Origin: Flavobacterium sp. LHD-85
GTDB lineage: Bacteria > Bacteroidota > Bacteroidia > Flavobacteriales > Flavobacteriaceae
NCBI RefSeq assembly: GCF_030929595.1
Contig: NZ_JAVFVR010000016.1
Span: forward strand, 1 to 64,000
Length of the DNA: 64,000 nucleotides
Direction of reading: 5' to 3'
Shown: piece by piece, positions 1-64,000 of the stretch
Layout: the number at the start of each line of letters is the position of its first letter
Numbering within the stretch: position 1 is the first letter of the stretch
Notes under the pieces: model-generated
Seen by the model: the letters and a program-made list of their open reading frames with translations, nothing else
Database searches by the model: none
Told to the model about the DNA's origin: nothing
Program-made: the position numbers and the translations under genes

Positions 1-87
1 CGAGGAACGAGGAATCACACTCGAAACTCGACAAAGGTTGACAATTATAGCATATGGAATTACTAGTGTGATTTCTCGTTTCTCGGA
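1..87. repeat. Imperfect inverted repeat (dispersed intergenic element), cut by the window edge
   Basis: The arm at 1-20 (CGAGGAACGAGGAATCACAC) is nearly the reverse complement of the arm at 67-87. The spacer between them is about 46 bases. The layout resembles the short palindromic elements scattered through Flavobacterium intergenic regions. No coding capacity is seen. Confidence 0.6.
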
Positions 88-95
88 ATGACAAA

Positions 96-120
96 AAAAG
101 CCTCTTAATTAGAGGCTTTT
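96..120 (-). terminator. Rho-independent terminator
   Basis: The stem AAAAGCCTCT / AGAGGCTTTT has a 5-base loop and T-rich flanks. It lies just past the stop of the minus-strand gene that ends at 135. Confidence 0.75.
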
Positions 121-134
121 CTGTTTTTTATAAA

Positions 135-644
135 TTACTCATTTTCCTGAACCACCAATTTCAAAGAATTAATATAATCAGTATCAAATTCTATAACTCG
201 AATTTTTTCGGGATTAAAACTTAATTCTCCACCAAACTGACCTTGCGTATCTAAAAAATCGATGGTCAATTCTTCCTCATTTAATTCGATTAATTTTCCT
301 AGGTAAGCAGATTTAGATGATTTTTTTGCAATCTGAAAAATGCCATATTTCTCAGAAATAAATTTAATAATCGAAGCCAAATCTTTAATCGGGATAATAT
401 CATCAGAATTGATTTTTAAACCTTTCAGACGGATTACTTTTTCTGTGAAAGCCAGATCATGATCGCGGTTTACTGCTTCAATGTTTTTATTTCTCAAAAT
501 AACAAAACCATCCAAAATAAAATCTACAGGATTATTTCGAAGTAAAATCCATTCGTCAGAATAATCAATAAGAAATCCGGAGAAAATCTGTTTTTTATCC
601 TGAAATTCTATTTCGACCAATTGTCTTAAATATTGTTCCATCAT
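135..644 (-). CDS. Conserved hypothetical protein, possibly a tandem small-beta-barrel protein
   Basis: This 169-residue protein has no signal peptide or membrane segment, so it is probably cytoplasmic. I do not recognise a named family. The N-terminal part (residues 5-55) and the C-terminal part (about 100-165) both look like short all-beta units. Phrases such as SGFLIDYSDEWILLRN and YLGKLIELNEEELTIDFL recall Sm-like barrels, but this is an impression of fold, not a family match. The ATG at 644 directly precedes a second in-frame ATG (MMEQ), so the start could be either. A good terminator follows at 96-120. Function unknown. Confidence 0.75.
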   Translation of the reverse strand: MMEQYLRQLVEIEFQDKKQIFSGFLIDYSDEWILLRNNPVDFILDGFVILRNKNIEAVNRDHDLAFTEKVIRLKGLKINSDDIIPIKDLASIIKFISEKYGIFQIAKKSSKSAYLGKLIELNEEELTIDFLDTQGQFGGELSFNPEKIRVIEFDTDYINSLKLVVQENE

Positions 645-690
645 GTGTTTTTAAAATTCCAATAATTTAGTTCCAAATTCCAATATTTAA

Positions 691-729
691 ATTCCAAACT
701 CCAATTACTTTGAGATTGGAATTTGGAAT
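691..729. repeat. AATTCCAA / TTGGAATT inverted repeat
   Basis: ATTCCAAACTCCAAT at 691-705 pairs with ATTGGAATTTGGAAT at 715-729 with one mismatch. Further AATTCCAA copies lie upstream from about 655. The same word family recurs at 48181-48316. It sits just past the stop of the SDR gene, so it may also act as that gene's terminator. Confidence 0.6.
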
Positions 730-752
730 TTCAAAAATTTAGAATTTATTCT

Positions 753-1469
753 TTACGGGTTAGTAGACCAGATACTGCTGTTTTTAATAAACACTCTTCG
801 GTTTAATTTTAACTGTGCAATTATTAAATCTGCCATATCTTCAGACTGCATTACTTTTTCTGGATTTCCATCCGTTAAGTTTAAGTCTTTTGCCATATCT
901 GTAGCCACAGTACTTGGTGTCAAGGCAGTAACACGAATATTGTGTTTTCTCATTTCCTGCATTAAAGAATCGGTTAAACCTAAAACAGCAAATTTAGAAG
1001 CACTGTAAGCACTTGTCAGAGCGTTTCCGTTTAATCCAGCAGTTGATGAAATATTGATGATATCTCCAGTTTGTCTTTCGATCATATTTGGAATAAGGGC
1101 ACGAGTTGTATAATACGTTCCCATTAAATTTACCTGAATAATTCTTTCCCAAGCTTCTGGTTCCAATTCTAAGAATTTTCCAAAAGAAGCAATTCCGGCA
1201 CTGTTGATTAAAATATCGATGTGTTTAAATTCAGCAATAGCTTTTTCAGCAGCAGCATTTATAGAATTAATGTCAGAAACATCAGCAGACAAGGCCAAAG
1301 TTTTTACTCCCAATTTTGAAGTTTCTTTTGCCAATTGGTCAATATCGCTTTTGGTTCTAGAAACCAAAATCAGGTTTACACCTTCTTTTGCCAAAGCAAT
1401 TGCCACAGCTTTTCCTATTCCTTTTCCTGCGCCCGTTATAAAGGCGTTTTTATTTTTTAAGTCGGTCAT
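753..1469 (-). CDS. SDR family NAD(P)-dependent oxidoreductase (3-ketoacyl reductase-like)
   Basis: A classical short-chain dehydrogenase of 238 residues, the usual length. The cofactor motif TGAGKGIG is at 12-19, NSAG at 89-92, the catalytic Ser in SST at 141-142, and YSASK at 155-159 supplies Tyr and Lys. The R in VSRT after the second strand favours NADP(H), which is inference. It resembles FabG-like 3-oxoacyl reductases and general ketone or alcohol dehydrogenases. Sequence alone does not settle the substrate, and no fatty-acid gene is adjacent. It appears monocistronic: repeat DNA lies downstream, and about 110 bases separate its start from the next gene upstream. Confidence 0.93.
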
Positions 1470-1582
1470 GATTGTGTTTTTAGAAATGCAGAAAGCATCA
1501 TTTTAAGTCTTACAAAAATAAGATTTTGAAAACTAAAATGATGCTTTAAAAGATATTCTTAATCTAAGTTTAACAACTTTTG

Positions 1583-2170
1583 TTATTCTTTTAGAACCAT
1601 GTCAATACACATGACAGCTCCTAAAATCAATTGTCTCAACGGACTGTCAGCTGTAACTGTATCTTCAATCTGAAGAACATAATTATCGGCACTTGTAAAA
1701 AACTCTTTTCCTAATCCTGCCCATTTTTTACTTACTTGAGCCAGTTGCTTATTCTCGTGCGAAAATTTAAAATCCCAGCCGGTCCATTTTCCTTGCAGTG
1801 TTGCAACCGGTTTTTCGTTTTTATCTAAAATTTCAAATCTTCCTCCGATTGAGAAAAATTTTTGTTTGAAAGTTCCAATCAAACGATCTTTTTCATCCAA
1901 TACTTCAACGGTAGATCTAAAGATGGCAACACCTCTTCTTACGGTAACTAATTTTTCTCCAGAAGCAGTTGTAATTTCAACATTAAACGGAGTTGCTCTT
2001 TTATAATCTGTAAATCGAAATACTTTTGTGAAGAAACCAAGATTGTTTTCTCGGCAGTTCATAATGATTTGATTGGTTTCTGGATGATATATGTCGTAAT
2101 TATTTGCGGCTTTGAACATTCCAACATGTTCTTTTACTAAAAATAGATTTTGGCTTAAAATGGGATTCAT
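1583..2170 (-). CDS. LURP-one / scramblase-like family protein
   Basis: This 195-residue protein has no signal peptide. Its repeated beta-hairpin pattern (ATTASGEKLVTVRRG, STVEVLDEKDRLIGTFKQKF, GRFEILDKNEKPVATLQGKW) is typical of the LURP-one-related fold, which is related to the Tubby C-terminal domain and phospholipid scramblases. The C-terminus is hydrophobic (LILGAVMCIDMVLKE). In bacteria these proteins have no settled function. Membrane or lipid association is a family-based guess. It stands alone, with 53 bases separating its start from the next gene's stop. Confidence 0.72.
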   Translation of the reverse strand: MNPILSQNLFLVKEHVGMFKAANNYDIYHPETNQIIMNCRENNLGFFTKVFRFTDYKRATPFNVEITTASGEKLVTVRRGVAIFRSTVEVLDEKDRLIGTFKQKFFSIGGRFEILDKNEKPVATLQGKWTGWDFKFSHENKQLAQVSKKWAGLGKEFFTSADNYVLQIEDTVTADSPLRQLILGAVMCIDMVLKE

Positions 2171-2223
2171 ACGTGTGTAAAATATGTTTTAAAAATGAAG
2201 CCGCAAATGTAATACAATATTTA

Positions 2224-4389
2224 TTAATTATACTGTTTAGAAGTTTCAACCAAACGAATAAACTCAGCTTTATAGCCTTCGCCATCGTTTGAATTTCCTT
2301 GCTTGGCAAGTTTTATAATTTCTTCAGAAGACTTGTCGGCAATTAATTTTGAATCTCTCAATTTTAATCCAAACCAAGCTACGGCAGAACTAAATTTCAT
2401 ATCATCGCTCGCTTTCTCCAAAGCAACCGATTTGTTTTCGATTACCTGAACCATTTCGATGCTTTTTTCGCCATCAGGTTTTTTGTAACGGAATTTAATT
2501 GTAGCCAATTCGTTGCTGTAATTGTTTGAACTGGTTTCTGTTTTAGTGTATTTTAAAGGATCTGGCTGTTCCGCCAAATAATCACTTTTTACACCAGCTG
2601 GAATAATTTCATACAAAGCTGTCACAGTATGATTGCTGCCTAATTCGCCAGCATCAATAGCATCATTTTTAAAATCTTCTGGACGCAATTTTCTGTTTTC
2701 ATAACCAATCAAACGATACGCCTGAACTTGTTTTGGATTGAACTCGATCTGAATTTTTACATCTTTCGCAATTGCAAACATCGAACCTTTGAATTCTTTT
2801 CCTAAAAAACGATTCGCTTCTTGAATGTTATCGATATAAGCGTAATTCCCGTTTCCTTTATCAGCCAAGATTTCCATTTTGCTGTCTTTGTAATTTCCCA
2901 TTCCGTAACCTAAACAAGTCAAGAAAACACCTGTTTTTCTTTTTTCTTCAATTAGTTTTTCCATATCAGAATTAGAAGTGCTTCCAACATTAAAATCTCC
3001 GTCAGTTGCTAGAATTACGCGATTGTTTCCGCCTTTAATGAAATTTTCAGTTGCCGTTTTATAAGCCAGTTCGATTCCTGCACCTCCGGCTGTACTTCCT
3101 CCAGATTGTAATTTATCTAAAGCATCGATGATTGTTTTTTTCTCGTCTCCAGAAGTTGGAGGCAAAACCATTCCTGCAGCGCCAGCATAAACCACAATCG
3201 CAACTTTGTCTTTTGCACGTAACTCGTTTACCAATATTTTTAAAGATTGTTTCAATAAAGGCAATTTGTTCATATCGCTCATGGAACCCGAAACATCAAT
3301 CAGGAAAACAAGGTTTGAAGCTGGTAAATCATGGGTTGGAATATTTTCTCCTTGTAAACCAATTTTCAAAATTTTATTGTTCTTATTCCAAGGCGAATCG
3401 CTCACTTCTGTATTGATAGAAAACGGATGCTCATTTTTTGGCTGTGGATAAGTGTATTTGAAAAAATTCACCATTTCTTCTACACGAACCGCATCTTTTG
3501 GAACTTGCTGACCATTGTTTAAAAAACGTCTGATATTCGTATAAGAAGCATTATCAACATCTATAGAAAAAGTTGAAAGCGGAGCTGTTTTTGGACTTTC
3601 GAAAGCATTTTCTACAAAAGCATCATAATCTTCCTGAGTTGGTTCAGCTGGATTCGGAAGGATGTTTAATTTTTTATCTAATTCTTTTTCAGAAAGGTTC
3701 TTATAGATTTCATTTTTGGTTGAAATAACCACAACGCCATTTGAAGCTTTGCTTCCATAAATTGAAGTCGCATTTTTATCTTTTAAAACCGAAACATTAT
3801 CAATATCATTAGGATTAATTTTTGCCATTTGATTGGCTTTTGCTGGAACTCCATCAATAATGTAAATAGGTTCATTCTTTGGAGAAACAGATTCATTTCC
3901 GCGAATAACAACAGTTGGGCTTGGCATAGCAGAATATCCCATCGAATTTTGAACTTGAATTCCCGTAGCTTTTCCTTTTAGTGCCTGCGCAGCATCTTTT
4001 TTCTCTCTTCTTCTTTCAGCACGAGCATAGCTTCGGTCTTCGTATTCCGAACTGCTTACGCCATAACCCACAACGACAACTTCGCTTAAAGTCTGATTAT
4101 CTGGAAAAAGTTTTATATTAATCGTATTTGAGTTTTGAACCTTTTGACTTTGGTTTTTGTATCCAATGAAGCTGAAAACTAACATGTCTCCAGTTTTAGC
4201 TTGAATGGTATACTTTCCATCAAAATCAGTTGCAACATTTTTTTTTGATGTCTGATTGAAAACAGTTACGCCTGGAAGTGGCTGTTTGCTTTCATCTGAA
4301 ACGATTCCAGAAATTGTTCTTTCTTGTGCCATGGTTACGAAACATATAAGCATAGCAATGGCTGATGAAATAAGTTTTAGACTTTTCAT
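2224..4389 (-). CDS. Secreted VWA-domain protein (YfbK-like) with carboxypeptidase-regulatory and TonB-plug-like N-terminus
   Basis: The 721-residue protein has a signal peptide (1-21). A CarboxypepD_reg-like beta-sandwich follows (about 23-100). A TonB-plug-like segment comes next (about 130-226) with EPIYIIDG at 173-180 and a YGSKASNGVVVISTKN ending. The YfbK-type N-terminal region is at about 270-330. The VWA domain carries a complete MIDAS: DVSGS at 365-369, T433 and D463. A C-terminal YfbK-type domain (about 540-720) ends the protein. There is no beta-barrel, so this is not a TonB receptor. It is the last gene of the sigma/anti-sigma operon and is probably exported and anchored by protein contacts. 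Its role is unknown; binding of a divalent metal and a partner is implied by the MIDAS. Confidence 0.9.
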   Translation of the reverse strand: MKSLKLISSAIAMLICFVTMAQERTISGIVSDESKQPLPGVTVFNQTSKKNVATDFDGKYTIQAKTGDMLVFSFIGYKNQSQKVQNSNTINIKLFPDNQTLSEVVVVGYGVSSSEYEDRSYARAERRREKKDAAQALKGKATGIQVQNSMGYSAMPSPTVVIRGNESVSPKNEPIYIIDGVPAKANQMAKINPNDIDNVSVLKDKNATSIYGSKASNGVVVISTKNEIYKNLSEKELDKKLNILPNPAEPTQEDYDAFVENAFESPKTAPLSTFSIDVDNASYTNIRRFLNNGQQVPKDAVRVEEMVNFFKYTYPQPKNEHPFSINTEVSDSPWNKNNKILKIGLQGENIPTHDLPASNLVFLIDVSGSMSDMNKLPLLKQSLKILVNELRAKDKVAIVVYAGAAGMVLPPTSGDEKKTIIDALDKLQSGGSTAGGAGIELAYKTATENFIKGGNNRVILATDGDFNVGSTSNSDMEKLIEEKRKTGVFLTCLGYGMGNYKDSKMEILADKGNGNYAYIDNIQEANRFLGKEFKGSMFAIAKDVKIQIEFNPKQVQAYRLIGYENRKLRPEDFKNDAIDAGELGSNHTVTALYEIIPAGVKSDYLAEQPDPLKYTKTETSSNNYSNELATIKFRYKKPDGEKSIEMVQVIENKSVALEKASDDMKFSSAVAWFGLKLRDSKLIADKSSEEIIKLAKQGNSNDGEGYKAEFIRLVETSKQYN

Positions 4390-4421
4390 GATAATAAGTT
4401 TTAGAATTAATGTTTGGGTTT

Positions 4422-4454
4422 TGCTTTGTCAAAGCTGCAGACTTTGACAAAGCA
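4422..4454 (-). other. Intercistronic hairpin between anti-sigma and VWA genes
   Basis: A perfect 13-bp inverted repeat, TGCTTTGTCAAAG / CTTTGACAAAGCA, with a 7-base loop, fills the 70-base gap between the two genes. It has no long T-tract. Attenuation or mRNA processing and stabilisation fits better than full termination. The role is inferred. Confidence 0.6.
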
Positions 4455-4459
4455 TTAGA

Positions 4460-5425
4460 TTATTTTTTCGGAGCTGGTTTTCCGTTTTTTGTAGTGATTA
4501 TAACAACTCCTTTTTTACCTCTTTCGCCATATTTTTCGGTCGCTTCAAGGTCTTGTAAAATAGTTACGGTTTTAATGTCTTGTTTATCTAAAGGCGCATA
4601 AGGGCTTGTTGGATTTTTGCCGAATAAATCATTTTCAGAATAATAAATTCCGTCAATGATATACAAAGGTTCATCAAGAACTACAAGCGAATCTAAATTT
4701 TCTGGTTGTAAATTCGGAAGTTCGTTCTGAATCATTTTGTCTTTTTTTGCATCGTTGCTGTGCGCTAATGCATTTCCGTTTAGAACAACTAAAGGACTGC
4801 TTTTTTTTGCTCTTTGCGTTGGTGTTGCAGAGTAAGCCGTTTTTGCAGATTCTCTTTGAGGATAGCTTGAATAGCCCATTTCTGGAGTCACTTCTTTTTT
4901 TGAAACGATGTTATTTTCTTCCTCATAAGATTCGCTTCTAAGAGGTGCATTTGCAGAAACAACAGCTTCTGCCGCAATACTTGGACTTGGTGCAGACAGA
5001 ACTGGTCCAGCTTGAGGAGCCGTTACTTCTTGAACAGCAACTCGTTCTTTCTTTTTAGTTTGATTGTTTAAAATTTTAACGGCTTCTTCGTTTGAAACTA
5101 TTCCTGAAGAAGTTGCATCATTTTGTTTTACAATAGGCTCTTCAGTTTGAGGCTGTTTTATTTCTTTTTCTTCCAAAACTACTTTTGGAGTTTTTGTTAT
5201 AGTTTCTTTATTAGAATTTAAAAATTGAAATCCTAAAGAAAGCAATAATAGAAGAGAAGCTGCAACCGCGATTTTTTTCCATAATGTTATTGTTTTTTTG
5301 TCTTCTTTTTTGTCCAGTTTTTCTTCTACACGCGCCCAGACTTTTTCCATTCCTGGAAAGTCTTGAAACTCGGCTTTTTGCGAAGCTTCTTTTATTTTAT
5401 CGAATAATTTATCTTGATTGTCCAT
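4460..5425 (-). CDS. Membrane anti-sigma factor-like protein with C-terminal TonB-plug-like segment
   Basis: This 321-residue protein has a cytosolic N-terminus of about 48 residues with an FPGMEKVWARVEEKL helix, as in short anti-sigma domains. One membrane segment is at 49-69. The long low-complexity periplasmic part is rich in Ser, Ala, Pro and Glu. The last 70 residues (from 252) carry EPLYIIDG, DIKTVTILQD, ATEKYGERGKKGVVIITTKNG, which is the same plug-like pattern as in the downstream VWA protein. It starts 3 bases after the sigma gene's stop, so translational coupling is likely. Binding of the sigma factor is inferred from position and topology. It lacks the usual FecR domain. Confidence 0.85.
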   Translation of the reverse strand: MDNQDKLFDKIKEASQKAEFQDFPGMEKVWARVEEKLDKKEDKKTITLWKKIAVAASLLLLLSLGFQFLNSNKETITKTPKVVLEEKEIKQPQTEEPIVKQNDATSSGIVSNEEAVKILNNQTKKKERVAVQEVTAPQAGPVLSAPSPSIAAEAVVSANAPLRSESYEEENNIVSKKEVTPEMGYSSYPQRESAKTAYSATPTQRAKKSSPLVVLNGNALAHSNDAKKDKMIQNELPNLQPENLDSLVVLDEPLYIIDGIYYSENDLFGKNPTSPYAPLDKQDIKTVTILQDLEATEKYGERGKKGVVIITTKNGKPAPKK

Positions 5426-5427
5426 GA

Positions 5428-5964
5428 CTATTTTGCTTTTTGATAATACAGTTTATTAACCAGTTCTTTCAGTTTGGTCTTAGCAGCATTCAATTGTGAT
5501 TTTGAGGTACCTTCAGAGATTTTCAGCATTTCGGCTATTTCTTTATGCGAAAAACCTTCAATGACAAAAAGGTTAAACACAGTTTTACAGCCATCAGGAA
5601 TATGGTTTAATAAATTAAGTAAATCTTCTTCTTCCAATGTATTTAGTTCGTCAACAGAAGGCTGAGAAATCAGCTTTACGTCGTCGAGATACATGTTAAA
5701 GTTGGTTGCTTTTCTAATGGTCGCCAAACAATGATTTACAGTTATACGTCTTGCCCAAGCTTCAAAAGCATACGCTTCTTTTAACTGTTCTAGTTTGGTG
5801 AAAATAGTAAAGAAAGAATCGGCCAAAGCTTCTTCGATTTCCTCTTCCTTTTTTAAATATCTTTTGCAAAGGCGGTACAACTTTGGCGCCATGTATTCGT
5901 ACACCTGACGCTGGGCATCGCGGTGCATTTTTTTACAGTTTGCTATTTGAGTTTCGTTTATCAC
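5428..5964 (-). CDS. RNA polymerase ECF-type sigma-70 factor
   Basis: A 178-residue ECF sigma factor. Sigma-2 spans about 12-85 (DAQRQVYEYMAPKLYRLCKRY, AFEAWARRITVNHCLATIRK). Sigma-4 spans about 118-170 with a helix-turn-helix (EGFSHKEIAEMLKISEGTSKSQLNAAKTKL). I keep the GTG start at 5964 because the family begins with such a pre-sigma-2 helix; an internal ATG would trim it. It heads the operon sigma, anti-sigma, VWA protein. The upstream DNA (about 5990-6025) contains GTCCCAACC on the minus strand. That could be part of an autoregulated promoter, but I cannot show it. Confidence 0.93.
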   Translation of the reverse strand: MINETQIANCKKMHRDAQRQVYEYMAPKLYRLCKRYLKKEEEIEEALADSFFTIFTKLEQLKEAYAFEAWARRITVNHCLATIRKATNFNMYLDDVKLISQPSVDELNTLEEEDLLNLLNHIPDGCKTVFNLFVIEGFSHKEIAEMLKISEGTSKSQLNAAKTKLKELVNKLYYQKAK

Positions 5965-6091
5965 AATTGTTGTCTTTCTTATATAGAGAGATAAAAAGAT
6001 AAAAAGGTTGGGACGAGGGTGAAAAAAATATTAAAATATTTTTTTTAGGTTCAAAGTTACAAAGCTACAAAGTTACAAAGGTTTATTGTAG

Positions 6092-6111
6092 AGATGCACT
6101 GCAGTGCATCT
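6092..6111. repeat. Perfect 20-bp palindrome
   Basis: AGATGCACTGCAGTGCATCT is fully self-complementary. It is preceded at 6051-6080 by repeats of CAAAGTTACAAAG. It lies just past the stop of the gene ending at 6120, so termination is possible. The form matches dispersed Flavobacterium repeats. Confidence 0.6.
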
Positions 6112-6119
6112 GACCGTAA

Positions 6120-6743
6120 TCATTCTCCTAAACAAATATCATTATAAAATTCTACGATTTCTTTAATGTCTTCGAAAATCCATTTGTCGCTTTTTAGTTT
6201 TTTGACGATAAAATCGCAGTCAGCAAAAACTTTAGAAGTGTTTTTTCGCCATGAGTTTACAATACCGCAGTTTAAACACGTTGGATATTTGTCTTTTGCT
6301 TTTTTTACATAATAAAATTCAGAAGATTCAGTTGGTTGGGAGGAAGAACTGGTTTGAGGATTGTAAGTTGCTGGTCGTTCATCATGTGGATTATAAATTT
6401 GATCGAGAAGACTAAAATCTGACCCAAATTTTTTATATAAGGTGGCTTCTCCTTTAATAATAATCTCGACCAGTTTTGGCTTGTCTAATGAATTTAATTT
6501 CACATATTCAAAAGACCTCGCAGAGTTAAAACCTAAAAATGTAATTTTTTTAACAAATTCATCATTCCAAGTATCAGGTTTGTCTTCGGGAGCGACCTTA
6601 AATTTTATTTTATTGAAATTTAAAGAAGCAAATCCCTCAATAGAATCTCCGTCTTTAAAGTAAATTATAGCTTCTTCTGTTTGAGAATAAATTTTAAGGC
6701 TGATAAAAAATAAAATGAATATGATTCTGTAGAGTTGTTTCAT
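6120..6743 (-). CDS. Secreted hypothetical protein with a CxxC motif
   Basis: The protein has 207 residues and a clear signal peptide (MKQLYRIIFILFFISLKIYSQ). The N-terminal half is beta-rich (IIYFKDGDSIEGFASLNFNKIKF). A Ser/Gln-rich linker follows, then a YPTCLNCG motif near residue 158 that could bind a metal or form a disulfide. I do not recognise the family. It lies 18 bases after the hypothetical gene at 6762-7229 on the same strand, so the pair is probably one transcription unit. Confidence 0.72.
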   Translation of the reverse strand: MKQLYRIIFILFFISLKIYSQTEEAIIYFKDGDSIEGFASLNFNKIKFKVAPEDKPDTWNDEFVKKITFLGFNSARSFEYVKLNSLDKPKLVEIIIKGEATLYKKFGSDFSLLDQIYNPHDERPATYNPQTSSSSQPTESSEFYYVKKAKDKYPTCLNCGIVNSWRKNTSKVFADCDFIVKKLKSDKWIFEDIKEIVEFYNDICLGE

Positions 6744-6761
6744 TTACTAATTAGAAATAAT

Positions 6762-7229
6762 TTAAATTTTCTTTGTCTTTCTGTACCAGTTTTCTATTTT
6801 TCTGATTGATTCTTTGCTAGTTTTTGGATAGCTATTTAAACCCAAATTTATTTTTGTTTTGGAAATATAAGAATCTAAAAAAATTAAAGCAAAACCTCCA
6901 ATTTCAGCATCTTCTTTTGAAATATGTGAGGAAAAAATGTTCATATATCCGCAACATTTTTCTTTAGAATACATTAAAGAGATTAAATAATTCACATCGT
7001 TTGGTTTTACCCAATTTTCTGGAAATTCTCCCGCCATTGTCACACTATTAATTGGCGTTTTATTATATCTCTTTTTGCAAAGCTCAATAAAAGATTTTGG
7101 ATTCAAGTCTTTCACGTATATAGTTTTGGAGTATTCCTTTAATTCTTTGTTTTCTTTAAAATTGTAGAATAAAAAAGCGCTTGTTGCAATAACACCAATT
7201 ATAAATAATAACAGAATTATTCTCTTCAT
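6762..7229 (-). CDS. Hypothetical membrane-anchored protein
   Basis: The 155-residue protein has an N-terminal membrane segment (IILLLFIIGVIATSAFLFYNF) with a Lys/Arg start, giving an N-in, C-out anchor. A soluble domain of about 125 residues contains adjacent cysteines (EKCCGYMNIF). No known family is recognised. It is first of a likely two-gene unit with the secreted protein at 6120-6743. Function unknown. Confidence 0.7.
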   Translation of the reverse strand: MKRIILLLFIIGVIATSAFLFYNFKENKELKEYSKTIYVKDLNPKSFIELCKKRYNKTPINSVTMAGEFPENWVKPNDVNYLISLMYSKEKCCGYMNIFSSHISKEDAEIGGFALIFLDSYISKTKINLGLNSYPKTSKESIRKIENWYRKTKKI

Positions 7230-7285
7230 AAAATACGTTTTATTTCACTAGATTAAGTTGTGTTGTAAAATTTCGGATATAAATA

Positions 7286-7323
7286 AAAAGCTCAATTTCT
7301 TATTTTATAGAAATCGAGCTTTT
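7286..7323 (-). terminator. Rho-independent terminator of the prolyl oligopeptidase gene
   Basis: A 15-bp stem at 7286-7300 / 7309-7323 is built on AAAAGCTC and GAGCTTTT. The single mismatch is a G-U wobble only on the minus-strand RNA. A TTTTTATTT tract follows on that strand. It lies 13 bases past the stop at 7336. Confidence 0.8.
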
Positions 7324-7335
7324 GTTTTTTTGCAA

Positions 7336-9492
7336 TTATTTCGCAATTTGAAACTTAGGGTTCCCAACTTGCCATAAGGCAAAAGCAAACATATCGGCTT
7401 CGTCTCCAAATGTAACATCTAAATCATTTGAATGATGGCCGTTTGCATAGTTAACATGTAACAAAATTGGATTTTCTGATTTATTATAATTTTGTAGGAT
7501 TGCTGCAAACTTACCTGGTTCCCATGGTACAACTCTAGGGTCGTTGATGCCTGTTCTAATAAAAACTGCTGGATATTTTTCGCCTTTCTTTACTTTACTC
7601 TGCGAATCCATTTCTAATATATGTTTTACATCTTCTTCATTTTTTAGAGATCCAACTTCAGGTATCTGATTTGGACCATTAGGGGTAGTTTCCATTCTTA
7701 AAGTGTTTGTACAGCCTACTTCTACAAGTGCTACTTTATAAAGATCAGGACGTTCTGTGATTGCTCTTCCAATCAATACACCTCCCATACTAACTCCATT
7801 TCCAATAAGTTTCTCTTTAGAAGTAAATTTTTCTTTAATCAAATATTCAGAGCAGGCAATAAAGTCCTTCCATGTATTTGGTTTTTTTGCTTTCATTCCG
7901 TCTACATGCCATTGATTACCTTTTTCACCTCCGCCTCTTACGTGGGCAAAAGCTACAATAGTGTTCTGTTCTAATAAAGTCATTAAACTAGGACCAACAA
8001 AATACGGATATTCGCTAATTCCATAGCCACCATATCCTGTAATAAAGCAAGATGTAGAACCATCCATTTTTACGTTTTTTGGATAAATAATAGACAGTGG
8101 AACCATTACACCGTCATGACTTGGAACCTCTACTTCTTTTACAACGTGATCTTTGCTAAAGTCAGGAAAAGCACCATTAGAAGTTAATTCCGTACTTTTT
8201 TCTAGTTTGCCTGTTAAGCTATTATAATCATAATCTGTAGAAGGTGTAACCCAACCATTGTTAAATAATAACAAATCGTCAGTTTGATGTGGATTTAATG
8301 GATAACCGCCATTAGAACCCACTGGTAATGGAATTTTTTTGGTTTCTAAAGTTTTGGCGTTAACTTGAAAAATTTCCTGATTGATTCCGTCGCTCAAATT
8401 ATAATAGATAAAGTTTTTAGACTTTCTTAATCTTCGTATTACTTTGTCATTTTCTGGAACAAGGATTGTGGCATTATCAAAATTTGGTTTTTTTATACTT
8501 GTATAGGCAAGTTTATAGTTTGGCGCATTTTTGTGAGTAAGAAAAAATAGTTTGTCACCAATAATGTGACTTCCCGTTATTTCATCCTCATATTTAATTA
8601 ATGGTTTCCAATTAATTTTTGATTTTCCAAGTTCAGAAAATGGAACGTAAAAAGAAAATTCTTCATTTTTTGTAGACCCAATATTTAAAATTATATACGC
8701 ATAATCATTAGAAAAGGTAACATAAGGGAATTGTTCAGACAGAATGCCTAATTCAGGATTGTTTTCTTTTGAAGCCAGTATTTTATCTGTTTTAGAATCA
8801 GTGCCAATAATGTGCAGGAAAGATTTCATATTCTTCAAAAAATCTTCACTTGTATTATCTCTGGTAACCATTTGTGTATATGTTATGGCCTTACTATCTG
8901 GAGTAAATTCAAAAGGAAATTCGCTCCAAACAGGTGTAAGTTTATCCGAAAGGAATTTTTTCGATTCAAGATCCATAATTTGGAGATCACAAACTTCTGC
9001 ACCGTCTTGAGAGATGGTTACTGCCAATTTTTTATTGTCAGGACTAATAATAAAACTTGTAATAGTTGCCCCTTTTTTGATCGTAGTAGGATCTATCAAT
9101 AAAATTTCGGTTCCGTTTTTACCTTTGCGAAGGTACAATTTATCGATATTTTCATTTTTTTTATTTTTAGTATAATAATAAATATCTCCAACCTGCCTGA
9201 TTAAAGCGTATTGATCTCCACCCAAAGCTTGAATTTCTTTCATTCTTTTAAAAAGGTCATCACGCCCAGAAATAGTTTTTACAATAGAGTTGGTATAATC
9301 CGATTCGTCTTTGAACCATTTTTGAACCTCAGGATTGTTCATGTCTTCAAGCCATCTGTATGAGTCTGTGATTTTGGTTCCAAAATAGTCATCTACAACA
9401 GGACGTTCAGGAGTCGTAGGGTATTTGTATTGGGCTTGTGAAGCTTGACTTGTAATAAAAACTAAAAGAGCGAAAGCGGTTTTTCTGATCAT
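7336..9492 (-). CDS. Prolyl oligopeptidase family serine peptidase (S9A), exported
   Basis: At 718 residues this matches the S9A length. A signal peptide (about 1-20) is followed by the typical start YPTTPERPVVDDYFGTKITDSYRWLED. Residues of about 80-440 form the seven-bladed propeller. The C-terminal alpha/beta hydrolase carries GYGGYGISEYPYF, AHVRGGGEKGNQWH, the nucleophile Ser in GNGVSMGG (near 568), Asp in GINDPRV (near 651) and His in NGHHS (near 686). Known members cut short peptides after proline; the exported form probably works on periplasmic oligopeptides. Neighbours give no hint of a special role. Confidence 0.95.
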   Translation of the reverse strand: MIRKTAFALLVFITSQASQAQYKYPTTPERPVVDDYFGTKITDSYRWLEDMNNPEVQKWFKDESDYTNSIVKTISGRDDLFKRMKEIQALGGDQYALIRQVGDIYYYTKNKKNENIDKLYLRKGKNGTEILLIDPTTIKKGATITSFIISPDNKKLAVTISQDGAEVCDLQIMDLESKKFLSDKLTPVWSEFPFEFTPDSKAITYTQMVTRDNTSEDFLKNMKSFLHIIGTDSKTDKILASKENNPELGILSEQFPYVTFSNDYAYIILNIGSTKNEEFSFYVPFSELGKSKINWKPLIKYEDEITGSHIIGDKLFFLTHKNAPNYKLAYTSIKKPNFDNATILVPENDKVIRRLRKSKNFIYYNLSDGINQEIFQVNAKTLETKKIPLPVGSNGGYPLNPHQTDDLLLFNNGWVTPSTDYDYNSLTGKLEKSTELTSNGAFPDFSKDHVVKEVEVPSHDGVMVPLSIIYPKNVKMDGSTSCFITGYGGYGISEYPYFVGPSLMTLLEQNTIVAFAHVRGGGEKGNQWHVDGMKAKKPNTWKDFIACSEYLIKEKFTSKEKLIGNGVSMGGVLIGRAITERPDLYKVALVEVGCTNTLRMETTPNGPNQIPEVGSLKNEEDVKHILEMDSQSKVKKGEKYPAVFIRTGINDPRVVPWEPGKFAAILQNYNKSENPILLHVNYANGHHSNDLDVTFGDEADMFAFALWQVGNPKFQIAK

Positions 9493-9570
9493 TATTTTTT
9501 AAATAAATTTATAATTATTGGTTTTTTGGTTTTGGTATAAAAGACGCTATTTTAAGAAAAATGTTACAAT

Positions 9571-10407
9571 TTATTTAAGAGGTAATGTTAATTTATAAAT
9601 CTTTGTTTCCAAAATTTCTGTATCATTATCCTCGCAAAGCAAAAACTCGATTTTATTATTTTCTTTTTTATAGAAAGTCAGACCTTCAAATTTATTGGTT
9701 GAGGTAATTTTTTGAGTGAAATCTATTTTCATGGTTTTTACGTCAATTCTTCCGATGAAACTTCCTAGAATTTCTCCGTCATCGTAAGTTGATTTTGTGT
9801 CTTCGGCAGTTGAGAGGAAATAGATTTTATCGTCGACCAAAACAGCATCGGTAAAACTGGAACGAACGCCTTTTATTTTTGGAAGTTTATAATTAACCGA
9901 AATCAGAGCAAATTCTTCTCCTAGATTTTTGGCGTGAATCGTAAAAATGGTGTTTTTGTTAGAAACGCCATTTCCGCGATTGAATAAATACCAGTTTTCA
10001 CCATCAAAAATAGCACCTTCAAGATTGAAATCTTCTGGTTTAATTTCTCCAAAATTCTGCATTACGGCATACAAATCGACTAAATTGTTTTTCTGTAAAA
10101 CAGTTTTTGATTTCAAATCGAATTCAATCATTTTGTTTCGGTTTTCGGTAGAACCAGAACCAAAAACATAAAGTGTATCATTATGATGTGTGATAGACTC
10201 AAAATCGGGTTTTAAGTTTTTTGGAATATTCTGTGTTGGATTATCAATCAAAGCATGCTGATTCAATTGCTGATTTTGCATATTGTACTCGTAAAGAAAT
10301 CCGCTGTTGTCGCCAATTACATAAAGAGCATCATTATTGTAAAATAATCCCGATGCCGAACCGATTCCGATAATTTGAAATAATATTTCTAATGTGAATT
10401 TTTCCAT
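9571..10407 (-). CDS. Beta-propeller-like hypothetical protein (DUF6929-like)
   Basis: This 278-residue protein has no signal peptide. Repeating strands such as SGLFYNNDALYVIGDNSGFLYEYN, ITHHNDTLYVFGSGSTENRNKMIEFDLK and DAVLVDDKIYFLSTAEDT suggest a propeller of blade-like repeats. The pattern fits the DUF6929 group, which I recall but could not check. No catalytic motif is seen. It is monocistronic as far as can be told. Function unknown. Confidence 0.72.
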   Translation of the reverse strand: MEKFTLEILFQIIGIGSASGLFYNNDALYVIGDNSGFLYEYNMQNQQLNQHALIDNPTQNIPKNLKPDFESITHHNDTLYVFGSGSTENRNKMIEFDLKSKTVLQKNNLVDLYAVMQNFGEIKPEDFNLEGAIFDGENWYLFNRGNGVSNKNTIFTIHAKNLGEEFALISVNYKLPKIKGVRSSFTDAVLVDDKIYFLSTAEDTKSTYDDGEILGSFIGRIDVKTMKIDFTQKITSTNKFEGLTFYKKENNKIEFLLCEDNDTEILETKIYKLTLPLK

Positions 10408-10435
10408 GAATGTTGTTTTGAAAGCTTCTGCTATT

Positions 10436-10930
10436 TTATTTTTTTTGTTTTACTGATTTTGAGTTGTTAATTAACTCCATTGTTGTTTTATTTACTGCTT
10501 CACATATTTTTATTAAAGAGTTTGAAACAATACATTCTGCAACACTTATATAGACTAAATTATCGTCATCTGTCAAAATTTGATTATCCCAATCGGCTTG
10601 ACTTGAACTGTTCATTCCATAGATTAAAGATACTGGAGTTCCTTCACTATAAAGTCTGACAGTTATTTCTATAGCTCTTTTAATGATTGCTTTTTCGATA
10701 TCTTTTTGTTTCTCTGCATATTCAATTCTTGAAACACATTGGTATAGGGAACAGAATTTTACATTTTTCTTTTCAGGAATAAGACCTCTTGTTCCTTCAA
10801 TTGACTTTAAATCCTTGTAACATTTCCCATATACTTTAATTAAGGCTTTTTCAGGATTTGAGTAATTTCCATCTTGACAATAAGACTTATTTAAGAAAAG
10901 TAAAAATACAATTAGAAATATCTTTTTCAT
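10436..10930 (-). CDS. Secreted hypothetical protein
   Basis: The reading frame is open back to 11029, but I place the start at the ATG at 10930. A good signal peptide (MKKIFLIVFLLFLNKSYCQ) begins there, and the extra 33 residues overlap a structured repeat element. The mature domain of about 145 residues has several Cys (YGKCYKDLKSIEG, KFCSLYQCVSRIEY, SVAECIVSNSLIKICE). The pattern CSLYQC may form disulfides. The family is not recognised. Function unknown. Confidence 0.72.
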   Translation of the reverse strand: MKKIFLIVFLLFLNKSYCQDGNYSNPEKALIKVYGKCYKDLKSIEGTRGLIPEKKNVKFCSLYQCVSRIEYAEKQKDIEKAIIKRAIEITVRLYSEGTPVSLIYGMNSSSQADWDNQILTDDDNLVYISVAECIVSNSLIKICEAVNKTTMELINNSKSVKQKK

Positions 10931-10972
10931 TATGAATTTGAAATATTTGAATTGTTCTTTTGAAAATAAGTG

Positions 10973-11108
10973 CCTAGCCCTGATAGTAATGGAAATACTT
11001 TGAAAAGAAATTGCATTTTTTCCTGACATAAGAAAGCGACCAACGGAAGCTCTTGTTATGGCTTTGGAAAAAAGCTATTTATTGAAAAGTATTGCAATGG
11101 ATAGCAGG
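10973..11108 (+). ncRNA. Candidate structured RNA or dispersed hairpin element of Flavobacteria
   Basis: The stretch begins CCTAGCCCTGATAGTAATGG and ends GGATAGCAGG. The ends pair (CCTaGC with GCAGG). Inside, GCATTTTTTCC pairs with GGAAAAAAGC and CATAA with TTATG, giving nested hairpins. From memory, similar sequences beginning with an AGCCCTGAT-like box recur in many Flavobacteria, and it may be the Flavo-1 type RNA motif. I could not verify that name. It lies between the divergent genes at 10930 and 11156. Confidence 0.4.
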
Positions 11109-11155
11109 AATATGCTTCGTAAAAGTAGTATATTTATGATATAAAATTTGAAAAT

Positions 11156-12034
11156 ATGAAATCAATAGACCCGAAAGATTTTAAAGTTGTAGATAAAATA
11201 AAGCTCAAAGAAATTCCAACTGTTTTAAATATTAAAGCCGATGACGATGAAAAAGAAGAAAAACTAGACAAGGTTCAAGCCAAATTGAGCGATTTGCAAG
11301 ACGTAATGTATGCGCACAACAAATACAGCGTTTTGATTTGTCTTCAAGGAATGGATACTTCGGGTAAGGACAGTTTGATTCGGGAGGTTTTTAAAGAATT
11401 TAATCCGCGTGGAGTAGTGGTTCATAGTTTTAAAACTCCAACTTCAGCAGAACTGGAACATGATTATTTGTGGCGTCATTATATCGCGCTTCCAGAAAAA
11501 GGGAAATTTGCTATTTTTAATAGGACACATTACGAAAATGTTTTGGTTACGCGAGTACATCCTGAATATCTTTTGGCTGAAAACCTTCCGGATATTAATT
11601 CTGTTGATGATATTACGCCTGAATTTTGGGAAAATAGAATTGAGCAGATCAATAATTTTGAAAAGCATATTTGCCAAAACGGAACAATTGTAATGAAATT
11701 CTATTTGCACTTGAGCAAAGAAGAACAGCGCCAGCGTTTATTGCGCCGTTTGGAAGAAGAAAAACACAATTGGAAATTTTCTCCAGGTGATTTAAAAGAA
11801 CGCGGCTATTGGGATGAATATATGAAGTATTATGAAGAAGCGATCAATAAGACATCAACACCTCATGCGCCATGGTATATTGTTCCTGCAGATGATAAAG
11901 AAATGTCACGCTATATTGTAGCCAAAATTATCTGGGAAGAAATGAAAAAACACACCGATATTAAAGAACCTGAATTGGACGAGAAAACGGCTATAAATAT
12001 CGAGCTCTATAAAAAGGAACTTGGAGAGAAGTAA
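11156..12034 (+). CDS. PPK2 family polyphosphate:nucleotide phosphotransferase
   Basis: A 292-residue cytosolic enzyme. It has the PPK2 Walker A (GMDTSGKDS, 65-73), the following NPRGVVVHSFKTPTSAELEHDYLWR block, the FNRTHYENVLVTRVHPE block containing the Walker B-side residues, and the LRRLEEEKHNWKFSPGD lid. It transfers phosphate between polyphosphate and nucleotides; which direction and which nucleotides cannot be read safely. The start at 11156 gives a normal N-terminus (SIDPKDFKVVDKIKLKEI). It is transcribed alone and followed by a hairpin at 12077. Confidence 0.93.
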   Translation: MKSIDPKDFKVVDKIKLKEIPTVLNIKADDDEKEEKLDKVQAKLSDLQDVMYAHNKYSVLICLQGMDTSGKDSLIREVFKEFNPRGVVVHSFKTPTSAELEHDYLWRHYIALPEKGKFAIFNRTHYENVLVTRVHPEYLLAENLPDINSVDDITPEFWENRIEQINNFEKHICQNGTIVMKFYLHLSKEEQRQRLLRRLEEEKHNWKFSPGDLKERGYWDEYMKYYEEAINKTSTPHAPWYIVPADDKEMSRYIVAKIIWEEMKKHTDIKEPELDEKTAINIELYKKELGEK

Positions 12035-12076
12035 TTGGGCAATTGAGATAATTAGTCAATTAGATAATTTTTTTGT

Positions 12077-12109
12077 AAACCCGACAGGTTTTTAAAACCT
12101 GTCGGGTTT
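12077..12109 (+). terminator. Perfect hairpin of the CCCGACAGG family
   Basis: AAACCCGACAGGTTTT and its exact complement form a 16-bp stem around a single T, followed by ATTTTTA. It lies 43 bases past the PPK2 stop. The same hairpin family occurs at 15507, 21439, 27582 and 44369. Confidence 0.75.
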
Positions 12110-12149
12110 ATTTTTATGTCCGAAAATTTTTAAACTGCTTTTTTATATT

Positions 12150-12189
12150 CCATTGGTCAAAACAAAAACGCAGTTCGTCAAATTGATTT
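12150..12189 (+). promoter_or_regulatory. Candidate LytTR-regulator operator upstream of the sensor kinase
   Basis: Direct half-sites GTCAAA start at 12156 and 12177, exactly 21 bases apart. They sit in the frame CCATTGGTCAAAA … GTCAAATTGATTT. A near copy with the same spacing lies in the other orientation at 15458-15496. Direct repeats two helical turns apart are the usual LytTR binding form. The site is 33-40 bases before the kinase promoter, which fits activation. Confidence 0.55.
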
Positions 12190-12221
12190 CAATAACACTT
12201 ATGGTTTATGCTTCTTTGCTG

Positions 12222-12250
12222 TTTGTTTAAAAAATATAGAACTATTTTTG
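12222..12250 (+). promoter_or_regulatory. Promoter of the sensor kinase gene
   Basis: A Bacteroidota-type promoter: TTTG at 12222-12225, a 17-base spacer, then TATTTTTG (TAnnTTTG) at 12243-12250. It lies about 31 bases before the ATG at 12282. Confidence 0.6.
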
Positions 12251-12281
12251 AAGTTAAATTTTCTCAGTAAATTATATATAG

Positions 12282-13331
12282 ATGATTGCAATCAATAAAA
12301 ATAGGCATTGGATATTTTTAGTCTTTTTTTGGAGTTTGTTAGGCATCACGATTTGGGCGCAGATGATCGAAGATTACGATTTTTTGACGGCTACGATTCA
12401 GGCTATTTTAGTTTTGATTTCTTCTGCCGTTTTAGCTCATATTTTAAGTGATGTTATACTGCCCAAAGCATTAAAACAAAATAAAATGAGCTCGTTTGCC
12501 GTACAAAGCGTTGTTGTTGTGCTGCTTTTGGCATTTTGTCTGTCATTGATTTATATTGTTTTTTCTGATTCGGTTATAAGAAGGAAAGCATATCCTGAAG
12601 AAACAGATGTAGATTCTCTTCATTTTTTATGGTCGCGATTTTACGGCAACATTCCGTCTGCGATTTTAATTTGCGGCACTGCTTGCGGACTTCGGTTTTA
12701 TCAGGAACATAATGTTATCGAAAGAAATCATGCGCAATTGCAGCAGGTTCATTTAGAAGCTCAAATCAAGATTTTGCAAGATCAGATTAATCCGCATTTA
12801 ATGTTTAATGTTTTGAACCATATTCATATTCTGATGCAGAGCAATGTAAAGTTAGCTTCAGATTTATTGGTTCAGTTTTCGGATATTTTGAGGTATCAAT
12901 TGTATGAATGCAACAAAGAATATGTGCCTTTGCATCTTGAAATTAAATATTTAAAAGATTTAATTGCCGTTGAAGAAACTCGTTGGGGAAATGAATTGGA
13001 AGTAAAAAGCAAATGGAATATAGAAGACGGACAGCTTCAAATCGTACCGTTACTTTTGGTTCCTTTGATCGAAAATGCTTTTAAACATGTTTCCCGACTT
13101 CCAAATCAAAAAGGATATGTGCATTTGTCCTGCGAGCAAATAAATCATCAACTGAATTTTAAAATAGAAAACTCATATACAGAGCAATATAAAATACCTT
13201 CAAAAAATCAAGGATTAGGTTTAGAGAATGTGAAGAAAAGATTGGAAATACAATATCCTGAAAAGTACAAATTAGACATCCATAAAACCGATTCTGATTT
13301 TACAGTTGAAGTGGTTTTAGATTTAAAATAA
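12282..13331 (+). CDS. LytS-type sensor histidine kinase (His_kinase family)
   Basis: The 349-residue protein has four membrane segments (about 10-27, 36-58, 71-94, 121-138). A coiled linker (QLQQVHLEAQIKILQ) and the kinase core of the LytS/YehU group follow. The phospho-acceptor His is in QINPHLMFN (His172), the N box is IENAFKH (about 263-269) and the G box is GLGLENVKKRL. The usual PHFLFN reads PHLMFN here, a mild change. There is no sensor domain beyond the membrane part. Its partner is the LytTR regulator at 13757, 425 bases downstream across a repeat. It probably autoregulates through the operator at 12150. Confidence 0.92.
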   Translation: MIAINKNRHWIFLVFFWSLLGITIWAQMIEDYDFLTATIQAILVLISSAVLAHILSDVILPKALKQNKMSSFAVQSVVVVLLLAFCLSLIYIVFSDSVIRRKAYPEETDVDSLHFLWSRFYGNIPSAILICGTACGLRFYQEHNVIERNHAQLQQVHLEAQIKILQDQINPHLMFNVLNHIHILMQSNVKLASDLLVQFSDILRYQLYECNKEYVPLHLEIKYLKDLIAVEETRWGNELEVKSKWNIEDGQLQIVPLLLVPLIENAFKHVSRLPNQKGYVHLSCEQINHQLNFKIENSYTEQYKIPSKNQGLGLENVKKRLEIQYPEKYKLDIHKTDSDFTVEVVLDLK

Positions 13332-13333
13332 TT

Positions 13334-13688
13334 TTTTAGCCACAGATTATAAAGATTAAAAATGATTTTATTTTAGCCACTAATTGCACGAATTAGCACG
13401 AATTTTTAATCTTCAAAATCTTAACATATTGCTTTGTGCTCTTAGCATCCTTTTATAAAATTAAAACTTTGCGTAAAACCTTTGTGTTCTTTTCGTTAAA
13501 ATTTTTAGCCACTCCCGATAGCTATCGGGATAAAAGATTATAAAGATTAAAAAGGATTTTATTTTAACCGCAAATTACGCAAATTAGCACAAATTTTAAT
13601 CCGCAATGCTTTGTGATCTTTGCATCCTTTTAAAAAATTAAAACTTTGCGAACTTTGCGTAAAACCTTTGCGCTCTTTGCGGTTAAAG
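13334..13688. repeat. Two head-to-tail copies of a dispersed Flavobacterium repeat
   Basis: Copy 1 (13334-13501) and copy 2 (13502-13688) share the order: AGCCAC, GATTATAAAGATTAAAAA, an antiparallel GCACGAATTAGCAC-like block, a GCTTTGTG…TTTGCATCCTTTT block and AAAACTTTGCGTAAAACC. Copy 2 also contains the palindrome CCCGATAGCTATCGGG at 13514-13529. The block fills the 425-base gap between kinase and regulator. No gene is seen in it. Confidence 0.75.
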
Positions 13689-13756
13689 AAAAAATCTGCT
13701 AAATCTGCCCAATCTGCGAGAAACAAAAAAATACCAAACCAGAAACAAAAAAAACT

Positions 13757-14470
13757 ATGAAAATGAAATGCCTCATAATAGACGATGAACCTATAGCAAG
13801 AAATGGAATAGCAGATTTTGTTTCTAAAATTGATTTTCTAGAAGTTGCCGGTACTTGCGCTTCGGCATTAGAAGCGACTTCGTACCTTCAGGAAAAGCAA
13901 ATCGATTTGATGTTTCTGGATATCAATATGCCTTATCTTACGGGATTGGAGTTTCTGGAATCATTAGAGAACCCGCCCCTGGTGATTTTTACAACTGCTT
14001 ATTCAGAACATGCTTTAGATGGATATCGTCTTCAGGTTGTAGATTATTTATTAAAACCTATTACTTTTCAGCGTTTTTATCAAGCTTCGTTAAAAGCAAA
14101 GCAATGGCATCAAATGCTGAATTCTCCAAAACAAAGCCAATTGGATCCTTTTTTATATGTGCGTCAGGAAGATGGATTTCAGAAAATTTCTTGGATAGAT
14201 ATTTTATATATCGAAGGAATGCAAAATTATGCAAAGCTTCATTTTAAAGATAAAGTGTTGATTATTCATCAGACGATGATTTCATTAGAAGAAACACTTC
14301 CCAAAGAAATTTTCTTTCGAATCCATAAATCATTTCTCGTAAATGTTACGCATATAGATTCTATTTCTGGCGGACGACTATTTATAAAAGGACAAGAACT
14401 ACCCATTTCAAGAACACGCCGTGAGGAATTATTGAAAGAGGTAGTCTATAAAAACTTATTAAGCAGGTAG
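13757..14470 (+). CDS. LytTR family DNA-binding response regulator
   Basis: This 237-residue protein has a receiver domain (1-120): acidic pair D9/D10, phosphorylation site D55 in LDINMP, T80 and K100 (LLKP). A LytTR DNA-binding domain (about 138-235) contains YIEGMQNYAKLHFKDKVLIIHQTMISLEETLP and RIHKSFLVN. It pairs with the LytS-type kinase upstream. Its stop is 3 bases from the convergent stop of the DUF6268-like gene. Likely targets are the two shared operators at 12150 and 15458; that is inference from motif and position. Confidence 0.95.
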   Translation: MKMKCLIIDDEPIARNGIADFVSKIDFLEVAGTCASALEATSYLQEKQIDLMFLDINMPYLTGLEFLESLENPPLVIFTTAYSEHALDGYRLQVVDYLLKPITFQRFYQASLKAKQWHQMLNSPKQSQLDPFLYVRQEDGFQKISWIDILYIEGMQNYAKLHFKDKVLIIHQTMISLEETLPKEIFFRIHKSFLVNVTHIDSISGGRLFIKGQELPISRTRREELLKEVVYKNLLSR

Positions 14471-14472
14471 CT

Positions 14473-15408
14473 CTAGAATTTCCATTTCAGCGCTATTGCT
14501 CCATAAAATGTAGTGGTGAATCTTGGATCTGCAATATCTTTTTCCTTGAAAATTTCTTTAATTTTTCGGTTTGTTGTCGAAAAACTTCGAAGAAGAGTAG
14601 TTCCGCCAGTTGGTTCTAAAATCCAATGTTTTCCAAATTTCATCTGAGGTCGTAAGCCTGCAATTATTTGCTGATATCCAAGTAGTGTAGATTTATTTCC
14701 AATTTTGGTTTCAGCTGTCATTCCGCTTATTTCCGCTACTGCTTTTAAGTCAAAAGTATCAGACATTCGATAGCCAATTTCTACACCTTCCGGAAAAGCT
14801 ACTTTAAAATGCAAAGCTCCTGTAGATTCCCAGTTAAAATAAATTCCAGGAAGAACCATTGGCACACCAAAACTATTAGTTAAAACCGGTCCAGCCCCCA
14901 AAGCCAGTTTAGGATTAAATTGTTTGATAAAAAGAATTCCACCTTGAAGCAGGACATCGTCTTTATTAATTTCGACCATGTCTGTATAAACCCCTACAGA
15001 AGCCATTATTAACAGCGACCAAGAAGAAGAAATAGAACGCAAATGCTTGACTCCAACTTGCGTATTGAGCAATTCATCTGGAAATCCGCTTTGAAATGCT
15101 ACTGGAAGATCTTGAATGTTGTAGTTTCTGTTTTCCATTTTGGCATAACTGCTATTAAAAAACACCGACCAGAGTTTTGGATGATCATATTTATCCATTT
15201 TTAAAGATAGCGGAACTTCAAAAGCCAATTGCGCTCTTTTAAAATTGCTTTCGGCATTTGTTTTTGTGCTATCCATTGGTCGTACATATTTAGAAAAAGG
15301 AACGTAATCGACTTTGAATTCGCCTGAAATTCCCGATTGTGATCGTGCGGCAAGAGTAACAAGTAAAAAAATAAAAAGCTGCGATAAATAAAAGACTGTT
15401 TTGTTCAT
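14473..15408 (-). CDS. Outer-membrane beta-barrel protein (DUF6268-like)
   Basis: The 311-residue protein has a signal peptide (MNKTVFYLSQLFIFLLVTLAARSQ). Alternating-residue strands run throughout and the last residue is aromatic (GAIALKWKF), as expected for an outer-membrane barrel. It resembles the DUF6268 group. No substrate is known. It converges with the LytTR regulator gene. Its own upstream DNA carries a reverse-oriented copy of the operator found before the kinase, so it is the likely output gene of this two-component system. Confidence 0.82.
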   Translation of the reverse strand: MNKTVFYLSQLFIFLLVTLAARSQSGISGEFKVDYVPFSKYVRPMDSTKTNAESNFKRAQLAFEVPLSLKMDKYDHPKLWSVFFNSSYAKMENRNYNIQDLPVAFQSGFPDELLNTQVGVKHLRSISSSWSLLIMASVGVYTDMVEINKDDVLLQGGILFIKQFNPKLALGAGPVLTNSFGVPMVLPGIYFNWESTGALHFKVAFPEGVEIGYRMSDTFDLKAVAEISGMTAETKIGNKSTLLGYQQIIAGLRPQMKFGKHWILEPTGGTTLLRSFSTTNRKIKEIFKEKDIADPRFTTTFYGAIALKWKF

Positions 15409-15457
15409 GATTTGATTAATTTTTCTGCGAATTACCGCGTTCTAAACCAATCCCAAA

Positions 15458-15496
15458 AAATCATTTGACTACCAGCACTTTTCTTTTGACCAATGG
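15458..15496 (-). promoter_or_regulatory. Candidate LytTR-regulator operator of the DUF6268-like gene
   Basis: Read on the minus strand this is CCATTGGTCAAAA … GTCAAATGATTT. The two GTCAAA half-sites occupy 15485-15490 and 15464-15469, again 21 bases apart. It shares almost all fixed bases with 12150-12189. It ends about 50 bases before the ATG at 15408. A weak -33/-7 pair (TTTTG, 19 bases, TAATTCG) lies between, suggesting a promoter that needs an activator. Confidence 0.55.
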
Positions 15497-15506
15497 CATA
15501 AAATAA

Positions 15507-15541
15507 AAAACCCGACAGACTATTCAGACTATCGGGTTTTT
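15507..15541 (-). terminator. Terminator hairpin, CCCGACAG family
   Basis: A stem built on CCCGATAG / CTGTCGGG, read on the minus strand, with one T-G wobble and a TTTTTTATTTT tract. It lies 34 bases past the stop of the gene ending at 15575. The wobble pairs only on the minus-strand RNA, which fixes the direction. Confidence 0.75.
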
Positions 15542-15574
15542 ACCAAAAACAAAATAATAAATTAAACCTATTTT

Positions 15575-16093
15575 TTAGAGTTGAAAACCATAAGCAACAC
15601 GCAATGCTACTTGATTGGTTCTAAAATCATGATAATCTTCGTAACGAACACTTAAATCGATATATTTGTTGGCATAGCCAATTCCTGGAGCCCATAAAAA
15701 TGTGGTTTGATTGTAACCATTAGTTACCGCAAAACCGGCACCCAGTTCTCCTAAAACATAAAATTGATCTTTTAAAACAAAAGCTTTAAAACCAGCTTTG
15801 GCCGGAATGAATCCAAGATCTTTTATGTCATTTCCAAGATCGTCTTTCCCCATAAATAAATTCGTAAAACCTGTTGTTAAGGTCAACGATGTTTTTTTGG
15901 AAAGATCATACTGTAAACGAACATCTCCCCCAAGAGACCAGTCGTAGTCATTGTCGGTTGGCAATCCCCCATTTAAGCCAAAACCTAATCTAAAACCTTG
16001 ATCGTAATTTGTTGCTTCTGTTTCTTGAGCAAATGTGGTGTTGGCAAATAAAAATGTGAAAGCAGCTAGGCATAACATCTGTAATTTTTTCAT
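15575..16093 (-). CDS. Small outer-membrane beta-barrel protein (OmpW/OmpA-barrel-like)
   Basis: The protein has 172 residues, a signal peptide (MKKLQMLCLAAFTFLFANTTFAQ) and about eight amphipathic strands. These include LRLGFGLNGGLP, GDVRLQYDLSKKTSLTLTTGF, AGFKAFVLKDQFYVLGELGAGF and YIDLSVRYEDYHDF, with the C-terminal AYGFQL. The length suits an 8-stranded barrel without a periplasmic domain. Function unknown. It has its own terminator at 15507, which separates it from the DUF6268-like gene. Confidence 0.85.
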   Translation of the reverse strand: MKKLQMLCLAAFTFLFANTTFAQETEATNYDQGFRLGFGLNGGLPTDNDYDWSLGGDVRLQYDLSKKTSLTLTTGFTNLFMGKDDLGNDIKDLGFIPAKAGFKAFVLKDQFYVLGELGAGFAVTNGYNQTTFLWAPGIGYANKYIDLSVRYEDYHDFRTNQVALRVAYGFQL

Positions 16094-16255
16094 GGCTTAT
16101 ATTTTTGAAATTTCTATGATGTAAAATTATAGGGAAGCCATTTGGAGTTTGTTATACAATTTTTAAAAATCGTTACATAATATTGAGTTCGTCTTATTTT
16201 TGTCTTAAAATAAGGATATATTTTTATTGATAGGATAGAATTCGAAGCTTCTGAC

Positions 16256-16263
16256 TATCTTTG
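16256..16263 (+). promoter_or_regulatory. -7 box of the MATE transporter promoter
   Basis: TATCTTTG matches TAnnTTTG and ends 20 bases before the GTG start. The -33 box is weak. A very short leader is implied. Confidence 0.4.
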
Positions 16264-16282
16264 CGCACAAAATAGAATAGAA

Positions 16283-17665
16283 GTGAATTTTAAGCAGTAC
16301 ACCAAAGAGTTTTCGTATAATTTAAGACTGGCATATCCTGTTATTTTAGGAATGGTCGGACATACCTTAATTGGTATTGTCGATAATATAATGGTTGGTA
16401 AAATAGGAAGTACAGAACTAGCAGCGGTTTCGCTTGGAAATAGTATGATTTTTATCGCCATGTCTTTAGGGATTGGTTTCTCTACAGCCATTACGCCAAT
16501 TGTTGCAGAAGGAGATGCAGAGAAAAACGACACCAAAATTCGTTCTGCTTTTCATCATGGATTATTTCTATGTACGATTTTAGGACTGGCGCTTTTTACC
16601 GTAATTATGTTTGCAAAACCCATTATGGAATTGCTGAAACAGCCTGCAGACGTAATTGTGCTGGCAAAACCATATTTAGGCTGGGTGGCTTTTTCTCTAA
16701 TTCCGTTGGTAATGTACCAGGGCTATAAACAATTTGCAGACGGAATGTCATTGACCAAATATTCTATGTATGCTATGATAATGGCAAACGTGCTTCATGT
16801 CGGAATTAATTATGTTTTAATCTACGGAATTTGGTTTTTTCCAAAAATGGGAATTATCGGAGCCGCTTTAGGAACGGTGATTTCGAGAATATTTTTGGTA
16901 ATGTTCATGCATATTATGCTTTCGCGAAGAGACGATTTAAAGCGCTTTTTTAAAGGTTTCAGTTTTAATGAAATAAAAAAGGCAACAATAGAAAAGATTA
17001 TCAGCATCGGATTTCCTTCTGCAATGCAAATGCTTTTTGAAGTGGTTTTATTTACAGCCTCTATCTGGCTTTGCGGCAATATCGGAAAAACGAGTCAGGC
17101 GGCAAATCAGATTGCTTTGAGTTTGGCATCAATGACTTTTATGTTTGCCATGGGATTAAGCGTAACTTCGATGGTTCGTGTCAGCAATCAAAGAGGGCTA
17201 ATGGACTATAAAAAACTAATTGTTGTAGCGCGTTCTATTTTCCTGCTTGCTATAATTTTAGAAACGATTTTTGCGATTTTCTTTATCGTTTTCCACGATT
17301 ATCTGCCATATATTTTCTTGAATATGGAAAATACGGGACAGATTTTAGATAACGAAGAAGTGATAGGAATTGCCTCAAAACTGCTTTTAATTGCAGCAAT
17401 TTTCCAGATTTCTGACGGAATTCAGGTTGTGGTTTTAGGAGCGCTCCGCGGTTTGCAGGATGTGAAAATTCCAATGTATATTACTTTTGTGGCCTATTGG
17501 GTTATTGGTTTTCCTATTTCGTATTATTTAGGAGAACACACCGAATTGAAGGCGCAGGGAGTTTGGGTCGGACTTTTGGCAGGTTTAACCGCAGCGGCAA
17601 TTTGTTTGTATATTCGTTTTCATTACCTAACAAAGAGATTAGTTAAGAATTCAGACACAGAATAA
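16283..17665 (+). CDS. MATE family multidrug/cation antiporter (NorM-like)
   Basis: At 460 residues with twelve predicted membrane segments it has the MATE length and topology. The two halves start alike (AYPVILGMVGHTLIGIVDNIMVGKIGSTELAAVSLGNS and GFPSAMQMLFEVVLFTASIWLCGNIG). It exports organic cations or other compounds using Na+ or H+; the substrate is not predictable. The start is GTG at 16283, which places the N-terminal helix before the first segment and follows a TATCTTTG box. It appears monocistronic. Confidence 0.93.
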   Translation: MNFKQYTKEFSYNLRLAYPVILGMVGHTLIGIVDNIMVGKIGSTELAAVSLGNSMIFIAMSLGIGFSTAITPIVAEGDAEKNDTKIRSAFHHGLFLCTILGLALFTVIMFAKPIMELLKQPADVIVLAKPYLGWVAFSLIPLVMYQGYKQFADGMSLTKYSMYAMIMANVLHVGINYVLIYGIWFFPKMGIIGAALGTVISRIFLVMFMHIMLSRRDDLKRFFKGFSFNEIKKATIEKIISIGFPSAMQMLFEVVLFTASIWLCGNIGKTSQAANQIALSLASMTFMFAMGLSVTSMVRVSNQRGLMDYKKLIVVARSIFLLAIILETIFAIFFIVFHDYLPYIFLNMENTGQILDNEEVIGIASKLLLIAAIFQISDGIQVVVLGALRGLQDVKIPMYITFVAYWVIGFPISYYLGEHTELKAQGVWVGLLAGLTAAAICLYIRFHYLTKRLVKNSDTE

Positions 17666-17689
17666 TTAAATTTGAATAAAAAATAGGCC

Positions 17690-17770
17690 GAAAATTATAA
17701 AGCTTAAAGTCTGGAGAAATCCTTTTAATCCTTATATCCCGATAGCTATCGGGAGTGGCTAAAAAAATAA
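17690..17770. repeat. Reverse-oriented copy of the AGCCAC / CCCGATAGCTATCGGG repeat
   Basis: CCCGATAGCTATCGGG at 17738-17753 is followed by AGTGGCTAAAAA and preceded by TCCTTTTAATCC. This is the reverse complement of the unit inside copy 2 at 13502-13560. Confidence 0.6.
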
Positions 17771-17790
17771 CCATTAAAAAATGAACACAT

Positions 17791-18018
17791 ATGGAATTAC
17801 CTAAATTTTTACTTGGAGATAATACCGATTTTCCAGACGATATTTTTATCATTCACCTAGATTACCCAAGATTTATTATCAATTTGAAAGATGATGAGGT
17901 TGAGTTTTTAGAAGAACCAGAAGATCTTGACGAAGCTGAATTAAACGCCGAAATGGAAAGTTTGATTGAAAAAGCTAATGAGTTTTATGATAGAGAAATT
18001 AACCGTTACGAAGAGTAA
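17791..18018 (+). CDS. Small acidic conserved hypothetical protein
   Basis: The protein has 75 residues, about one third Asp or Glu (EVEFLEEPEDLDEAELNAEMES), and no signal or membrane part. The N-terminal half looks like three strands (IFIIHLDYPRFIINLKDDEVEFL); the rest is a helix. It starts at the ATG at 17791 and ends 37 bases before the LtaS-like gene, so the two are probably co-transcribed. The family is not recognised. A regulatory or binding role for the neighbour is only a guess. Confidence 0.7.
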   Translation: MELPKFLLGDNTDFPDDIFIIHLDYPRFIINLKDDEVEFLEEPEDLDEAELNAEMESLIEKANEFYDREINRYEE

Positions 18019-18055
18019 TTTGTTTTTCTAATCTCACGTTCTTATACTATTTTTA

Positions 18056-19990
18056 ATGAAAAATTTACGTTTCTTAAAACCTATTTTCAGTTTTATATTA
18101 ATCGGATTATTGATCACCACTTTAAGCCGAATCTTTTTATTTTTTCTTTTTAAAGAAAGAGTAGAGCAGACGCCAGATTTCTGGTATATTTTTCCAATCG
18201 GTCTTCGAATGGATTTGATATTGCTTTGTTATTTGTCGTTTCTTCCAGCATTGTTAATCACTTTTTTGCCGAATAAGGCGATAAAGTTTACCAATAAATT
18301 TCTGGTAGTTTATAGTTTTCTATTTCTGTTTTTAATTCTTTTTGTAGAATTGGCTTCGCCAGATTTTGTAAAACAATACGATACTCGTCCAAATAAGATT
18401 TTCTTAGATTATCTTATTTATCCAAAAGAAGTGGTTGGAATGCTTTTAAAAAGTTATTTAACTTCTATCATCGTGACATTCATAATTCTTGGAGTTGTAA
18501 TTTATTTTGCTTTCAAAAAAGGAAAACAACTTTTCTACACTACAAGTACAGATTATAAATTCAAATTAATGGTGTTTCCATTAGTGGCTTTTTTATTGTT
18601 TTTTGGAGCACGTTCAAGTCTTACTTCAAAACGTCCTATAAATGCTAGTAACGCTGTTTTCTCAACAGATCAGTTAACAAATACTTTGGGATTAAATTCA
18701 TTTTATACCGTTGCTTTTGCGGCGTATTCAATCAAAAATGAAGGAAATACGAAGATGTACGGTAAAATGGACGAAGCCGAAGCGATTGCCCGTGTAAAAA
18801 AATACATGATCGCTGGACCAAGTGATTTTACAGATAAGGATATCCCGTTTTTACACATACAGCAGCCAGATTCTGTTAAGAAAAAGCCATACAATTTGGT
18901 GATTTTTCTGCAAGAAAGTTTAGGTGCGGAATACGTTGGAATTTTAGGAGGAAAACCATTAACACCAGAATTTGATAAATTGTCTAAAGAAGGATTGTTG
19001 TTTACCAATTTATATTGCACAGGAACTAGAAGTGTACGCGGAATTGAAGCAGTTGTAACTGGATTTTTGCCTTCGCCATCAGAAAGTGTGGTAAAACTTG
19101 GAAACTCGCAGCAAGGATTTTTCACGCTGGCAGATGCTTTAAAACAGAAAGGTTATGATACAAGTTTCATTTATGGCGGAATGGCCAATTTTGATAATAT
19201 GGCTTCGTTTTTCAACGGAAATGGGTTTACAGATATTGTAGACCAAACCGATTTTGATTCTGATGGAAATAAATATGCATTTAAAGGAACTTGGGGGTAT
19301 TCTGATGAAGATTTGGTAACCAAAGCCAATCAGTATTTCAAATCAAAAGGAGACAAACCATTTTTCTCTTTAATGTTCTCAACTTCTAATCATGAACCTT
19401 TTGAATATCCAGCGGGAAGAATTAAGGCTTATGATAAAAAGCCTGCTACAGTAAACAATGCCATGAAATATGCCGATTTCTCAATTGGGAAATTCTTTGA
19501 AATGGCTAAAAAAGAAGATTACTTTAAAAACACGATTTTCATTGTAATTGCCGATCATAATACCAGAACTTACGGTAAAAATTTAGTCCCAATTAATAAA
19601 TTCCACATTCCAGCATTTATCATGGGGCCAGGAGTTCCAAAAGGAACAGTTTATGACAGATTGGCAAGTCAGATTGATATTCCGCCGACATTGTTAAGCT
19701 ATTTAGGACTTCCGTTTGAAACACCAATGGTAGGTAGAAACTTAAGCAAACTTGATCCAAAAGTACAGGGGAGATCTATTATGCAGTTTAATGATATTAA
19801 TGCATTTAGAGTTGAAAATCAGGTTGTGATTATGCAGCCAAATTTGAAACCATTGCAGTTTGAAATCAAAAATGATACGACTTTAGTTCCTGTAAAGCTA
19901 AATGAAGATTTGGCAAAAGATGCTTTAGCGCACGTTATTACAGCAGGAAATTTATATAAAGAAAGCAAGTATAAGCTCAGAAGTAAATAG
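18056..19990 (+). CDS. LtaS-like membrane phosphatase/transferase (sulfatase fold)
   Basis: The 644-residue protein has five N-terminal membrane segments (about 10-187) and a large outward-facing sulfatase-type domain (about 275-600). Metal and nucleophile residues are visible: E287 (FLQES), T324 in TGTRS, D500-H501 (IADHN) and HEPF at 446. These match the LtaS layout. In Gram-positives LtaS moves glycerol phosphate; in Bacteroidota relatives may move phospho-groups such as phosphoethanolamine or glycerol phosphate onto envelope glycolipids, which I infer. The stop codon abuts a dispersed repeat. Confidence 0.92.
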   Translation: MKNLRFLKPIFSFILIGLLITTLSRIFLFFLFKERVEQTPDFWYIFPIGLRMDLILLCYLSFLPALLITFLPNKAIKFTNKFLVVYSFLFLFLILFVELASPDFVKQYDTRPNKIFLDYLIYPKEVVGMLLKSYLTSIIVTFIILGVVIYFAFKKGKQLFYTTSTDYKFKLMVFPLVAFLLFFGARSSLTSKRPINASNAVFSTDQLTNTLGLNSFYTVAFAAYSIKNEGNTKMYGKMDEAEAIARVKKYMIAGPSDFTDKDIPFLHIQQPDSVKKKPYNLVIFLQESLGAEYVGILGGKPLTPEFDKLSKEGLLFTNLYCTGTRSVRGIEAVVTGFLPSPSESVVKLGNSQQGFFTLADALKQKGYDTSFIYGGMANFDNMASFFNGNGFTDIVDQTDFDSDGNKYAFKGTWGYSDEDLVTKANQYFKSKGDKPFFSLMFSTSNHEPFEYPAGRIKAYDKKPATVNNAMKYADFSIGKFFEMAKKEDYFKNTIFIVIADHNTRTYGKNLVPINKFHIPAFIMGPGVPKGTVYDRLASQIDIPPTLLSYLGLPFETPMVGRNLSKLDPKVQGRSIMQFNDINAFRVENQVVIMQPNLKPLQFEIKNDTTLVPVKLNEDLAKDALAHVITAGNLYKESKYKLRSK

Positions 19991-20188
19991 GTGCAAAGGC
20001 ACAAAGCGACAAAGGTTCAAAGGTTTTACTTTGGACCTTTTTCTTTTTTAGTGAAATTGAAATACTTTATGGTTTTTCGGCTCCGCTCGAACTGACAAGT
20101 TTGTGTATAGAGATTGTTGAAGAATAAAAGGAGTAAAGCGACTTTTTTCTATTCTGAACCTTTGTCGTTTTGAGCCTTTGCACCTTTA
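19989..20188. repeat. Inverted pair of GGTGCAAAGG…CAAAGGTTCA repeats between convergent genes
   Basis: Arms at 19989-20022 and about 20151-20188 are imperfect reverse complements (GGTGCAAAGGCACAAAGCG against GGTGCAAAGGCTCAAAACG). The right arm is inside the meaB reading frame and encodes its last eleven residues. The left arm begins in the stop codon of the LtaS-like gene. The span also contains TTCGGCTCCGCTCGAACTGAC at about 20076-20096, another genus-type repeat word. Confidence 0.7.
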
Positions 20189-21270
20189 TTAAAATATAAT
20201 TTTAATAAACTAGAAGCAGCGGCAAACGATGAAATCTCATTGTTTTGCACTGCTTTTTTGCTTTTTTCTAAAAGCGAAATGATATCAGGCTGATTATAGA
20301 AATTTTGTTTCAATTGTTCGTTGATGGTTTCCATCATCCAGAAGTGGTTTTGTTCGTTTCTTCTTTCGTCAAAAAATCCGCTTTCTTTGGTTAATTCGAA
20401 ATAATCAGAAATCGTATTCCAAACTTCAGGAATGCCTTCTTTTGTCAGTGAACTGCAAGTCGTTACTTTTGGTTGCCAATTTGATTTTTTGGGAGGAAAT
20501 AAATGCAAAGCCCGATTGAATTCTAGTTTCGCCTGATTGGCTTTTTTAATATTATCGCCGTCAGCTTTATTGATTACTATTGCATCTGCCATTTCCATAA
20601 TACCACGTTTAATGCCTTGAAGTTCGTCGCCAGCGCCAGAAATCTTTAAAAGCAAAAAGAAATCGACCATGCTGTGAACAGCGGTTTCACTTTGGCCAAC
20701 ACCAACTGTTTCGATAATAATCGTATCAAAACCTGCAGCTTCACAAAGAATAATAGTTTCTCGAGTTTTTCGAGCCACACCGCCTAAAGTTTCACCTGAA
20801 GCACTTGGACGAATAAAAGCATTTTCATCTTTTACCAATTCTTCCATTCGGGTTTTATCGCCGAGAATACTTCCGTGAGAAAGCGAACTGCTTGGATCAA
20901 CGGCTAAAACCGCAACTTTTTTTCCTAACTGTGTCAGATGTTTTCCAAAAGCTTCAATAAAAGTACTTTTTCCAACTCCGGGAACTCCCGTGATTCCAAT
21001 TCGAATTGATTTATTGGCATGAGCTAAACAGCCTTGAATCACTTCGCCAGCTTTGTCAAAATGATCTGGATTGGTGCTTTCTATTAAAGTAATGGCACGG
21101 CTTAGAGAAGTTCGATTTCCTTCTAAAATGCCGTCGATTAATTCTTTAGAAGTTGGCTGCTGTCTGCGTTTGCTTTTAATTTGATTGATAGCCAAAACAT
21201 TGGTAATTTCAGGAGGCGAAATTCCAGCTTTTTCAGATATGCTGCCAGTTTGTTTATTAGAATTTGACAA
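20149..21270 (-). CDS. meaB: Methylmalonyl-CoA mutase-associated GTPase MeaB
   Basis: The 373-residue G3E-family GTPase has a P-loop GVPGVGKS at about 95-102, an AVDPSSSLSHGSILGDKTRM switch block, ETVGVGQSE and the NKADGDN specificity motif, all diagnostic of MeaB/ArgK. It guards and reloads adenosylcobalamin-dependent methylmalonyl-CoA mutase. The mutase genes are not in this window; a PduO-type adenosyltransferase is at 48324. The C-terminal tail GAKAQNDKGSE is encoded by a dispersed repeat and is probably not native to the family. Confidence 0.95.
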   Translation of the reverse strand: MSNSNKQTGSISEKAGISPPEITNVLAINQIKSKRRQQPTSKELIDGILEGNRTSLSRAITLIESTNPDHFDKAGEVIQGCLAHANKSIRIGITGVPGVGKSTFIEAFGKHLTQLGKKVAVLAVDPSSSLSHGSILGDKTRMEELVKDENAFIRPSASGETLGGVARKTRETIILCEAAGFDTIIIETVGVGQSETAVHSMVDFFLLLKISGAGDELQGIKRGIMEMADAIVINKADGDNIKKANQAKLEFNRALHLFPPKKSNWQPKVTTCSSLTKEGIPEVWNTISDYFELTKESGFFDERRNEQNHFWMMETINEQLKQNFYNQPDIISLLEKSKKAVQNNEISSFAAASSLLKLYFNKGAKAQNDKGSE

Positions 21271-21317
21271 AACGCACTTTTTAGAAATGTAAAAGTACAG
21301 AAAACAAAAACAGTTTC

Positions 21318-21530
21318 AAAAGGATGGGTTGCCACTAATTACACGAATTTGCACTAATTAGTTTTTTTTCAATCTTGTCTTCCTTTGCGTAGTCGAAGAA
21401 CACGCAGGTAGCTCGATAAAGATTGGTTAAACGCAAAAAGACCCGATAGGCTTTTAAAACCTGTCGGGTCTGATTTGTATTACGGAGTTATTTTGCGCCC
21501 TTCGACTTCGCTCAGGAGAAAAAAAACAAT
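21318..21530. repeat. Cluster of dispersed repeat words with a CCCGACAGG-family hairpin
   Basis: It contains GCCACTAATTACACGAATTTGCACTAATT (two variants of one word, 21332-21360) and a hairpin at 21439-21471 (AGACCCGATAGG / CCTGTCGGGTCT). The tail CGCCCTTCGACTTCGCTCAGG is at about 21495-21515. The hairpin-plus-tail order is repeated at 27582-27662. No gene is present. Confidence 0.6.
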
Positions 21531-21536
21531 TAATAA

Positions 21537-22841
21537 TTATTTAAGAATATCTGTATCGACAAGTCTTGCGTATTTACCCGTAATTATTCCTTTTTCGTCG
21601 ATGGTAAAAAAAGTCGGGGTTCCTATTATGGCATAGGTTTGAAAGTTAGGCCCCGCAAAACCTTTGAAATCGCATAATTTTTCCTTCCATGGCAAAGTGT
21701 GATCGTGGCCTTCTGCGGCATCTTTGGTCATATCTGCGGCGACGCTTATAATTTCGTAGCCTTTGTTTTTTACGATTTCATAATTGCCCAATAACTGATG
21801 AATTTCGTTTTCACAGTTATTGCAGCCCGATTCGTAAAAGAATAATAACGTTTTTTTATTGATCGTTTTTTTTCCTGCCGCCGTCTGCAAAGCAGGCGCC
21901 GAAGCGCCAATTACAGGAGCACTAATCGCGTTTGTTAATTGCTTGCCGGGTTTTTCTAACCTTCCTGATTTTGCAGCATACTGGCTTATGGCACTTACCA
22001 TATCATCTTTACCAGCTTTGGTAAATAATGCCACAGTTTTTTCTGTAAAAGCAGTGTAGATTTCATTGCTTTTTATGCGGGATAATATCTGTTTGGTATC
22101 TGCCAGCCAGGCTGTATCATCTTTAATAACGGCTTGTTGCAGCTGCATCCAGCCTTCAATAAGATTATTCCACTGGCCGCTGTTGTACAATACGGCCATA
22201 TCAAGTTTGTCTTTTACAAAAAGGTTACTTTCTTTGGCTCTTTCTTCTTCTGACTGATTAATAGGGCTTCCTATTCCCAGTAAAACATCATAAATTTCTG
22301 CCAATCTTGCAGCATATAGTTTGCTTTGAGAGGTATTGCTTTTTAAAACGCTCAACTCTTGATTAAGGCTCTGCCTTTCTTTTTCAAGAGCATTATATAA
22401 AGGTTCTTCTTTTGTATAAATGTTAAGCCCATACTGCACCATACTTACTTTTTGGAAAAACTGATTCTGCTTTTTCTGCCTGCTGTTTAGAAATTCATTC
22501 TCCGGAGAACCTATATAATTGGTATTCTCAAAATTGGGCTGTTCTTCAAGACAGGAAATGGAGAAATTCTCCTTGTTTACAATAAAATCCATGCCGCCCC
22601 CGTCTGTAAGCACAAAATGCGAAATACCGGCATAGCCTTTTTTGGCATCAGGCACTACAAGTACTGCTTTTCCAGACGGGTCAAGCTTACCTGTAAGAAT
22701 TGTGTCGTTTTTGTTTCCTCTCTCGAGTACATAAACATATTGTTTCCCTCCATAATGAGAAAAATTTACATTTATAGTTTGCGCCTGTACAGAAGTGATC
22801 ACTCCGAAAACTGCAAGGGCTCTTAATAGTATTTTTTTCAT
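21537..22841 (-). CDS. TlpA-like thioredoxin-fold protein, exported
   Basis: The frame is open to 22892, but I place the start at 22841, where a signal peptide begins (MKKILLRALAVFGVITSVQAQ). The 434-residue protein has a beta-rich N-terminal domain of the kind found before TlpA domains in Bacteroidota (about 22-130). A helical middle follows (about 130-310). The C-terminal thioredoxin domain has the active-site CNNC (FFYESGCNNCENEIHQL) and the cis-Pro loop GTPTFF. It is a likely periplasmic thiol-disulfide reductase. It may share a message with the large Ig-like protein upstream, though a strong hairpin lies between them. Confidence 0.88.
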   Translation of the reverse strand: MKKILLRALAVFGVITSVQAQTINVNFSHYGGKQYVYVLERGNKNDTILTGKLDPSGKAVLVVPDAKKGYAGISHFVLTDGGGMDFIVNKENFSISCLEEQPNFENTNYIGSPENEFLNSRQKKQNQFFQKVSMVQYGLNIYTKEEPLYNALEKERQSLNQELSVLKSNTSQSKLYAARLAEIYDVLLGIGSPINQSEEERAKESNLFVKDKLDMAVLYNSGQWNNLIEGWMQLQQAVIKDDTAWLADTKQILSRIKSNEIYTAFTEKTVALFTKAGKDDMVSAISQYAAKSGRLEKPGKQLTNAISAPVIGASAPALQTAAGKKTINKKTLLFFYESGCNNCENEIHQLLGNYEIVKNKGYEIISVAADMTKDAAEGHDHTLPWKEKLCDFKGFAGPNFQTYAIIGTPTFFTIDEKGIITGKYARLVDTDILK

Positions 22842-22973
22842 ATTTCCTTTTATTGATTCAAAAATTTTACAAAACACCGAAACGCCCTTCATTCTTGCTT
22901 GTGCGCAGGAAATGAAAAGCGTTGCAGTCTTTTTTGGTAATTTTATTGGTTAAACTTCTTATTAGGTAACAAT

Positions 22974-23011
22974 ATGCTTTTAGGGCTAAATTTATTTAGC
23001 CCTAAAAGCAT
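22974..23011 (-). terminator. Perfect 17-bp hairpin after the Ig-like protein gene
   Basis: ATGCTTTTAGGGCTAAA and its exact complement surround a TTTA loop. It lies 39 bases past the stop at 23050. There is no T-tract, so it may stabilise the 3' end rather than terminate. Confidence 0.6.
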
Positions 23012-23049
23012 TAATTGTTTTACAAGATTAAAAGCAATTTTTAAAATTA

Positions 23050-26000
23050 TTATTTTTCACTATCAGGTATTGCTATACAACGAATCGCATCTGTGTCTAT
23101 AGCTGCCCCATAACTACCTGCTACTAACGTAGAAGTATAACCTCCGTTATTATTATATAGCCCTGAAGCATACCAATTAATTACAGGTGTACTTGATAGA
23201 TATCTAATAGGATTGTTTGATGTAGTTGAAACATAAGGCAACATTAAACTTGAACCCACCATAACTCCTCCATTTCCGACACTTTGAGAGCCTGTAAGAC
23301 TTCTTACATTATTATCTACCATTCCTTGTAATTCACTTAAAGTTGGTACACGATAATTTGCAGGACAAGGATCCGTTGATGATTTTCTTCCGTTTTGATA
23401 CCAATTTGTTGTATTTCCATTAAATGTATAAGTTAGTCCTTTTGTTGTCGGTATCGCTACTAAAGGGTTTGCGGTTTGTCGAACGGCTGTTGTAACACCT
23501 AAATTAAAGCAAGCAAAATTTCTCCATTCTGTAGCGCTTACCATTGCTCCACAGCAGTTGCAATCTCTTACTTGTATTGGCAGCATTGTTGTATAGTCTT
23601 TACCGTTTGATGCTGTATAAATTGCATATAATTTAAAAGTAAGCGCATTAGCTGCTGTTCTTCCTTTTGCTTTACCAGTAACGCCAGCGGCACTACTTAA
23701 GTCCTTTTTGAATGTTACTGTACAAGTAACATTTGACCTTATATTACTTGCAGGGTTGTCTCCAGTTATACCTTCAACAATTTGACCGCTAACGGTTTCT
23801 ATATAAACAAAACGAACATTACTTATTGAAGTTCCTGTAGGAACAATTAGTGTATAGGTTTGTTTATTAGTCACATTAAAATCTGATTTGTTTCCAGCTC
23901 TTGACGCAAGAGTTCCACAATCTGTTGCTGCCCCATCTGTTTCTGCAACATCAAAACACTGCTTGCCTGAAAATAGCAATCCTCCAGGCCCTAAACTATC
24001 AATACTAGTTACAGTAATTGTAAATGATTGTGAAGTTACGGTTGTGCCAGAACAGCTATTCTTCACAACACAATAGAAATAGTATTTGCCTACTGCAGTT
24101 GGTTTGTACGAATAAGTGGCTAAAGTTGCACCATTGATAACTGTACCGCCTGTTGTACTTGTGGATGTATTTGAGTACCATTGATATGTAGTACCCACAC
24201 TAGTGCCATTTGTTACAGCAACAGTTAAAGCAGCGGTCGCCCCCAGTAAAATATTTTGACTCACACTCGTCTGTTCTGCAACAACTGGCGTAGGACATGC
24301 ATTATTTAAAGTAATAAAATGTTCTAAAGGAACTGACTTACCACAATCATTTTCTGCTGTTACAGTAACTTTTATTTTTAGTCCATCAGCTCCTGAAGCA
24401 GGAAGCTGTATTGCTACACTTTCGCCAGTACCAATGACGGTTGCATCATTATCAGCAGTCCACGTATATTTTTTTGGAGTAAATGTAGCCGAAACTTGTA
24501 ACGTAACTGTTGCTCCAAAAGTAGCCGTTGCAGGATTAGCTTCCCACTTAACTGTAGGTATATTTGAAACTGTTGATGAAACGGTCATTAATGTCAGAAC
24601 GCTGGTACAACCTGTACTATTTGTAACAGATGCACTATACTCACCACCTTCACGAACAGTAATGGTGGCAGATGTTTTATCATCCATTTTTTCACCATCT
24701 TTATACCATGCATAGGTATAACTGCCGTCAACAGCTGGCACTACAGTTAAATCTGTGCTTCCATTACAAAGTAATGTATTTCCTGTAATACTAGGCTGTG
24801 CAGGGGTATTGCCTGATACGATATTTTTATCTAACACATGCGATTCAGCAGGACATTTAGCACCGCTGTTGTCACTAGCAATCATACGAAGCGAAAGCTT
24901 GGTTTGAGATTTTGGTATTACAAAAGGATTTGTAGTAATAAGTTCACTGCCATTATACCAAGTGTAAGTAACAGAAGGATTTGGATTAGCAATACTTAAA
25001 TCTAAACTACCATCTTCACAAAATGACGTAAAAGTATTTAATGCTTTTCCGTTTACCAATACATCTGCATCCGGAACGGTAATTTGTCCCGATCCTGTAC
25101 TTTTGGTTATGATAAGAATATTAGATCTGTTAGAGTAACAGTTTTGGTCTTTTACTGCAGCAAACCATTCTCCAAGATTACTGTCTCCGCTTATTAAAAT
25201 TTTTGCGCCAGACATTTTTTCTACTCCATTTTGAAACCATACTATTGTGCCACTGCTGTTTCCTGATGCCGAAAGTTCAATTTGATTTCCACCGCAAATT
25301 ACGCCATTGTTTTCAGCAATAGCATTAAGAGTAACTGGTGTTATGGTGCCATTATTAGTAATATTGCGCTCATTTGCCACATTAGTATTACAGCCTACAG
25401 CACCCATAGAAATATTGTATTTTCCTGCTTGAGTCGCAATATAATAATTAACGCCTCGAGCTACCTCAATGCCATTACGGGTCCAGATTAATTTGTCAAG
25501 ATTTGCTGTATTTGCCGGAACAGATAAATACACTGAACCTCCAGCACATAAAGATGTTCCCGATGCTGTCACTATTGGCACTGCATACGGCATAGAACCG
25601 CAGTCTACGCCATTTTGAGAGAATAAAAACTCTTTATACAAACTCGTACAGGTGCTTGTAACACGCACCAAAACAGTATGTATGTTTACAGTCTCATTCT
25701 GATAAAAGTTAATTTTGAAGTTTCCGTTAACATTATCCACATCCGTTAATGCTGCATAATCACCGCCGGCGACAATAGCAATTGAAAATGGCCCGTTCGG
25801 ACAGTCGGGATCGGTAATCGTAAACGTGTCAGTGCATCCAGTGCCATCAGCCGGTACATTTATGCAGGGCTGCGGGCTGATTGTAGTCTGCGATGTTCCT
25901 TCACACAGACTCACCCAGCGCGTTGCGTTCCAATACTCCACACATTTAGTGTCGCTATTATAAATGGTTAGGCCTTCGCCTTTAGCATTGCCTTGTACCG

Positions 26001-26181
26001 CAAATGCATTACGCTGTGCAGTTGTCATCTGAGGCAGTCTAAGTCCGCCTTTGTTAAGCAGTTCGAGCACTGAGAAAGGTTCGGGAGCTTTTTTTCCCCC
26101 TATGGTCATCTGGGCTTGAGTATTTACAGAAAAAAATAGGGCCAGAAGGAGAAGCCACATACAAAATAGATTTTTCTTCAT
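23050..26181 (-). CDS. Large secreted surface protein with Ig-like repeats and FISUMP-like C-terminus
   Basis: The 1043-residue protein has a signal peptide (about 1-23). An N-terminal segment common to Bacteroidota surface proteins follows (PFSVLELLNKGGLRLPQMT, IYNSDTKCVEYWNATRWVSLCEG). Four or more Ig/PKD-like repeats come next with a shared ending pattern, for example YTWYNGSELI, YAWYKDGEKMDDKTSATITVREGGEYSASVTNSTGC and YQWYSN. The C-terminal domain (about 900-1043: WYQNGRKSSTDPCPANYRVPTLSEL, IRCIAIPDSEK) looks like the FISUMP fold. No type IX C-terminal sorting motif is seen. A role in adhesion or surface display is inferred from architecture. Confidence 0.88.
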   Translation of the reverse strand: MKKNLFCMWLLLLALFFSVNTQAQMTIGGKKAPEPFSVLELLNKGGLRLPQMTTAQRNAFAVQGNAKGEGLTIYNSDTKCVEYWNATRWVSLCEGTSQTTISPQPCINVPADGTGCTDTFTITDPDCPNGPFSIAIVAGGDYAALTDVDNVNGNFKINFYQNETVNIHTVLVRVTSTCTSLYKEFLFSQNGVDCGSMPYAVPIVTASGTSLCAGGSVYLSVPANTANLDKLIWTRNGIEVARGVNYYIATQAGKYNISMGAVGCNTNVANERNITNNGTITPVTLNAIAENNGVICGGNQIELSASGNSSGTIVWFQNGVEKMSGAKILISGDSNLGEWFAAVKDQNCYSNRSNILIITKSTGSGQITVPDADVLVNGKALNTFTSFCEDGSLDLSIANPNPSVTYTWYNGSELITTNPFVIPKSQTKLSLRMIASDNSGAKCPAESHVLDKNIVSGNTPAQPSITGNTLLCNGSTDLTVVPAVDGSYTYAWYKDGEKMDDKTSATITVREGGEYSASVTNSTGCTSVLTLMTVSSTVSNIPTVKWEANPATATFGATVTLQVSATFTPKKYTWTADNDATVIGTGESVAIQLPASGADGLKIKVTVTAENDCGKSVPLEHFITLNNACPTPVVAEQTSVSQNILLGATAALTVAVTNGTSVGTTYQWYSNTSTSTTGGTVINGATLATYSYKPTAVGKYYFYCVVKNSCSGTTVTSQSFTITVTSIDSLGPGGLLFSGKQCFDVAETDGAATDCGTLASRAGNKSDFNVTNKQTYTLIVPTGTSISNVRFVYIETVSGQIVEGITGDNPASNIRSNVTCTVTFKKDLSSAAGVTGKAKGRTAANALTFKLYAIYTASNGKDYTTMLPIQVRDCNCCGAMVSATEWRNFACFNLGVTTAVRQTANPLVAIPTTKGLTYTFNGNTTNWYQNGRKSSTDPCPANYRVPTLSELQGMVDNNVRSLTGSQSVGNGGVMVGSSLMLPYVSTTSNNPIRYLSSTPVINWYASGLYNNNGGYTSTLVAGSYGAAIDTDAIRCIAIPDSEK

Positions 26182-26321
26182 TATATAATGTGTTAAGTTG
26201 TTTTAAAATTTGAAACTGTTTATTAGCATAAATTGCAAGTCATCGAGCAATAGCATATAAACATATTTTATATGAATATTATCTTTATTTGACTTGCACT
26301 TTAATCTCTAGAAAGCAGATG

Positions 26322-26960
26322 CTAAAGAGAGGAAACTACATACCACTTATTTCCATCAGATTGCAAAGTGATTTTAAGAGTACCACCTGTAGATGAATAA
26401 TATGGAGCGGCAATTTCATTTACGCTATAGGTATCTGAATAGAATACAGGAACATTAAATTTAACAGTAACTTCAGTACCCGAAGAGTTTAAGACATTTG
26501 TCTGATTAATCAATAAAGTTCTGTCTTTACTGGCCGAAGCATCTGGAAGCGTAATGGTAATATCGCCAGAAAGCTGCGAAGCAATAATGGTATAATCTGT
26601 ATCTGTTACAGTGTAATTGGTGTTGATAATCTTAACATCTTTTACATTGGCTATAGATGAGCTGCTTATTTTTTTTAGAACTCCATTGGCATCTGTAACT
26701 ATTATATTGTCTGTAGTAGCACCTTGTTCTAATCCTGTAACTGCTAATGTATTGACTGATGAAGTTGCCAGAGTAGTTGATCTAATTAAAGCACCGCCGA
26801 GTTGAACATTTCCGGCATTAGCAGATAAACCGTTATCTGCAGTGTTTAAAGAATTAGGGTTAATTTGTACTTTTTTACCGTTAATAGTAACAACAGTTTC
26901 CGTTTGTGCTATGACAAATCCGCTTTGGATTAGTAAAAGTATACATACAAGCTTTTTCAT
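26322..26960 (-). CDS. Secreted hypothetical beta-rich protein
   Basis: The 212-residue protein has a signal peptide (MKKLVCILLLIQSGFVIAQ). The body is low in Cys and rich in Thr, Ser and Asn (TTLATSSVNTLAVTGLEQGATTDNIIVTDANGVLKKISSSSI). The end resembles the beta-rich tail of phage- or fibre-like surface proteins (YTVTDTDYTIIASQLSGDITITLPDASASKDRTLLINQ). It lies 140 bases before the 1043-residue surface protein on the same strand, so the two may form a unit. Function unknown. Confidence 0.78.
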   Translation of the reverse strand: MKKLVCILLLIQSGFVIAQTETVVTINGKKVQINPNSLNTADNGLSANAGNVQLGGALIRSTTLATSSVNTLAVTGLEQGATTDNIIVTDANGVLKKISSSSIANVKDVKIINTNYTVTDTDYTIIASQLSGDITITLPDASASKDRTLLINQTNVLNSSGTEVTVKFNVPVFYSDTYSVNEIAAPYYSSTGGTLKITLQSDGNKWYVVSSL

Positions 26961-27202
26961 TTTTAATTGGTTTTTAGTAATTATTTGAATCTTTATTTAT
27001 AAATTTTAAGCGATTTATAAATTGGGATAAAATTAACTGTAAAAATTATAGTAGTTTACCTGTTAAAATTTTTGTAATAACAGAATAAGACAAATTAATG
27101 GAAGGGAGGTTTTTTTTCTGCACTAAATAACACTGCTGATTTTTAATTCTATCTCAAACTTTGATAAGATTTATAATCATTTACGATCTTCATTATAAAA
27201 TA

Positions 27203-27387
27203 AAAAAACCGCAGACTCTGTGATTTGTTTAAGAATCATTTTATCTGCGGCAAAAATTCCAATTAGAGATGGAAAAATTTTAATAATGTGCTATACTAAA
27301 ATAGCCTTCAAACATAACTTATCTTCAGGACTATATTATTTTAATTTTTGTATTGTTATTTGCAATTACATCTGTTTTTGCTATTAG
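27203..27387 (-). ncRNA. Candidate small RNA with its own promoter and terminator
   Basis: On the minus strand TATATTTG (27400-27393) matches the -7 box TAnnTTTG. A CAAA complement of the -33 box lies 24 bases further up, a long spacing. About 140 bases downstream a stem CCGCAGA / TCTGCGG (27209-27250) with an inner TGATT / AATCA pair is followed by TTTTTTTATTTT. No ORF longer than about 11 codons lies between. The predicted RNA is about 185 nt. It could instead be a leader of the gene at 26960. Confidence 0.35.
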
Positions 27388-27581
27388 CAGTACAAATATA
27401 TGTATTACTATGTAATAAAACTTACAAAGACCTCAAAATTAAGTAAGTTTTTTTTTTATTAAAAAACACTACCTTGTAAAGTCTTAAATAGTTGCATTTA
27501 TCAAATGGAAACCTAAAATTATCACAAAACCTAAAATTTTACTCAGGATTGTGTGTACAGATACCTTGTTTTGACGCAAAG

Positions 27582-27614
27582 AGACCCAACAGTTTTTTAA
27601 AATCTGTCGGGTCT
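27582..27614. repeat. CCCGACAG-family hairpin
   Basis: AGACCCAACAG pairs with CTGTCGGGTCT around an AT-rich loop, with one mismatch. It resembles the hairpins at 21439 and 12077. Confidence 0.6.
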
Positions 27615-27799
27615 GAGTAGTATTGTGGAATTACTTTGTGTGTTCTTCGACTTCGCTCAGGAAGACATAAAGAACTCAAAAAAATGGCGAAAATTCATAT
27701 AATTACTTCGCCTGTTGCTATCGCTCGGGTCACGGTAAAGAACTTAGTACCTCAGTCCCGATTGCTATCGAGATAGTACCTTAGCGTCTTTTAAGAAAA

Positions 27800-28441
27800 T
27801 TAATATCCGGCAGTAAACCTAACTTGATGGTGTTTTGGATTTTCTACTTCATCAGCAATAACAACCGCTAAATCTTCTACAGATAAAATACTTCTTTGCT
27901 CGTCATTGAAAACAGGATTTTCTAAACCTAAACGGTATTTTCCTGTTCTTCCCGTTTTAGTTCCAGCGTGCATTTCGAAAGCAGGGCTAAAGAATGCCCA
28001 GTCCAAATCTTTTTCTTCTTTGATGATATTTAAATAATGTCTCGCAGCATTGGCACCTGGGAAAATCTCTTTTGGAAAATCTGGAGTATCAACCGCTTGT
28101 AAATCTGGCGCAACATATAAACTTCCAGCTCCGCCAATAGTGATAAAACGTTTAACACCCGATTTTTTAACCGCTTCTTGAATCGCTTTAGAACCTGCTA
28201 GAAAATCATCGTAAATATTTGGGTTTGTCCAACCTGGGTTATAAGCATTGACAACTGCATCGTGACCTTTTAAGATTTCTGCCAAAGCATTAACATTAAA
28301 AATATCTGCAGCAACCCAAGTTGCGTTTGCTGTGTCTTTTGGAGTTCTTGCAATTGCAGTAATTTCATGTTTTCTGTCTGCTAATTCATTTAAAATTGAT
28401 GAGCCAACAAATCCTGTAGCTCCGATAAGTGCGATTTTCAT
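27800..28441 (-). CDS. NAD(P)-binding oxidoreductase (atypical SDR, YwnB/NmrA-like)
   Basis: The 213-residue protein begins with the Rossmann motif MKIALIGATGFVGSSILNEL (GATGFVG, 7-13). RTPKD follows after the second strand, which suggests NADP(H). No YxxxK catalytic pair is seen, so this is an atypical SDR of the YwnB/NmrA group. It follows an Rrf2 regulator on the same strand. The same regulator/oxidoreductase pair (YwnA-YwnB) is known in Bacillus. Both genes carry the operator GTAATAAAAWATGTTACA, so repression by the Rrf2 protein is likely. Confidence 0.88.
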   Translation of the reverse strand: MKIALIGATGFVGSSILNELADRKHEITAIARTPKDTANATWVAADIFNVNALAEILKGHDAVVNAYNPGWTNPNIYDDFLAGSKAIQEAVKKSGVKRFITIGGAGSLYVAPDLQAVDTPDFPKEIFPGANAARHYLNIIKEEKDLDWAFFSPAFEMHAGTKTGRTGKYRLGLENPVFNDEQRSILSVEDLAVVIADEVENPKHHQVRFTAGY

Positions 28442-28459
28442 AATATATAAATTTATTTA

Positions 28460-28477
28460 GTAATAAAAAATGTTACA
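28460..28477 (-). promoter_or_regulatory. Rrf2-type operator before the oxidoreductase gene
   Basis: GTAATAAAAAATGTTACA has dyad ends GTAA / TTAC. It lies 18 bases before the ATG at 28441. The sequence differs at one base from 28910-28927. Confidence 0.55.
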
Positions 28478-28498
28478 GTTTAGGGTAAAAAAATAGTT

Positions 28499-28906
28499 TT
28501 AAAACTGATTCGAAAAATCTTCCAATGAAATTCCCTCCAGCTGTTTGCTGACGTTTTGATTCATTTCGCTGTACAAAGCTTCCAAATGCTGATTGATGTT
28601 TTTTCCAACAGGACAATCAGGATTAGGCTGATTCTTTGCAAAACCTAAACCAATCGTTTCAAAGGTCATTTCGAATATTTGTTTTAAAGTCAGTTCAGCA
28701 GCGTTTACTGCCAATTTTGTACCGCCATTTTTTCCTTCTTTACTTTCTACAATATGATGCGCTTTTAAGTTGGCAATTTCTTTTCGAACCAAAACAGGAT
28801 TTAGATTAATACTTCCCGCAATATACTCCGATGACAAATAATCATTTGGGAATTTATGAAGCAAAGTAAGAATGTGAATCGTTATGGCAAATTTACCTGA
28901 AATCAT
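28499..28906 (-). CDS. Rrf2 family transcriptional regulator (YwnA-like)
   Basis: The 135-residue protein has a winged helix at 1-80 (SGKFAITIHILTLLHKFP, SSEYIAGSINLNPVLVRKEIANLKAHHIV, GKNGGTKLAV) and the Rrf2 dimer helix behind it. Only one Cys (NPDCPVGKNI) is present where iron-sulfur Rrf2 proteins have three, so it probably binds no cluster and may sense redox or an electrophile by that single Cys. It starts just inside the operator at 28910, which overlaps its own -7 box, so it should repress itself and the oxidoreductase gene. Confidence 0.93.
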   Translation of the reverse strand: MISGKFAITIHILTLLHKFPNDYLSSEYIAGSINLNPVLVRKEIANLKAHHIVESKEGKNGGTKLAVNAAELTLKQIFEMTFETIGLGFAKNQPNPDCPVGKNINQHLEALYSEMNQNVSKQLEGISLEDFSNQF

Positions 28907-28909
28907 ACT

Positions 28910-28933
28910 GTAATAAAATATGTTACAAATTTA
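28910..28933 (-). promoter_or_regulatory. Rrf2 promoter with overlapping operator
   Basis: The operator GTAATAAAATATGTTACA is at 28910-28927. The -7 box TAAATTTG (minus strand) is at 28926-28933. The overlap implies repression. The ATG at 28906 follows after three bases. Confidence 0.55.
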
Positions 28934-29050
28934 CATCTTTTTGTAATGCAAAAAAACAATTTTAACTTAAAGTTAATTAAAGAAATTAGAAACATAAAAT
29001 AAAAGTAAAGGAAAATGCAAATCATTAATTATGAATGACGTACAATTTCC

Positions 29051-29524
29051 TTAATTGACTATTTTGATTTTTGATTGATTCCATAGAGAAGAAAAATATA
29101 CCCACGCTATAAAAAGAAGTTGCATTGGTATTCTAATCCATAAGTACGATAAACCTTTGCCGGTATAATCGGCAGTTTGTAAATTGATATTATGGCTTGC
29201 GGCATAAATGTTAGCGGGTAGGAGTAAGATAAAGAATAAAATCAGCAGTTTTCCTGTAAGGATTTTAGTTTTCGGCAGCAGTAATCCAATTGCAGCAATT
29301 AATTCTATAATGCCAGTAACAAATACAATAGCATTTGCCCAAGGCAAAAAAGAGATCATCATCGCCATTCCTTTAGCAAAAACAAAATGCCCAACAGCAG
29401 TAAATGTCAGCATAGCCGCCATGGCTACTCTTCCAGCAAATGCTAATTCAAACCGCTTAGTTGTAAGCCAAATAATAAGCAGTACGGTGATAAAAATTCC
29501 AAAAAGCACGATTATGGTTTCCAT
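29051..29524 (-). CDS. DoxX-like membrane protein
   Basis: I choose the ATG at 29524 (METIIVLFG, 157 residues) over the TTG at 29545. Five hydrophobic stretches are seen: TIIVLFGIFITVLLIIWL, AMAAMLTFTAVGHF, AIVFVTGIIELIAAIGLLL, LLILFFILLLPANIY and MQLLFIAWVYFSSLW. The segment FVTGIIELIAAIGLLLPKT is a DoxX-family hallmark. Members are linked to thiosulfate or quinone redox, but many have unknown roles. It follows the Crp/Fnr regulator by 59 bases and is probably controlled by it. Confidence 0.85.
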   Translation of the reverse strand: METIIVLFGIFITVLLIIWLTTKRFELAFAGRVAMAAMLTFTAVGHFVFAKGMAMMISFLPWANAIVFVTGIIELIAAIGLLLPKTKILTGKLLILFFILLLPANIYAASHNINLQTADYTGKGLSYLWIRIPMQLLFIAWVYFSSLWNQSKIKIVN

Positions 29525-29583
29525 ATCTTTTGTTTTATTGTACAAAGTTGCACAGTAAAGAAACCTAAAACAATGAACCTGGG

Positions 29584-30150
29584 TTAATAAATGCGTTTTC
29601 TGATTCGGCTTAAAGCTTGTGGAGTAATGCCAATGTAAGAGGCAAGATATTTTTGAGGAATTTTTTGTATTAAGTGAGGCTGCTCGGTGAATAAGTTAAG
29701 ATAACGCTGTTCTGCAGAATCGTTTAGCAAAGACAGTTCTCTCTTTGATTTTTTAATAAATAAATCTTCGCTTGCTAATCGGCCAATGGTATTGCCAACT
29801 TTAGTTTCGGCATAAATGTCCTGAAGATCATTATAAGAAACGCGCCAAAGAATGGTGTCAGAAAGTGCTTCGATAGTATAGTTTACCGGTAATCTGGTAA
29901 TAAATGAATCGTAGCCGCTTGTAAATTCGCCATCAAATACAAAAGTAAAGGTTAGGTCTTTATTCTCAGAAGGAATATAATATCTAAGAATTCCTTTTTC
30001 TATAAAAGAAAGATAATTTTCTATATGACCCGTTTGAAGTATTGCCGTTTTCTTTGGAAATTCCTGACGAATGAGTTTTGACGAAAAGATGTTCCAGTCT
30101 TCATCAGAAAGTTTGGCCATTAGTTCAAGATTATTCCTTATTTGCTGCAT
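29584..30150 (-). CDS. Crp/Fnr family transcriptional regulator
   Basis: This 188-residue protein has an N-terminal cyclic-nucleotide-binding-like beta-roll (about 15-110: FPKKTAILQTGHIENYLSFIEKGILRYYIP, FVFDGEFTSGYDSFITRLP). The C-terminal helix-turn-helix is at about 140-188 (RYLNLFTEQPHLIQKIPQKYLASYIGITPQALSRIRKRIY). The four Fnr cysteines are absent, so it is not an oxygen-sensing iron-sulfur protein. The cAMP-binding RSA motif is not seen either. The ligand is unknown. It is followed by a DoxX-like gene and diverges from an AEC transporter gene. Confidence 0.92.
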   Translation of the reverse strand: MQQIRNNLELMAKLSDEDWNIFSSKLIRQEFPKKTAILQTGHIENYLSFIEKGILRYYIPSENKDLTFTFVFDGEFTSGYDSFITRLPVNYTIEALSDTILWRVSYNDLQDIYAETKVGNTIGRLASEDLFIKKSKRELSLLNDSAEQRYLNLFTEQPHLIQKIPQKYLASYIGITPQALSRIRKRIY

Positions 30151-30232
30151 AGGTTTTAGAATTACATATTAAAAGTAACAAAAAACTCAAAGAGAGGAGA
30201 TAATTTGTTCAATCCATCAAGTTATATTTTCC

Positions 30233-30240
30233 TATTTTTG
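30233..30240 (+). promoter_or_regulatory. -7 box of the AEC transporter gene
   Basis: TATTTTTG matches TAnnTTTG and ends 15 bases before the ATG at 30256. A TTTG at 30204 is a possible -33 box, at a longer spacing than usual. Confidence 0.4.
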
Positions 30241-30255
30241 TGCTGAAGTCATGAT

Positions 30256-31167
30256 ATGAACAACTTTATACTAATATTTCTCTTTCTTTCGCTGGGCTTA
30301 GTTCTACAGCATGTAAAACAGTTTCCTACTCACATCTATAAGACGCTCAATAAAATTGTTATTTATTTCTGTCTTCCTGCGATTACTTTATATCATATTC
30401 CTAAAATAAAATGGAGCAGCGAATTGCTGTTTCCAATAGGAGCAGGGTGGATTACTTATATTCTGGCTTTTATTTTTTTTCATTTTTTAGGAAGAAGAAA
30501 TGGCTGGTCTAATAAATTGATTGGCTGTTTGATTTTGACGGCAGGATTAAGCAACAGTTCTTTTCTTGGTTATCCCATTATTGAAGCTCTGTTTGGAAAG
30601 AAAGGTTTAGAAACAGCTGTGTTGGTAGATCAGCCTGGAACTTTTGTAGTAGTTTCGACACTTGGCGTTTTTACTGCCGCTTTTTATTCTAAAGGAAGTC
30701 CAAATGCATTAGGGATTTTCAAAAAAATCATCACGTTTCCGCCATTTCTGATGTTTGTTTTGGCATGTCTAATGAATGTTTTCGATTATAATTTAAATGA
30801 AAATATCCAATCTGTATTATTGAAAATAGGAAGTTTAGTAACCCCTTTAGCTTTGCTTTCTGTTGGTTTGCAATTGACTTTTGATCGAAAAAGCCAGCAT
30901 TGGAAATTTTTACGACTTGGACTTTTCTTTAAACTGCTTTTGATTCCTTTTGTAATTTTTGTGCTGTATGTTTTTATTTTTAACCAGCATTCTGAAGTTA
31001 TAAAAATTACGATAATGGAAACGGCTATGGCGCCCATGATAACGGGTGCAATCCTTGCTTCGACTTACGGATTAAAACCAAAATTAAGCAGTATGATGAT
31101 TGGTTTCGGAATTCCAATTTCTTTTGTCACGCTTGCGATTTGGTACTTTGTGGTGGGTTTTATATAA
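30256..31167 (+). CDS. AEC family transporter (auxin efflux carrier fold)
   Basis: The 303-residue protein has ten predicted membrane segments in two five-helix halves. These are broken by NAC-type patterns: VIYFCLPAITLYHIPK in the first half, and TAMAPMITGAILASTYGL in the second. Members export or import organic acids such as malate; the substrate here is not predictable. It diverges from a Crp/Fnr gene, which may control it. Confidence 0.9.
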   Translation: MNNFILIFLFLSLGLVLQHVKQFPTHIYKTLNKIVIYFCLPAITLYHIPKIKWSSELLFPIGAGWITYILAFIFFHFLGRRNGWSNKLIGCLILTAGLSNSSFLGYPIIEALFGKKGLETAVLVDQPGTFVVVSTLGVFTAAFYSKGSPNALGIFKKIITFPPFLMFVLACLMNVFDYNLNENIQSVLLKIGSLVTPLALLSVGLQLTFDRKSQHWKFLRLGLFFKLLLIPFVIFVLYVFIFNQHSEVIKITIMETAMAPMITGAILASTYGLKPKLSSMMIGFGIPISFVTLAIWYFVVGFI

Positions 31168-31194
31168 TCTTTAATCGTTGGTTATATTTTTTTA

Positions 31195-31329
31195 AACACA
31201 TAGAGACATAGCTTTTTCTTTGTCTAAAAGAGAAGATTAAAAGAAACTAGTTTCTAACACATAGTCTATGTTTATTAATGCAAGTGAAACGCCTTTTTTA
31301 GAATTACAAAAGCTATGTTTCTATGTGTT
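31195..31329. repeat. Inverted repeat element between AEC and peroxiredoxin genes
   Basis: Arms of 22 bases (31195-31216 and 31308-31329, core ACATAGAgACATAGC) are reverse complements with one mismatch, around a 91-base spacer. The spacer also contains AACACATAGTCTATGTTT. The unit has the look of a small MITE-like element. It lies after the AEC stop and could terminate that gene. Confidence 0.6.
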
Positions 31330-31460
31330 ATAATTGCGCTCGAAACGAGTTTAAAATACTAACTAGATAGAGAATGTAGAATTTTAACTTTTTTTTACCT
31401 TTTGAATGTTTTCTAAATGTATTTTTTAGTTAATTTTAGATGAACTAAAAAAATGAAATT

Positions 31461-32099
31461 ATGTCAACATTAAGATTAGGCGATATAGCTCCCGATTTTC
31501 AAGCAGAAACCACACAAGGACCAGTTAATTTTCACGAATGGCTAGGAGATTCGTGGGGTGTTTTGTTTTCGCATCCGGCAGATTTTACGCCAGTTTGTAC
31601 TACTGAATTGGGAACTGTGGCGAACTATGTGCCAGAATTCAAGAAAAGAAATACTAAAGTTATTGCTCTGAGTGTAGACGGTTTAGACTCACACAAAGAG
31701 TGGATTAAAGATATTAACGAAACTCAAAATACAGAAGTAAATTTCCCGATTATTGCAGATGAGGATAAAAAAGTGGCAAATCTATACGATATGCTTCATC
31801 CAAATGCAAGCGATAAATTTACGGTACGTTCTGTTTTTGTTATCGGACCAGATAAAAAAATCAAATTAACGCTGACTTATCCAGCTTCAACAGGAAGAAA
31901 TTTTGATGAATTGCTTCGTGTAATTGACAGTTTGCAATTAACAGCAAACTATAGTGTTGCAACCCCTGCAAACTGGAAAGATGGAGAAGATGTGGTAATT
32001 GCACCTGCAATTCCAGACAGCGATATTCCTGCAAAATTCCCAAAAGGACATACACCAATAAAACCTTATTTGAGATTGACTCCGCAGCCGAATAAGTAA
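31461..32099 (+). CDS. 1-Cys peroxiredoxin (Prx6 family)
   Basis: The 212-residue protein has the peroxidatic Cys in PVCTTELG (Cys46) after the conserved Pro/Thr (HPADFTP). The Prx6-type C-terminal extension (LLRVIDSLQLTANYSVATPANWKDGEDVVI) is present. There is no resolving Cys in the usual place, so reduction would need an external thiol. It detoxifies peroxides in the cytosol. It converges with the KefB-like gene across a perfect hairpin. Confidence 0.96.
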   Translation: MSTLRLGDIAPDFQAETTQGPVNFHEWLGDSWGVLFSHPADFTPVCTTELGTVANYVPEFKKRNTKVIALSVDGLDSHKEWIKDINETQNTEVNFPIIADEDKKVANLYDMLHPNASDKFTVRSVFVIGPDKKIKLTLTYPASTGRNFDELLRVIDSLQLTANYSVATPANWKDGEDVVIAPAIPDSDIPAKFPKGHTPIKPYLRLTPQPNK

Positions 32100-32108
32100 C
32101 TTTAAGGG

Positions 32109-32232
32109 ACAAAGGTTCAAAGGGACAGAGGGACAAAGTTTAAAGGCTGGGATTTTTCCATTTGGAAAAATCCCAGCCTTTTTATTTTCTACGAGATCTT
32201 TGAACCTCTGTCCCTTTGAATCTTTGCACCTT
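32109..32232. repeat. Inverted pair of CAAAGGTTCAAAGGGACAGAG repeats
   Basis: The left arm is at about 32109-32138 and the right arm at about 32197-32232, flanking the hairpin at 32142. The right arm is inside the KefB-like gene and encodes its last residues. It belongs to the same family as the arms at 19989-20188. Confidence 0.65.
32142..32181. terminator. Bidirectional terminator between convergent genes
   Basis: A perfect 19-bp stem (AAAGGCTGGGATTTTTCCA and its complement) surrounds a 2-base loop. It is followed by TTTTATTTT on the plus strand. It serves the peroxiredoxin and probably the KefB-like gene too. Confidence 0.8.
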
Positions 32233-34465
32233 CAAAAGCCATCAAAGCATTCATTTTTTTCTTGTCTCCTACAACCCAGAGAATATCATTTTTCTCTAGG
32301 ATCAAACTAGATTCTGGGTTTAGGATACGGTTTCCATTTCTTTCAATTCCTACAACCATTCCGTCTGTTTTGGCTCTGAATTGGCCAATGCTTTTTTGGA
32401 TAAATTCATCTTGAGAAACTTCAAGCTGGCGTAAAACAATATCGGTTTCTTCTACTTTTGTAGGCGGTTCTGTTTCGTTTTGAGTTAAGAATTTTGTGAA
32501 TTCTGCAATTTGTGCATCAGTTCCGATTACGCAAATTTCGTCGCCTGGAAATAAGCGTTCGGTTTTGGTCGGAATCGGAATGGTAACTTCTCCTCGTTTA
32601 ATGTAGGCAATATTTATTCCGAGTTGTTCGCGAATTCGGAGTTCTTGTAAAGTTTGTCCAACTAAATTAGATTCTTTTTTAATTTCAAAGAAAGACATGT
32701 GTCCGTCCCAGGGCATTAAATTGGCATATCTTCTGTCGATCTTTTTGTTTTCACGATCGTTGAGGTTTTTCAAAAAGTGATTTTCGATTTTATGATACTG
32801 CTCGTTTAGTTTTTTAGGGAAAATTTGATAAGCTCCAATTGCAATAATCAGCGCTATAAATGCCACTAAAGGAGAGAAGAAAATATTTAATAAGAATCCG
32901 ACAAAGAATAGACCGAGACTCATTCTTATCAAGATCAGCATTAAAAGTGCACCACGGTATTTACGTTCTTCCCAAAGAGCTTCAACTTCATCTACTTTAA
33001 CTCGGCGAAGTGAAAGCGCCCATAAAAATGGTGCAATTACAACCAATGTTAGCAAGGCAGCCAAAGTATTTCCGAATCTTGTATCGGCAACCAAAGGCGC
33101 TACAAATTTAGATGACAATAATATAATAGCCGTAATAATAATAGTATGAAGAATTATTTGTGTAATCGAAGAACGAAGAACAATCTGCCAAGTGCTGACA
33201 GACTTAATTGCTTGCGCATTCACACTATAACGGTTAATGTTTTTAACCCATCTTTTTGGCATTTTAGCCTCTAAATATAAAGCAAAGCTCTCCGAATATT
33301 TAATTAAAAAAGGAGTAGTAAAGGTGGTAATTGCAGATACAGCCACAATAATTGGGTATAAGAAATCGCTTGTAACTTTTAAAGACATTCCGAGAGTGGC
33401 AATAATAAACGAGAACTCCCCAATTTGCGCCAAACTCATTCCTGTTTGTACCGATTGTTTTAAAGGCTGGCCAGAAATTAATGCTCCAATAGAGGAACTA
33501 AAGGCTTTTCCGAATATGGTCAATAAAGTAATTATAGCCACCGGAAGTGCATAATTAATTAAAGTAACCGGATTGATTAACATTCCCACCGATACAAAGA
33601 AAACGGCACCAAAAAAATCTTTTACAGGCTGTATTAAATGTTCGATTTTTTCTGCCATCGTAGTTTCAGCAATAATAGATCCCATGATGAAAGCGCCTAA
33701 TGCCGGAGAAAAACCAACATTTGAAGCAAAAATTACCATCATTAAACATAAGGCTAAGGAGATAATCAATAGCATTTCGTCGGTTAAGAGGTGTTTTGCT
33801 TTTTTGAAAATAGTCGGAATGATAAAGATTCCTCCTAAGAACCAAATGATTAAAAAGAAAACTAGTTTTAAAACAGATTGGAGTAGTGCAGTTCCCGAAA
33901 CTTGATCGCTAACAGCAATGGTGGATAGTAAAACCAGCATTAAAATGGCAACAATATCTTCTACGATTAAAGCTCCAAAAACAATTCCAACAAACTTTTT
34001 TCCTTTTACACCCAGTTCATCAAAAGCTCTAATTATAATCGTTGTGGACGAAATAGAAAGTGTTGCACCCAAGAATATACTGTCCATTTTTCCCCAGCCC
34101 ATCCATTGTCCGACTGCATAACCAATTACGGTCATAAACAAGATCTGGGTTATGGCGGTGACAGACGAAGTTCCTCCAACCTTCATTAGTTTTTTAAAGC
34201 TGAATTCGAGTCCTAAACTAAAAAGTAAAAATATAACCCCAATTTCTGCCCAAACTTCAACACTTTTCATGTCGGTGATAGATGGGAAAAAATCAAAATG
34301 GTTTCCGGCCAAAAATCCTGCGATCAGGTAACCCAAAACCAAAGGTTGTTTTAATCTTTTAAATAATAGAACGGCAATTCCGGCAGTCATTAGGATTAAT
34401 CCTAAATCACTAATTAAAGGTTGTAAGTGGTGTGTGGTTTCTGCAGCGGCATTTAATGCAATCAT
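32189..34465 (-). CDS. Monovalent cation:proton antiporter, KefB/CPA2-like, with RCK C-terminal domains
   Basis: The 758-residue protein has about twelve membrane segments (1-400) in the CPA2 fold (LGLILMTAGIAVLLFKRLKQPLVLGYLIAGFLAG, FLLFSLGLEFSFKKL). Further membrane segments lie at about 425-555. Two TrkA-C-type domains follow (about 600-680 and 690-750: GQTLQELRIREQLGINIAYIKRGEVTIPIPTKTERLFPGDEICVIG). No full RCK-N nucleotide-binding domain is seen. It probably exports K+ or Na+ against protons. The last residues (GAKIQRDRGSKIS) come from a dispersed repeat. Confidence 0.92.
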   Translation of the reverse strand: MIALNAAAETTHHLQPLISDLGLILMTAGIAVLLFKRLKQPLVLGYLIAGFLAGNHFDFFPSITDMKSVEVWAEIGVIFLLFSLGLEFSFKKLMKVGGTSSVTAITQILFMTVIGYAVGQWMGWGKMDSIFLGATLSISSTTIIIRAFDELGVKGKKFVGIVFGALIVEDIVAILMLVLLSTIAVSDQVSGTALLQSVLKLVFFLIIWFLGGIFIIPTIFKKAKHLLTDEMLLIISLALCLMMVIFASNVGFSPALGAFIMGSIIAETTMAEKIEHLIQPVKDFFGAVFFVSVGMLINPVTLINYALPVAIITLLTIFGKAFSSSIGALISGQPLKQSVQTGMSLAQIGEFSFIIATLGMSLKVTSDFLYPIIVAVSAITTFTTPFLIKYSESFALYLEAKMPKRWVKNINRYSVNAQAIKSVSTWQIVLRSSITQIILHTIIITAIILLSSKFVAPLVADTRFGNTLAALLTLVVIAPFLWALSLRRVKVDEVEALWEERKYRGALLMLILIRMSLGLFFVGFLLNIFFSPLVAFIALIIAIGAYQIFPKKLNEQYHKIENHFLKNLNDRENKKIDRRYANLMPWDGHMSFFEIKKESNLVGQTLQELRIREQLGINIAYIKRGEVTIPIPTKTERLFPGDEICVIGTDAQIAEFTKFLTQNETEPPTKVEETDIVLRQLEVSQDEFIQKSIGQFRAKTDGMVVGIERNGNRILNPESSLILEKNDILWVVGDKKKMNALMAFEGAKIQRDRGSKIS

Positions 34466-34578
34466 ATAAAAATGTGGTATTTTTTAGCGGCTGATCCAGC
34501 TTTTTGTTTCAAATGAAATTCATTAGCTCCAATTAAAATAAAAGGAGTGTAATCTGGATTTGCCTCTGGATTTAATAA

Positions 34579-34610
34579 AAAAAAGCTATCTCGATAAAGA
34601 TAGCTTTTTT
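34579..34610 (-). terminator. Rho-independent terminator of purB
   Basis: A 13-bp stem, AAAAAAGCTATCT / AGATAGCTTTTTT, with a 6-base loop and T-rich ends. It lies 24 bases past the purB stop. Confidence 0.85.
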
Positions 34611-34633
34611 TGGTAAAATATTTGGTATTTTTC

Positions 34634-35980
34634 TTAGATTCCTGTGTAATTGCTAGGAGTTATAGCCAATAATTCTGCTCTAACTGAATCTGAAACTTCC
34701 AAGGTTGCAATGAAATTGTGAATTGCGTTTTTGTCGATTGCTTCATTTGTTCTAGTTAAACCCTTTAAAGCTTCGTACGGATTTGGATATGCTTCGCGAC
34801 GTAAAATAGTTTGGATCGCTTCAGCAACTACTGCCCAGTTTTTCTCTAAATCTTCAGCAAATTTACTTTCGTTTAAAAGCAATTTGTTCAAGCCTTTTAA
34901 AGTTGCTTCAAAAGCAATAATAGTATGTCCGAAAGGAACACCAACATTGCGCAAAACAGTACTGTCTGTTAAATCACGCTGTAATCTTGAAACTGGTAAT
35001 TTTGCCGCTAAATGCTCGAAAATAGCATTCGCAATTCCTAAGTTTCCTTCAGAATTTTCAAAATCAATTGGGTTTACTTTGTGCGGCATTGCAGAAGAAC
35101 CAATTTCTCCAGCTTTGATTTTTTGTTTGAAATAATCCATCGAAACATACGTCCAGATATCACGATCTAAATCGATGATAATGGTGTTGATTCTTTTTAA
35201 AGCATCAAAGAAAGCAGCGAAATGATCGTAGTGTTCAATTTGAGTGGTTGGGAAAGAATGTTTTAAACCAAGATCTGTTTCAACAAATTTGTTTCCGAAT
35301 TGTTTCCAGTCAATTTGTGGGTATGCTACGTGGTGCGCATTAAAGTTTCCTGTTGCTCCTCCAAATTTAGCTGCAAACGGAATATTGAACAACAAACGCA
35401 TTTGCTCTTCTAAACGCTCTACGAAAACCAAAATTTCTTTTCCTAAACGAGTAGGAGAAGCTGGCTGTCCGTGCGTGCGAGCTAACATTGGAATATCTTT
35501 CCATTCAACACTTAATTCTTTTAATTTTGCAATTACAGCAATTAAAGTCGGCATATAAACTTGCTCAAACGCTTCTTTTGTAGAAAGCGGAATGGCAGTG
35601 TTATTAATATCTTGAGACGTTAATCCGAAGTGAATGAACTCTTTGTATTGAGATAAACCTAATTTCTCAAAAGCATCTTTTATAAAGTATTCAACCGCTT
35701 TTACGTCGTGGTTGGTTACTTTTTCTGTTTCTTTAATCCAAAGTGCATCTTCAGTTGAGAAGTTTTTGTAGATGTTTCTCAAGCTTTCAAACAAACTAGA
35801 ATCAATACCTTGTAGTTGAGGCAATGGAATTTGGCATAAAGCAATGAAGTATTCCACTTCAACCAAAACGCGGTATTTTATTAAAGCTTCTTCAGAGAAG
35901 AAAGGTGCTAAATTTTGAGTTTTATTTCTATATCTTCCGTCAATTGGCGATATAGCATTCAATTCGTTTAGAGTAGTCAT
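34634..35980 (-). CDS. purB: Adenylosuccinate lyase
   Basis: I choose the ATG at 35980 (MTTLNELNAISPIDGRYR, 448 residues); the frame runs on to 36007 but that adds nine non-family residues. The fumarase-fold signature GSSAMPHKVNPIDFEN is intact, as are TSQDINNT and the His in RTHGQPASPT. It cleaves SAICAR and adenylosuccinate in purine synthesis. The length fits the E. coli-type enzyme. A -7-like TATATTTG box (36012-36005, minus strand) lies just upstream. Confidence 0.97.
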   Translation of the reverse strand: MTTLNELNAISPIDGRYRNKTQNLAPFFSEEALIKYRVLVEVEYFIALCQIPLPQLQGIDSSLFESLRNIYKNFSTEDALWIKETEKVTNHDVKAVEYFIKDAFEKLGLSQYKEFIHFGLTSQDINNTAIPLSTKEAFEQVYMPTLIAVIAKLKELSVEWKDIPMLARTHGQPASPTRLGKEILVFVERLEEQMRLLFNIPFAAKFGGATGNFNAHHVAYPQIDWKQFGNKFVETDLGLKHSFPTTQIEHYDHFAAFFDALKRINTIIIDLDRDIWTYVSMDYFKQKIKAGEIGSSAMPHKVNPIDFENSEGNLGIANAIFEHLAAKLPVSRLQRDLTDSTVLRNVGVPFGHTIIAFEATLKGLNKLLLNESKFAEDLEKNWAVVAEAIQTILRREAYPNPYEALKGLTRTNEAIDKNAIHNFIATLEVSDSVRAELLAITPSNYTGI

Positions 35981-36083
35981 TGTTATGTTGTTTTTCGAAA
36001 GGTGCAAATATAAATAGAATTTGCGGATTAAAAGTTATTCTAAAGTCAATTGAAGGCATTTTAAAAGGTAAAAAAGAATACAA

Positions 36084-36169
36084 AACACAAATTTCACAAA
36101 TTGACACGGATTTTTTTGCTACTTGATAGATAATACAAAAGATTCGTGTCAATTTGTGAAATTTGTGTT
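36084..36169. repeat. 28-bp inverted repeat between purB and cobB
   Basis: The arms at 36084-36111 and 36142-36169 (core CACAAATTTCACAAATTGACACG) are reverse complements with one mismatch, around a 30-base spacer. They lie just past the cobB stop. The same wording is typical of Flavobacterium intergenic DNA. It could also serve as cobB terminator. Confidence 0.65.
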
Positions 36170-36184
36170 CAATAAATGATGTGC

Positions 36185-36874
36185 TTAAATCGATTTTAGT
36201 TTTTCTCTCAAATCGGCAACCCCTTCAGAAGCAAATTTGGCAATGGTTTCAACTTTATTGCGAAGGTTCGGAATTGAAATAGGTTTTGGATCTATATAAA
36301 AAACAGGAGTTGTGCTTGGAGTATAAGAAATTAATCCAGCAGCAGGATAAACTTGTAATGAAGTGCCAATAACAGCAAAATAATCTGCAGTTTCGGTAAT
36401 GTCAATGGCTTCCTCGAGTGCAGGAACTTCTTCGCCAAACCAAACAATATGTGGGCGCAATTGATGTCCGTTTGCATCAAAATCTCCAGTAAGCAAATCT
36501 TCTGTCCAATCTAAAATCAGGTTTTTATTTTGAGTGCTTCGTACTTTTAGCAATTCGCCATGCAAATGCAAAACGTTTGTGCTTCCTGCGCGTTCATGAA
36601 GATCGTCAACGTTTTGAGTGATAATCTGCACGTCGAAGTCTTTCTCCAATTCAGCCAAAATAATATGACCCAAATTCGGATTTACTTCTTTTAACTGTTG
36701 GCGTCTTTTATTGTAAAAATCTAGAACCAATTCCTGATTTTTATGCCAGCCTTCTGGAGTGGCAACTTCCATAACATCATGTCCTTCCCATAAACCATCG
36801 CTATCGCGAAAAGTCTTAATGCCGCTTTCGGCACTGATTCCTGCTCCTGTTAAAACAACAAGTTTCTTTTTCAT
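36185..36874 (-). CDS. cobB: SIR2-family NAD-dependent deacylase (class III, CobB-like)
   Basis: The 229-residue protein has GAGISAESG at about 10-18, TFRDSDGLWEG, TQNVDDLHERAGS, catalytic His105 in HLHGEL, and GTSLQVYPAAGL. Y54 and R57 (FYNKRRQQ) match the Tyr/Arg pair that gives class III sirtuins their desuccinylase and demalonylase activity. The zinc-ribbon cysteines seen in many sirtuins are absent. It removes acyl groups from lysine using NAD+. It is transcribed alone, opposite to the sulfation-type operon. Confidence 0.95.
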   Translation of the reverse strand: MKKKLVVLTGAGISAESGIKTFRDSDGLWEGHDVMEVATPEGWHKNQELVLDFYNKRRQQLKEVNPNLGHIILAELEKDFDVQIITQNVDDLHERAGSTNVLHLHGELLKVRSTQNKNLILDWTEDLLTGDFDANGHQLRPHIVWFGEEVPALEEAIDITETADYFAVIGTSLQVYPAAGLISYTPSTTPVFYIDPKPISIPNLRNKVETIAKFASEGVADLREKLKSI

Positions 36875-37039
36875 TCTTAGTTTTTTAAAAGATAAAAATA
36901 GTGATTTCTTTATTCAAATGTTTAGTAAATAGTAAGGAGAGACTGCAATTTTTTGGATAAAATAATGGGGGTTTATACGCTTTGTCTCTCTTTCTGAATT
37001 GTTTAATTTTAATGTTCTGTTTGGTAAAAGTGATTCAGT

Positions 37040-37567
37040 ATGATTTTAATTCAGTTTACAGGGCTGTCAGGTTCAGGAAAAACCACACTGGCGGAAAATG
37101 TCCGGCATCTGCTGCTTCAAAACAATTACGAAGCAGAAATAGTAGATGGCGATGTTTACAGGCAGACAATCTGTAAAGATTTGGGATTTTCTAAAGAAGA
37201 TCGCTGCGAAAATGTAAGACGTCTTTTTAACGTTGGTAGAAGTTTGATCAAGGAAAATAAAATCGTTTTGATGTCAGTTATAAATCCTTATGAAAATGTT
37301 AGAAATGAATTAAGAACTTTTGAATTTGTAAAAACAGTATTTCTAGATTGTTCTATTGCTAATTTGATTGAAAGAGATCCAAAAGGGTTGTACAAAAGAG
37401 CATTATTGCCAGACCATGATCAAAATAAAATTAGAAGTTTTACGGGGATAAGTGATGTTTTTGAAATTCCAGAAAAAGCAGATTTGGTCTTAAAAACAGA
37501 TTCTGAAACGGTTTCTGCCTCTGCCCATAAACTGTACAATTTTATAATTAGCAATTTAAATTTTTAA
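37040..37567 (+). CDS. cysC: Adenylylsulfate (APS) kinase
   Basis: The 175-residue protein has the P-loop GLSGSGKTT (8-16), DGDVYR (36-42), GFSKEDRCENVRRL, DPKGLYKRAL and the FTGISDVFEIPEKADLVL block. All are diagnostic of CysC. It phosphorylates APS to PAPS. It starts a three-gene plus-strand operon with spacings of 5 and 3 bases. ATP sulfurylase (CysD/CysN) is not in this window. Its neighbour, a PAPS-type sulfotransferase, suggests the PAPS is made for transfer, not for sulfate reduction. That is inference from context. Confidence 0.92.
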   Translation: MILIQFTGLSGSGKTTLAENVRHLLLQNNYEAEIVDGDVYRQTICKDLGFSKEDRCENVRRLFNVGRSLIKENKIVLMSVINPYENVRNELRTFEFVKTVFLDCSIANLIERDPKGLYKRALLPDHDQNKIRSFTGISDVFEIPEKADLVLKTDSETVSASAHKLYNFIISNLNF

Positions 37568-37572
37568 GGCTT

Positions 37573-38262
37573 ATGAATCCTTCTTCTTGTCAGCTTCCCA
37601 TTTCTTTTTCGATAGAAAAACTTCAAAATGATTTAGTGACTTGCGAGACCAATTTATGGACACCGCATTTTAATATCAATCGTTACGAAGGGAAATGGAC
37701 AAGTGTTTCTTTGCGATCGCAATCTGGTTTGGAAACCGATATACTTTCTTTTGCAGATAAAGAATATAAAAATACGCCTTTGCTTGACAGCTGTCCGTAT
37801 TTTAAAGAAATAATGGATTGGTTTGAATGCGAAAAAGAAGCAGTGAGATTATTAAGGCTCGGTCCTGATAGCGAGATCAAAGAGCATTGTGATAATGATA
37901 CCTCTTATGAAGATGGTTTTTTTAGGATTCATGTTCCTATAATTACCAATTCTGAAGTTTATTTTTATGTAGATAAAAAACTAGTTCCAATGAAAATGGG
38001 AGAGTGCTGGTATGCTAATTTTCAATTGCCGCATAGTGTTCAAAATAAAAGTTCGGAACCTAGGATTCACTTAACATTGGATTGCATAAGAAATGACTGG
38101 TCTGATGAATTGTTTTCTAAAATGGGTTTTGATGTGAATTTTGTGCCCAAGAAACAATATTCAGATGACGTAAAACAGCAGATTATTGATGAGCTTTCAA
38201 GAAATCCATCTGAAACTAATGCTAAGATTATTGCCGAGCTTCAATCACAAATGAATTTATAA
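37573..38262 (+). CDS. Aspartyl/asparaginyl beta-hydroxylase-fold 2-oxoglutarate dioxygenase
   Basis: The 229-residue protein has the AspH/LpxO signature: VRLLRLGPDSEIKEHCDND with the first iron His105, R118 in FFRIHVPI, the second His154 in QLPHSVQNKS, and the 2-oxoglutarate Arg164 ten residues later, as in AspH. No signal peptide or membrane segment is seen, so it is cytosolic, unlike LpxO. The substrate is unknown: a peptide side chain, an acyl chain or a small molecule are all possible. It sits between APS kinase and the sulfotransferase, so hydroxylation followed by sulfation of the new hydroxyl is a plausible order. Confidence 0.85.
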   Translation: MNPSSCQLPISFSIEKLQNDLVTCETNLWTPHFNINRYEGKWTSVSLRSQSGLETDILSFADKEYKNTPLLDSCPYFKEIMDWFECEKEAVRLLRLGPDSEIKEHCDNDTSYEDGFFRIHVPIITNSEVYFYVDKKLVPMKMGECWYANFQLPHSVQNKSSEPRIHLTLDCIRNDWSDELFSKMGFDVNFVPKKQYSDDVKQQIIDELSRNPSETNAKIIAELQSQMNL

Positions 38263-38265
38263 AAA

Positions 38266-39234
38266 ATGGAAAATCTAAAAGATTGTATTGCAAATTGGAT
38301 TCCGATTAAATTGATTGAAAGAGAGAATGAAGTTTATTTTGAATGGATTTATTTCGCGGATATTCCTTTTGCAGATCCTTTTTTTGAAGAAACAATTGTG
38401 AAATGTAAAAGTCACAGCTATAATTCAAAGCCGTTTAAATTAATTAGTACAGCAGAAAATCTGATTGATTGGTCTAAAGAACTTGATTTTGTTGAATTGA
38501 AAGGATTGGTTTTTCATGTATCAAGATGTGGATCGACTATGTTGAGTCAGTCTCTGGCGACTTCAGCTGAAAATGTTATGGTTTCTGAGGCTCCTATTAT
38601 TGACGAGATTTTAAGAAGTGATTTTTTTGATGAAGATACCAGAACGGTTTTGCTCGAATCGGTTATTAGATTGCTTGGGCAAAAGAGATTTGGAGAACAA
38701 AAGAATCTTATTGTAAAATTGGATGCGTGGAGTATTTTTAAGGCTTCTTATCTTAGGTCGATTTTTCCTGAAATTCCTTTTGCTTTATTGTATCGAAATC
38801 CAGGAGAGGTTCTAAGATCGCATCAGAAAATGGCAGGAATGCATATGGTGCCTAATTTAATTCCGCCTAGTGTTTTTGGAATTACTTTTAAAGAAATTCA
38901 AGAGACAAGTTTTCAGCAATATCAAGCTTTGGTTTTAGAAAGATATTTTCAAGGTTTTCTAGATTTTTATGAAATTGATCGCAATGTAATTATGCTTAAT
39001 TATAATGATGGAATGAAAAATGTTATAGAACGATTTATATCTTTTATTGATGTCGATTTTTCTGAAAACGAAATAAATCTAATGTTGGAACGACTTAAAA
39101 AACATTCTAAAAATGAAAATGCTGCTTTCGTTGGAGATTCATATAAAGATGATGTTTTGTCTGTTAATTTGGATGAAGTTAATGTACTTCACGAAAAGCT
39201 TAATGCCAATTTCATTGAAGATTTAGCGCGTTGA
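38266..39234 (+). CDS. PAPS-dependent sulfotransferase family protein
   Basis: The 322-residue protein has the PAPS 5'-phosphosulfate loop in SRCGSTML (86-93) and the 3'-phosphate site in YRNPGEVLRSHQK (R176, S185), as in sulfotransferases of the Sulfotransfer_3 type. There is no signal or membrane part. It starts three bases after the hydroxylase stop. The acceptor is unknown. The next gene (trmH) has its own promoter, so the operon seems to end here. Confidence 0.85.
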   Translation: MENLKDCIANWIPIKLIERENEVYFEWIYFADIPFADPFFEETIVKCKSHSYNSKPFKLISTAENLIDWSKELDFVELKGLVFHVSRCGSTMLSQSLATSAENVMVSEAPIIDEILRSDFFDEDTRTVLLESVIRLLGQKRFGEQKNLIVKLDAWSIFKASYLRSIFPEIPFALLYRNPGEVLRSHQKMAGMHMVPNLIPPSVFGITFKEIQETSFQQYQALVLERYFQGFLDFYEIDRNVIMLNYNDGMKNVIERFISFIDVDFSENEINLMLERLKKHSKNENAAFVGDSYKDDVLSVNLDEVNVLHEKLNANFIEDLAR

Positions 39235-39270
39235 AAATTTAGTTGGATTCTTCTTTCTCTATTATTTATG

Positions 39271-39278
39271 TATTTTTG
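39271..39278 (+). promoter_or_regulatory. -7 box of trmH
   Basis: TATTTTTG matches TAnnTTTG, 17 bases before the ATG at 39296. It suggests trmH is transcribed separately from the sulfotransferase operon. Confidence 0.45.
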
Positions 39279-39295
39279 CGCCAAACTTAAATAAA

Positions 39296-39958
39296 ATGAT
39301 TGATTTAGATTATCTCGCATTCTTAGAAAACATATTAACTGATAATAGAAAAGCTAATTTTTTAAAAGTACTAGAAAATAGAACAAAACATTTTACAGTT
39401 GCAGTAGAAGATGTTTATCAGATGCACAATACAAGCGCGGTAATGCGAAGCTGCGAAGTTTTTGGAATTCAGGAATTAAATGTAATTGAGCAGCGTTTTG
39501 GAAAAAGAATCGATAAAGAAATTGCTTTAGGTGCGCAAAAATGGGTTGATATCAATCGATTTGATTCGGTTTCAGGATGTCTTTCTGATTTAAAAAGTAA
39601 AGGATATCAAATTATTGCGACAACTCCGCACGAAAAAGACTGTATGTTGGAAGATTTCGATATTACAAAACCAAGCGCCTTATTTTTCGGAACAGAAAAA
39701 GAAGGTTTGTCACAAGAAATTATGGACAATGCCGATGGTTTCTTAAAAATACCAATGGTTGGTTTCACAGAAAGTTTAAATATTTCTGTTTCTGCAGCAA
39801 TTATCATTCAAAGCTTAACGAATAGACTTAGAAGATCTGATATCGATTGGAAATTGTCTGAAGAAGAAATTTTAGTTAAACGTTTGCTATGGGCGAAAAA
39901 CTCTATAAAAGATATAAAGCGAATTGAAGAGCGTTATTATCAAGATAACCCAAGATAA
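39296..39958 (+). CDS. trmH: TrmH-type tRNA (guanosine-2'-O)-methyltransferase (SPOUT)
   Basis: The 220-residue protein has the SPOUT knot motifs: NTSAVMRSCEVFGIQELNVIE (motif 1), ALFFGTEKEGLSQEI (motif 2) and IPMVGFTESLNISVSAAIII (motif 3). The C-terminal extension fits TrmH, which methylates G18 of tRNAs. The related RlmB group is longer at the N-terminus. The start follows a good -7 box. Confidence 0.9.
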   Translation: MIDLDYLAFLENILTDNRKANFLKVLENRTKHFTVAVEDVYQMHNTSAVMRSCEVFGIQELNVIEQRFGKRIDKEIALGAQKWVDINRFDSVSGCLSDLKSKGYQIIATTPHEKDCMLEDFDITKPSALFFGTEKEGLSQEIMDNADGFLKIPMVGFTESLNISVSAAIIIQSLTNRLRRSDIDWKLSEEEILVKRLLWAKNSIKDIKRIEERYYQDNPR

Positions 39959-39974
39959 ATTTTTTTAAGATTCT

Positions 39975-40035
39975 AAGATGCTAAGATTCTAAGGTTCTAA
40001 GAAAAAAACTTAGTATCTCAGAATCTTAGCATCTT
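39975..40035. terminator. Bidirectional terminator from AAGATTCTAAG repeats
   Basis: AAGATGCTAAGATTCTAAG (39975-39993) pairs with the arm at 40017-40035 with one mismatch. It lies between the convergent trmH and PepSY genes. The same AAGATGCTAAG words occur at 48898-48935. Confidence 0.65.
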
Positions 40036-40040
40036 AAAAT

Positions 40041-41636
40041 TTACTTTTTCAGGAAAAGAATAAAACCTAAAATACTTACAATTAAAATTGAAAGCGCGAC
40101 CAAAACAGTCGCTAAATCCCGAATATTTTTCCCAGCCCAATCCATAAATAAAAATTTGTGAAGAATAGCAAAAGAATAACCTTCAACTCGATCTGAATTA
40201 TTGACAACCGCAGCCAACCTTGATGTTGAAGTTTCGATAAAATAAGTTGTTTTTTCTGGCGTGTCATAGGCTAGCTTTACTACCGGAAGCCTTTTGTTTA
40301 CAAAACCATATTCTCTACTATCAAAATCGGTTAAAACTTTTGACTCAAGCAATTTTATATTTTCAAAAGAAGGTTGAGAATCATCTTCTGAAGTATCAAT
40401 CATTTCGCAACAAGAAGCTTTTGGAGCTCCGTCAGTAAAATAATAAGCTAAAAACTCAGCATATTCCAAATCGAGATTTGGTGCAACTTTATTTGTTGTT
40501 GCATTAATGTAAACCACCTCAGATTTTGATTTTTCTTTTTTATCCCATTTCGAATCTGATTTTGGTATTTTGAACCTTTTTGTTTCTTTTTCAAGCAATT
40601 GACATCTGTAATAAATAGTGTCATTCAGCGTAATTAAGCTAATGTTTTGAAAACGATTCGAATCTAAATTAAGATTATTATTTGCACCAGGAGTTTCTTT
40701 GGTCACAAAAGTCGGTTCGTAAACCATTTGCGATAACGTGTAAGGCGCCCATTTTGTAGTCGCATGATAGGCACCGCTAAAAGCAAAAGTCAAAGTGAAA
40801 AGTGAAATACAGATTCCAATTTGACGATGGTATTTTCTCAATCCTTTTTTTGGTGCTAAATTATCCGTTTTCTTAAATTGTTTCCAAAGCAAACCATAGA
40901 TTAGAATCCCGCTCAAGGCAGAAAACCCAATAATTGACAATAAGATGATCATTGTAATAATTCTGATACTATTATTGCTTATGGCATCTATAAACGACCA
41001 ATTATGAAAAGTGTCGAAAAACCAGATAAAAGCTTGTCGAGAAATTGGGTTATAGGTTGCCAATTTACTAGATGAGGTTTCTACATATACTTGCATGCCA
41101 TCTGGGCGATCAAAACTTAATTTATAAATGGGTAAATAACGATTTACATATTTGTATTGTGAGGTAAATTCGGTTACAACTTCGCTGTGTTTTACAGGAT
41201 TTTTTTGGTCATCTAAGAAATAACGAGACAGCCATTCAGCGTATTTTTGATCTCCGTTTTCTAGTTTTTTAGCATTTGAGGCATCATAATACCAAAGCTC
41301 GCCAAGAATAGTTTTTACTTGATAATAAGTTGAATTATTAAAAGTGACAATTCTAAAATTTTTGAATTGCGATATTTCATTTTTCAGTAAAACTTCCTGA
41401 ATAGAATAATGCAATTGATTTTTATCGATAATGGCTTGTTCGATTTTGTCATGAGCAATTTCAGGTTTGAAAAAGTGCGCCATAAATGGATGCATCAAAC
41501 CAGAAAATGTCCAGAAAATTACAGGAACAATTGTAATCAACCCAATAACACGATGCCATTTGTACATGTGTTGTTTGACTTTTTTGATGAATTTGGAATC
41601 TTTTTTCAAAGATTTTTTATTGTTTTCTTTATTCAT
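40041..41636 (-). CDS. PepSY-associated membrane protein
   Basis: The 531-residue protein has four membrane segments (about 22-50, 220-252, 270-300, 500-528) and two periplasmic PepSY-like regions. The pattern WHRVIGLITIVPVIFWTFSGLMHPFM is the PepSY_TM hallmark, and KYHRQIGICISLFTLTFAFSGAYH repeats it. Members are often beside TonB receptors for iron or copper and are thought to help reduce or move metal. Here it starts 3 bases after the receptor's stop, so the two are one operon. Confidence 0.9.
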   Translation of the reverse strand: MNKENNKKSLKKDSKFIKKVKQHMYKWHRVIGLITIVPVIFWTFSGLMHPFMAHFFKPEIAHDKIEQAIIDKNQLHYSIQEVLLKNEISQFKNFRIVTFNNSTYYQVKTILGELWYYDASNAKKLENGDQKYAEWLSRYFLDDQKNPVKHSEVVTEFTSQYKYVNRYLPIYKLSFDRPDGMQVYVETSSSKLATYNPISRQAFIWFFDTFHNWSFIDAISNNSIRIITMIILLSIIGFSALSGILIYGLLWKQFKKTDNLAPKKGLRKYHRQIGICISLFTLTFAFSGAYHATTKWAPYTLSQMVYEPTFVTKETPGANNNLNLDSNRFQNISLITLNDTIYYRCQLLEKETKRFKIPKSDSKWDKKEKSKSEVVYINATTNKVAPNLDLEYAEFLAYYFTDGAPKASCCEMIDTSEDDSQPSFENIKLLESKVLTDFDSREYGFVNKRLPVVKLAYDTPEKTTYFIETSTSRLAAVVNNSDRVEGYSFAILHKFLFMDWAGKNIRDLATVLVALSILIVSILGFILFLKK

Positions 41637-41639
41637 TCT

Positions 41640-43796
41640 TTACTTTTTTAATGAAAAATTATATTGAATTCCGAATACAAAAGTTCTAGGTGCTGCAGCT
41701 GTGTAAGTTGGCTGTGCATTGGCAACATTTGTTCTTGTGACATTGTAGGCGTATAATTTGTCAGTGAGATTTAGCACATTTCCGTAAACCTCAATTTTTT
41801 TCCATTGGTAACCAATTCTGGCATTGAAAATATTGTAGCCGTCATATTTTACCGTATTGATTTGATCTTGATAATAACTTCCTACGAGTTGCCATTCGAT
41901 TGAAGTCCTTAAATTTGGAAGCCAGTTTGGATAATAACTTACTTCTGAATTTCCAGACCATTTTGGAGCAGACGGCATTTCTTTTCCGTTTAAATCTTGT
42001 ATTGGATCTGATTGTTTGTCTGAAAGTTTAAAATCAATATAAGTATGCTGTGCATAAGTACCGCCAAGACGAATATTGAATTGTTTTGAAGGTCTGTATG
42101 AAGCTCCAAACTCAATTCCTTTATGACGCGTTTCTCCAGCCGAACGATAATCGGTTGAATTATCTGGAAGTTTGATATTTAGCAATTCATTTTTGCCTTC
42201 CATATAATAAAAAGCATAATCAAGGTTTAGCTTATTTTCGAAGAAAGAAAGCCATCCGCCAATTTCATAATTATCAAAATCTGCTGGTTTTAGATTGTAA
42301 TAAAATTGGGCAGGAACGCCTGATGTACCGCCAGTTCCCGGTTTGGCTCTGAAAATTGAAGTAATCCCAGGAGGTGCAAAACCTTGTGAGTAATTGCCAT
42401 AAAACCCCGCAAATTCTACAGGATTGTAATTAGCTCCAGCTTTAAAAGTAAATTTATCATATACTTTGCTTCCTGTAGAAAGATCAATTGCATTATCGTA
42501 ATTCACTTTCATATTGTCATAACGTCCACCAACAGTAACAATTAATTTCTCGATTGGATTAAAGCTAATTTGCGCATAACCCGCAGTGTTAAAAATATCG
42601 GCTGTATAATCTGAAAGTTTAGAATCGGGATGTTCGGCAATTATTTCATATGAATCTACCGTTTGTTTTCCTGGCTGTCCTGGATTCAAATTGGCTTTTA
42701 AATCAATTACATACGACCAATAGGTGACAGGAGAGTAATCGTACAAAGCTCCTGCAACAAGCTTGGTGTTTAAAAAATCAAATTTTTGAGTGTGCTGTGC
42801 AATTGCGCCATAACTTTTAAAGTTATTCGAATTTACTTCACCCTTGGCTGTTGTCGGATTTACTGTCGGACTCCATTTGATTCCGTATGATGGATTTTGC
42901 CCTAATTTATTATCGCGCAAATAAGCTGTAATGTAACTGCTAGAATTGCTATTCCAGTCATGTTCTAATGTTAAACGAGTTCGCAAAGCATCAGATTTTC
43001 TATACGTGAAATCAGAAGTGCTTTTATAAGTTCTGTTGTTGAAAGCTTCCTCATTGACAGTTCCGCTCATGTCTGAATAATATTTTCCATACATCGTATT
43101 ACTGATCAATCGAGTAGAAGGCGAGATATTGTAATCAATTCTAGCATTCAGATTATCTTTATTGTAATCAGAATAGGTCATCCAGCCATTTTCTTGTAAA
43201 CTTGAAATTCCTGCAATATGAAAACCGACTTTTCCAATTGTGGCGCCACCTGCGGCCTGAAATCTTCTGTAGCCATAATTATCAGCTTGGATCCCGAATT
43301 TAAACTCAGGATCAACGGGAGGTTTTATCGAAATTAAATTGATAGTTCCGCCAACAGCTTCTGGCCCGTATAGAGAAGAAACGGGACCTTTTACAACTTC
43401 AATACTTTGCAGATTGTATTGGTTTATTTCCAATAACGCATTGTGGTTGAAAATTCCCATTGGGCGAATTGGCAATCCGTCTTCTAGATATAAATAATAG
43501 GCATTTGTAGTCATAGGTTGGCGAATAGACATCATGTGCTGTTCGTTTCCTAGGTTTACCATTAAGACTCCGGGAGTTTTATTTATGATTTCGTAAACTG
43601 CTGTAGCCTTGGTTTCATTGATAGTTTTTGCAGTCAATTTACTGATCGCAACTGGAGTTTCTTTTCTCAAAGTTGCCGTACGATTTGCCGTTACAAAAAC
43701 ATTTTCAAGTTCCTGCTTTGTTGTGTCTTGCTCGGTTTTGTTTTGTGCAAAGACACATTGCCCTATGATTAATAGGGTAAAGTATATTTTTTTCAT
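41640..43796 (-). CDS. TonB-dependent outer-membrane receptor
   Basis: The 718-residue receptor has a signal peptide (MKKIYFTLLIIGQCVFAQ), a plug (about 40-150: ETKATAVYEIINKTPGVLMVNL, IEVVKGPVSSLYGPEAVGGTINLIS) and a 22-strand barrel that ends in the aromatic strand TFVFGIQYNFSLKK. There is no CarboxypepD_reg or SusC-type extension, so a small ligand such as a metal chelate is more likely than a glycan. It is co-transcribed with the PepSY protein and preceded by a small Cys-bearing exported protein. Confidence 0.93.
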   Translation of the reverse strand: MKKIYFTLLIIGQCVFAQNKTEQDTTKQELENVFVTANRTATLRKETPVAISKLTAKTINETKATAVYEIINKTPGVLMVNLGNEQHMMSIRQPMTTNAYYLYLEDGLPIRPMGIFNHNALLEINQYNLQSIEVVKGPVSSLYGPEAVGGTINLISIKPPVDPEFKFGIQADNYGYRRFQAAGGATIGKVGFHIAGISSLQENGWMTYSDYNKDNLNARIDYNISPSTRLISNTMYGKYYSDMSGTVNEEAFNNRTYKSTSDFTYRKSDALRTRLTLEHDWNSNSSSYITAYLRDNKLGQNPSYGIKWSPTVNPTTAKGEVNSNNFKSYGAIAQHTQKFDFLNTKLVAGALYDYSPVTYWSYVIDLKANLNPGQPGKQTVDSYEIIAEHPDSKLSDYTADIFNTAGYAQISFNPIEKLIVTVGGRYDNMKVNYDNAIDLSTGSKVYDKFTFKAGANYNPVEFAGFYGNYSQGFAPPGITSIFRAKPGTGGTSGVPAQFYYNLKPADFDNYEIGGWLSFFENKLNLDYAFYYMEGKNELLNIKLPDNSTDYRSAGETRHKGIEFGASYRPSKQFNIRLGGTYAQHTYIDFKLSDKQSDPIQDLNGKEMPSAPKWSGNSEVSYYPNWLPNLRTSIEWQLVGSYYQDQINTVKYDGYNIFNARIGYQWKKIEVYGNVLNLTDKLYAYNVTRTNVANAQPTYTAAAPRTFVFGIQYNFSLKK

Positions 43797-43882
43797 TTTG
43801 AATTATATGAATTAAAGCTGTAAGCTATAGGCTTTAGGCCGTAAGCGAACTGCAAGTCTTAGAAATTTTGACTTTTTAAAAT

Positions 43883-44287
43883 TTATATAAAATAGGATGG
43901 AGGATGAAAAATTGAATTTGCGATTGCAATAGGTTTTTTATTGAATGAAGTGAAAATTTTTGCTTTTGATTCAATAAGTCCTGTTAATTTGAAATTGTTT
44001 AAGATTGAAGTTTGAATGTAAACTACTTCTGCTTTTTCTTTCAGATTGTTTTGCATTCTTTTTTCGTTATCTGCGTATTTTTTTAAGCTTTTTTGAAGTT
44101 CACAACGACCATTACAGCTGTTGAAAACCATTTTGCGTTGTACACAGATTGTTTTAGAAATTTCTTCCTGATTTAATTTGAATGAGGTATAAACAAAGAA
44201 ACTGCCAAAAGAAGGGACTAATAGCATGCAAGAAAGAAATATGACGAAAAGTCGTTTCAAAATAGGTTTCGTTGTTTTCGAGAGCAA
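43883..44287 (-). CDS. Small exported Cys-containing protein at the head of the metal-uptake set
   Basis: The protein has up to 134 residues. A hydrophobic N-terminus (KRLFVIFLSCMLLVPSFGSFFVY) is followed by ICVQRKMVFNSCNGRCELQKSL with a Cx3C pair and a helical tail. Small proteins of this type precede TonB metal receptors in other Bacteroidota (memory, unchecked). The start is unclear: the TTG at 44287 keeps the full hydrophobic segment but lies inside a TATTTTTG promoter box; the ATG at 44227 loses half of it. A role in copper or iron handling is inferred from the Cys pair and neighbours. Confidence 0.65.
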   Translation of the reverse strand: MLSKTTKPILKRLFVIFLSCMLLVPSFGSFFVYTSFKLNQEEISKTICVQRKMVFNSCNGRCELQKSLKKYADNEKRMQNNLKEKAEVVYIQTSILNNFKLTGLIESKAKIFTSFNKKPIAIANSIFHPPSYFI

Positions 44288-44292
44288 AAATA
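44285..44292 (-). promoter_or_regulatory. Possible -7 box of the metal-uptake set
   Basis: TATTTTTG on the minus strand overlaps the TTG start at 44287. If used, translation must begin downstream. It may be coincidental. Confidence 0.3.
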
Positions 44293-44368
44293 CATTTTAA
44301 ATATTATCTACAAGAAGGATTTTTATCATTTAATATAAAAAAAAGAGCAACTGGAAGCATTAGAAAAG

Positions 44369-44404
44369 AAAAACCCGACAGATTTCAAAATCTGTCGGGT
44401 TTTT
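44369..44404 (-). terminator. CCCGACAG-family terminator after secA
   Basis: A 17-bp perfect stem, AAAAACCCGACAGATTT and its complement, with a 2-base loop. It lies 27 bases past the secA stop. Confidence 0.75.
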
Positions 44405-44430
44405 ATGTTTGCTATTTGAAATAGAAATTA

Positions 44431-47400
44431 TTAGTTAATTAAAACCCAAGTTCCAGCAGCGATTAAAGCTTCAGCTTTTTTGTACTTCATTGTTTCTGTT
44501 TTACCAGTAGCAACTTCTTGAACTACAACAGTATCATTTCTGTTGATTTTTGGCATATCTCTAACGATAGTTTCAGTAACTTGGCGTTGTTGAGTTTCTC
44601 CAGCCTCACGGTTGATGCTTTCGCTGTTTGGAATTTCGTCTTTACTTAATTGTAAATTTTCTTTTGGACGAGCCACTTCTCTTGCTTCGTGAATTTCAGG
44701 AACGTTTTGAGCTGGTAAATCACCTTTGAATAAGAATGAAATTACTTCTTTGTTAACGTTGTCTAACATTCCTCTAAACAAATTGAAAGCTTCCAATTTG
44801 TAAATAAGCAATGGATCTTTTTGCTCGTGAACAGCCAATTGAACAGATTGTTTCAATTCGTCCATTTTACGCAAGTGTTTTTTCCAAGCTTCATCAACAA
44901 TAGAAAGCGTGATGTTTTTCTCAAAATCAGCGATTAATTGAGCACCTTCGCTTTCGTAAGCTTTTTTCAAGTCAGTTACCACATTCAAAGTTTTGATTCC
45001 GTCTGTAAATGGAACTACAATTCTTTCGAAATGATTGTTTGGCTCTTCGTAAACTCCTTTGATAATTGGGAAAGCTTCTCTAGCGCTTCTTTCTGTTTTT
45101 TCAGTATAGAAAGCTAAAGCTTCTTTATACACTTTTCCAGTAACTTCAATGTCAGATAATTTTAAGAAATCAGCTTCAGAAATTGGAGATGTTATTCCGA
45201 AATAACGAATTAAATCAAATTCAAATCCTTTGAAATCATTTGCTACTTTACTGTTGCTTACAATTAATTCGCAAGTATCATAAAGCATGTTTGCAATATC
45301 CAGTTTTAAACGCTCTCCGAACAATGCATGACGACGACGTTTGTAAACTACTTCACGTTGTGAGTTCATTACATCATCATATTCTAATAAACGTTTACGA
45401 ACACCAAAGTTATTTTCTTCTACTTTTTTCTGAGCACGTTCGATAGATTTAGTCATCATAGAATGCTGAATAACTTCACCTTCTTTAAGTCCCATTCTGT
45501 CCATTACTTTAGCAACTCTTTCAGAACCGAATAAACGCATTAAGTTATCTTCAAGAGAAACATAGAATTGAGAACTTCCTGGATCTCCTTGACGACCAGA
45601 ACGACCACGTAACTGTCTGTCTACACGACGAGAATCATGACGCTCTGTACCAACGATTGCTAAACCTCCCGCAGCTTTTACTTCTGGAGATAATTTAATA
45701 TCGGTACCACGACCAGCCATGTTTGTTGCAATGGTTACAACTCCAGCTTTACCAGCTTCTTCAACGATTTGCGCTTCTTGCTTGTGCATTTTAGCATTCA
45801 ATACGTTGTGTGTGATTCCTCTCATTTTAAGCATACGGCTTAATAATTCTGAAATCTCTACAGAAGTTGTTCCAATCAATACTGGTCTTCCAGCTTGTGA
45901 TAATTCAGTAACGTCTTCAATAACTGCGTTGAATTTCTCACGTGTTGTTTTGTAGATGTAATCTTCTTTGTCAATTCTTGCAATTCCACGGTTGGTTGGA
46001 ATTTCAACAACATCCAATTTATAAATCTGCCATAACTCTCCTGCTTCTGTAACCGCTGTACCAGTCATACCAGCCAGTTTGTTGTACATTCTGAAGTAAT
46101 TCTGTAATGTAACAGTTGCAAAAGTTTGAGTTGCAGCTTCGATTTTTACATTTTCTTTAGCTTCGATCGCTTGGTGAAGACCGTCAGAGTAACGACGTCC
46201 GTCCATGATACGACCTGTTTGCTCATCGACAATCATAATTTTGTTGTCCATGATAACGTACTCAACATCTTTTTCGAATAAAGCATATGCTTTTAAAAGC
46301 TGAGTAAGAGTATGGATACGCTCGCTTTTTACTCCAAAATCTTGGAATAATCTTTCTTTAGCTTCCGCTTCCGCGTCTTTGTCTAATTTTTGTTTTTCAA
46401 TCGCAGCGATTTCTGTTCCAATATCTGGTAAAACGAAGAAATCGGCATCTGTATCTCCAGAAAGGTATTTAATACCATTGTCTGTTAATTCTACTTGATT
46501 GTTTTTCTCTTCAATCACAAAATACAAAGCTTCGTCCACTTTATGCATTTCGCGATTGTTGTCTTGCATATATTGATTTTCAGTTTTTTGAAGCAATTGT
46601 TTAATTCCTTCTTCACTTAAAAATTTAATTAATGCTTTATTTTTAGGTAAAGATCTGTAAGCTCTTAATAATAAGAAACCTCCGTCTTTAGTATTTCCTT
46701 CTTTGATTAATTTTTTAGCTTCAGCTAAGAAACCATTTGCTAACTGACGTTGTTGTGCAACTAAGTTTTCAATTTTTGGTTTCAATTCGTTGAATTCATG
46801 ACGATCTCCTTGAGGAACTGGACCAGAAATGATAAGCGGAGTTCTAGCATCATCAATTAATACAGAGTCAACCTCGTCGACAATCGCGAAATTGTGTTTT
46901 CTCTGCACTAAATCGCTAGGCGAGTGTGCCATGTTATCTCTTAAGTAGTCAAAACCAAACTCGTTGTTAGTTCCGTAAGTGATATCGGCGTCGTATGCTT
47001 TCTTTCTTTGCTCTGTACTTGGCTGGTGATTATCGATACAGTCAACAGATAAACCGTGGAATTCGAATAAAGGCGCTTTCCACGTGCTATCACGTTTTGC
47101 TAAGTAGTCATTCACCGTTACTAAGTGAACTCCATTTCCTGTCAAAGCGTTTAAGTAAAGCGGAAGTGTAGCAACTAAAGTTTTACCTTCACCCGTTTGC
47201 ATTTCGGCAACTTTACCTTCGTGCAATACCATACCACCAATTAACTGAACATCATAATGAATCATGTCCCAAGTAATGTCTTTTCCAGCAGCATTCCATT
47301 TGTTAGCCCAAACAGCTTTGTCGCCTTCAATAGAAATGTATGATTTTGTTGCTGAGAATTCGCGGTCTTTTGGAGTTGCAGTAACTTCAATATGAGAGTT

Positions 47401-47775
47401 TTCTTTAAAACGGCGAGCAGTTTCTTTAACTACAGAAAACGCTTCTGGAAGAATTTCCAATAAAGTTTTTTCAGAGATTTCGTAAGCCTCTTTTTCAAGA
47501 GTATCTATAGCATCATAAATGTCTTCTCTTTTATCGATGTCTTCGATGTTTTCTACTTCCGCTTTAAGCGAAGCAATTTTTGCATCTTTATCAGCTCTAG
47601 CATCTTTTATTCTATCTTTAAAATAAACGGTTCTAGCTCTTAACTCATCGTTTGATAGACTCATTAGAGGAGCTTCGAATGTCTTGATTTTGTTTAAGTA
47701 AGGTTGTAAAGCTTTGACATCTTTCTGCGACTTATCGCCGACAAAGACTTTAATAATACTGTTTATGAAACTCAT
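44431..47775 (-). CDS. secA: Preprotein translocase ATPase SecA
   Basis: At 1114 residues it is longer than E. coli SecA (901), as usual in Bacteroidota. The N-terminal motor has QTGEGKTL (Walker A), [21 protein letters not shown] (DEAD region) and the second motor [10 protein letters not shown] and [14 protein letters not shown]. The preprotein cross-linking and scaffold domains follow ([42 protein letters not shown]). Extra residues lie between about 340 and 460. The zinc-binding Cys cluster at the C-terminus is absent; it ends AGTWVLIN. It powers protein export through SecYEG. Confidence 0.97.
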
Positions 47776-47820
47776 GATTTATTGTATTTCTTTATTATAT
47801 AATATGTATTTGAACCAAAA

Positions 47821-47848
47821 AAAAAGTCTCCATGATGAGAGACTTTTT
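47821..47848 (-). terminator. Rho-independent terminator of the DUF2795 gene
   Basis: A 10-bp stem, AAAAAGTCTC / GAGACTTTTT, with an 8-base loop and flanking T runs. It lies 15 bases past the stop at 47864. Confidence 0.8.
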
Positions 47849-47863
47849 CCTTTGGTTTATTTT

Positions 47864-48085
47864 TTAATATTCATCCTCATTCCAAAGATAATCTTCGTCT
47901 GTTGGATAATCAGGCCAAATTTCTTCCATTGATTCATATATCTCACCTTCGTCTTCGATTGATTGAAGGTTTTCTACTACTTCTAATGGAGCACCTGCTC
48001 TGATAGCGTAGTCTATAAGTTCATCTTTGTTAGCAGGCCATGGCGCATCACTTAAATAAGATGCTAATTCTAATGTCCAATACAT
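47864..48085 (-). CDS. DUF2795-family small protein
   Basis: The 73-residue protein begins MYWTLELASYLSDAPWPANKDELIDYAIRAG, a DUF2795 pattern. A strongly acidic tail follows (EDEGEIYESMEEIWPDYPTDEDYLWNEDEY). The function is unknown, though the first part reads like a small helical binding module. It has its own promoter at 48107-48136 and its own terminator, so it is a stand-alone gene. Confidence 0.85.
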   Translation of the reverse strand: MYWTLELASYLSDAPWPANKDELIDYAIRAGAPLEVVENLQSIEDEGEIYESMEEIWPDYPTDEDYLWNEDEY

Positions 48086-48106
48086 CTGTTATCTGTTTAG
48101 TTTGTG

Positions 48107-48136
48107 CAAAAATAAATTTTTTACTGAAAAAGACAA
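48107..48136 (-). promoter_or_regulatory. Promoter of the DUF2795 gene
   Basis: On the minus strand: TTG (48136-48134), a 19-base spacer, TATTTTTG (48114-48107). It lies 21 bases before the ATG at 48085. Confidence 0.6.
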
Positions 48137-48180
48137 GTAAAATTTGATTTATTTTAATAAAATTTAAGAACGTCAATTGC

Positions 48181-48316
48181 TAAATTCCAATTTTTAAATT
48201 CCAAACCCCAAAAAAGGCAGTTATAGCGCCTAGTTTCGGAACTTTATTATGTAATTTAAATTCCTGGATTTTTACTTTTTCCTTGGAATTTGGGATTTCA
48301 AAAATTTGGAATTTCC
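48181..48316. repeat. AATTCCAA / TTGGAATT repeat with spacer
   Basis: TAAATTCCAATTTTTAAATTCC near 48181-48202 is the partner of GGAATTTGGGATTTC and TTTGGAATTTCC at 48283-48316. It belongs to the same family as 655-729. Confidence 0.5.
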
Positions 48317-48323
48317 AGAAGAT

Positions 48324-48893
48324 TTATTTTCTGGGTATCCATTTCACCTCGTCCGCTTTTAAGTCTGAGGACAACTTTCGTGCCAAGACAAAAAGGTAGT
48401 CAGAAAGTCGGTTTAAGTATGTAATTGCTATTTCAGGAACGTGTTCATTATGACTTAAATGCACCGCTAAACGCTCTGCACGACGACAAATACAGCGTGC
48501 TATATGACAATGTGACACGGTTGGGTGTCCTCCAGGCAAAACAAAATGCGTCATTGGCGGAAGGCTTTCGTCCATTTTGTCTATTTCGTTTTCTAATAAT
48601 TCAATATCCGAATCGATTATGCCTAGATTTTCCAAACGAAGTTTTCCGTTTTTTAAAACTTCTTTTTCTTGAGGAGTTGCCAAAATGGCACCAACTGTAA
48701 AAAGACGGTCTTGAATTTCGATTAAAATAGTTTTGTAATGCGAATCCATTTCTTGATCGCGGATTAATCCGATATAAGAATTTAGTTCGTCAACAGTTCC
48801 GTAACTGTCAATTCTGATATGGTCTTTTGGTACGCGAGTTCCTCCAAAAAGTGCCGTTGTGCCTTTGTCGCCTGTTTTTGTATATACTTTCAT
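48324..48893 (-). CDS. Cob(I)alamin adenosyltransferase, PduO type
   Basis: The 189-residue protein has the PduO motifs TKTGDKGTTALFGGTRVPKD (N-terminal nucleotide part), SYGTVDELNSYIGL, RRAERLAVHL and YLNRLSDYLFVLAR. It adds the adenosyl group to cobalamin, which methylmalonyl-CoA mutase needs; its partner GTPase MeaB is at 20149. No cobalamin biosynthesis genes are near, which fits a salvage role. Confidence 0.94.
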   Translation of the reverse strand: MKVYTKTGDKGTTALFGGTRVPKDHIRIDSYGTVDELNSYIGLIRDQEMDSHYKTILIEIQDRLFTVGAILATPQEKEVLKNGKLRLENLGIIDSDIELLENEIDKMDESLPPMTHFVLPGGHPTVSHCHIARCICRRAERLAVHLSHNEHVPEIAITYLNRLSDYLFVLARKLSSDLKADEVKWIPRK

Positions 48894-48897
48894 TTTT

Positions 48898-48935
48898 TTT
48901 AAGATGCTAAGGTTTTAAAGTGCTGAGATGCTAAG
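48898..48935. repeat. AAGATGCTAAGG repeat words
   Basis: AAGATGCTAAGGTTTTAAAG followed by TGCTGAGATGCTAAG resembles the arms at 39975-40035. It fills the gap between two minus-strand genes. Confidence 0.45.
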
Positions 48936-48939
48936 TTTT

Positions 48940-49503
48940 TTAGTTTTCTGTGAAACCGAGTTCATCATGCAGTTGAGTTAATTTTTCTTGAGCTTGATTG
49001 TTGAAGTTTCCGTCTACTCCATCAACAAAATGAGCAGTTGATTGAAGTTGGTAACAGCTTAGACAAACTTGAGTTTGGCAAATTACCGCATTATTTTTAA
49101 AATATATAAATGCAAGTCTTGGTTCATAACAGCCCGCTATGTTTGGATTTTTATATGTTTTTTTATTTCCAATAATCGAATTTAATCTTAAAATCTGACT
49201 TTGATTAAGTTTTTTCCTTTGACTAATTGTATTTATATATTTTCCTTTTTCATTAATAGGATTAAAGAAATGTTCACCAGAGAAACCAATATAATTTACT
49301 CCGATCACAGAGTCACATTTTATATTTTCACAATAGGATAGAGCGGGGTCTATTTTTAAGTTGACGATTTTATCGTTTAGCCAAAATATTTTTGTACTTG
49401 GTTTTTTTAGTGGTAATTCAGGATATTGATTTTCATTTTTTGACACATTTTTGCATGATGTCAAAACCAAAAACGCGAGTAAAAAATATTTTATGATTCG
49501 CAT
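48940..49503 (-). CDS. Hypothetical lipoprotein
   Basis: The protein has 187 residues and a lipoprotein signal (MRIIKYFLLAFLVLTSCKN, Cys at 17). The mature part has paired cysteines (SYCENIKCDSVIG, AVICQTQVCLSCYQLQ). The second group, CxxxxCxxC, could bind a metal or form disulfides. The family is not recognised. It follows the ABC ATPase gene by 8 bases on the same strand, so co-transcription is likely. Confidence 0.78.
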   Translation of the reverse strand: MRIIKYFLLAFLVLTSCKNVSKNENQYPELPLKKPSTKIFWLNDKIVNLKIDPALSYCENIKCDSVIGVNYIGFSGEHFFNPINEKGKYINTISQRKKLNQSQILRLNSIIGNKKTYKNPNIAGCYEPRLAFIYFKNNAVICQTQVCLSCYQLQSTAHFVDGVDGNFNNQAQEKLTQLHDELGFTEN

Positions 49504-49511
49504 TTGTTTTT

Positions 49512-50219
49512 TTAAATTTTATTTGTTTGCAATTCTTTAGAAGTATCACTTTCAATCAGTCCATCTCTTAAACGAATAATTCTATGCGCATAAGCAGCAA
49601 TGTCTTCTTCGTGAGTTACCAGAATTACAGTATTTCCTTGTGCGTGAATATCTCCAAAAAGCTTCATGATTTCTATAGAAGTTTTACTGTCCAAGTTTCC
49701 TGTTGGCTCATCGGCTAGAATAATCGAAGGTTTGTTTACTAGTGCTCTTGCAACAGCAACACGTTGGCGCTGTCCTCCAGAAAGCTGATTCGGCTGGTGA
49801 TCCATTCTATCAGCAAGATTAACTTGTTTTAAAACTTCGGTTGCACGAGCGATTCTTTCAGATTTTCCATAACCCGCATAAATCATAGGCAATGCAACAT
49901 TGTCTAAAGCCGTAGTTCTTGGCAAAAGATTGAAAGTCTGAAATACAAAACCAATTTCTTTGTTTCTAATTTCTGCCAATTCATCATCTTTCATTTTGCT
50001 GACATCTTTTCCATTTAAAATATAACGACCCGAAGTTGGGGTATCTAAACAGCCTAATAAATTCATTAATGTAGATTTTCCTGATCCAGAAGGTCCCATT
50101 AAAGCAACATATTCGCCTTTTTGTATCTCTAGATCTATTCCTTTTAAAACATAAACAATTTCGTTTCCTAAAGTAAAATTTCGTTTTATGTCGGTTATTT
50201 TAATTAATGGTTCAGCCAT
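49512..50219 (-). CDS. ABC transporter ATP-binding protein (MacB/LolD type)
   Basis: The 235-residue protein has Walker [10 protein letters not shown] (42-50), the Q-loop QTFNLLP, signature [15 protein letters not shown], Walker [12 protein letters not shown] and the switch His in [13 protein letters not shown]. The spacing and [18 protein letters not shown] block match the MacB/LolD group, which drives lipoprotein release or efflux permeases. No permease gene is adjacent, so the partner is elsewhere. Confidence 0.94.
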
Positions 50220-50475
50220 TTTATTTTACAATTTTGGATTTAAAAGTACAAAACACTTTTGAATAAGTAGTTGATAATTGGTTTTTGTTACAAAATCACT
50301 TTGACTTATAAAAATATCCATATGATAAAAAAAATACTCTTTTTAAAAGCAAAATGATTATATGATTCAGGTTTGATTTTATGTAATTCTCATTATTTTA
50401 TATCTTTTATAGTTTTATGATGTTTTTTGTTTTAAAAACGTGAGAATCATGTAATTTCTTCAGTTAGCTATTAAG

Positions 50476-50483
50476 TAAATTTG
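50476..50483 (+). promoter_or_regulatory. -7 box of the lipoprotein gene
   Basis: TAAATTTG matches TAnnTTTG, 28 bases before the ATG at 50512. No clear -33 box is seen. The remaining 290-base gap is AT-rich and holds nothing else I can name. Confidence 0.4.
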
Positions 50484-50511
50484 TCTATATAATTAATTAA
50501 CAACTAAGATT

Positions 50512-51171
50512 ATGAAAAATATAAAAATAGCTATAGGAATTGCATTAGTAGTATTAGGGTTTACATCGTGTAAAGATGAAAAACAAGAAAAAGCTCAGAA
50601 AACAGTAGAAAACTATGTAATCTATGTTGACTCTGTAAAAAATGTAGCAGCTGCCGACTTAAAAGACAACTGGAAGAGCGTAGAAGCTGAGTACGATAAA
50701 AGATCTCAAGAAGCTCAGGCTGCTTTAGCAGATATTAAAGATAATGCCGCCGCGACTGAAAAAGTAAATGCAAGTAAAATTAAGTACGAGGAATTTAAAA
50801 ATGAAGTGACCGCCCAATTTGCCCCGCCAGCTCCTAGTCCAAAACAACAGTTAAGAGATGCTTTGTTTGGCGCAGGAAAAATTGGTGATGATATGAGTTT
50901 TAATTGGGTGAATGCTCAAAATATTCATAGTGTTTATCAGCAGTTTGTTCATACTGTAGAAAATAATAAAGACAGATACTCTAGAGAAGACTGGGATGAA
51001 ATTAAATTAATGTATGAAGCTCTTGACAGCCGTAAAAATACAGTTGAAAAAGAAGGTCTGTCAGCAGAGGATAACAGAAAGATTGCTGGTTTGAAAGTTA
51101 AGTTTGCACCAATGTATACTGTAAACAGAATGGGAGCAAAATCTGAAGAAAATAAAGACGCAAAAAATTAG
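50512..51171 (+). CDS. Hypothetical lipoprotein, possibly surface-exposed
   Basis: The 219-residue protein has a lipoprotein signal (IALVVLGFTSC, Cys at 20). The next residues are KDEKQEK. Charged residues just after the Cys act as a surface-export signal in some Bacteroidota, so display on the outer face is possible. The body is helical and rich in Ala, Lys and Glu, with NVAAADLKDNWKSVEAEYDKRSQEAQAALADIKD as a likely coiled coil. Family not recognised. It ends at a strong bidirectional terminator. Confidence 0.8.
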   Translation: MKNIKIAIGIALVVLGFTSCKDEKQEKAQKTVENYVIYVDSVKNVAAADLKDNWKSVEAEYDKRSQEAQAALADIKDNAAATEKVNASKIKYEEFKNEVTAQFAPPAPSPKQQLRDALFGAGKIGDDMSFNWVNAQNIHSVYQQFVHTVENNKDRYSREDWDEIKLMYEALDSRKNTVEKEGLSAEDNRKIAGLKVKFAPMYTVNRMGAKSEENKDAKN

Positions 51172-51196
51172 ATTTTTAAAATTTTGAGTTAGAAAT

Positions 51197-51228
51197 AAAA
51201 AAGACGATCAGCAATGATCGTCTTTTTT
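51197..51228. terminator. Bidirectional terminator between convergent genes
   Basis: A 14-bp perfect stem AAAAAAGACGATCA / TGATCGTCTTTTTT with loop GCAA. The stop codon of the minus-strand gene (51227-51229) is inside its edge. Confidence 0.85.
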
Positions 51229-52006
51229 ATGCTCGAATTATAAAATGCTCTTTTGGCTGTTCTCTTCTAAAAAATACAAACCCCCATTGATAAGTGTCAA
51301 TTGTGACTTTTACTTGAGGATGATTTTTTATAATCTCCCAAGCTTCTTCCATTTCGGGAGACCAATGAATATCATCGAAAATCCAAACGGAATCGTTGTC
51401 TATGGTTGGCAGTAAAAGGTCAAAATAAGCTAAAGTTGCTTTTTTTGAATGATTCCCATCAAAATATATCAGATTGTAATTTGTGGCTTGAATGTTCTCA
51501 GAAACTAAAAAAGATTCAAATTCAGAAATTACATTTTCAACATTCTTGCAATCAAATTCAGCCAATTGATTTTGAGCAACGTTTGCTGTATTTGGACAGC
51601 CTTCAATAGTAACTACTGTAGCTTTGGGATTTCCTAAAGCTAGGGCAGAAGTTGCCAATCCCAGGGAAGTTCCTATTTCTAAAATAGTTGAAGGCTTAAA
51701 ATAATTGCTAACTCGAAACAATAATTCGGCACGTTTTGGCGAAATTCCAGCAGTTTGCGCAATTTTAGAAATTTGTCTTCGATTTGATTTGAAAACTCTT
51801 GAACCTGCTCCGAAATCAGTCACTTCTATAAAGTTTTTATTCTCTAAAAGCGTTTTTCTGTATTTTTTTAGAATAGCATATTCAGGTTTGGATTTCTTAT
51901 CGTAGAAGCATTTTGTAAGCAGACTAAAAACGAACGGCGAATGAACCGCGTGTTCGTTTTTAGAATGCCAAAGAAATTTTAAATAAGATTGTATGTGAAA
52001 CAGCAC
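51227..52006 (-). CDS. Class I SAM-dependent methyltransferase
   Basis: The 259-residue protein has motif I ILEIGTSLGLATSAL (about 115-130), VVTIEGCPNTANVAQNQL (motif II acidic) and NLIYFDGNHSKKATLAYFDLLLP (post motif). It resembles the O-methyltransferase group 3 / Methyltransf_24 type. An N-terminal region of about 100 residues (HSPFVFSLLTKCFYDKK) is common in Flavobacteria. The substrate is unknown. It converges with the lipoprotein gene. Confidence 0.88.
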   Translation of the reverse strand: MLFHIQSYLKFLWHSKNEHAVHSPFVFSLLTKCFYDKKSKPEYAILKKYRKTLLENKNFIEVTDFGAGSRVFKSNRRQISKIAQTAGISPKRAELLFRVSNYFKPSTILEIGTSLGLATSALALGNPKATVVTIEGCPNTANVAQNQLAEFDCKNVENVISEFESFLVSENIQATNYNLIYFDGNHSKKATLAYFDLLLPTIDNDSVWIFDDIHWSPEMEEAWEIIKNHPQVKVTIDTYQWGFVFFRREQPKEHFIIRA

Positions 52007-52034
52007 TCTTAGAATGTTTTGTTCTTCAGATCGA

Positions 52035-52505
52035 TTAATTTACAGAAACTAGTTTTATTTCAAAAATTAAAACAGAGCCACCAGGAATGTTTTGAACCTT
52101 ACTACTTCCATATCCTAAATGTGCTGGAACAAATAAGATACCATTTCCACCTTCTTTAAAAAATGGTAATCCTTGCTGCCATCCTAATATTAATTTGTTT
52201 AGAGGAAAAGTTGCTCCAGAAGCATTTTGGTCAAAAACAGTTCCGTTGGTAAGAGTACCTTTATAAGTAACGGTAACATTTGACTGTAAAGTAGGTTGTT
52301 TTCCTGTTCCTTCTTCTGTAAGAATATAATGCAAACCAGTACTTGTTTTTTGTGCTGTTAAATTATTTTTAGTCAAATAATCGGTAATTTCTTTTTCGTT
52401 TTCGACACTATAGTCTATTTTTTCTGGAATTCTTTCCAATCCTGAATCACTTGAGCAAGAGATGAAAAATGCAAGAATAGAAAATGCTGCTAATAATTTT
52501 TTCAT
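52035..52505 (-). CDS. FKBP-type peptidyl-prolyl isomerase lipoprotein
   Basis: The protein has 156 residues. The lipobox is at about 14-17 (FISC, Cys17), followed by a linker and an FKBP domain (about 60-156) with VTVTYKGTLTNGTVFDQN, GWQQGLPFFKEGGNGILFVPAHLGYGS and SVLIFEIKLVSVN. Key FKBP aromatic positions are kept. It folds proteins in the periplasm or at the outer membrane. It is GldI-like in layout, but assignment to gliding motility cannot be made from sequence alone. Confidence 0.92.
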   Translation of the reverse strand: MKKLLAAFSILAFFISCSSDSGLERIPEKIDYSVENEKEITDYLTKNNLTAQKTSTGLHYILTEEGTGKQPTLQSNVTVTYKGTLTNGTVFDQNASGATFPLNKLILGWQQGLPFFKEGGNGILFVPAHLGYGSSKVQNIPGGSVLIFEIKLVSVN

Positions 52506-52605
52506 GTGGTATTTATTTTAAAAGTCGTAAATATATTAATTACTTTTTTAGTCGTTGCGATGGTTTTCAGATATTAACATTAATTGCTGAAAATCAAAGC
52601 ATGAT

Positions 52606-54477
52606 TTATCCTTCAAGTTTCGCAGAAAGTTCAAACCAGCGTTCTTCTTTTGCGTCTATTTTATTAATTATATTTTGAAGTTCATTTGCTTTCTTTTCAA
52701 TATCTGAATCTGCGACTTTTCCGTCAGAGAACAATTGTTCGATTTTAGCTTTTTCAGCTTCAAGATCTTTAATTTCTCGCTCGATTTTTTGATATTCTTT
52801 TTGTTCGTTGAAACTTAAATTTCCTGTCGGATTATTTTGTTTCCAGTCTTTCTTTTCTGCTTTGTTTTCTTCTTTTTGAGCAACATCTGCACTGTCTTCA
52901 TAAGCTCTGAAATCAGAATAGTTTCCTGGGAAATTTTCTATTTCACCCTGTCCTCTAAAAACAAATAAATAATCGACAATTTTATCCATAAAATAACGGT
53001 CGTGCGAAACCACCAATAAACATCCAGGATAATCTAAAAGGAAACTTTCCAAGACATTTAAAGTTACAATGTCCAAATCGTTTGTTGGCTCATCGAGAAT
53101 CAAGAAATTCGGATTCTGAATTAAAACGGTACACAAATACAAACGTTTTAATTCACCACCGCTTAATTTCTCTACATAATCGTATTGTTTTTTAGCATCA
53201 AAAAGGAAACGCTCTAATAGTTGCGAAGCCGAAATAATTTTTCCTTTAGTCAACGGAATATATTCTCCGTATTCTTTTATAATGTCAATAACACGCTGAC
53301 CTGGTTTCGGGTTAATTCCAGATTGCGTATAGTATCCAATTTTTATAGTATCTCCTTTAACTACACGTCCGCTGTCTGGCGGAATAGTTCCTGTCAAAAG
53401 ATTTAAGAAAGTTGATTTTCCAGTTCCGTTTTTACCAATAATTCCGATTCTTTCTCCACGTTGGAAATCAAAACTGAAATTGTCCAGAATAACACGGTCT
53501 TTAAATTTTTTAGAAAGTTTGTGAAGCTCAATAATTTTGCTTCCCATTCTTCCCATTCTTTCCATATTAATTTCAAGTTCAACTTTGTTTTCTTTGCGTC
53601 GGCTCTGTGCCTTTTCTTTAATAACGTAAAAGTCGTCTTGACGCGATTTAGATTTGGTTGTTCTCGCTTTTGGCTGACGGCGCATCCATTCTAATTCTTT
53701 TACAAATAGGTTTTTAGCTTTGTCAATACTTGCATTTTCAGAAGTGATTCTTTCTTCTTTTTTCTGTAAATAGTAAGAATAATTTCCTTTGTATTGGTAT
53801 AGTTTTCCGTTGTCTAATTCGATAATTTCATTACAGACACGTTCTAAGAAGAAACGGTCGTGTGTTACCATAAACAGTGTAATGTTTTCTTTGGCAAAAT
53901 AACTTTCAAGCCATTCGATCATTTCTAAATCCAAATGGTTGGTTGGCTCATCCAAAATCAATAAATCTGGACGGTTGATTAGAATTATAGCCAATGAAAG
54001 ACGTTTTTTCTGTCCTCCAGAAAGATTTTTTACTTTAAGTTTAAAATCTTCCAGTTTTAATTTGAATAAAATCTGCTTGTATTGAGTTTCAAAATCCCAA
54101 GCATTATGCTGATCCATTGCATCGAAAGCTTTTTGGTAAGCTTCTTCATCTGAAGGATTCTCTAGAGCTTTTTCATAAGCTTCAATAACTTTAAGCGTTT
54201 CGTTATCTGAAGCAAAAATACTTTCTTCAATTGTAAGTTCATCCTGAAGATTATTGTCTTGCGAAAGAAAAGCCATTCTGATTCCTTTTCTTAAAACAAC
54301 TTGCCCTGTATCTGGTTCTTCAAGTCCGTTGATAATGCTCATCATGGTTGTTTTACCAGAACCATTTTTTGCAATAAAAGCGATTTTTTGATCTTTGTTG
54401 ATCCCAAAAGAAATGTTGTCAAAAAGGACTCTTTCGCCAAATGACTTCGATATATTTTCTACAGATAAGTAATTCAC
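52606..54477 (-). CDS. ABC-F family ATPase (Uup-like)
   Basis: This 623-residue protein has two ATP-binding domains and no membrane segments. Domain 1: AKNGSGKTT, LSGGQKKRLSLAI, LLILDEPTNHLD. Domain 2: GKNGTGKSTFL, LSGGELKRLYL, LILDEPTNDLD. A charged linker (KARTTKSKSRQDDFYVIKEKAQSRRKENKVELE) joins them. The C-terminal coiled coil (about 555-620: KEYQKIEREIKDLEAEKAKIEQLF) is the Uup mark. ABC-F proteins act on ribosomes or DNA, not in transport. Confidence 0.95.
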   Translation of the reverse strand: MNYLSVENISKSFGERVLFDNISFGINKDQKIAFIAKNGSGKTTMMSIINGLEEPDTGQVVLRKGIRMAFLSQDNNLQDELTIEESIFASDNETLKVIEAYEKALENPSDEEAYQKAFDAMDQHNAWDFETQYKQILFKLKLEDFKLKVKNLSGGQKKRLSLAIILINRPDLLILDEPTNHLDLEMIEWLESYFAKENITLFMVTHDRFFLERVCNEIIELDNGKLYQYKGNYSYYLQKKEERITSENASIDKAKNLFVKELEWMRRQPKARTTKSKSRQDDFYVIKEKAQSRRKENKVELEINMERMGRMGSKIIELHKLSKKFKDRVILDNFSFDFQRGERIGIIGKNGTGKSTFLNLLTGTIPPDSGRVVKGDTIKIGYYTQSGINPKPGQRVIDIIKEYGEYIPLTKGKIISASQLLERFLFDAKKQYDYVEKLSGGELKRLYLCTVLIQNPNFLILDEPTNDLDIVTLNVLESFLLDYPGCLLVVSHDRYFMDKIVDYLFVFRGQGEIENFPGNYSDFRAYEDSADVAQKEENKAEKKDWKQNNPTGNLSFNEQKEYQKIEREIKDLEAEKAKIEQLFSDGKVADSDIEKKANELQNIINKIDAKEERWFELSAKLEG

Positions 54478-54567
54478 TTTGTAAATTGTAAGTTATAAAT
54501 TGTGAGTTATGAATGTTTCTAAAACATAACTTTCTGCAAAAGTAAACTATTATCTTGCATTTGCGAA

Positions 54568-55533
54568 TTATTTATGGAGATACAAGCCTACTACAGAACT
54601 CAAATCAAAATAATGAATTTGTTGCGGATTGTTTAAAACAGGTTTGCGAACAAAAGATTCGTTTGTAATAAAATAATGAAGACCGTCTTTTGTTGCAATT
54701 CCTTCTATTTGATGAAAAGGAAGTTTTAAACCAATTCGTTTTTTATTTCCAGACAAAAAATCTTGGTTTTTAAAATCGTAAAGTAAGTATAAAAACGGTT
54801 TTCCAACTTTGGTATAGCCACACAAAGCAATCAGTTTTTTATCTTCTAAATAAGTTGCACCAGTGACCAAACCTTTTGTGTCGAGTGTTGCTTTGAGTTT
54901 TGCAATATGTGTTCCTTTTTGTTTAGATAAAACGTAAATATTGGTTTTAGACGATTTCCATTGTTTGGAGAATAGATAAATACTGTCTTTAGAAACAATA
55001 AAGGCTTCACAGTCAAAATCGGTTTTATTGGGTTTCGAAGGAGAAAAATCATTTTGATTGGAATAGGAAAATGAAATGGTTTCAATTTGTGGATTTTCTT
55101 CTAGAAAAGATTTTTTTTCAATTTTGAGAATTTTCAAATCCGATCGGTTTCCCGAATAATTGTTTCCAAAATCTCCAATATAGATATAAGTATCATCTTG
55201 CGAGATTTCTTCCCAGTCGTTATTTACTGCCTGTTCCAGAACGATTTTCTTTTTAATTTTTCCCAAGGAGTCTAAGCCGTAAATTGTTTTGTCTTGATCG
55301 TCATTGTGCGTCCAAAGCAGATTCTCGAAGGCAATTAATCCAGAAGTTTCTTTTATAGAATCGCTCAAACGAATGGAGTATTCTGGTTTTAATTTCTGGT
55401 TTTTATCGCTGAGTTTACCATTATTTATTACTGCTGTAGAATTGTAATTTTTAGCTTTTACATCTGGGCGCACTTCAATTTGACTATAAGCTGAAGAGAT
55501 AAATAGAATCCAAAGTGCTAATGTTCTAATCAT
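54568..55533 (-). CDS. Secreted hypothetical protein, propeller-like
   Basis: The 321-residue protein has a signal peptide (MIRTLALWILFISSAYSQ). Repeats of a blade-like pattern follow: SGLIAFENLLWTHNDDQDKTIYGLDSLGKIKKKI, DDTYIYIGDFGNNYSGNRSDLKILKIEKK, CEAFIVSKDSIYLFSKQWKSSKTNIYVLSK. It recalls SdiA-regulated or propeller phytase-like proteins, but no calcium or catalytic motif is clear. It lies just upstream of, and divergent from, the polysaccharide operon. Confidence 0.75.
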   Translation of the reverse strand: MIRTLALWILFISSAYSQIEVRPDVKAKNYNSTAVINNGKLSDKNQKLKPEYSIRLSDSIKETSGLIAFENLLWTHNDDQDKTIYGLDSLGKIKKKIVLEQAVNNDWEEISQDDTYIYIGDFGNNYSGNRSDLKILKIEKKSFLEENPQIETISFSYSNQNDFSPSKPNKTDFDCEAFIVSKDSIYLFSKQWKSSKTNIYVLSKQKGTHIAKLKATLDTKGLVTGATYLEDKKLIALCGYTKVGKPFLYLLYDFKNQDFLSGNKKRIGLKLPFHQIEGIATKDGLHYFITNESFVRKPVLNNPQQIHYFDLSSVVGLYLHK

Positions 55534-55682
55534 TTCATTAAGGTTTATTAAGAAAGTAAAAATAGAGTTTAATGCCCGAAAAATGAGGCTGATTGTTATA
55601 AAAAAAAAAATTTTGCTCCATTTTGAGCAGGATACTTCGAGGTTTTATTTGTGATAAAATAAGACAATTCTTTCTTTTCGCC

Positions 55683-55714
55683 TTGTGAATCACCTAAGTG
55701 TTAAACTACTTTTG
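55683..55714 (+). promoter_or_regulatory. Promoter of the polysaccharide operon
   Basis: TTG at 55683-55685, 21 bases, then TACTTTTG (TAnnTTTG) at 55707-55714. It gives a leader of about 160 nt before the ATG at 55884. The 350-base gap holds no gene. Confidence 0.55.
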
Positions 55715-55883
55715 CAAAAAAATAAAAGCATAAGCTCGCAATATAATTTAAAAAAGGGTTTGTGTATTTAATCGACATCAGATTTGATCCCAGTTTATGT
55801 GAGTGGGAGTAGCGAAGCTGTGTCAGTCAGTTAAGATTTTAAACAATTATAAGCAAATAAGTAAATAAACTAATGTTTAAGAA
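55715..55883 (+). other. Long leader region of the polysaccharide operon
   Basis: About 160 bases separate the promoter and first ATG. They include TGATCCCAGTTTATGTGAGTGG and GAAGCTGTGTCAGTCAGTTAAG, which are less AT-rich than the surroundings and could fold. No ORF is obvious. A role in antitermination or leader control is a guess. Confidence 0.3.
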
Positions 55884-56306
55884 ATGAGGGTAGGAATAAC
55901 TTTTAGCGCTTTTGATTTACTGCATGCAGGACATATTAAAATGTTAGAGGAAGCAAAGCAGATCTGTGATTATTTAATCGTTGGTTTACAAACAGACCCA
56001 ACATTAGACAGACCAGAAAAAAATAGACCAACTCAAACTGTAGTCGAAAGATATATACAACTTAAGGGTTGCAAGTTTGTAGATGAAGTTGTTCCGTATT
56101 CGACAGAACAAGATTTAGAAGACATCTTAAGATCTTTTAAAATTGATGTTCGCATAATAGGCGATGAATATCAACATAAAAAATTTACAGGAAGATCATA
56201 TTGTGAAGAAAAAGGGATTGAGCTTTATTTTAATAAACGGGATCATCGTTTTTCGAGTAGCGGGTTGAGAAAAGAGGTGGCTGTTAGGGAGTTGGCTAAA
56301 ATCTGA
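55884..56306 (+). CDS. Cytidylyltransferase-like nucleotidyltransferase (TagD family)
   Basis: The 140-residue protein has the family motif DLLHAGH (H14-x-G-H17), ERYIQLKG, RIIGDEY and the end RDHRFSSSGLR, where the usual RTxGISTT reads slightly differently. TagD-type enzymes join CTP to an alcohol phosphate such as glycerol-3-phosphate; related ones use ATP on sugar phosphates. The alcohol cannot be read from sequence. It heads the operon and probably makes an activated precursor for the glycan. Confidence 0.85.
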   Translation: MRVGITFSAFDLLHAGHIKMLEEAKQICDYLIVGLQTDPTLDRPEKNRPTQTVVERYIQLKGCKFVDEVVPYSTEQDLEDILRSFKIDVRIIGDEYQHKKFTGRSYCEEKGIELYFNKRDHRFSSSGLRKEVAVRELAKI

Positions 56307-56370
56307 TTTTTAGGATGAAAGCTGATTCAAATGCTTATTGTTTTGACTTAACATAAATTTTTTCAATAAA

Positions 56371-56826
56371 ATGTCACAAAGTAAAATTATATATACATCA
56401 GGAACATTTGATATGTTTCATTCTAATCATTTAAAAATGATTAAATATGCCAGAGGATTAGGAGATGTCCTTATTGTTGGGGTTAGTACAGATGAATTAG
56501 TTTGTTCTTATAAAAAGGCTCCAATTATTCCTTTTGAAGAACGTCTAGTGATCTTAGAATCTTTAAAATACCCTGATATTGTTATACCACAAAGATCTTT
56601 AGATCATACAGAATTAGTAAGAAATCTCAATATTGACTCATTTGTAGTAGGTGATGACTGGATTGGAAAATATGATTACTTAAGAGATTTAGGAATTAAA
56701 GTTTTTTATTTTCCCTATGGAGATGGTGTTTCTTCTTCTAAGTTAAAAGAAGATATTTTTCATAAGTATAAAGAATTGAAAAATAATAGTGATAAACATC
56801 CCAATCCTGAAGTTAATATAAAATGA
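56371..56826 (+). CDS. Second cytidylyltransferase-like protein with an altered HxGH motif
   Basis: The protein has 151 residues, with FDMFHSNHLKM in place of the usual HxGH (H17-S-N19-H20). The Gly that packs under the nucleotide is Asn here. ERLVILESLKYPD, FVVGDDWIGKYDYL and GVSSSKLKEDI match the family otherwise. Its stop overlaps the ATG of the SDR gene (ATGA), so the two proteins probably act together, for example in making a CDP-polyol. Activity is uncertain because of the motif change. Confidence 0.82.
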   Translation: MSQSKIIYTSGTFDMFHSNHLKMIKYARGLGDVLIVGVSTDELVCSYKKAPIIPFEERLVILESLKYPDIVIPQRSLDHTELVRNLNIDSFVVGDDWIGKYDYLRDLGIKVFYFPYGDGVSSSKLKEDIFHKYKELKNNSDKHPNPEVNIK

Positions 56827-57548
56827 AAACTGCATTAATTACAGGAGGAACAAAAGGAATAGGTAAGGCAATTGCTGAACGGTTATTAAAAGAAGACTGG
56901 AATGTAATACTGACTTATCTTTCTGATGAAAAAAATGCTGAATCATTTCAAGAAAGTTTATCATTATTACATCCGGAAAGATTTATTGTTTTAAAGGTAG
57001 ACTGTAGTAATTTACAGGCTATAAGCGTAATTGATAATTATTTAATTGAGAATAATATTTTTTTAGATTCAATAATATTTAATGCAGGAATAACAGACAG
57101 AGCTGCTTTTGAGGATATTATTCCTGAAAATTGGCAACGAGTTTTTGATGTAAATATTAATTTTCCCACATTCTTATTGCAAAAAATTGCCTCAAAACTT
57201 AACAATGAATCTTCAGTTATTTTTACGGGGTCTTTAATGGGTATTCATCCACACTCAGTTTCTTTATCTTATGGCGTGACAAAAGCTGCGGTACATTCTC
57301 TTGTGAAGAATTTCGTTAAAATATTCTCTAATAGAAAAATTAGAATAAATGCAGTTGCGCCTGGTTTTGTTAATACTGAATGGCAAAGCAATAAGGCAAT
57401 AGAGCAAAAAGCGAATATTTATAAAAAAATTTCTTTAGAACGCTTTTGTGAACCAACTGAATTGACTGACGCATATTGGTTCTTAATTAATAATAATTAT
57501 GTAAATGGAGAAATATTGGTCATCGATGGTGGTTATTCAATGTTATAA
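56823..57548 (+). CDS. SDR family oxidoreductase in the polysaccharide operon
   Basis: The 241-residue protein has TGGTKGIG at 7-14, NAG in IIFNAGITDRA, the Ser in FTGSLMG and SYGVTKAAVHS with Tyr and Lys. It is a classical SDR. Its overlap with the second nucleotidyltransferase suggests it makes or alters the sugar or polyol that is then activated, as TarJ-type or ribitol-forming reductases do. That is inference; TarJ itself belongs to another family. Confidence 0.88.
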   Translation: MKTALITGGTKGIGKAIAERLLKEDWNVILTYLSDEKNAESFQESLSLLHPERFIVLKVDCSNLQAISVIDNYLIENNIFLDSIIFNAGITDRAAFEDIIPENWQRVFDVNINFPTFLLQKIASKLNNESSVIFTGSLMGIHPHSVSLSYGVTKAAVHSLVKNFVKIFSNRKIRINAVAPGFVNTEWQSNKAIEQKANIYKKISLERFCEPTELTDAYWFLINNNYVNGEILVIDGGYSML

Positions 57549-57564
57549 TGGTAAAAAAGAATAA

Positions 57565-58815
57565 ATGTTCGCAAAAAAAATAAATTTAAACTCTTCATTG
57601 GTATCCAATTTTTTCTCGTTAGTAATTTTACAAGGAGCCAATTATATCTTTCCGTTGTTAACAATCCCGTATCTATTTAGAACTCTGGGTGTGGAAACTT
57701 TTGGTTTGATAAGTTTTGCCTCAGCATTTGCACAGTATTTTGTGATTTTAACAGATTTTGGATTTAATTTGTCAGGTGTTCAATTTATTTCAATAAATAG
57801 AGATAATAAGCAATTACGAGATATTTATTTTGTACATGTATTAATTTCACAACTTTTTCTGTTTCTCGTAGGTTTAGTCATTTTACTATCTGTACTTTTT
57901 ATTTTTAATAAATTTAATCATGATAAGTGGGTTTACTTATTGTCTTACATGACGGTATTTGGTTCGGTACTTTTGCCAACTTGGTTTTTTCAGGGGATAG
58001 AACAAATGAAGTATATAACCAAAATTAATATTGCAACACGTACTTTGGCAATTATCCCTATTTTTTTTTTGGTAAAATCTGATGCAGATTATTTATTAGT
58101 TCCCTTTTTTTATGGCTTGGGTTCTATAGCATCGGGCGCAATTGCACTTTATATAGCGAAATCCAAATTTGGTGTAAATTTCAATTTAACAACAGTTTCT
58201 TTGACTGGAATAAAAAAGTGTCTTAAAGATAGCTCAGATTTTTTTGTTTCTAGAATTTCTGTTTCAATATATACTGTAAGTAATACATTCATATTGGGGT
58301 TAGTTTTAGGAAATACTGCAGTTGGATTTTATGCTGCTGCGGAAAAACTGTACCTGGCATTACAAAGCATGTTTGGACCATTGAATAATGCCTTATATCC
58401 ATACATGATTAAACATAAGAATATTAAAATGTTTAAGAAGATATTTATTATTGTAATAGTAATTAATTGCATCTCCCTGCCAATTTGTATTTACAACTCA
58501 GGTTTTATTATGCAGTTGGTTTATAAAAATGTTGCAATAGAAAGTATTAATACTTTAAAAATTCTTTTTGGTGTTTGCCTTATCTCTGTTCCTTCGATTC
58601 TTTTAGGTTATCCTTTACTGGGAGCTTTTGGGCATACAAAATTCACTAATTACACAGTCATAGTTGCATCTCTTTTCCATGTGTCTATGCTAGTGGTGAT
58701 GTGGTTTTTCAATTCAATTACGGTTTATTCAGTTGCTATGTTAGTTGTTTTAACAGAGTTACTGGTCTTGGGTTTAAGAGCAAATGGAGTTAGAAAGTTA
58801 ATTATCAATAATTAA
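57565..58815 (+). CDS. wzx: Wzx-type polysaccharide flippase
   Basis: The 416-residue protein has about twelve membrane segments and the RfbX/Polysacc_synt pattern: ANYIFPLLTIPYLFRTLGVETFGLISFASAFAQYF, DFGFNLSGVQFIS and FFQGIEQMKYITKINIATR. It flips the lipid-linked repeat unit across the inner membrane. It follows the SDR gene by 16 bases. Wzx is assigned by family and context. Confidence 0.9.
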   Translation: MFAKKINLNSSLVSNFFSLVILQGANYIFPLLTIPYLFRTLGVETFGLISFASAFAQYFVILTDFGFNLSGVQFISINRDNKQLRDIYFVHVLISQLFLFLVGLVILLSVLFIFNKFNHDKWVYLLSYMTVFGSVLLPTWFFQGIEQMKYITKINIATRTLAIIPIFFLVKSDADYLLVPFFYGLGSIASGAIALYIAKSKFGVNFNLTTVSLTGIKKCLKDSSDFFVSRISVSIYTVSNTFILGLVLGNTAVGFYAAAEKLYLALQSMFGPLNNALYPYMIKHKNIKMFKKIFIIVIVINCISLPICIYNSGFIMQLVYKNVAIESINTLKILFGVCLISVPSILLGYPLLGAFGHTKFTNYTVIVASLFHVSMLVVMWFFNSITVYSVAMLVVLTELLVLGLRANGVRKLIINN

Positions 58816-58816
58816 A

Positions 58817-59596
58817 ATGGAAGATTTAAGCTGTTATAATCCAGAGGGATCTGTGTTAAGAAATGCCCAATTAAGAATGCTAGATATAGCGATAGAGTTT
58901 GATATAATTTGTAAAAGAAACAATATTACTTATTGGATAATGTCTGGTACATTGTTGGGGGCAAGAAGGCATGGAGGGTTTATCCCTTGGGATGATGATT
59001 TTGATGTAGGTGTAAAAATGGAAGACTATAACAGATTGCTAAAAATTTTAGAAGTTGAACTGCCTTATTTTCTAAAACTACAAACAAAAAAAACAGATCC
59101 CAATCATCCTTATTTTTATGCAAAAATACGCGATTTGAATTCCTTTATATTGGAAGACCAATGCTTACACAGAAATTATAAATATAATGGATTATTTATA
59201 GACATTTTTCCATTTGAATCTATTTGTTTACCAAAGAAAAGTAAACTTCTATTTGATTCATTTTACAGTAAGTTTAGATTTGAATTAAAAAAGGGAATCA
59301 TTTGGAGTTTAATTTCTTCTTTTTTTTATCATATTACCTTATTGCTACTACCACTTTTAAAAGTCACAGGAAAAATTACTAAGAACAAATTTTCTCATGC
59401 ATACGGTATAGGTTTTTATGCCCCACATAAATTGAATACTTGTTTTCCTGTTGGCAAAATTAAATTTGAAGAATATGAATTTAGTGCCCCAAATAATATT
59501 GATGAATTTCTGACAGATGAATATGGTGACTTTATGGGAATACCTCCAAAAGAGAAGAGATATGTTCACAGTTCTAAAATTGAGCTATTTAGTTAA
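58817..59596 (+). CDS. LicD family phosphotransferase-like protein
   Basis: The 259-residue protein has the LicD core YWIMSGTLLGARRHGGFIPWDDDFDVGV (about 35-62) with the metal-binding DDDFD. LicD proteins attach an alcohol phosphate, such as phosphocholine or ribitol phosphate, from CDP-alcohol to a glycan. This fits the two nucleotidyltransferases upstream. Hydrophobic segments near 158-183 are unusual for LicD and may give weak membrane contact. It starts one base after the flippase stop. Confidence 0.92.
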   Translation: MEDLSCYNPEGSVLRNAQLRMLDIAIEFDIICKRNNITYWIMSGTLLGARRHGGFIPWDDDFDVGVKMEDYNRLLKILEVELPYFLKLQTKKTDPNHPYFYAKIRDLNSFILEDQCLHRNYKYNGLFIDIFPFESICLPKKSKLLFDSFYSKFRFELKKGIIWSLISSFFYHITLLLLPLLKVTGKITKNKFSHAYGIGFYAPHKLNTCFPVGKIKFEEYEFSAPNNIDEFLTDEYGDFMGIPPKEKRYVHSSKIELFS

Positions 59597-59625
59597 TTAG
59601 GTCAAGTAATAAAAAGAATAATTTA

Positions 59626-60642
59626 ATGAGTATTCATAATCCTCTTATTTCTGTTTTAATGCCAGTTTATAATGGTGAAAAATTTCTTAGAGAAGCAATT
59701 GATAGTATTCTTAATCAGTCGTATAGAAATTTTGAATTCATAATTATAAACGATGGGAGCACTGATGAAACTGAAAACATAATTTTTTCATATAATGATA
59801 ATCGAATCAGATATATAAAAAATGAAAGTAATCTACGCCTGATAAAGACTTTAAATTATGGAATAGAATTAGCCAAAGGTGAATACATTGCCAGAATGGA
59901 TGCCGATGATATTGCGGTGACTGACCGCTTTGAAAAACAAATTAAGCAGTTTATTCTTCATGATGAAATCGATATGGTTAATTGTCAATGTCTTTTACTA
60001 AATGAAGACGGGAATGGATATAGAAAAAACAGAACAAATATTACGGTTAATTATGAAGCAATAAAATATGTTTCAATTTTTCAGACCATGATTGTTCATC
60101 CTGCGGTTATGATCAAAACTTCAATAATGAAGCGTTTTAAATATAATGATCAAATTAATACTGAGCATGTTGAAGATTTTGAATTATGGAATAGACTGTT
60201 TGAAAACAATATTAAATGTTTTACAATTCCTGAGTCACTGATATTTTATCGTCTCAATTCTGAAAGTATTACAAATACAAATGGAAGGGAGCAACAGGAA
60301 AGAATTAAAAGAATTACTATTTCAATCTTAAAGAAGTACGATACAATAATAGATGATAAAGTTTTGAATTTAATTTTAGGAGATTCTGAAAATTGCAGCT
60401 TTAAATTATTTAAAAAAGCGGACTCCGCTATATCTAATTTTTTCTTGAAAATTAGGAATGAAAAATTAGTTTCTAAAATTGGGTATAATGATATGATTTT
60501 GTGGAAAAACTCCAAAATTTTATTTATTTCATTTAAATCATTAAGACGAAATGGTCTTTTTAACAGCTTTGGAGTAGTGCTTTTTCTTATTACAAAGATG
60601 TTTTCATTAGTAAACATAAAATTAGTTAATAAGTTAAAATGA
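59626..60642 (+). CDS. Family 2 glycosyltransferase
   Basis: The 338-residue protein has the GT-A fold start ISVLMPVYNGEKFLREAIDSIL, INDGSTDET, the metal-binding DADD in ARMDADDIAVTDRFEKQ and the acceptor-side VEDFELWNRL. Glycosyltransferases of this type add one sugar from a nucleotide sugar to a lipid-linked unit. Sugar and linkage are unknown. The C-terminal part holds an amphipathic helix that may touch the membrane. Confidence 0.92.
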   Translation: MSIHNPLISVLMPVYNGEKFLREAIDSILNQSYRNFEFIIINDGSTDETENIIFSYNDNRIRYIKNESNLRLIKTLNYGIELAKGEYIARMDADDIAVTDRFEKQIKQFILHDEIDMVNCQCLLLNEDGNGYRKNRTNITVNYEAIKYVSIFQTMIVHPAVMIKTSIMKRFKYNDQINTEHVEDFELWNRLFENNIKCFTIPESLIFYRLNSESITNTNGREQQERIKRITISILKKYDTIIDDKVLNLILGDSENCSFKLFKKADSAISNFFLKIRNEKLVSKIGYNDMILWKNSKILFISFKSLRRNGLFNSFGVVLFLITKMFSLVNIKLVNKLK

Positions 60643-60700
60643 ACTATTTAAGGGGGCTATGTTTTAAACCCTTTTATATGATTAAGATTTTTTTAGTGAA

Positions 60701-61894
60701 ATGATTTCAAAATTTAATGTACTTCCCGCATTTTTTATTATTAAAATAATTCTAGATTTTTTTAGTCCTTTTAGAGAGCTTAATAGTGTTATACAATTAT
60801 GCATTACACTTCCAATCTTGATGGATAGAGAATTTCTAAATTTTATAGTAAAGCGTAAATTGAATTTTGTTTTATTATATTTTCTGCTTTATGTGTTTAT
60901 ATCAAAAAATATTCAATCGGTTAAGATTTTTATCGCTGTTCTTTTTTATTGTATTTTTTTATTTATTGGTTATAAATCAACACTTAATGTAATAATTAAA
61001 AGATCTAAAATAATATGGAAAGTTGGTTTAGTTTGTTTTTTTGCAAGTTTACTAATTTCGATATTAACTGGTCGGTATTCGAGAAGAGAGTTTTATAATT
61101 TTGAACATGTAAACCTTTTAGGGACTTATTTCGTTTTTATCTCTATTTTTTATTTTATTCATTATAAGAATAAAAAGAAAAAAGTTCGTTCGCTGGAAAG
61201 TTCATCTCTCAGTTTAGTAATTGCTTCTTATTTAACTCTTTCAACAGGAGCTTTTGTTAGTCAGCTTACGGCATTTATACCTTCAAGATATTATAAACTG
61301 AGGAATATTTTGTATTTATCTCTTTTAATAATAATTGCTGGCATAGGTTCTTATTATATAACAGACTCAGTTTCTCCTGATTTACATCAAAAAATATTTG
61401 GTTCAATTAATTATTTTGGAAAAGAAATATCATTAAAAGAGTTTTATCAGGATTCAATTCATCAAAATCTGGAACTAAATGATTCAGAAAATAGTGGCTC
61501 TTTTACCTGGCGAATTTTTTCTTATACTTTCTATTTGTATAATATTTTTCATCAAGACATTATAAATTTTTTGTTTGGTTCTGGAGTTGAATCATTTTTT
61601 CAATATGCGACTTTTGCACCACATAACGATTTTATTGCAATTTTTCTTGATTTTGGTTTAGTCGGTTTATTATGTTTTTTGTTTTTCTTATTCAAACTTT
61701 TTAAAGCAGCAATTCGGAGTAATTCTAAGGTTCTAATAACTTTTATTGTTTTTTTAGTACTTCGTTTATCGTTTGAAAATGTTATTTATTCATCATATGT
61801 GTTTTCCTTAATTACCGCTACAGGAGGACTAATATCTGGCACTTTACTCAGAAAAAATAATAGAAATAATTATGAAAATACTGTATGTATCTAA
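60701..61894 (+). CDS. Wzy-like O-antigen polymerase or ligase
   Basis: The 397-residue protein has about ten membrane segments and a large periplasmic loop (about 225-275). The C-terminal part reads FAPHNDFIAIFLDFGLVGLLCFLFFLFKL, the Wzy_C/O-antigen ligase pattern with the conserved HN. It either polymerises repeat units or ligates them. I favour the polymerase role because the operon has wzx and no other candidate. The stop overlaps the next gene by 23 bases. Confidence 0.82.
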   Translation: MISKFNVLPAFFIIKIILDFFSPFRELNSVIQLCITLPILMDREFLNFIVKRKLNFVLLYFLLYVFISKNIQSVKIFIAVLFYCIFLFIGYKSTLNVIIKRSKIIWKVGLVCFFASLLISILTGRYSRREFYNFEHVNLLGTYFVFISIFYFIHYKNKKKKVRSLESSSLSLVIASYLTLSTGAFVSQLTAFIPSRYYKLRNILYLSLLIIIAGIGSYYITDSVSPDLHQKIFGSINYFGKEISLKEFYQDSIHQNLELNDSENSGSFTWRIFSYTFYLYNIFHQDIINFLFGSGVESFFQYATFAPHNDFIAIFLDFGLVGLLCFLFFLFKLFKAAIRSNSKVLITFIVFLVLRLSFENVIYSSYVFSLITATGGLISGTLLRKNNRNNYENTVCI

Positions 61895-62819
61895 TATGTT
61901 TCCTACTCAGAAACACATTTATTATGGCATTCATGTACAGGAACAAATAGAAGGTTTTAAAAAGAAATTTGGGATCGATAGTATGCTGTATTTTATCAAT
62001 GCATTAGAAAACGGAAAAATAGAATATGTAAAAGCAATATTTGGATTAAAAAAAACGATCAATAAATTTGATCCTGAAATAATCCATATACATTATGGTT
62101 TGTCTGGTTTGTTTCTTTTATTTTTTAGACCTAAATGCAAGGTATTTATTACGCTTCATGGCGGGGACATTCTTCCTAAACAAGGAAAATACATGCAACT
62201 ATTTTTTACACGAAAAATATTAAAAAAAGTTGATAAGGCATTTATTTTAAATGGAGAAATGGCTGAGATACTTTCAGAATTAAAAATTCCTTTTGAAATT
62301 CTTCCTTGTGGTGTTGATATAGATTGTTTTAATCAAAATCAAGATTATATTATCAGAAATAAAACAAATAAAGTTTTGGTTTTTCCGGGAGATTCTGCCA
62401 GACCAGTTAAAAACTTCCCTCTTTTTAAAAAAGTTTATGAAGAAGTAAGAAAGAAATATCCTTATAATCTTGATATGAAAATTGTTCACAATTTGAAAAG
62501 AGAAGAAGTTGTAGATCTATTGTCTTCTGGTGATTGTTTAGTTATGACATCATTAAGCGAGGGCTCTCCACAAATAATAAAAGAAGCATTGTCCTGTAAT
62601 TTGCCTGTTGTTTCTGTAAATGTAGGAGACGTATCGAATGTGATAGAAGATTTACCAGGTTGTTTTGTTAGTAACACTTATTCAGTAACAGAACTTGCGG
62701 AATGTATTTTTAGATCTTTTGACTCAGACATAAAAGGTCTAAGAGAAAAGTTTATTAAAAAAGGTTTATATGATAACGATTCTATTTTTAAAAGACTACT
62801 TCAAGCGTATAAAAATTAA
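61872..62819 (+). CDS. Family 4 glycosyltransferase
   Basis: This 315-residue protein has the GT-B fold. The N-terminal domain has MFPTQKHIYYGIHVQEQIEGF and HIHYGLSG. The C-terminal domain has LPCGVD, VFPGDSARPVKNFPLF, and MTSLSEGSPQIIKEALSCNLPVVSVNVGDV with the E(x)7E pattern (EGSPQIIKE). GT4 enzymes keep the anomeric configuration of the donor. The sugar is unknown. The start overlaps the polymerase gene. Confidence 0.92.
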   Translation: MKILYVSNMFPTQKHIYYGIHVQEQIEGFKKKFGIDSMLYFINALENGKIEYVKAIFGLKKTINKFDPEIIHIHYGLSGLFLLFFRPKCKVFITLHGGDILPKQGKYMQLFFTRKILKKVDKAFILNGEMAEILSELKIPFEILPCGVDIDCFNQNQDYIIRNKTNKVLVFPGDSARPVKNFPLFKKVYEEVRKKYPYNLDMKIVHNLKREEVVDLLSSGDCLVMTSLSEGSPQIIKEALSCNLPVVSVNVGDVSNVIEDLPGCFVSNTYSVTELAECIFRSFDSDIKGLREKFIKKGLYDNDSIFKRLLQAYKN

Positions 62820-62821
62820 TA

Positions 62822-63340
62822 ATGTACAATAAGATTACAGTAGCAATCTATTATATGTTAATTTTTAAATTGCCCAATTCAAGGTATTTAAGAATAAGTA
62901 ATAAAATTAGATTGTGGTATTTGAAAAATATTCTTAAGGTATTCAATTGTTCTACAGATTGCATCTTTGAGGAGGGGGTTTATATTTCTACAGGAAAGGA
63001 CAAAGTTTCAATAGGACACCATACACATATCAACGAAAATGTATTTATACAAGCAGCAAAAATTGGAAATTATGTTTTGATCGCTCCCAATGTGTCCTTA
63101 TTATCAAACTCTCATATTTCTGTTCAAATTGATTTACCAATAAATCTTCAGGGAATGACGTCAAGTAATCCTGTAATAGTTGAAGACAATGTTTGGATTG
63201 GAAGGAATGTTGTAGTAATGCCTGGTTGTGTAATTGGTACAGGCTCTATTGTTGGCGCGGGAGCAATAGTTACTAAAAACATTCCTCCATTTTCGATAGC
63301 AGTTGGTGTTCCTGCAAAAGTTATTAAAAACAGAAAATAA
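62822..63340 (+). CDS. Hexapeptide-repeat acyltransferase (WcaF/Maa-like)
   Basis: The 172-residue protein is built of left-handed beta-helix repeats: VSIGHHTHINENVFIQAAKIGNYVLIAPNVSLLSNSHI and VWIGRNVVVMPGCVIGTGSIVGAGAIVTKNIPPFSIAVGVPAKVI. It adds an acetyl or similar group to a sugar of the repeat unit. The catalytic His is probably in NSHIS. It starts two bases after the GT4 stop. Confidence 0.92.
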   Translation: MYNKITVAIYYMLIFKLPNSRYLRISNKIRLWYLKNILKVFNCSTDCIFEEGVYISTGKDKVSIGHHTHINENVFIQAAKIGNYVLIAPNVSLLSNSHISVQIDLPINLQGMTSSNPVIVEDNVWIGRNVVVMPGCVIGTGSIVGAGAIVTKNIPPFSIAVGVPAKVIKNRK

Positions 63341-63353
63341 ACTCAATCGTTTT

Positions 63354-64000
63354 ATGATTCCAAAAATAAATATATTGAACATAAATATTCAATCATTATC
63401 AAAAGAAGATTTGTTGCGGAAGCTTCATAAAGGAGTATTGTTTACTCCCAATTTAGATCATATGGTAAAGTTACAAAAAGACCCAAACTTTTATAATGTT
63501 TACCAGAATAGTGATTGGATTATCTGTGATAGTAAAATTTTAAAGTTGGTATCTGGATTTTTGGGGAAGCCTATTAAAGAGGCAATTCCTGGATCTTCAT
63601 TCTTTGCTTCTTATTGTGATTTTCATAAAAATAATCCAAGTATAAAAATATTTCTTTTAGGTGCTGCTCCTGGTGTAGGTGAGAAAGCTATGTTTAGGAT
63701 AAATGAAAAAAATGGAAGAGAAATTATTGTAGGTGCTCATTCTCCGTCTTATGGTTTTGAAAAGAATGAAATAGAATGCCAGGAAATAATTAGAAAGATT
63801 AATAATTCGAATTCTAATGTTTTGGTGGTTGGGGTCGGTGCTCCTAAACAAGAGAAATGGATAATGAAGTATAAAAATGGCTTGCCAAATATCGATTTGT
63901 TTATGGCATTAGGCGCCACAATAGATTTTGAGGCGGGAAATATAAAGAGGGCTCCTCTTTTTTTTCAAAAATTATATCTTGAGTGGTTTTACAGATTTAT
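63354..64000 (+). CDS. WecG/TagA/CpsF family glycosyltransferase (3' end cut by the window)
   Basis: About 215 residues are visible. The family motifs are present: LFTPNLDHM (TPN with the metal or base Asp), FLLGAAPGVGEKA, VGVGAPKQEKW and ALGATIDFEAGNIKRAP. TagA-type enzymes add an N-acetylmannosamine-type sugar to a lipid-linked first sugar, so this is probably an early step in the repeat unit. It runs off the right edge; the downstream part is not visible. Confidence 0.92.
   Translation, partial: MIPKINILNINIQSLSKEDLLRKLHKGVLFTPNLDHMVKLQKDPNFYNVYQNSDWIICDSKILKLVSGFLGKPIKEAIPGSSFFASYCDFHKNNPSIKIFLLGAAPGVGEKAMFRINEKNGREIIVGAHSPSYGFEKNEIECQEIIRKINNSNSNVLVVGVGAPKQEKWIMKYKNGLPNIDLFMALGATIDFEAGNIKRAPLFFQKLYLEWFYRF

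Follow-up and report, generated by a model that had tools for sequence, protein, structure and literature searches.

Which genes answer to a LytTR-type two-component system when the same paired repeat precedes both its sensor kinase gene and a nearby gene for an outer-membrane protein? Such is the arrangement in the window, by which we mean the whole stretch of 64,000 nucleotides analysed here (Table 1). Judging from the DNA, the sensor-regulator pair very probably controls itself and the neighbouring outer-membrane protein gene through two putative operators, and there is good support for a new candidate operator of the LytTR type whose regulon is small and local. The best explanation, and a highly likely one, is that both sites are operators of the LytTR regulator, whose binding would activate the kinase-regulator operon together with the DUF6268 gene.

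The paired sites and their genes

Table 1. Features of the locus, in window coordinates
Feature	Position	Strand	Remarks
Operator 1 (putative)	12149..12182	+	Half-sites 12149-12161 and 12170-12182, period 21; upstream of sensor kinase
Predicted -7 box, kinase promoter	12211..12218	+	CTTCTTTG, imperfect TAnnTTTG; starts 28 nt past operator 1
Sensor histidine kinase	12282..13331	+	His_kinase PF06580; hydrophobic N-terminal stretches
Response regulator	13757..14470	+	Response_reg PF00072 and LytTR PF04397; presumed operator-binding protein
DUF6268 (PF19783) gene	14473..15408	-	Predicted outer-membrane beta-barrel; presumed target
Predicted -7 box, DUF6268 promoter	15428..15435	-	GTAATTCG, imperfect; starts 28 nt past operator 2
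Operator 2 (putative)	15464..15497	-	Two 13-nt half-sites, period 21; upstream of DUF6268

The half-site reads (A/T/G)CC(A/G)TTnGTCAAA and is directly repeated with a period of 21 bp, or two helical turns. An earlier note on this DNA had taken GTCAAA as the half-site, which stands as its 3' part but not as the whole, and had let the sites run to 12189 and 15458, overshooting the conserved core by a few bases; the sites themselves, their spacing and their orientation relative to the genes were confirmed. As it had observed, the window contains exactly two copies of GTCAAA-N15-GTCAAA, one at 12156-12182 (+) and the other at 15464-15490 (-), where 0.07 would be expected; none of 100 shuffles held two. 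The form CCATTGGTCAAAA-N14-GTCAAA is likewise present exactly at 12150-12182 (+) and 15464-15496 (-); with up to three mismatches, 0.08 copies are expected and one shuffle in 100 held two. The GTCAAA repeat with up to two mismatches shows no enrichment in the window (16 seen against 14.8 expected), so that the loose repeats were dropped as a signal in favour of the exact, extended form, which alone is informative. Genome-wide there are seven copies of the bare repeat, three of them within a single tandem array. When CCNTTNGTCAAA-N9-CCNTTNGTCAAA was searched there (genome G000) with up to three mismatches, each strand gave a single match and these are the two sites, i.e., the sole close matches in 5.64 Mb.

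Nikolskaya and Galperin reportedly proposed in 2002 the LytTR half-site consensus [TA][AC][CA]GTTN[AG][TG]. The 89 distinct sites fit this consensus at means of 7.84 and 7.33 of 9 positions, the random value being 4.47; full 9/9 fits are confined to 20 first and 4 second halves because A outnumbers G at the fourth half-site base. Direct-repeat LytTR operators are described as two repeats of 9-11 nt lying 11-13 nt apart, with a period of about 21 (PMC4847170), a spacing also found in both operators of the window.

Both domains of the regulator score above their Pfam cut-offs, and His172 of the kinase is kept in all 54 loci compared (see below). Against the BtsR equivalog of NCBIfam the regulator reaches 114.9 bits, under the cut-off of 246 set for BtsR of BtsS/BtsR. 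Nor is the pair an LRS, as the partner is a His_kinase-domain protein instead of a transmembrane inhibitor. The DUF6268 protein matches PF19783 with 320.9 bits (gathering cut-off 22.8), and its predicted structure (pLDDT 78.4) comprises an N-terminal helix and 14 strands; porins and autotransporter barrels are the best solved matches to this model, with every listed TM-score below 0.5.

Conservation of the sites among relatives

The locus set (n=54) consists of the window, 51 orthologues and two sister systems; loci L042-L071 were excluded from the counts since they overlap loci already included, and L149 was left out as a presumed duplicate of L028. A site passing the matrix threshold of 10.0 (operator 1 scores 36.5) lies upstream of DUF6268 in 51/54 loci and upstream of the kinase operon in 50/54. 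Loss of conservation in orthologous loci was one refutation that the earlier note had proposed, and the sites are kept. Failure at the DUF6268 promoter is confined to L072, L073 and L077, whose upstream half-site is weak; at the kinase operon, no site passes in L081 and L083. An OMP_b-brl_2 barrel gene is found upstream of the kinase in 34 of the 54 loci, between operator and kinase, and is preceded by a passing site in 32 of these 34. The single nearby target envisaged in the earlier note is therefore right for this genome and too narrow for these relatives; in the lineage of the window, the OMP_b-brl_2 gene was probably lost and its operator retained.

As the training set of the matrix comprised close-clade sites upstream of DUF6268 and of the kinase, the score of 39/39 at DUF6268 and the 14 close pre-kinase sites are partly circular. 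Weight was placed instead on untrained data, namely 15 loci and 25 OMP_b-brl_2 sites. All 25 close loci with an OMP_b-brl_2 gene have a site before it, and 12 of the 15 untrained loci (13 distant orthologues and two sister loci) pass, the highest score in 3000 reversed windows being 11.5. The period is equally specific: at 21, 12/15 untrained loci pass, compared with 0-2/15 at periods of 15-20 and 22-27. Distant orthologues keep the sites despite differing flanking genes. In the sister systems, of which only two genomes were found, the DUF6268 protein is 31 % and the regulator 43-44 % identical, and the gene order is divergent; the single site between the divergent genes was assigned to the DUF6268 count.

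Promoter geometry and the direction of control

The Bacteroidota-type -7 box has the consensus TAnnTTTG and extends from -12 to -5 (PMC9723704). Downstream of the operator, DUF6268 promoters carry T at offsets 32 and 33 in 51/51 cases and G at offset 35 in 50/51. The best-scoring -7 box starts 28 nt past the operator in 41/51 DUF6268, 15/22 kinase and 13/32 OMP_b-brl_2 promoters; 18/32 of the latter score best at 18 nt instead. Counted from the predicted -7 box, the operators would span about -74 to -41. A sigma-A-like -7 box usually placed 28 nt downstream of the operator fits an activator-type layout.

We thus infer activation rather than repression by the regulator. The kinase would phosphorylate the LytTR regulator, two molecules of which would occupy the tandem half-sites on a single face of the DNA, immediately ahead of the -33 region, from where they would recruit RNA polymerase. 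Kinase and regulator are presumably co-transcribed, and their operon would be raised in a positive feedback, as would the DUF6268 barrel. The operator next to the kinase lies, in many relatives, ahead of an OMP_b-brl_2 barrel gene that is followed by the kinase gene. The kinase and regulator genes of the window are 425 bp apart, with repeat-rich DNA between them, so that autoregulation of the regulator would need read-through.

The opposite sign of control, in which the bound regulator blocks the promoters until a signal relieves the block, is unlikely. The position of a site by itself is no proof of activation, and CoxC offers an example of a repressor among LytTR proteins, its repeats overlapping the -35 box (PMC11347149). 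However, the operators considered here usually end about 28 nt upstream of the -7 box, with no overlap, and according to the same source most LytTR regulators binding upstream of -35 are activators. The close published layouts, those of the S. mutans LRS and of AgrA P2/P3, also activate.

Activation could be carried further to a self-contained outer-membrane switch, which we put forward only tentatively as a rather doubtful extension. The whole direct regulon would then be the system's own operon plus one or two barrels, the barrel would alter envelope permeability and thereby feed back on the kinase signal, and OMP_b-brl_2 would be a dispensable second output, lost in the window's lineage with its operator kept.

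Proposed dependence on the regulator and relation to known systems

It is quite improbable that the sites are bound by an unlinked transcription factor, with an indirect connection to the LytTR system. The assignment of binding does come from sequence, and the genome of the window encodes at least two further full-length LytTR-type regulators. Yet in a search of 299 Flavobacterium genomes with up to two mismatches, 33 of the 37 with an orthologous regulator had a match, and all 56 matches in these 37 adjoin the regulator gene, at 4.5 kb or less; G072, G123, G219 and G259 had none. The 262 genomes without an orthologous regulator gave 12 matches, fewer than the 35 of the control. At three mismatches 204/299 genomes match and the reversed-pattern control matches many too, hence this setting served for counts in the window's genome only. 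Among 395 genomes of the order, searched with one mismatch at most, the four that match are all Flavobacterium, and the operator was not seen outside the genus.

Related DUF6268 genes without the orthologous regulator have no site (0/5). The gene is present in 125/249 genomes of the family, and a scan of the best 30 DUF6268 loci from these 249 returned the window's own site only; nor did wider flanks, scanned for four of the 30, contain one, which indicates that the operator is not tied to DUF6268 generally. Another global factor should, moreover, have additional targets. Finally, the sites follow LytTR-domain residues and not receiver-domain similarity. Thirteen LytTR-domain columns, including M155-Q156-N157, H171, I189, K191, R219 and R221, are identical in at least 90 % of the orthologues (53 rows, here with L149) and in both sister regulators; among 12 comparison regulators, no more than 25 % share each of them. 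Some of these 12 are near-identical to one another, and one (L145) carries its own variant repeat. The sites thus track both the presence of the regulator and a set of its LytTR-domain residues. That both sites reflect chance or a recent functionless promoter duplication is barely credible, for although the GTCAAA repeat with two mismatches is no rarer than chance, the exact sites far exceed expectation and persist in distant orthologues with other flanking genes and in a sister system with a different gene order.

With the sites read as LytTR operators, a close parallel in layout is S. aureus AgrA P2/P3, where a pair of direct repeats likewise lies a short way ahead of the promoter; the promoter-proximal AgrA repeats are centred near -60 (PMC4227749), compared with an estimated -57 or so here. 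A LytTR motif of FhRhHRS type is also shared, reading FFRIHKS in the window's regulator. Unlike AgrA P2/P3, the half-site is longer and distinct, the -7 box is of the Bacteroidota type and the targets would be an outer-membrane barrel and the system's own operon. E. coli YpdA/YpdB is similar in pairing a LytS-type kinase with a LytTR regulator, in its 10-bp direct repeats at 21 bp and in having one reported direct target gene, which encodes a membrane protein (PMC4847170). It differs in its half-site, GGCATTTCAT, and in its target, yhjX, a putative major-facilitator transporter.

The earlier note knew of no LytTR operator in Bacteroidota, but predicted direct repeats have been printed for LRS-like operons of B. 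thetaiotaomicron and B. ovatus (PMC6193735). Three of the four printed half-sites contain (T/A)CCG....TCA, and a TGTA/TGTG-19-TATCTTTG promoter follows 11 bp after the repeats (PMC6193735); half-site skeleton and place are similar to those of the window operators. Their period is 22 instead of 21, and the LytTR protein itself has transmembrane segments and is accompanied by a DUF2154/NfeD partner in place of the histidine kinase found here; the available text mentions no separate target gene (PMC6193735).

Literature listings pointed to no Flavobacterium LytTR two-component system for which an operator or a regulon had been mapped. One such system would now gain a specific predicted operator with a usual promoter geometry, candidate specificity residues and a predicted local regulon of one to three promoters. 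The link to the uncharacterised DUF6268 barrel family would make the inducing signal searchable by a simple reporter in a laboratory Flavobacterium. A coevolution study in F. johnsoniae names the LytTR-kinase pair FJOH_RS09515/RS09520 (PMC10197871), which is provisionally taken to be another system, as its tag number points to a location well away from the chromosome end, near which the orthologue of the window's gene presumably lies (in G136). LytTR-type regulators recur across Flavobacterium genomes.

Proposed operator: sequence, conservation and reach

In the window, GTCAAA-N15-GTCAAA occurs exactly at two places, against 0.07 expected, and these lie before the sensor kinase and DUF6268 genes, where the earlier note had put them; each is embedded in CCATTGGTCAAAA...GTCAAA. 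The hexamer that it had taken as the half-site stands, but comparison of the upstream regions of orthologues shows the complete unit to be longer, (A/T/G)CC(A/G)TTnGTCAAA, present twice with a period of 21. The window's genome (Flavobacterium, 5.64 Mb; closest named relative by kinase F. nitrogenifigens, 98%) has no match beyond these two, even when 3 mismatches are allowed. A tandem array of a 21-bp unit containing GTCAAA (loci L001-L003) lies away from the window operators.

Features of the operator locus and of the stretches compared with it
Feature	Coordinates	Strand	Remark
Operator 1	window 12149-12182	+	before sensor kinase
Probable scar of lost gene	window 12149-12282
Sensor with His_kinase domain	window 12282-13331
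Kinase-regulator gap	window 13328-13760		425 bp
Response regulator	window 13757-14470		receiver + LytTR
DUF6268 gene	window 15408-14473		convergent with regulator gene
Operator 2	window 15464-15497	-	before DUF6268
PPK2 gene			neighbourhood of operator pair
Small barrel-like gene			neighbourhood of operator pair
Tandem array	G000 (window's genome) C3:404787-404855
Variant repeat	L145 4791-4824	-	GTCATA
DUF6268 with LytTR system	L188 4567-7305		other genus
DUF6268 with LytTR system	L187 4625-7088		other genus

A clear orthologue of the regulator (at least 58% identity, the following rows reaching at most 46%) is found in 37 of 299 Flavobacterium genomes, the window's included. The 54 loci compared, drawn from these genomes, 34 named kinase loci and further stretches, comprise 39 close loci, 13 distant ones and two sister systems. 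Kinase, regulator and DUF6268 are all present in 47/47 loci tested (the window and 46 others), while PPK2, OMPb and MATE neighbours were found in close loci only; in the distant locus L073 about 2 kb separate DUF6268 from the regulator.

The operator matrix was trained on close-clade sites only, and its threshold of 10.0 corresponds to 99.9% of 3000 reversed windows (maximum there 11.5). A passing site precedes DUF6268 in 39/39 close loci, a partly circular count since these sites were used in training, and in 12 of the 15 distant and sister loci, across which periods of 15-20 and 22-27 gave 0-2 passes. The kinase operon carries a passing site, either before the kinase or before a barrel gene that precedes it, in 50/54 loci. 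Conservation in orthologous loci, on which the earlier note had staked its proposal, is thus seen at both promoters in 47/54. The exceptions are L072, L073 and L077, with no passing site before DUF6268 at this threshold and one in the kinase operon only, L081 and L083 (DUF6268 only), and the two sister loci, each with a single site between the genes that was assigned to DUF6268.

When 2 mismatches are allowed, operator matches occur in 33 of the 37 orthologue genomes (absent from G072, G123, G219 and G259), and none of the 56 is farther than 4.5 kb from the regulator gene, in a search that would overlook weaker or single half-site targets. The other 262 genomes yield 12 matches, one being the sister system of G281; a reversed-pattern control gave 41 (6 from orthologue genomes, 35 from the remainder). 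By far the best reading, and a very likely one, is that of a LytTR operator through which the system regulates itself and an outer-membrane target nearby.

Promoter geometry and proteins

Offsets were measured from the operator's end, and transcription starts were inferred from predicted boxes. DUF6268 promoters with a passing site have T at offsets 32 and 33 (51/51) and G at 35 (50/51), within a predicted TAnnTT(T/C)G-like box whose first base is at offset 28. For sigma-A of flavobacteria the -7 consensus reads TAnnTTTG, from -12 to -5 (excerpt of PMC9723704). Taken together, these positions would place the operator at about -74 to -41, abutting the -33 region on its upstream side. Offset 28 holds the best-scoring box in 41/51 DUF6268 promoters (others 21, 27, 39), 15/22 kinase promoters (others 29, 34, 35, 39) and 13/32 OMP_b-brl_2 promoters, where offset 18 is best in 18/32; L014 and L029 have candidate boxes at both offsets.

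Since His172 of the kinase and the FLD(I/V) phospho-acceptor motif of the regulator are kept in 54/54 loci, the pair looks functional from its sequence. DUF6268 is predicted to form a 14-strand barrel (pLDDT 78.4, pTM 0.73). Its best Foldseek matches are porins and autotransporter barrels with TM-scores <0.5, so that the model supports a putative barrel and no specific function.

The kinase-regulator gap of the window contains imperfect repeats, with copies of 63 nt (87% alike), 44 nt (93%) and 37 nt (86%). It seems filled with repeat DNA, because the two genes are nearly adjacent in distant orthologues tested for gene content, and this may matter for their co-transcription.

The barrel gene ahead of the kinase

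In 25/39 close loci no site directly precedes the kinase; the site sits before an OMP_b-brl_2 gene preceding the kinase and starts 87-95 bp ahead of that gene, whose product is roughly 200 aa long (PF13568 in all five examples scanned). In the other 14, window included, this gene was not found before the kinase and the site lies directly before the latter. The gene is also missing from both sister loci and from four of the distant loci; four others of the distant group (L074, L075, L076, L078) carry a site before each of barrel, kinase and DUF6268, three in all. The single nearby target of the earlier note hence fits the window's genome, with its two sites only, but not the relatives that have an OMP_b-brl_2 gene as well, which was found in 34/54 loci (32 with a passing site before it). 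As relatives have this gene with its site before the kinase and no close copy turned up elsewhere in the window's genome (best match 30%), the window layout probably arose through barrel-gene loss with the operator kept. The stretch from operator 1 to the kinase, where many relatives have the OMP_b-brl_2 gene, is a probable scar.

Candidate specificity residues and published LytTR sites

LytTR sites are described as paired repeats, direct or inverse, each 9-11 nt long and spaced by 11-13 nt, a common consensus being absent (excerpt of PMC4847170). The S. mutans LRS repeats measure 9 bp, are 12 bp apart in 4/5 sets and lie 4-11 bp before -35, and positive autoregulation has been shown for HdrR of this species (excerpt of PMC6193735). 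For Bacteroides LRS-like operons the same paper gives predicted repeats, e.g., TCCGGTATTCA-11-ACCGGAAATCA before TGTA-19-TATCTTTG, with a skeleton like that of the Flavobacterium operator. Judged by title or abstract start, none of the open-literature matches listed dealt with a DUF6268 function or with an operator for a Flavobacterium LytTR two-component system. An operator of this class was to be expected; its specific sequence, the conservation of that sequence and the small size of the regulon are novel with respect to the literature searched.

The DUF6268 subfamily occurs in 41/299 genomes (E <=1e-12), namely the 37 orthologue genomes, G281, G232, G171 and G152 (weak match). The sister systems of G281 and G232 (DUF6268 31%, regulator 43-44% identity) show a divergent gene order with one site in between; G171 and G152 have neither such a regulator within ~5 kb of DUF6268 nor a site. 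The receiver domains of the sister regulators are 51-53% identical to the window's, below some site-less paralogues (58-62%), while their LytTR domains reach 37-40% versus 27-36% for site-less paralogues. Thirteen LytTR-domain columns, M155, Q156, N157, H171, T173, I189, K191, R219 and R221 among them, are common to the sister regulators and at least 90% of orthologue rows but recur in no more than 25% of the 12 comparison regulators, which include a near-identical group of five plus L145 with its variant repeat. Columns other than K191 are putative DNA contacts. K191 itself aligns by motif to N201 of AgrA, within FFRCHNS (excerpt of PMC4227749).

The variant repeat of L145 (score 24.9) lies ~300 bp before the kinase of a quite different LytTR system, with a regulator 32% identical and DUF6268 not found in the stretch; the repeat may represent a related operator or have arisen by chance. 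The site is absent from three more DUF6268 loci of other genera, two of which adjoin other LytTR systems. In L188 and L187, from two other genera, DUF6268 (28-29%) adjoins LytTR systems with regulators of 39% and 27% identity and without a window-type operator; DUF6268 may have been associated with LytTR systems before that operator arose.
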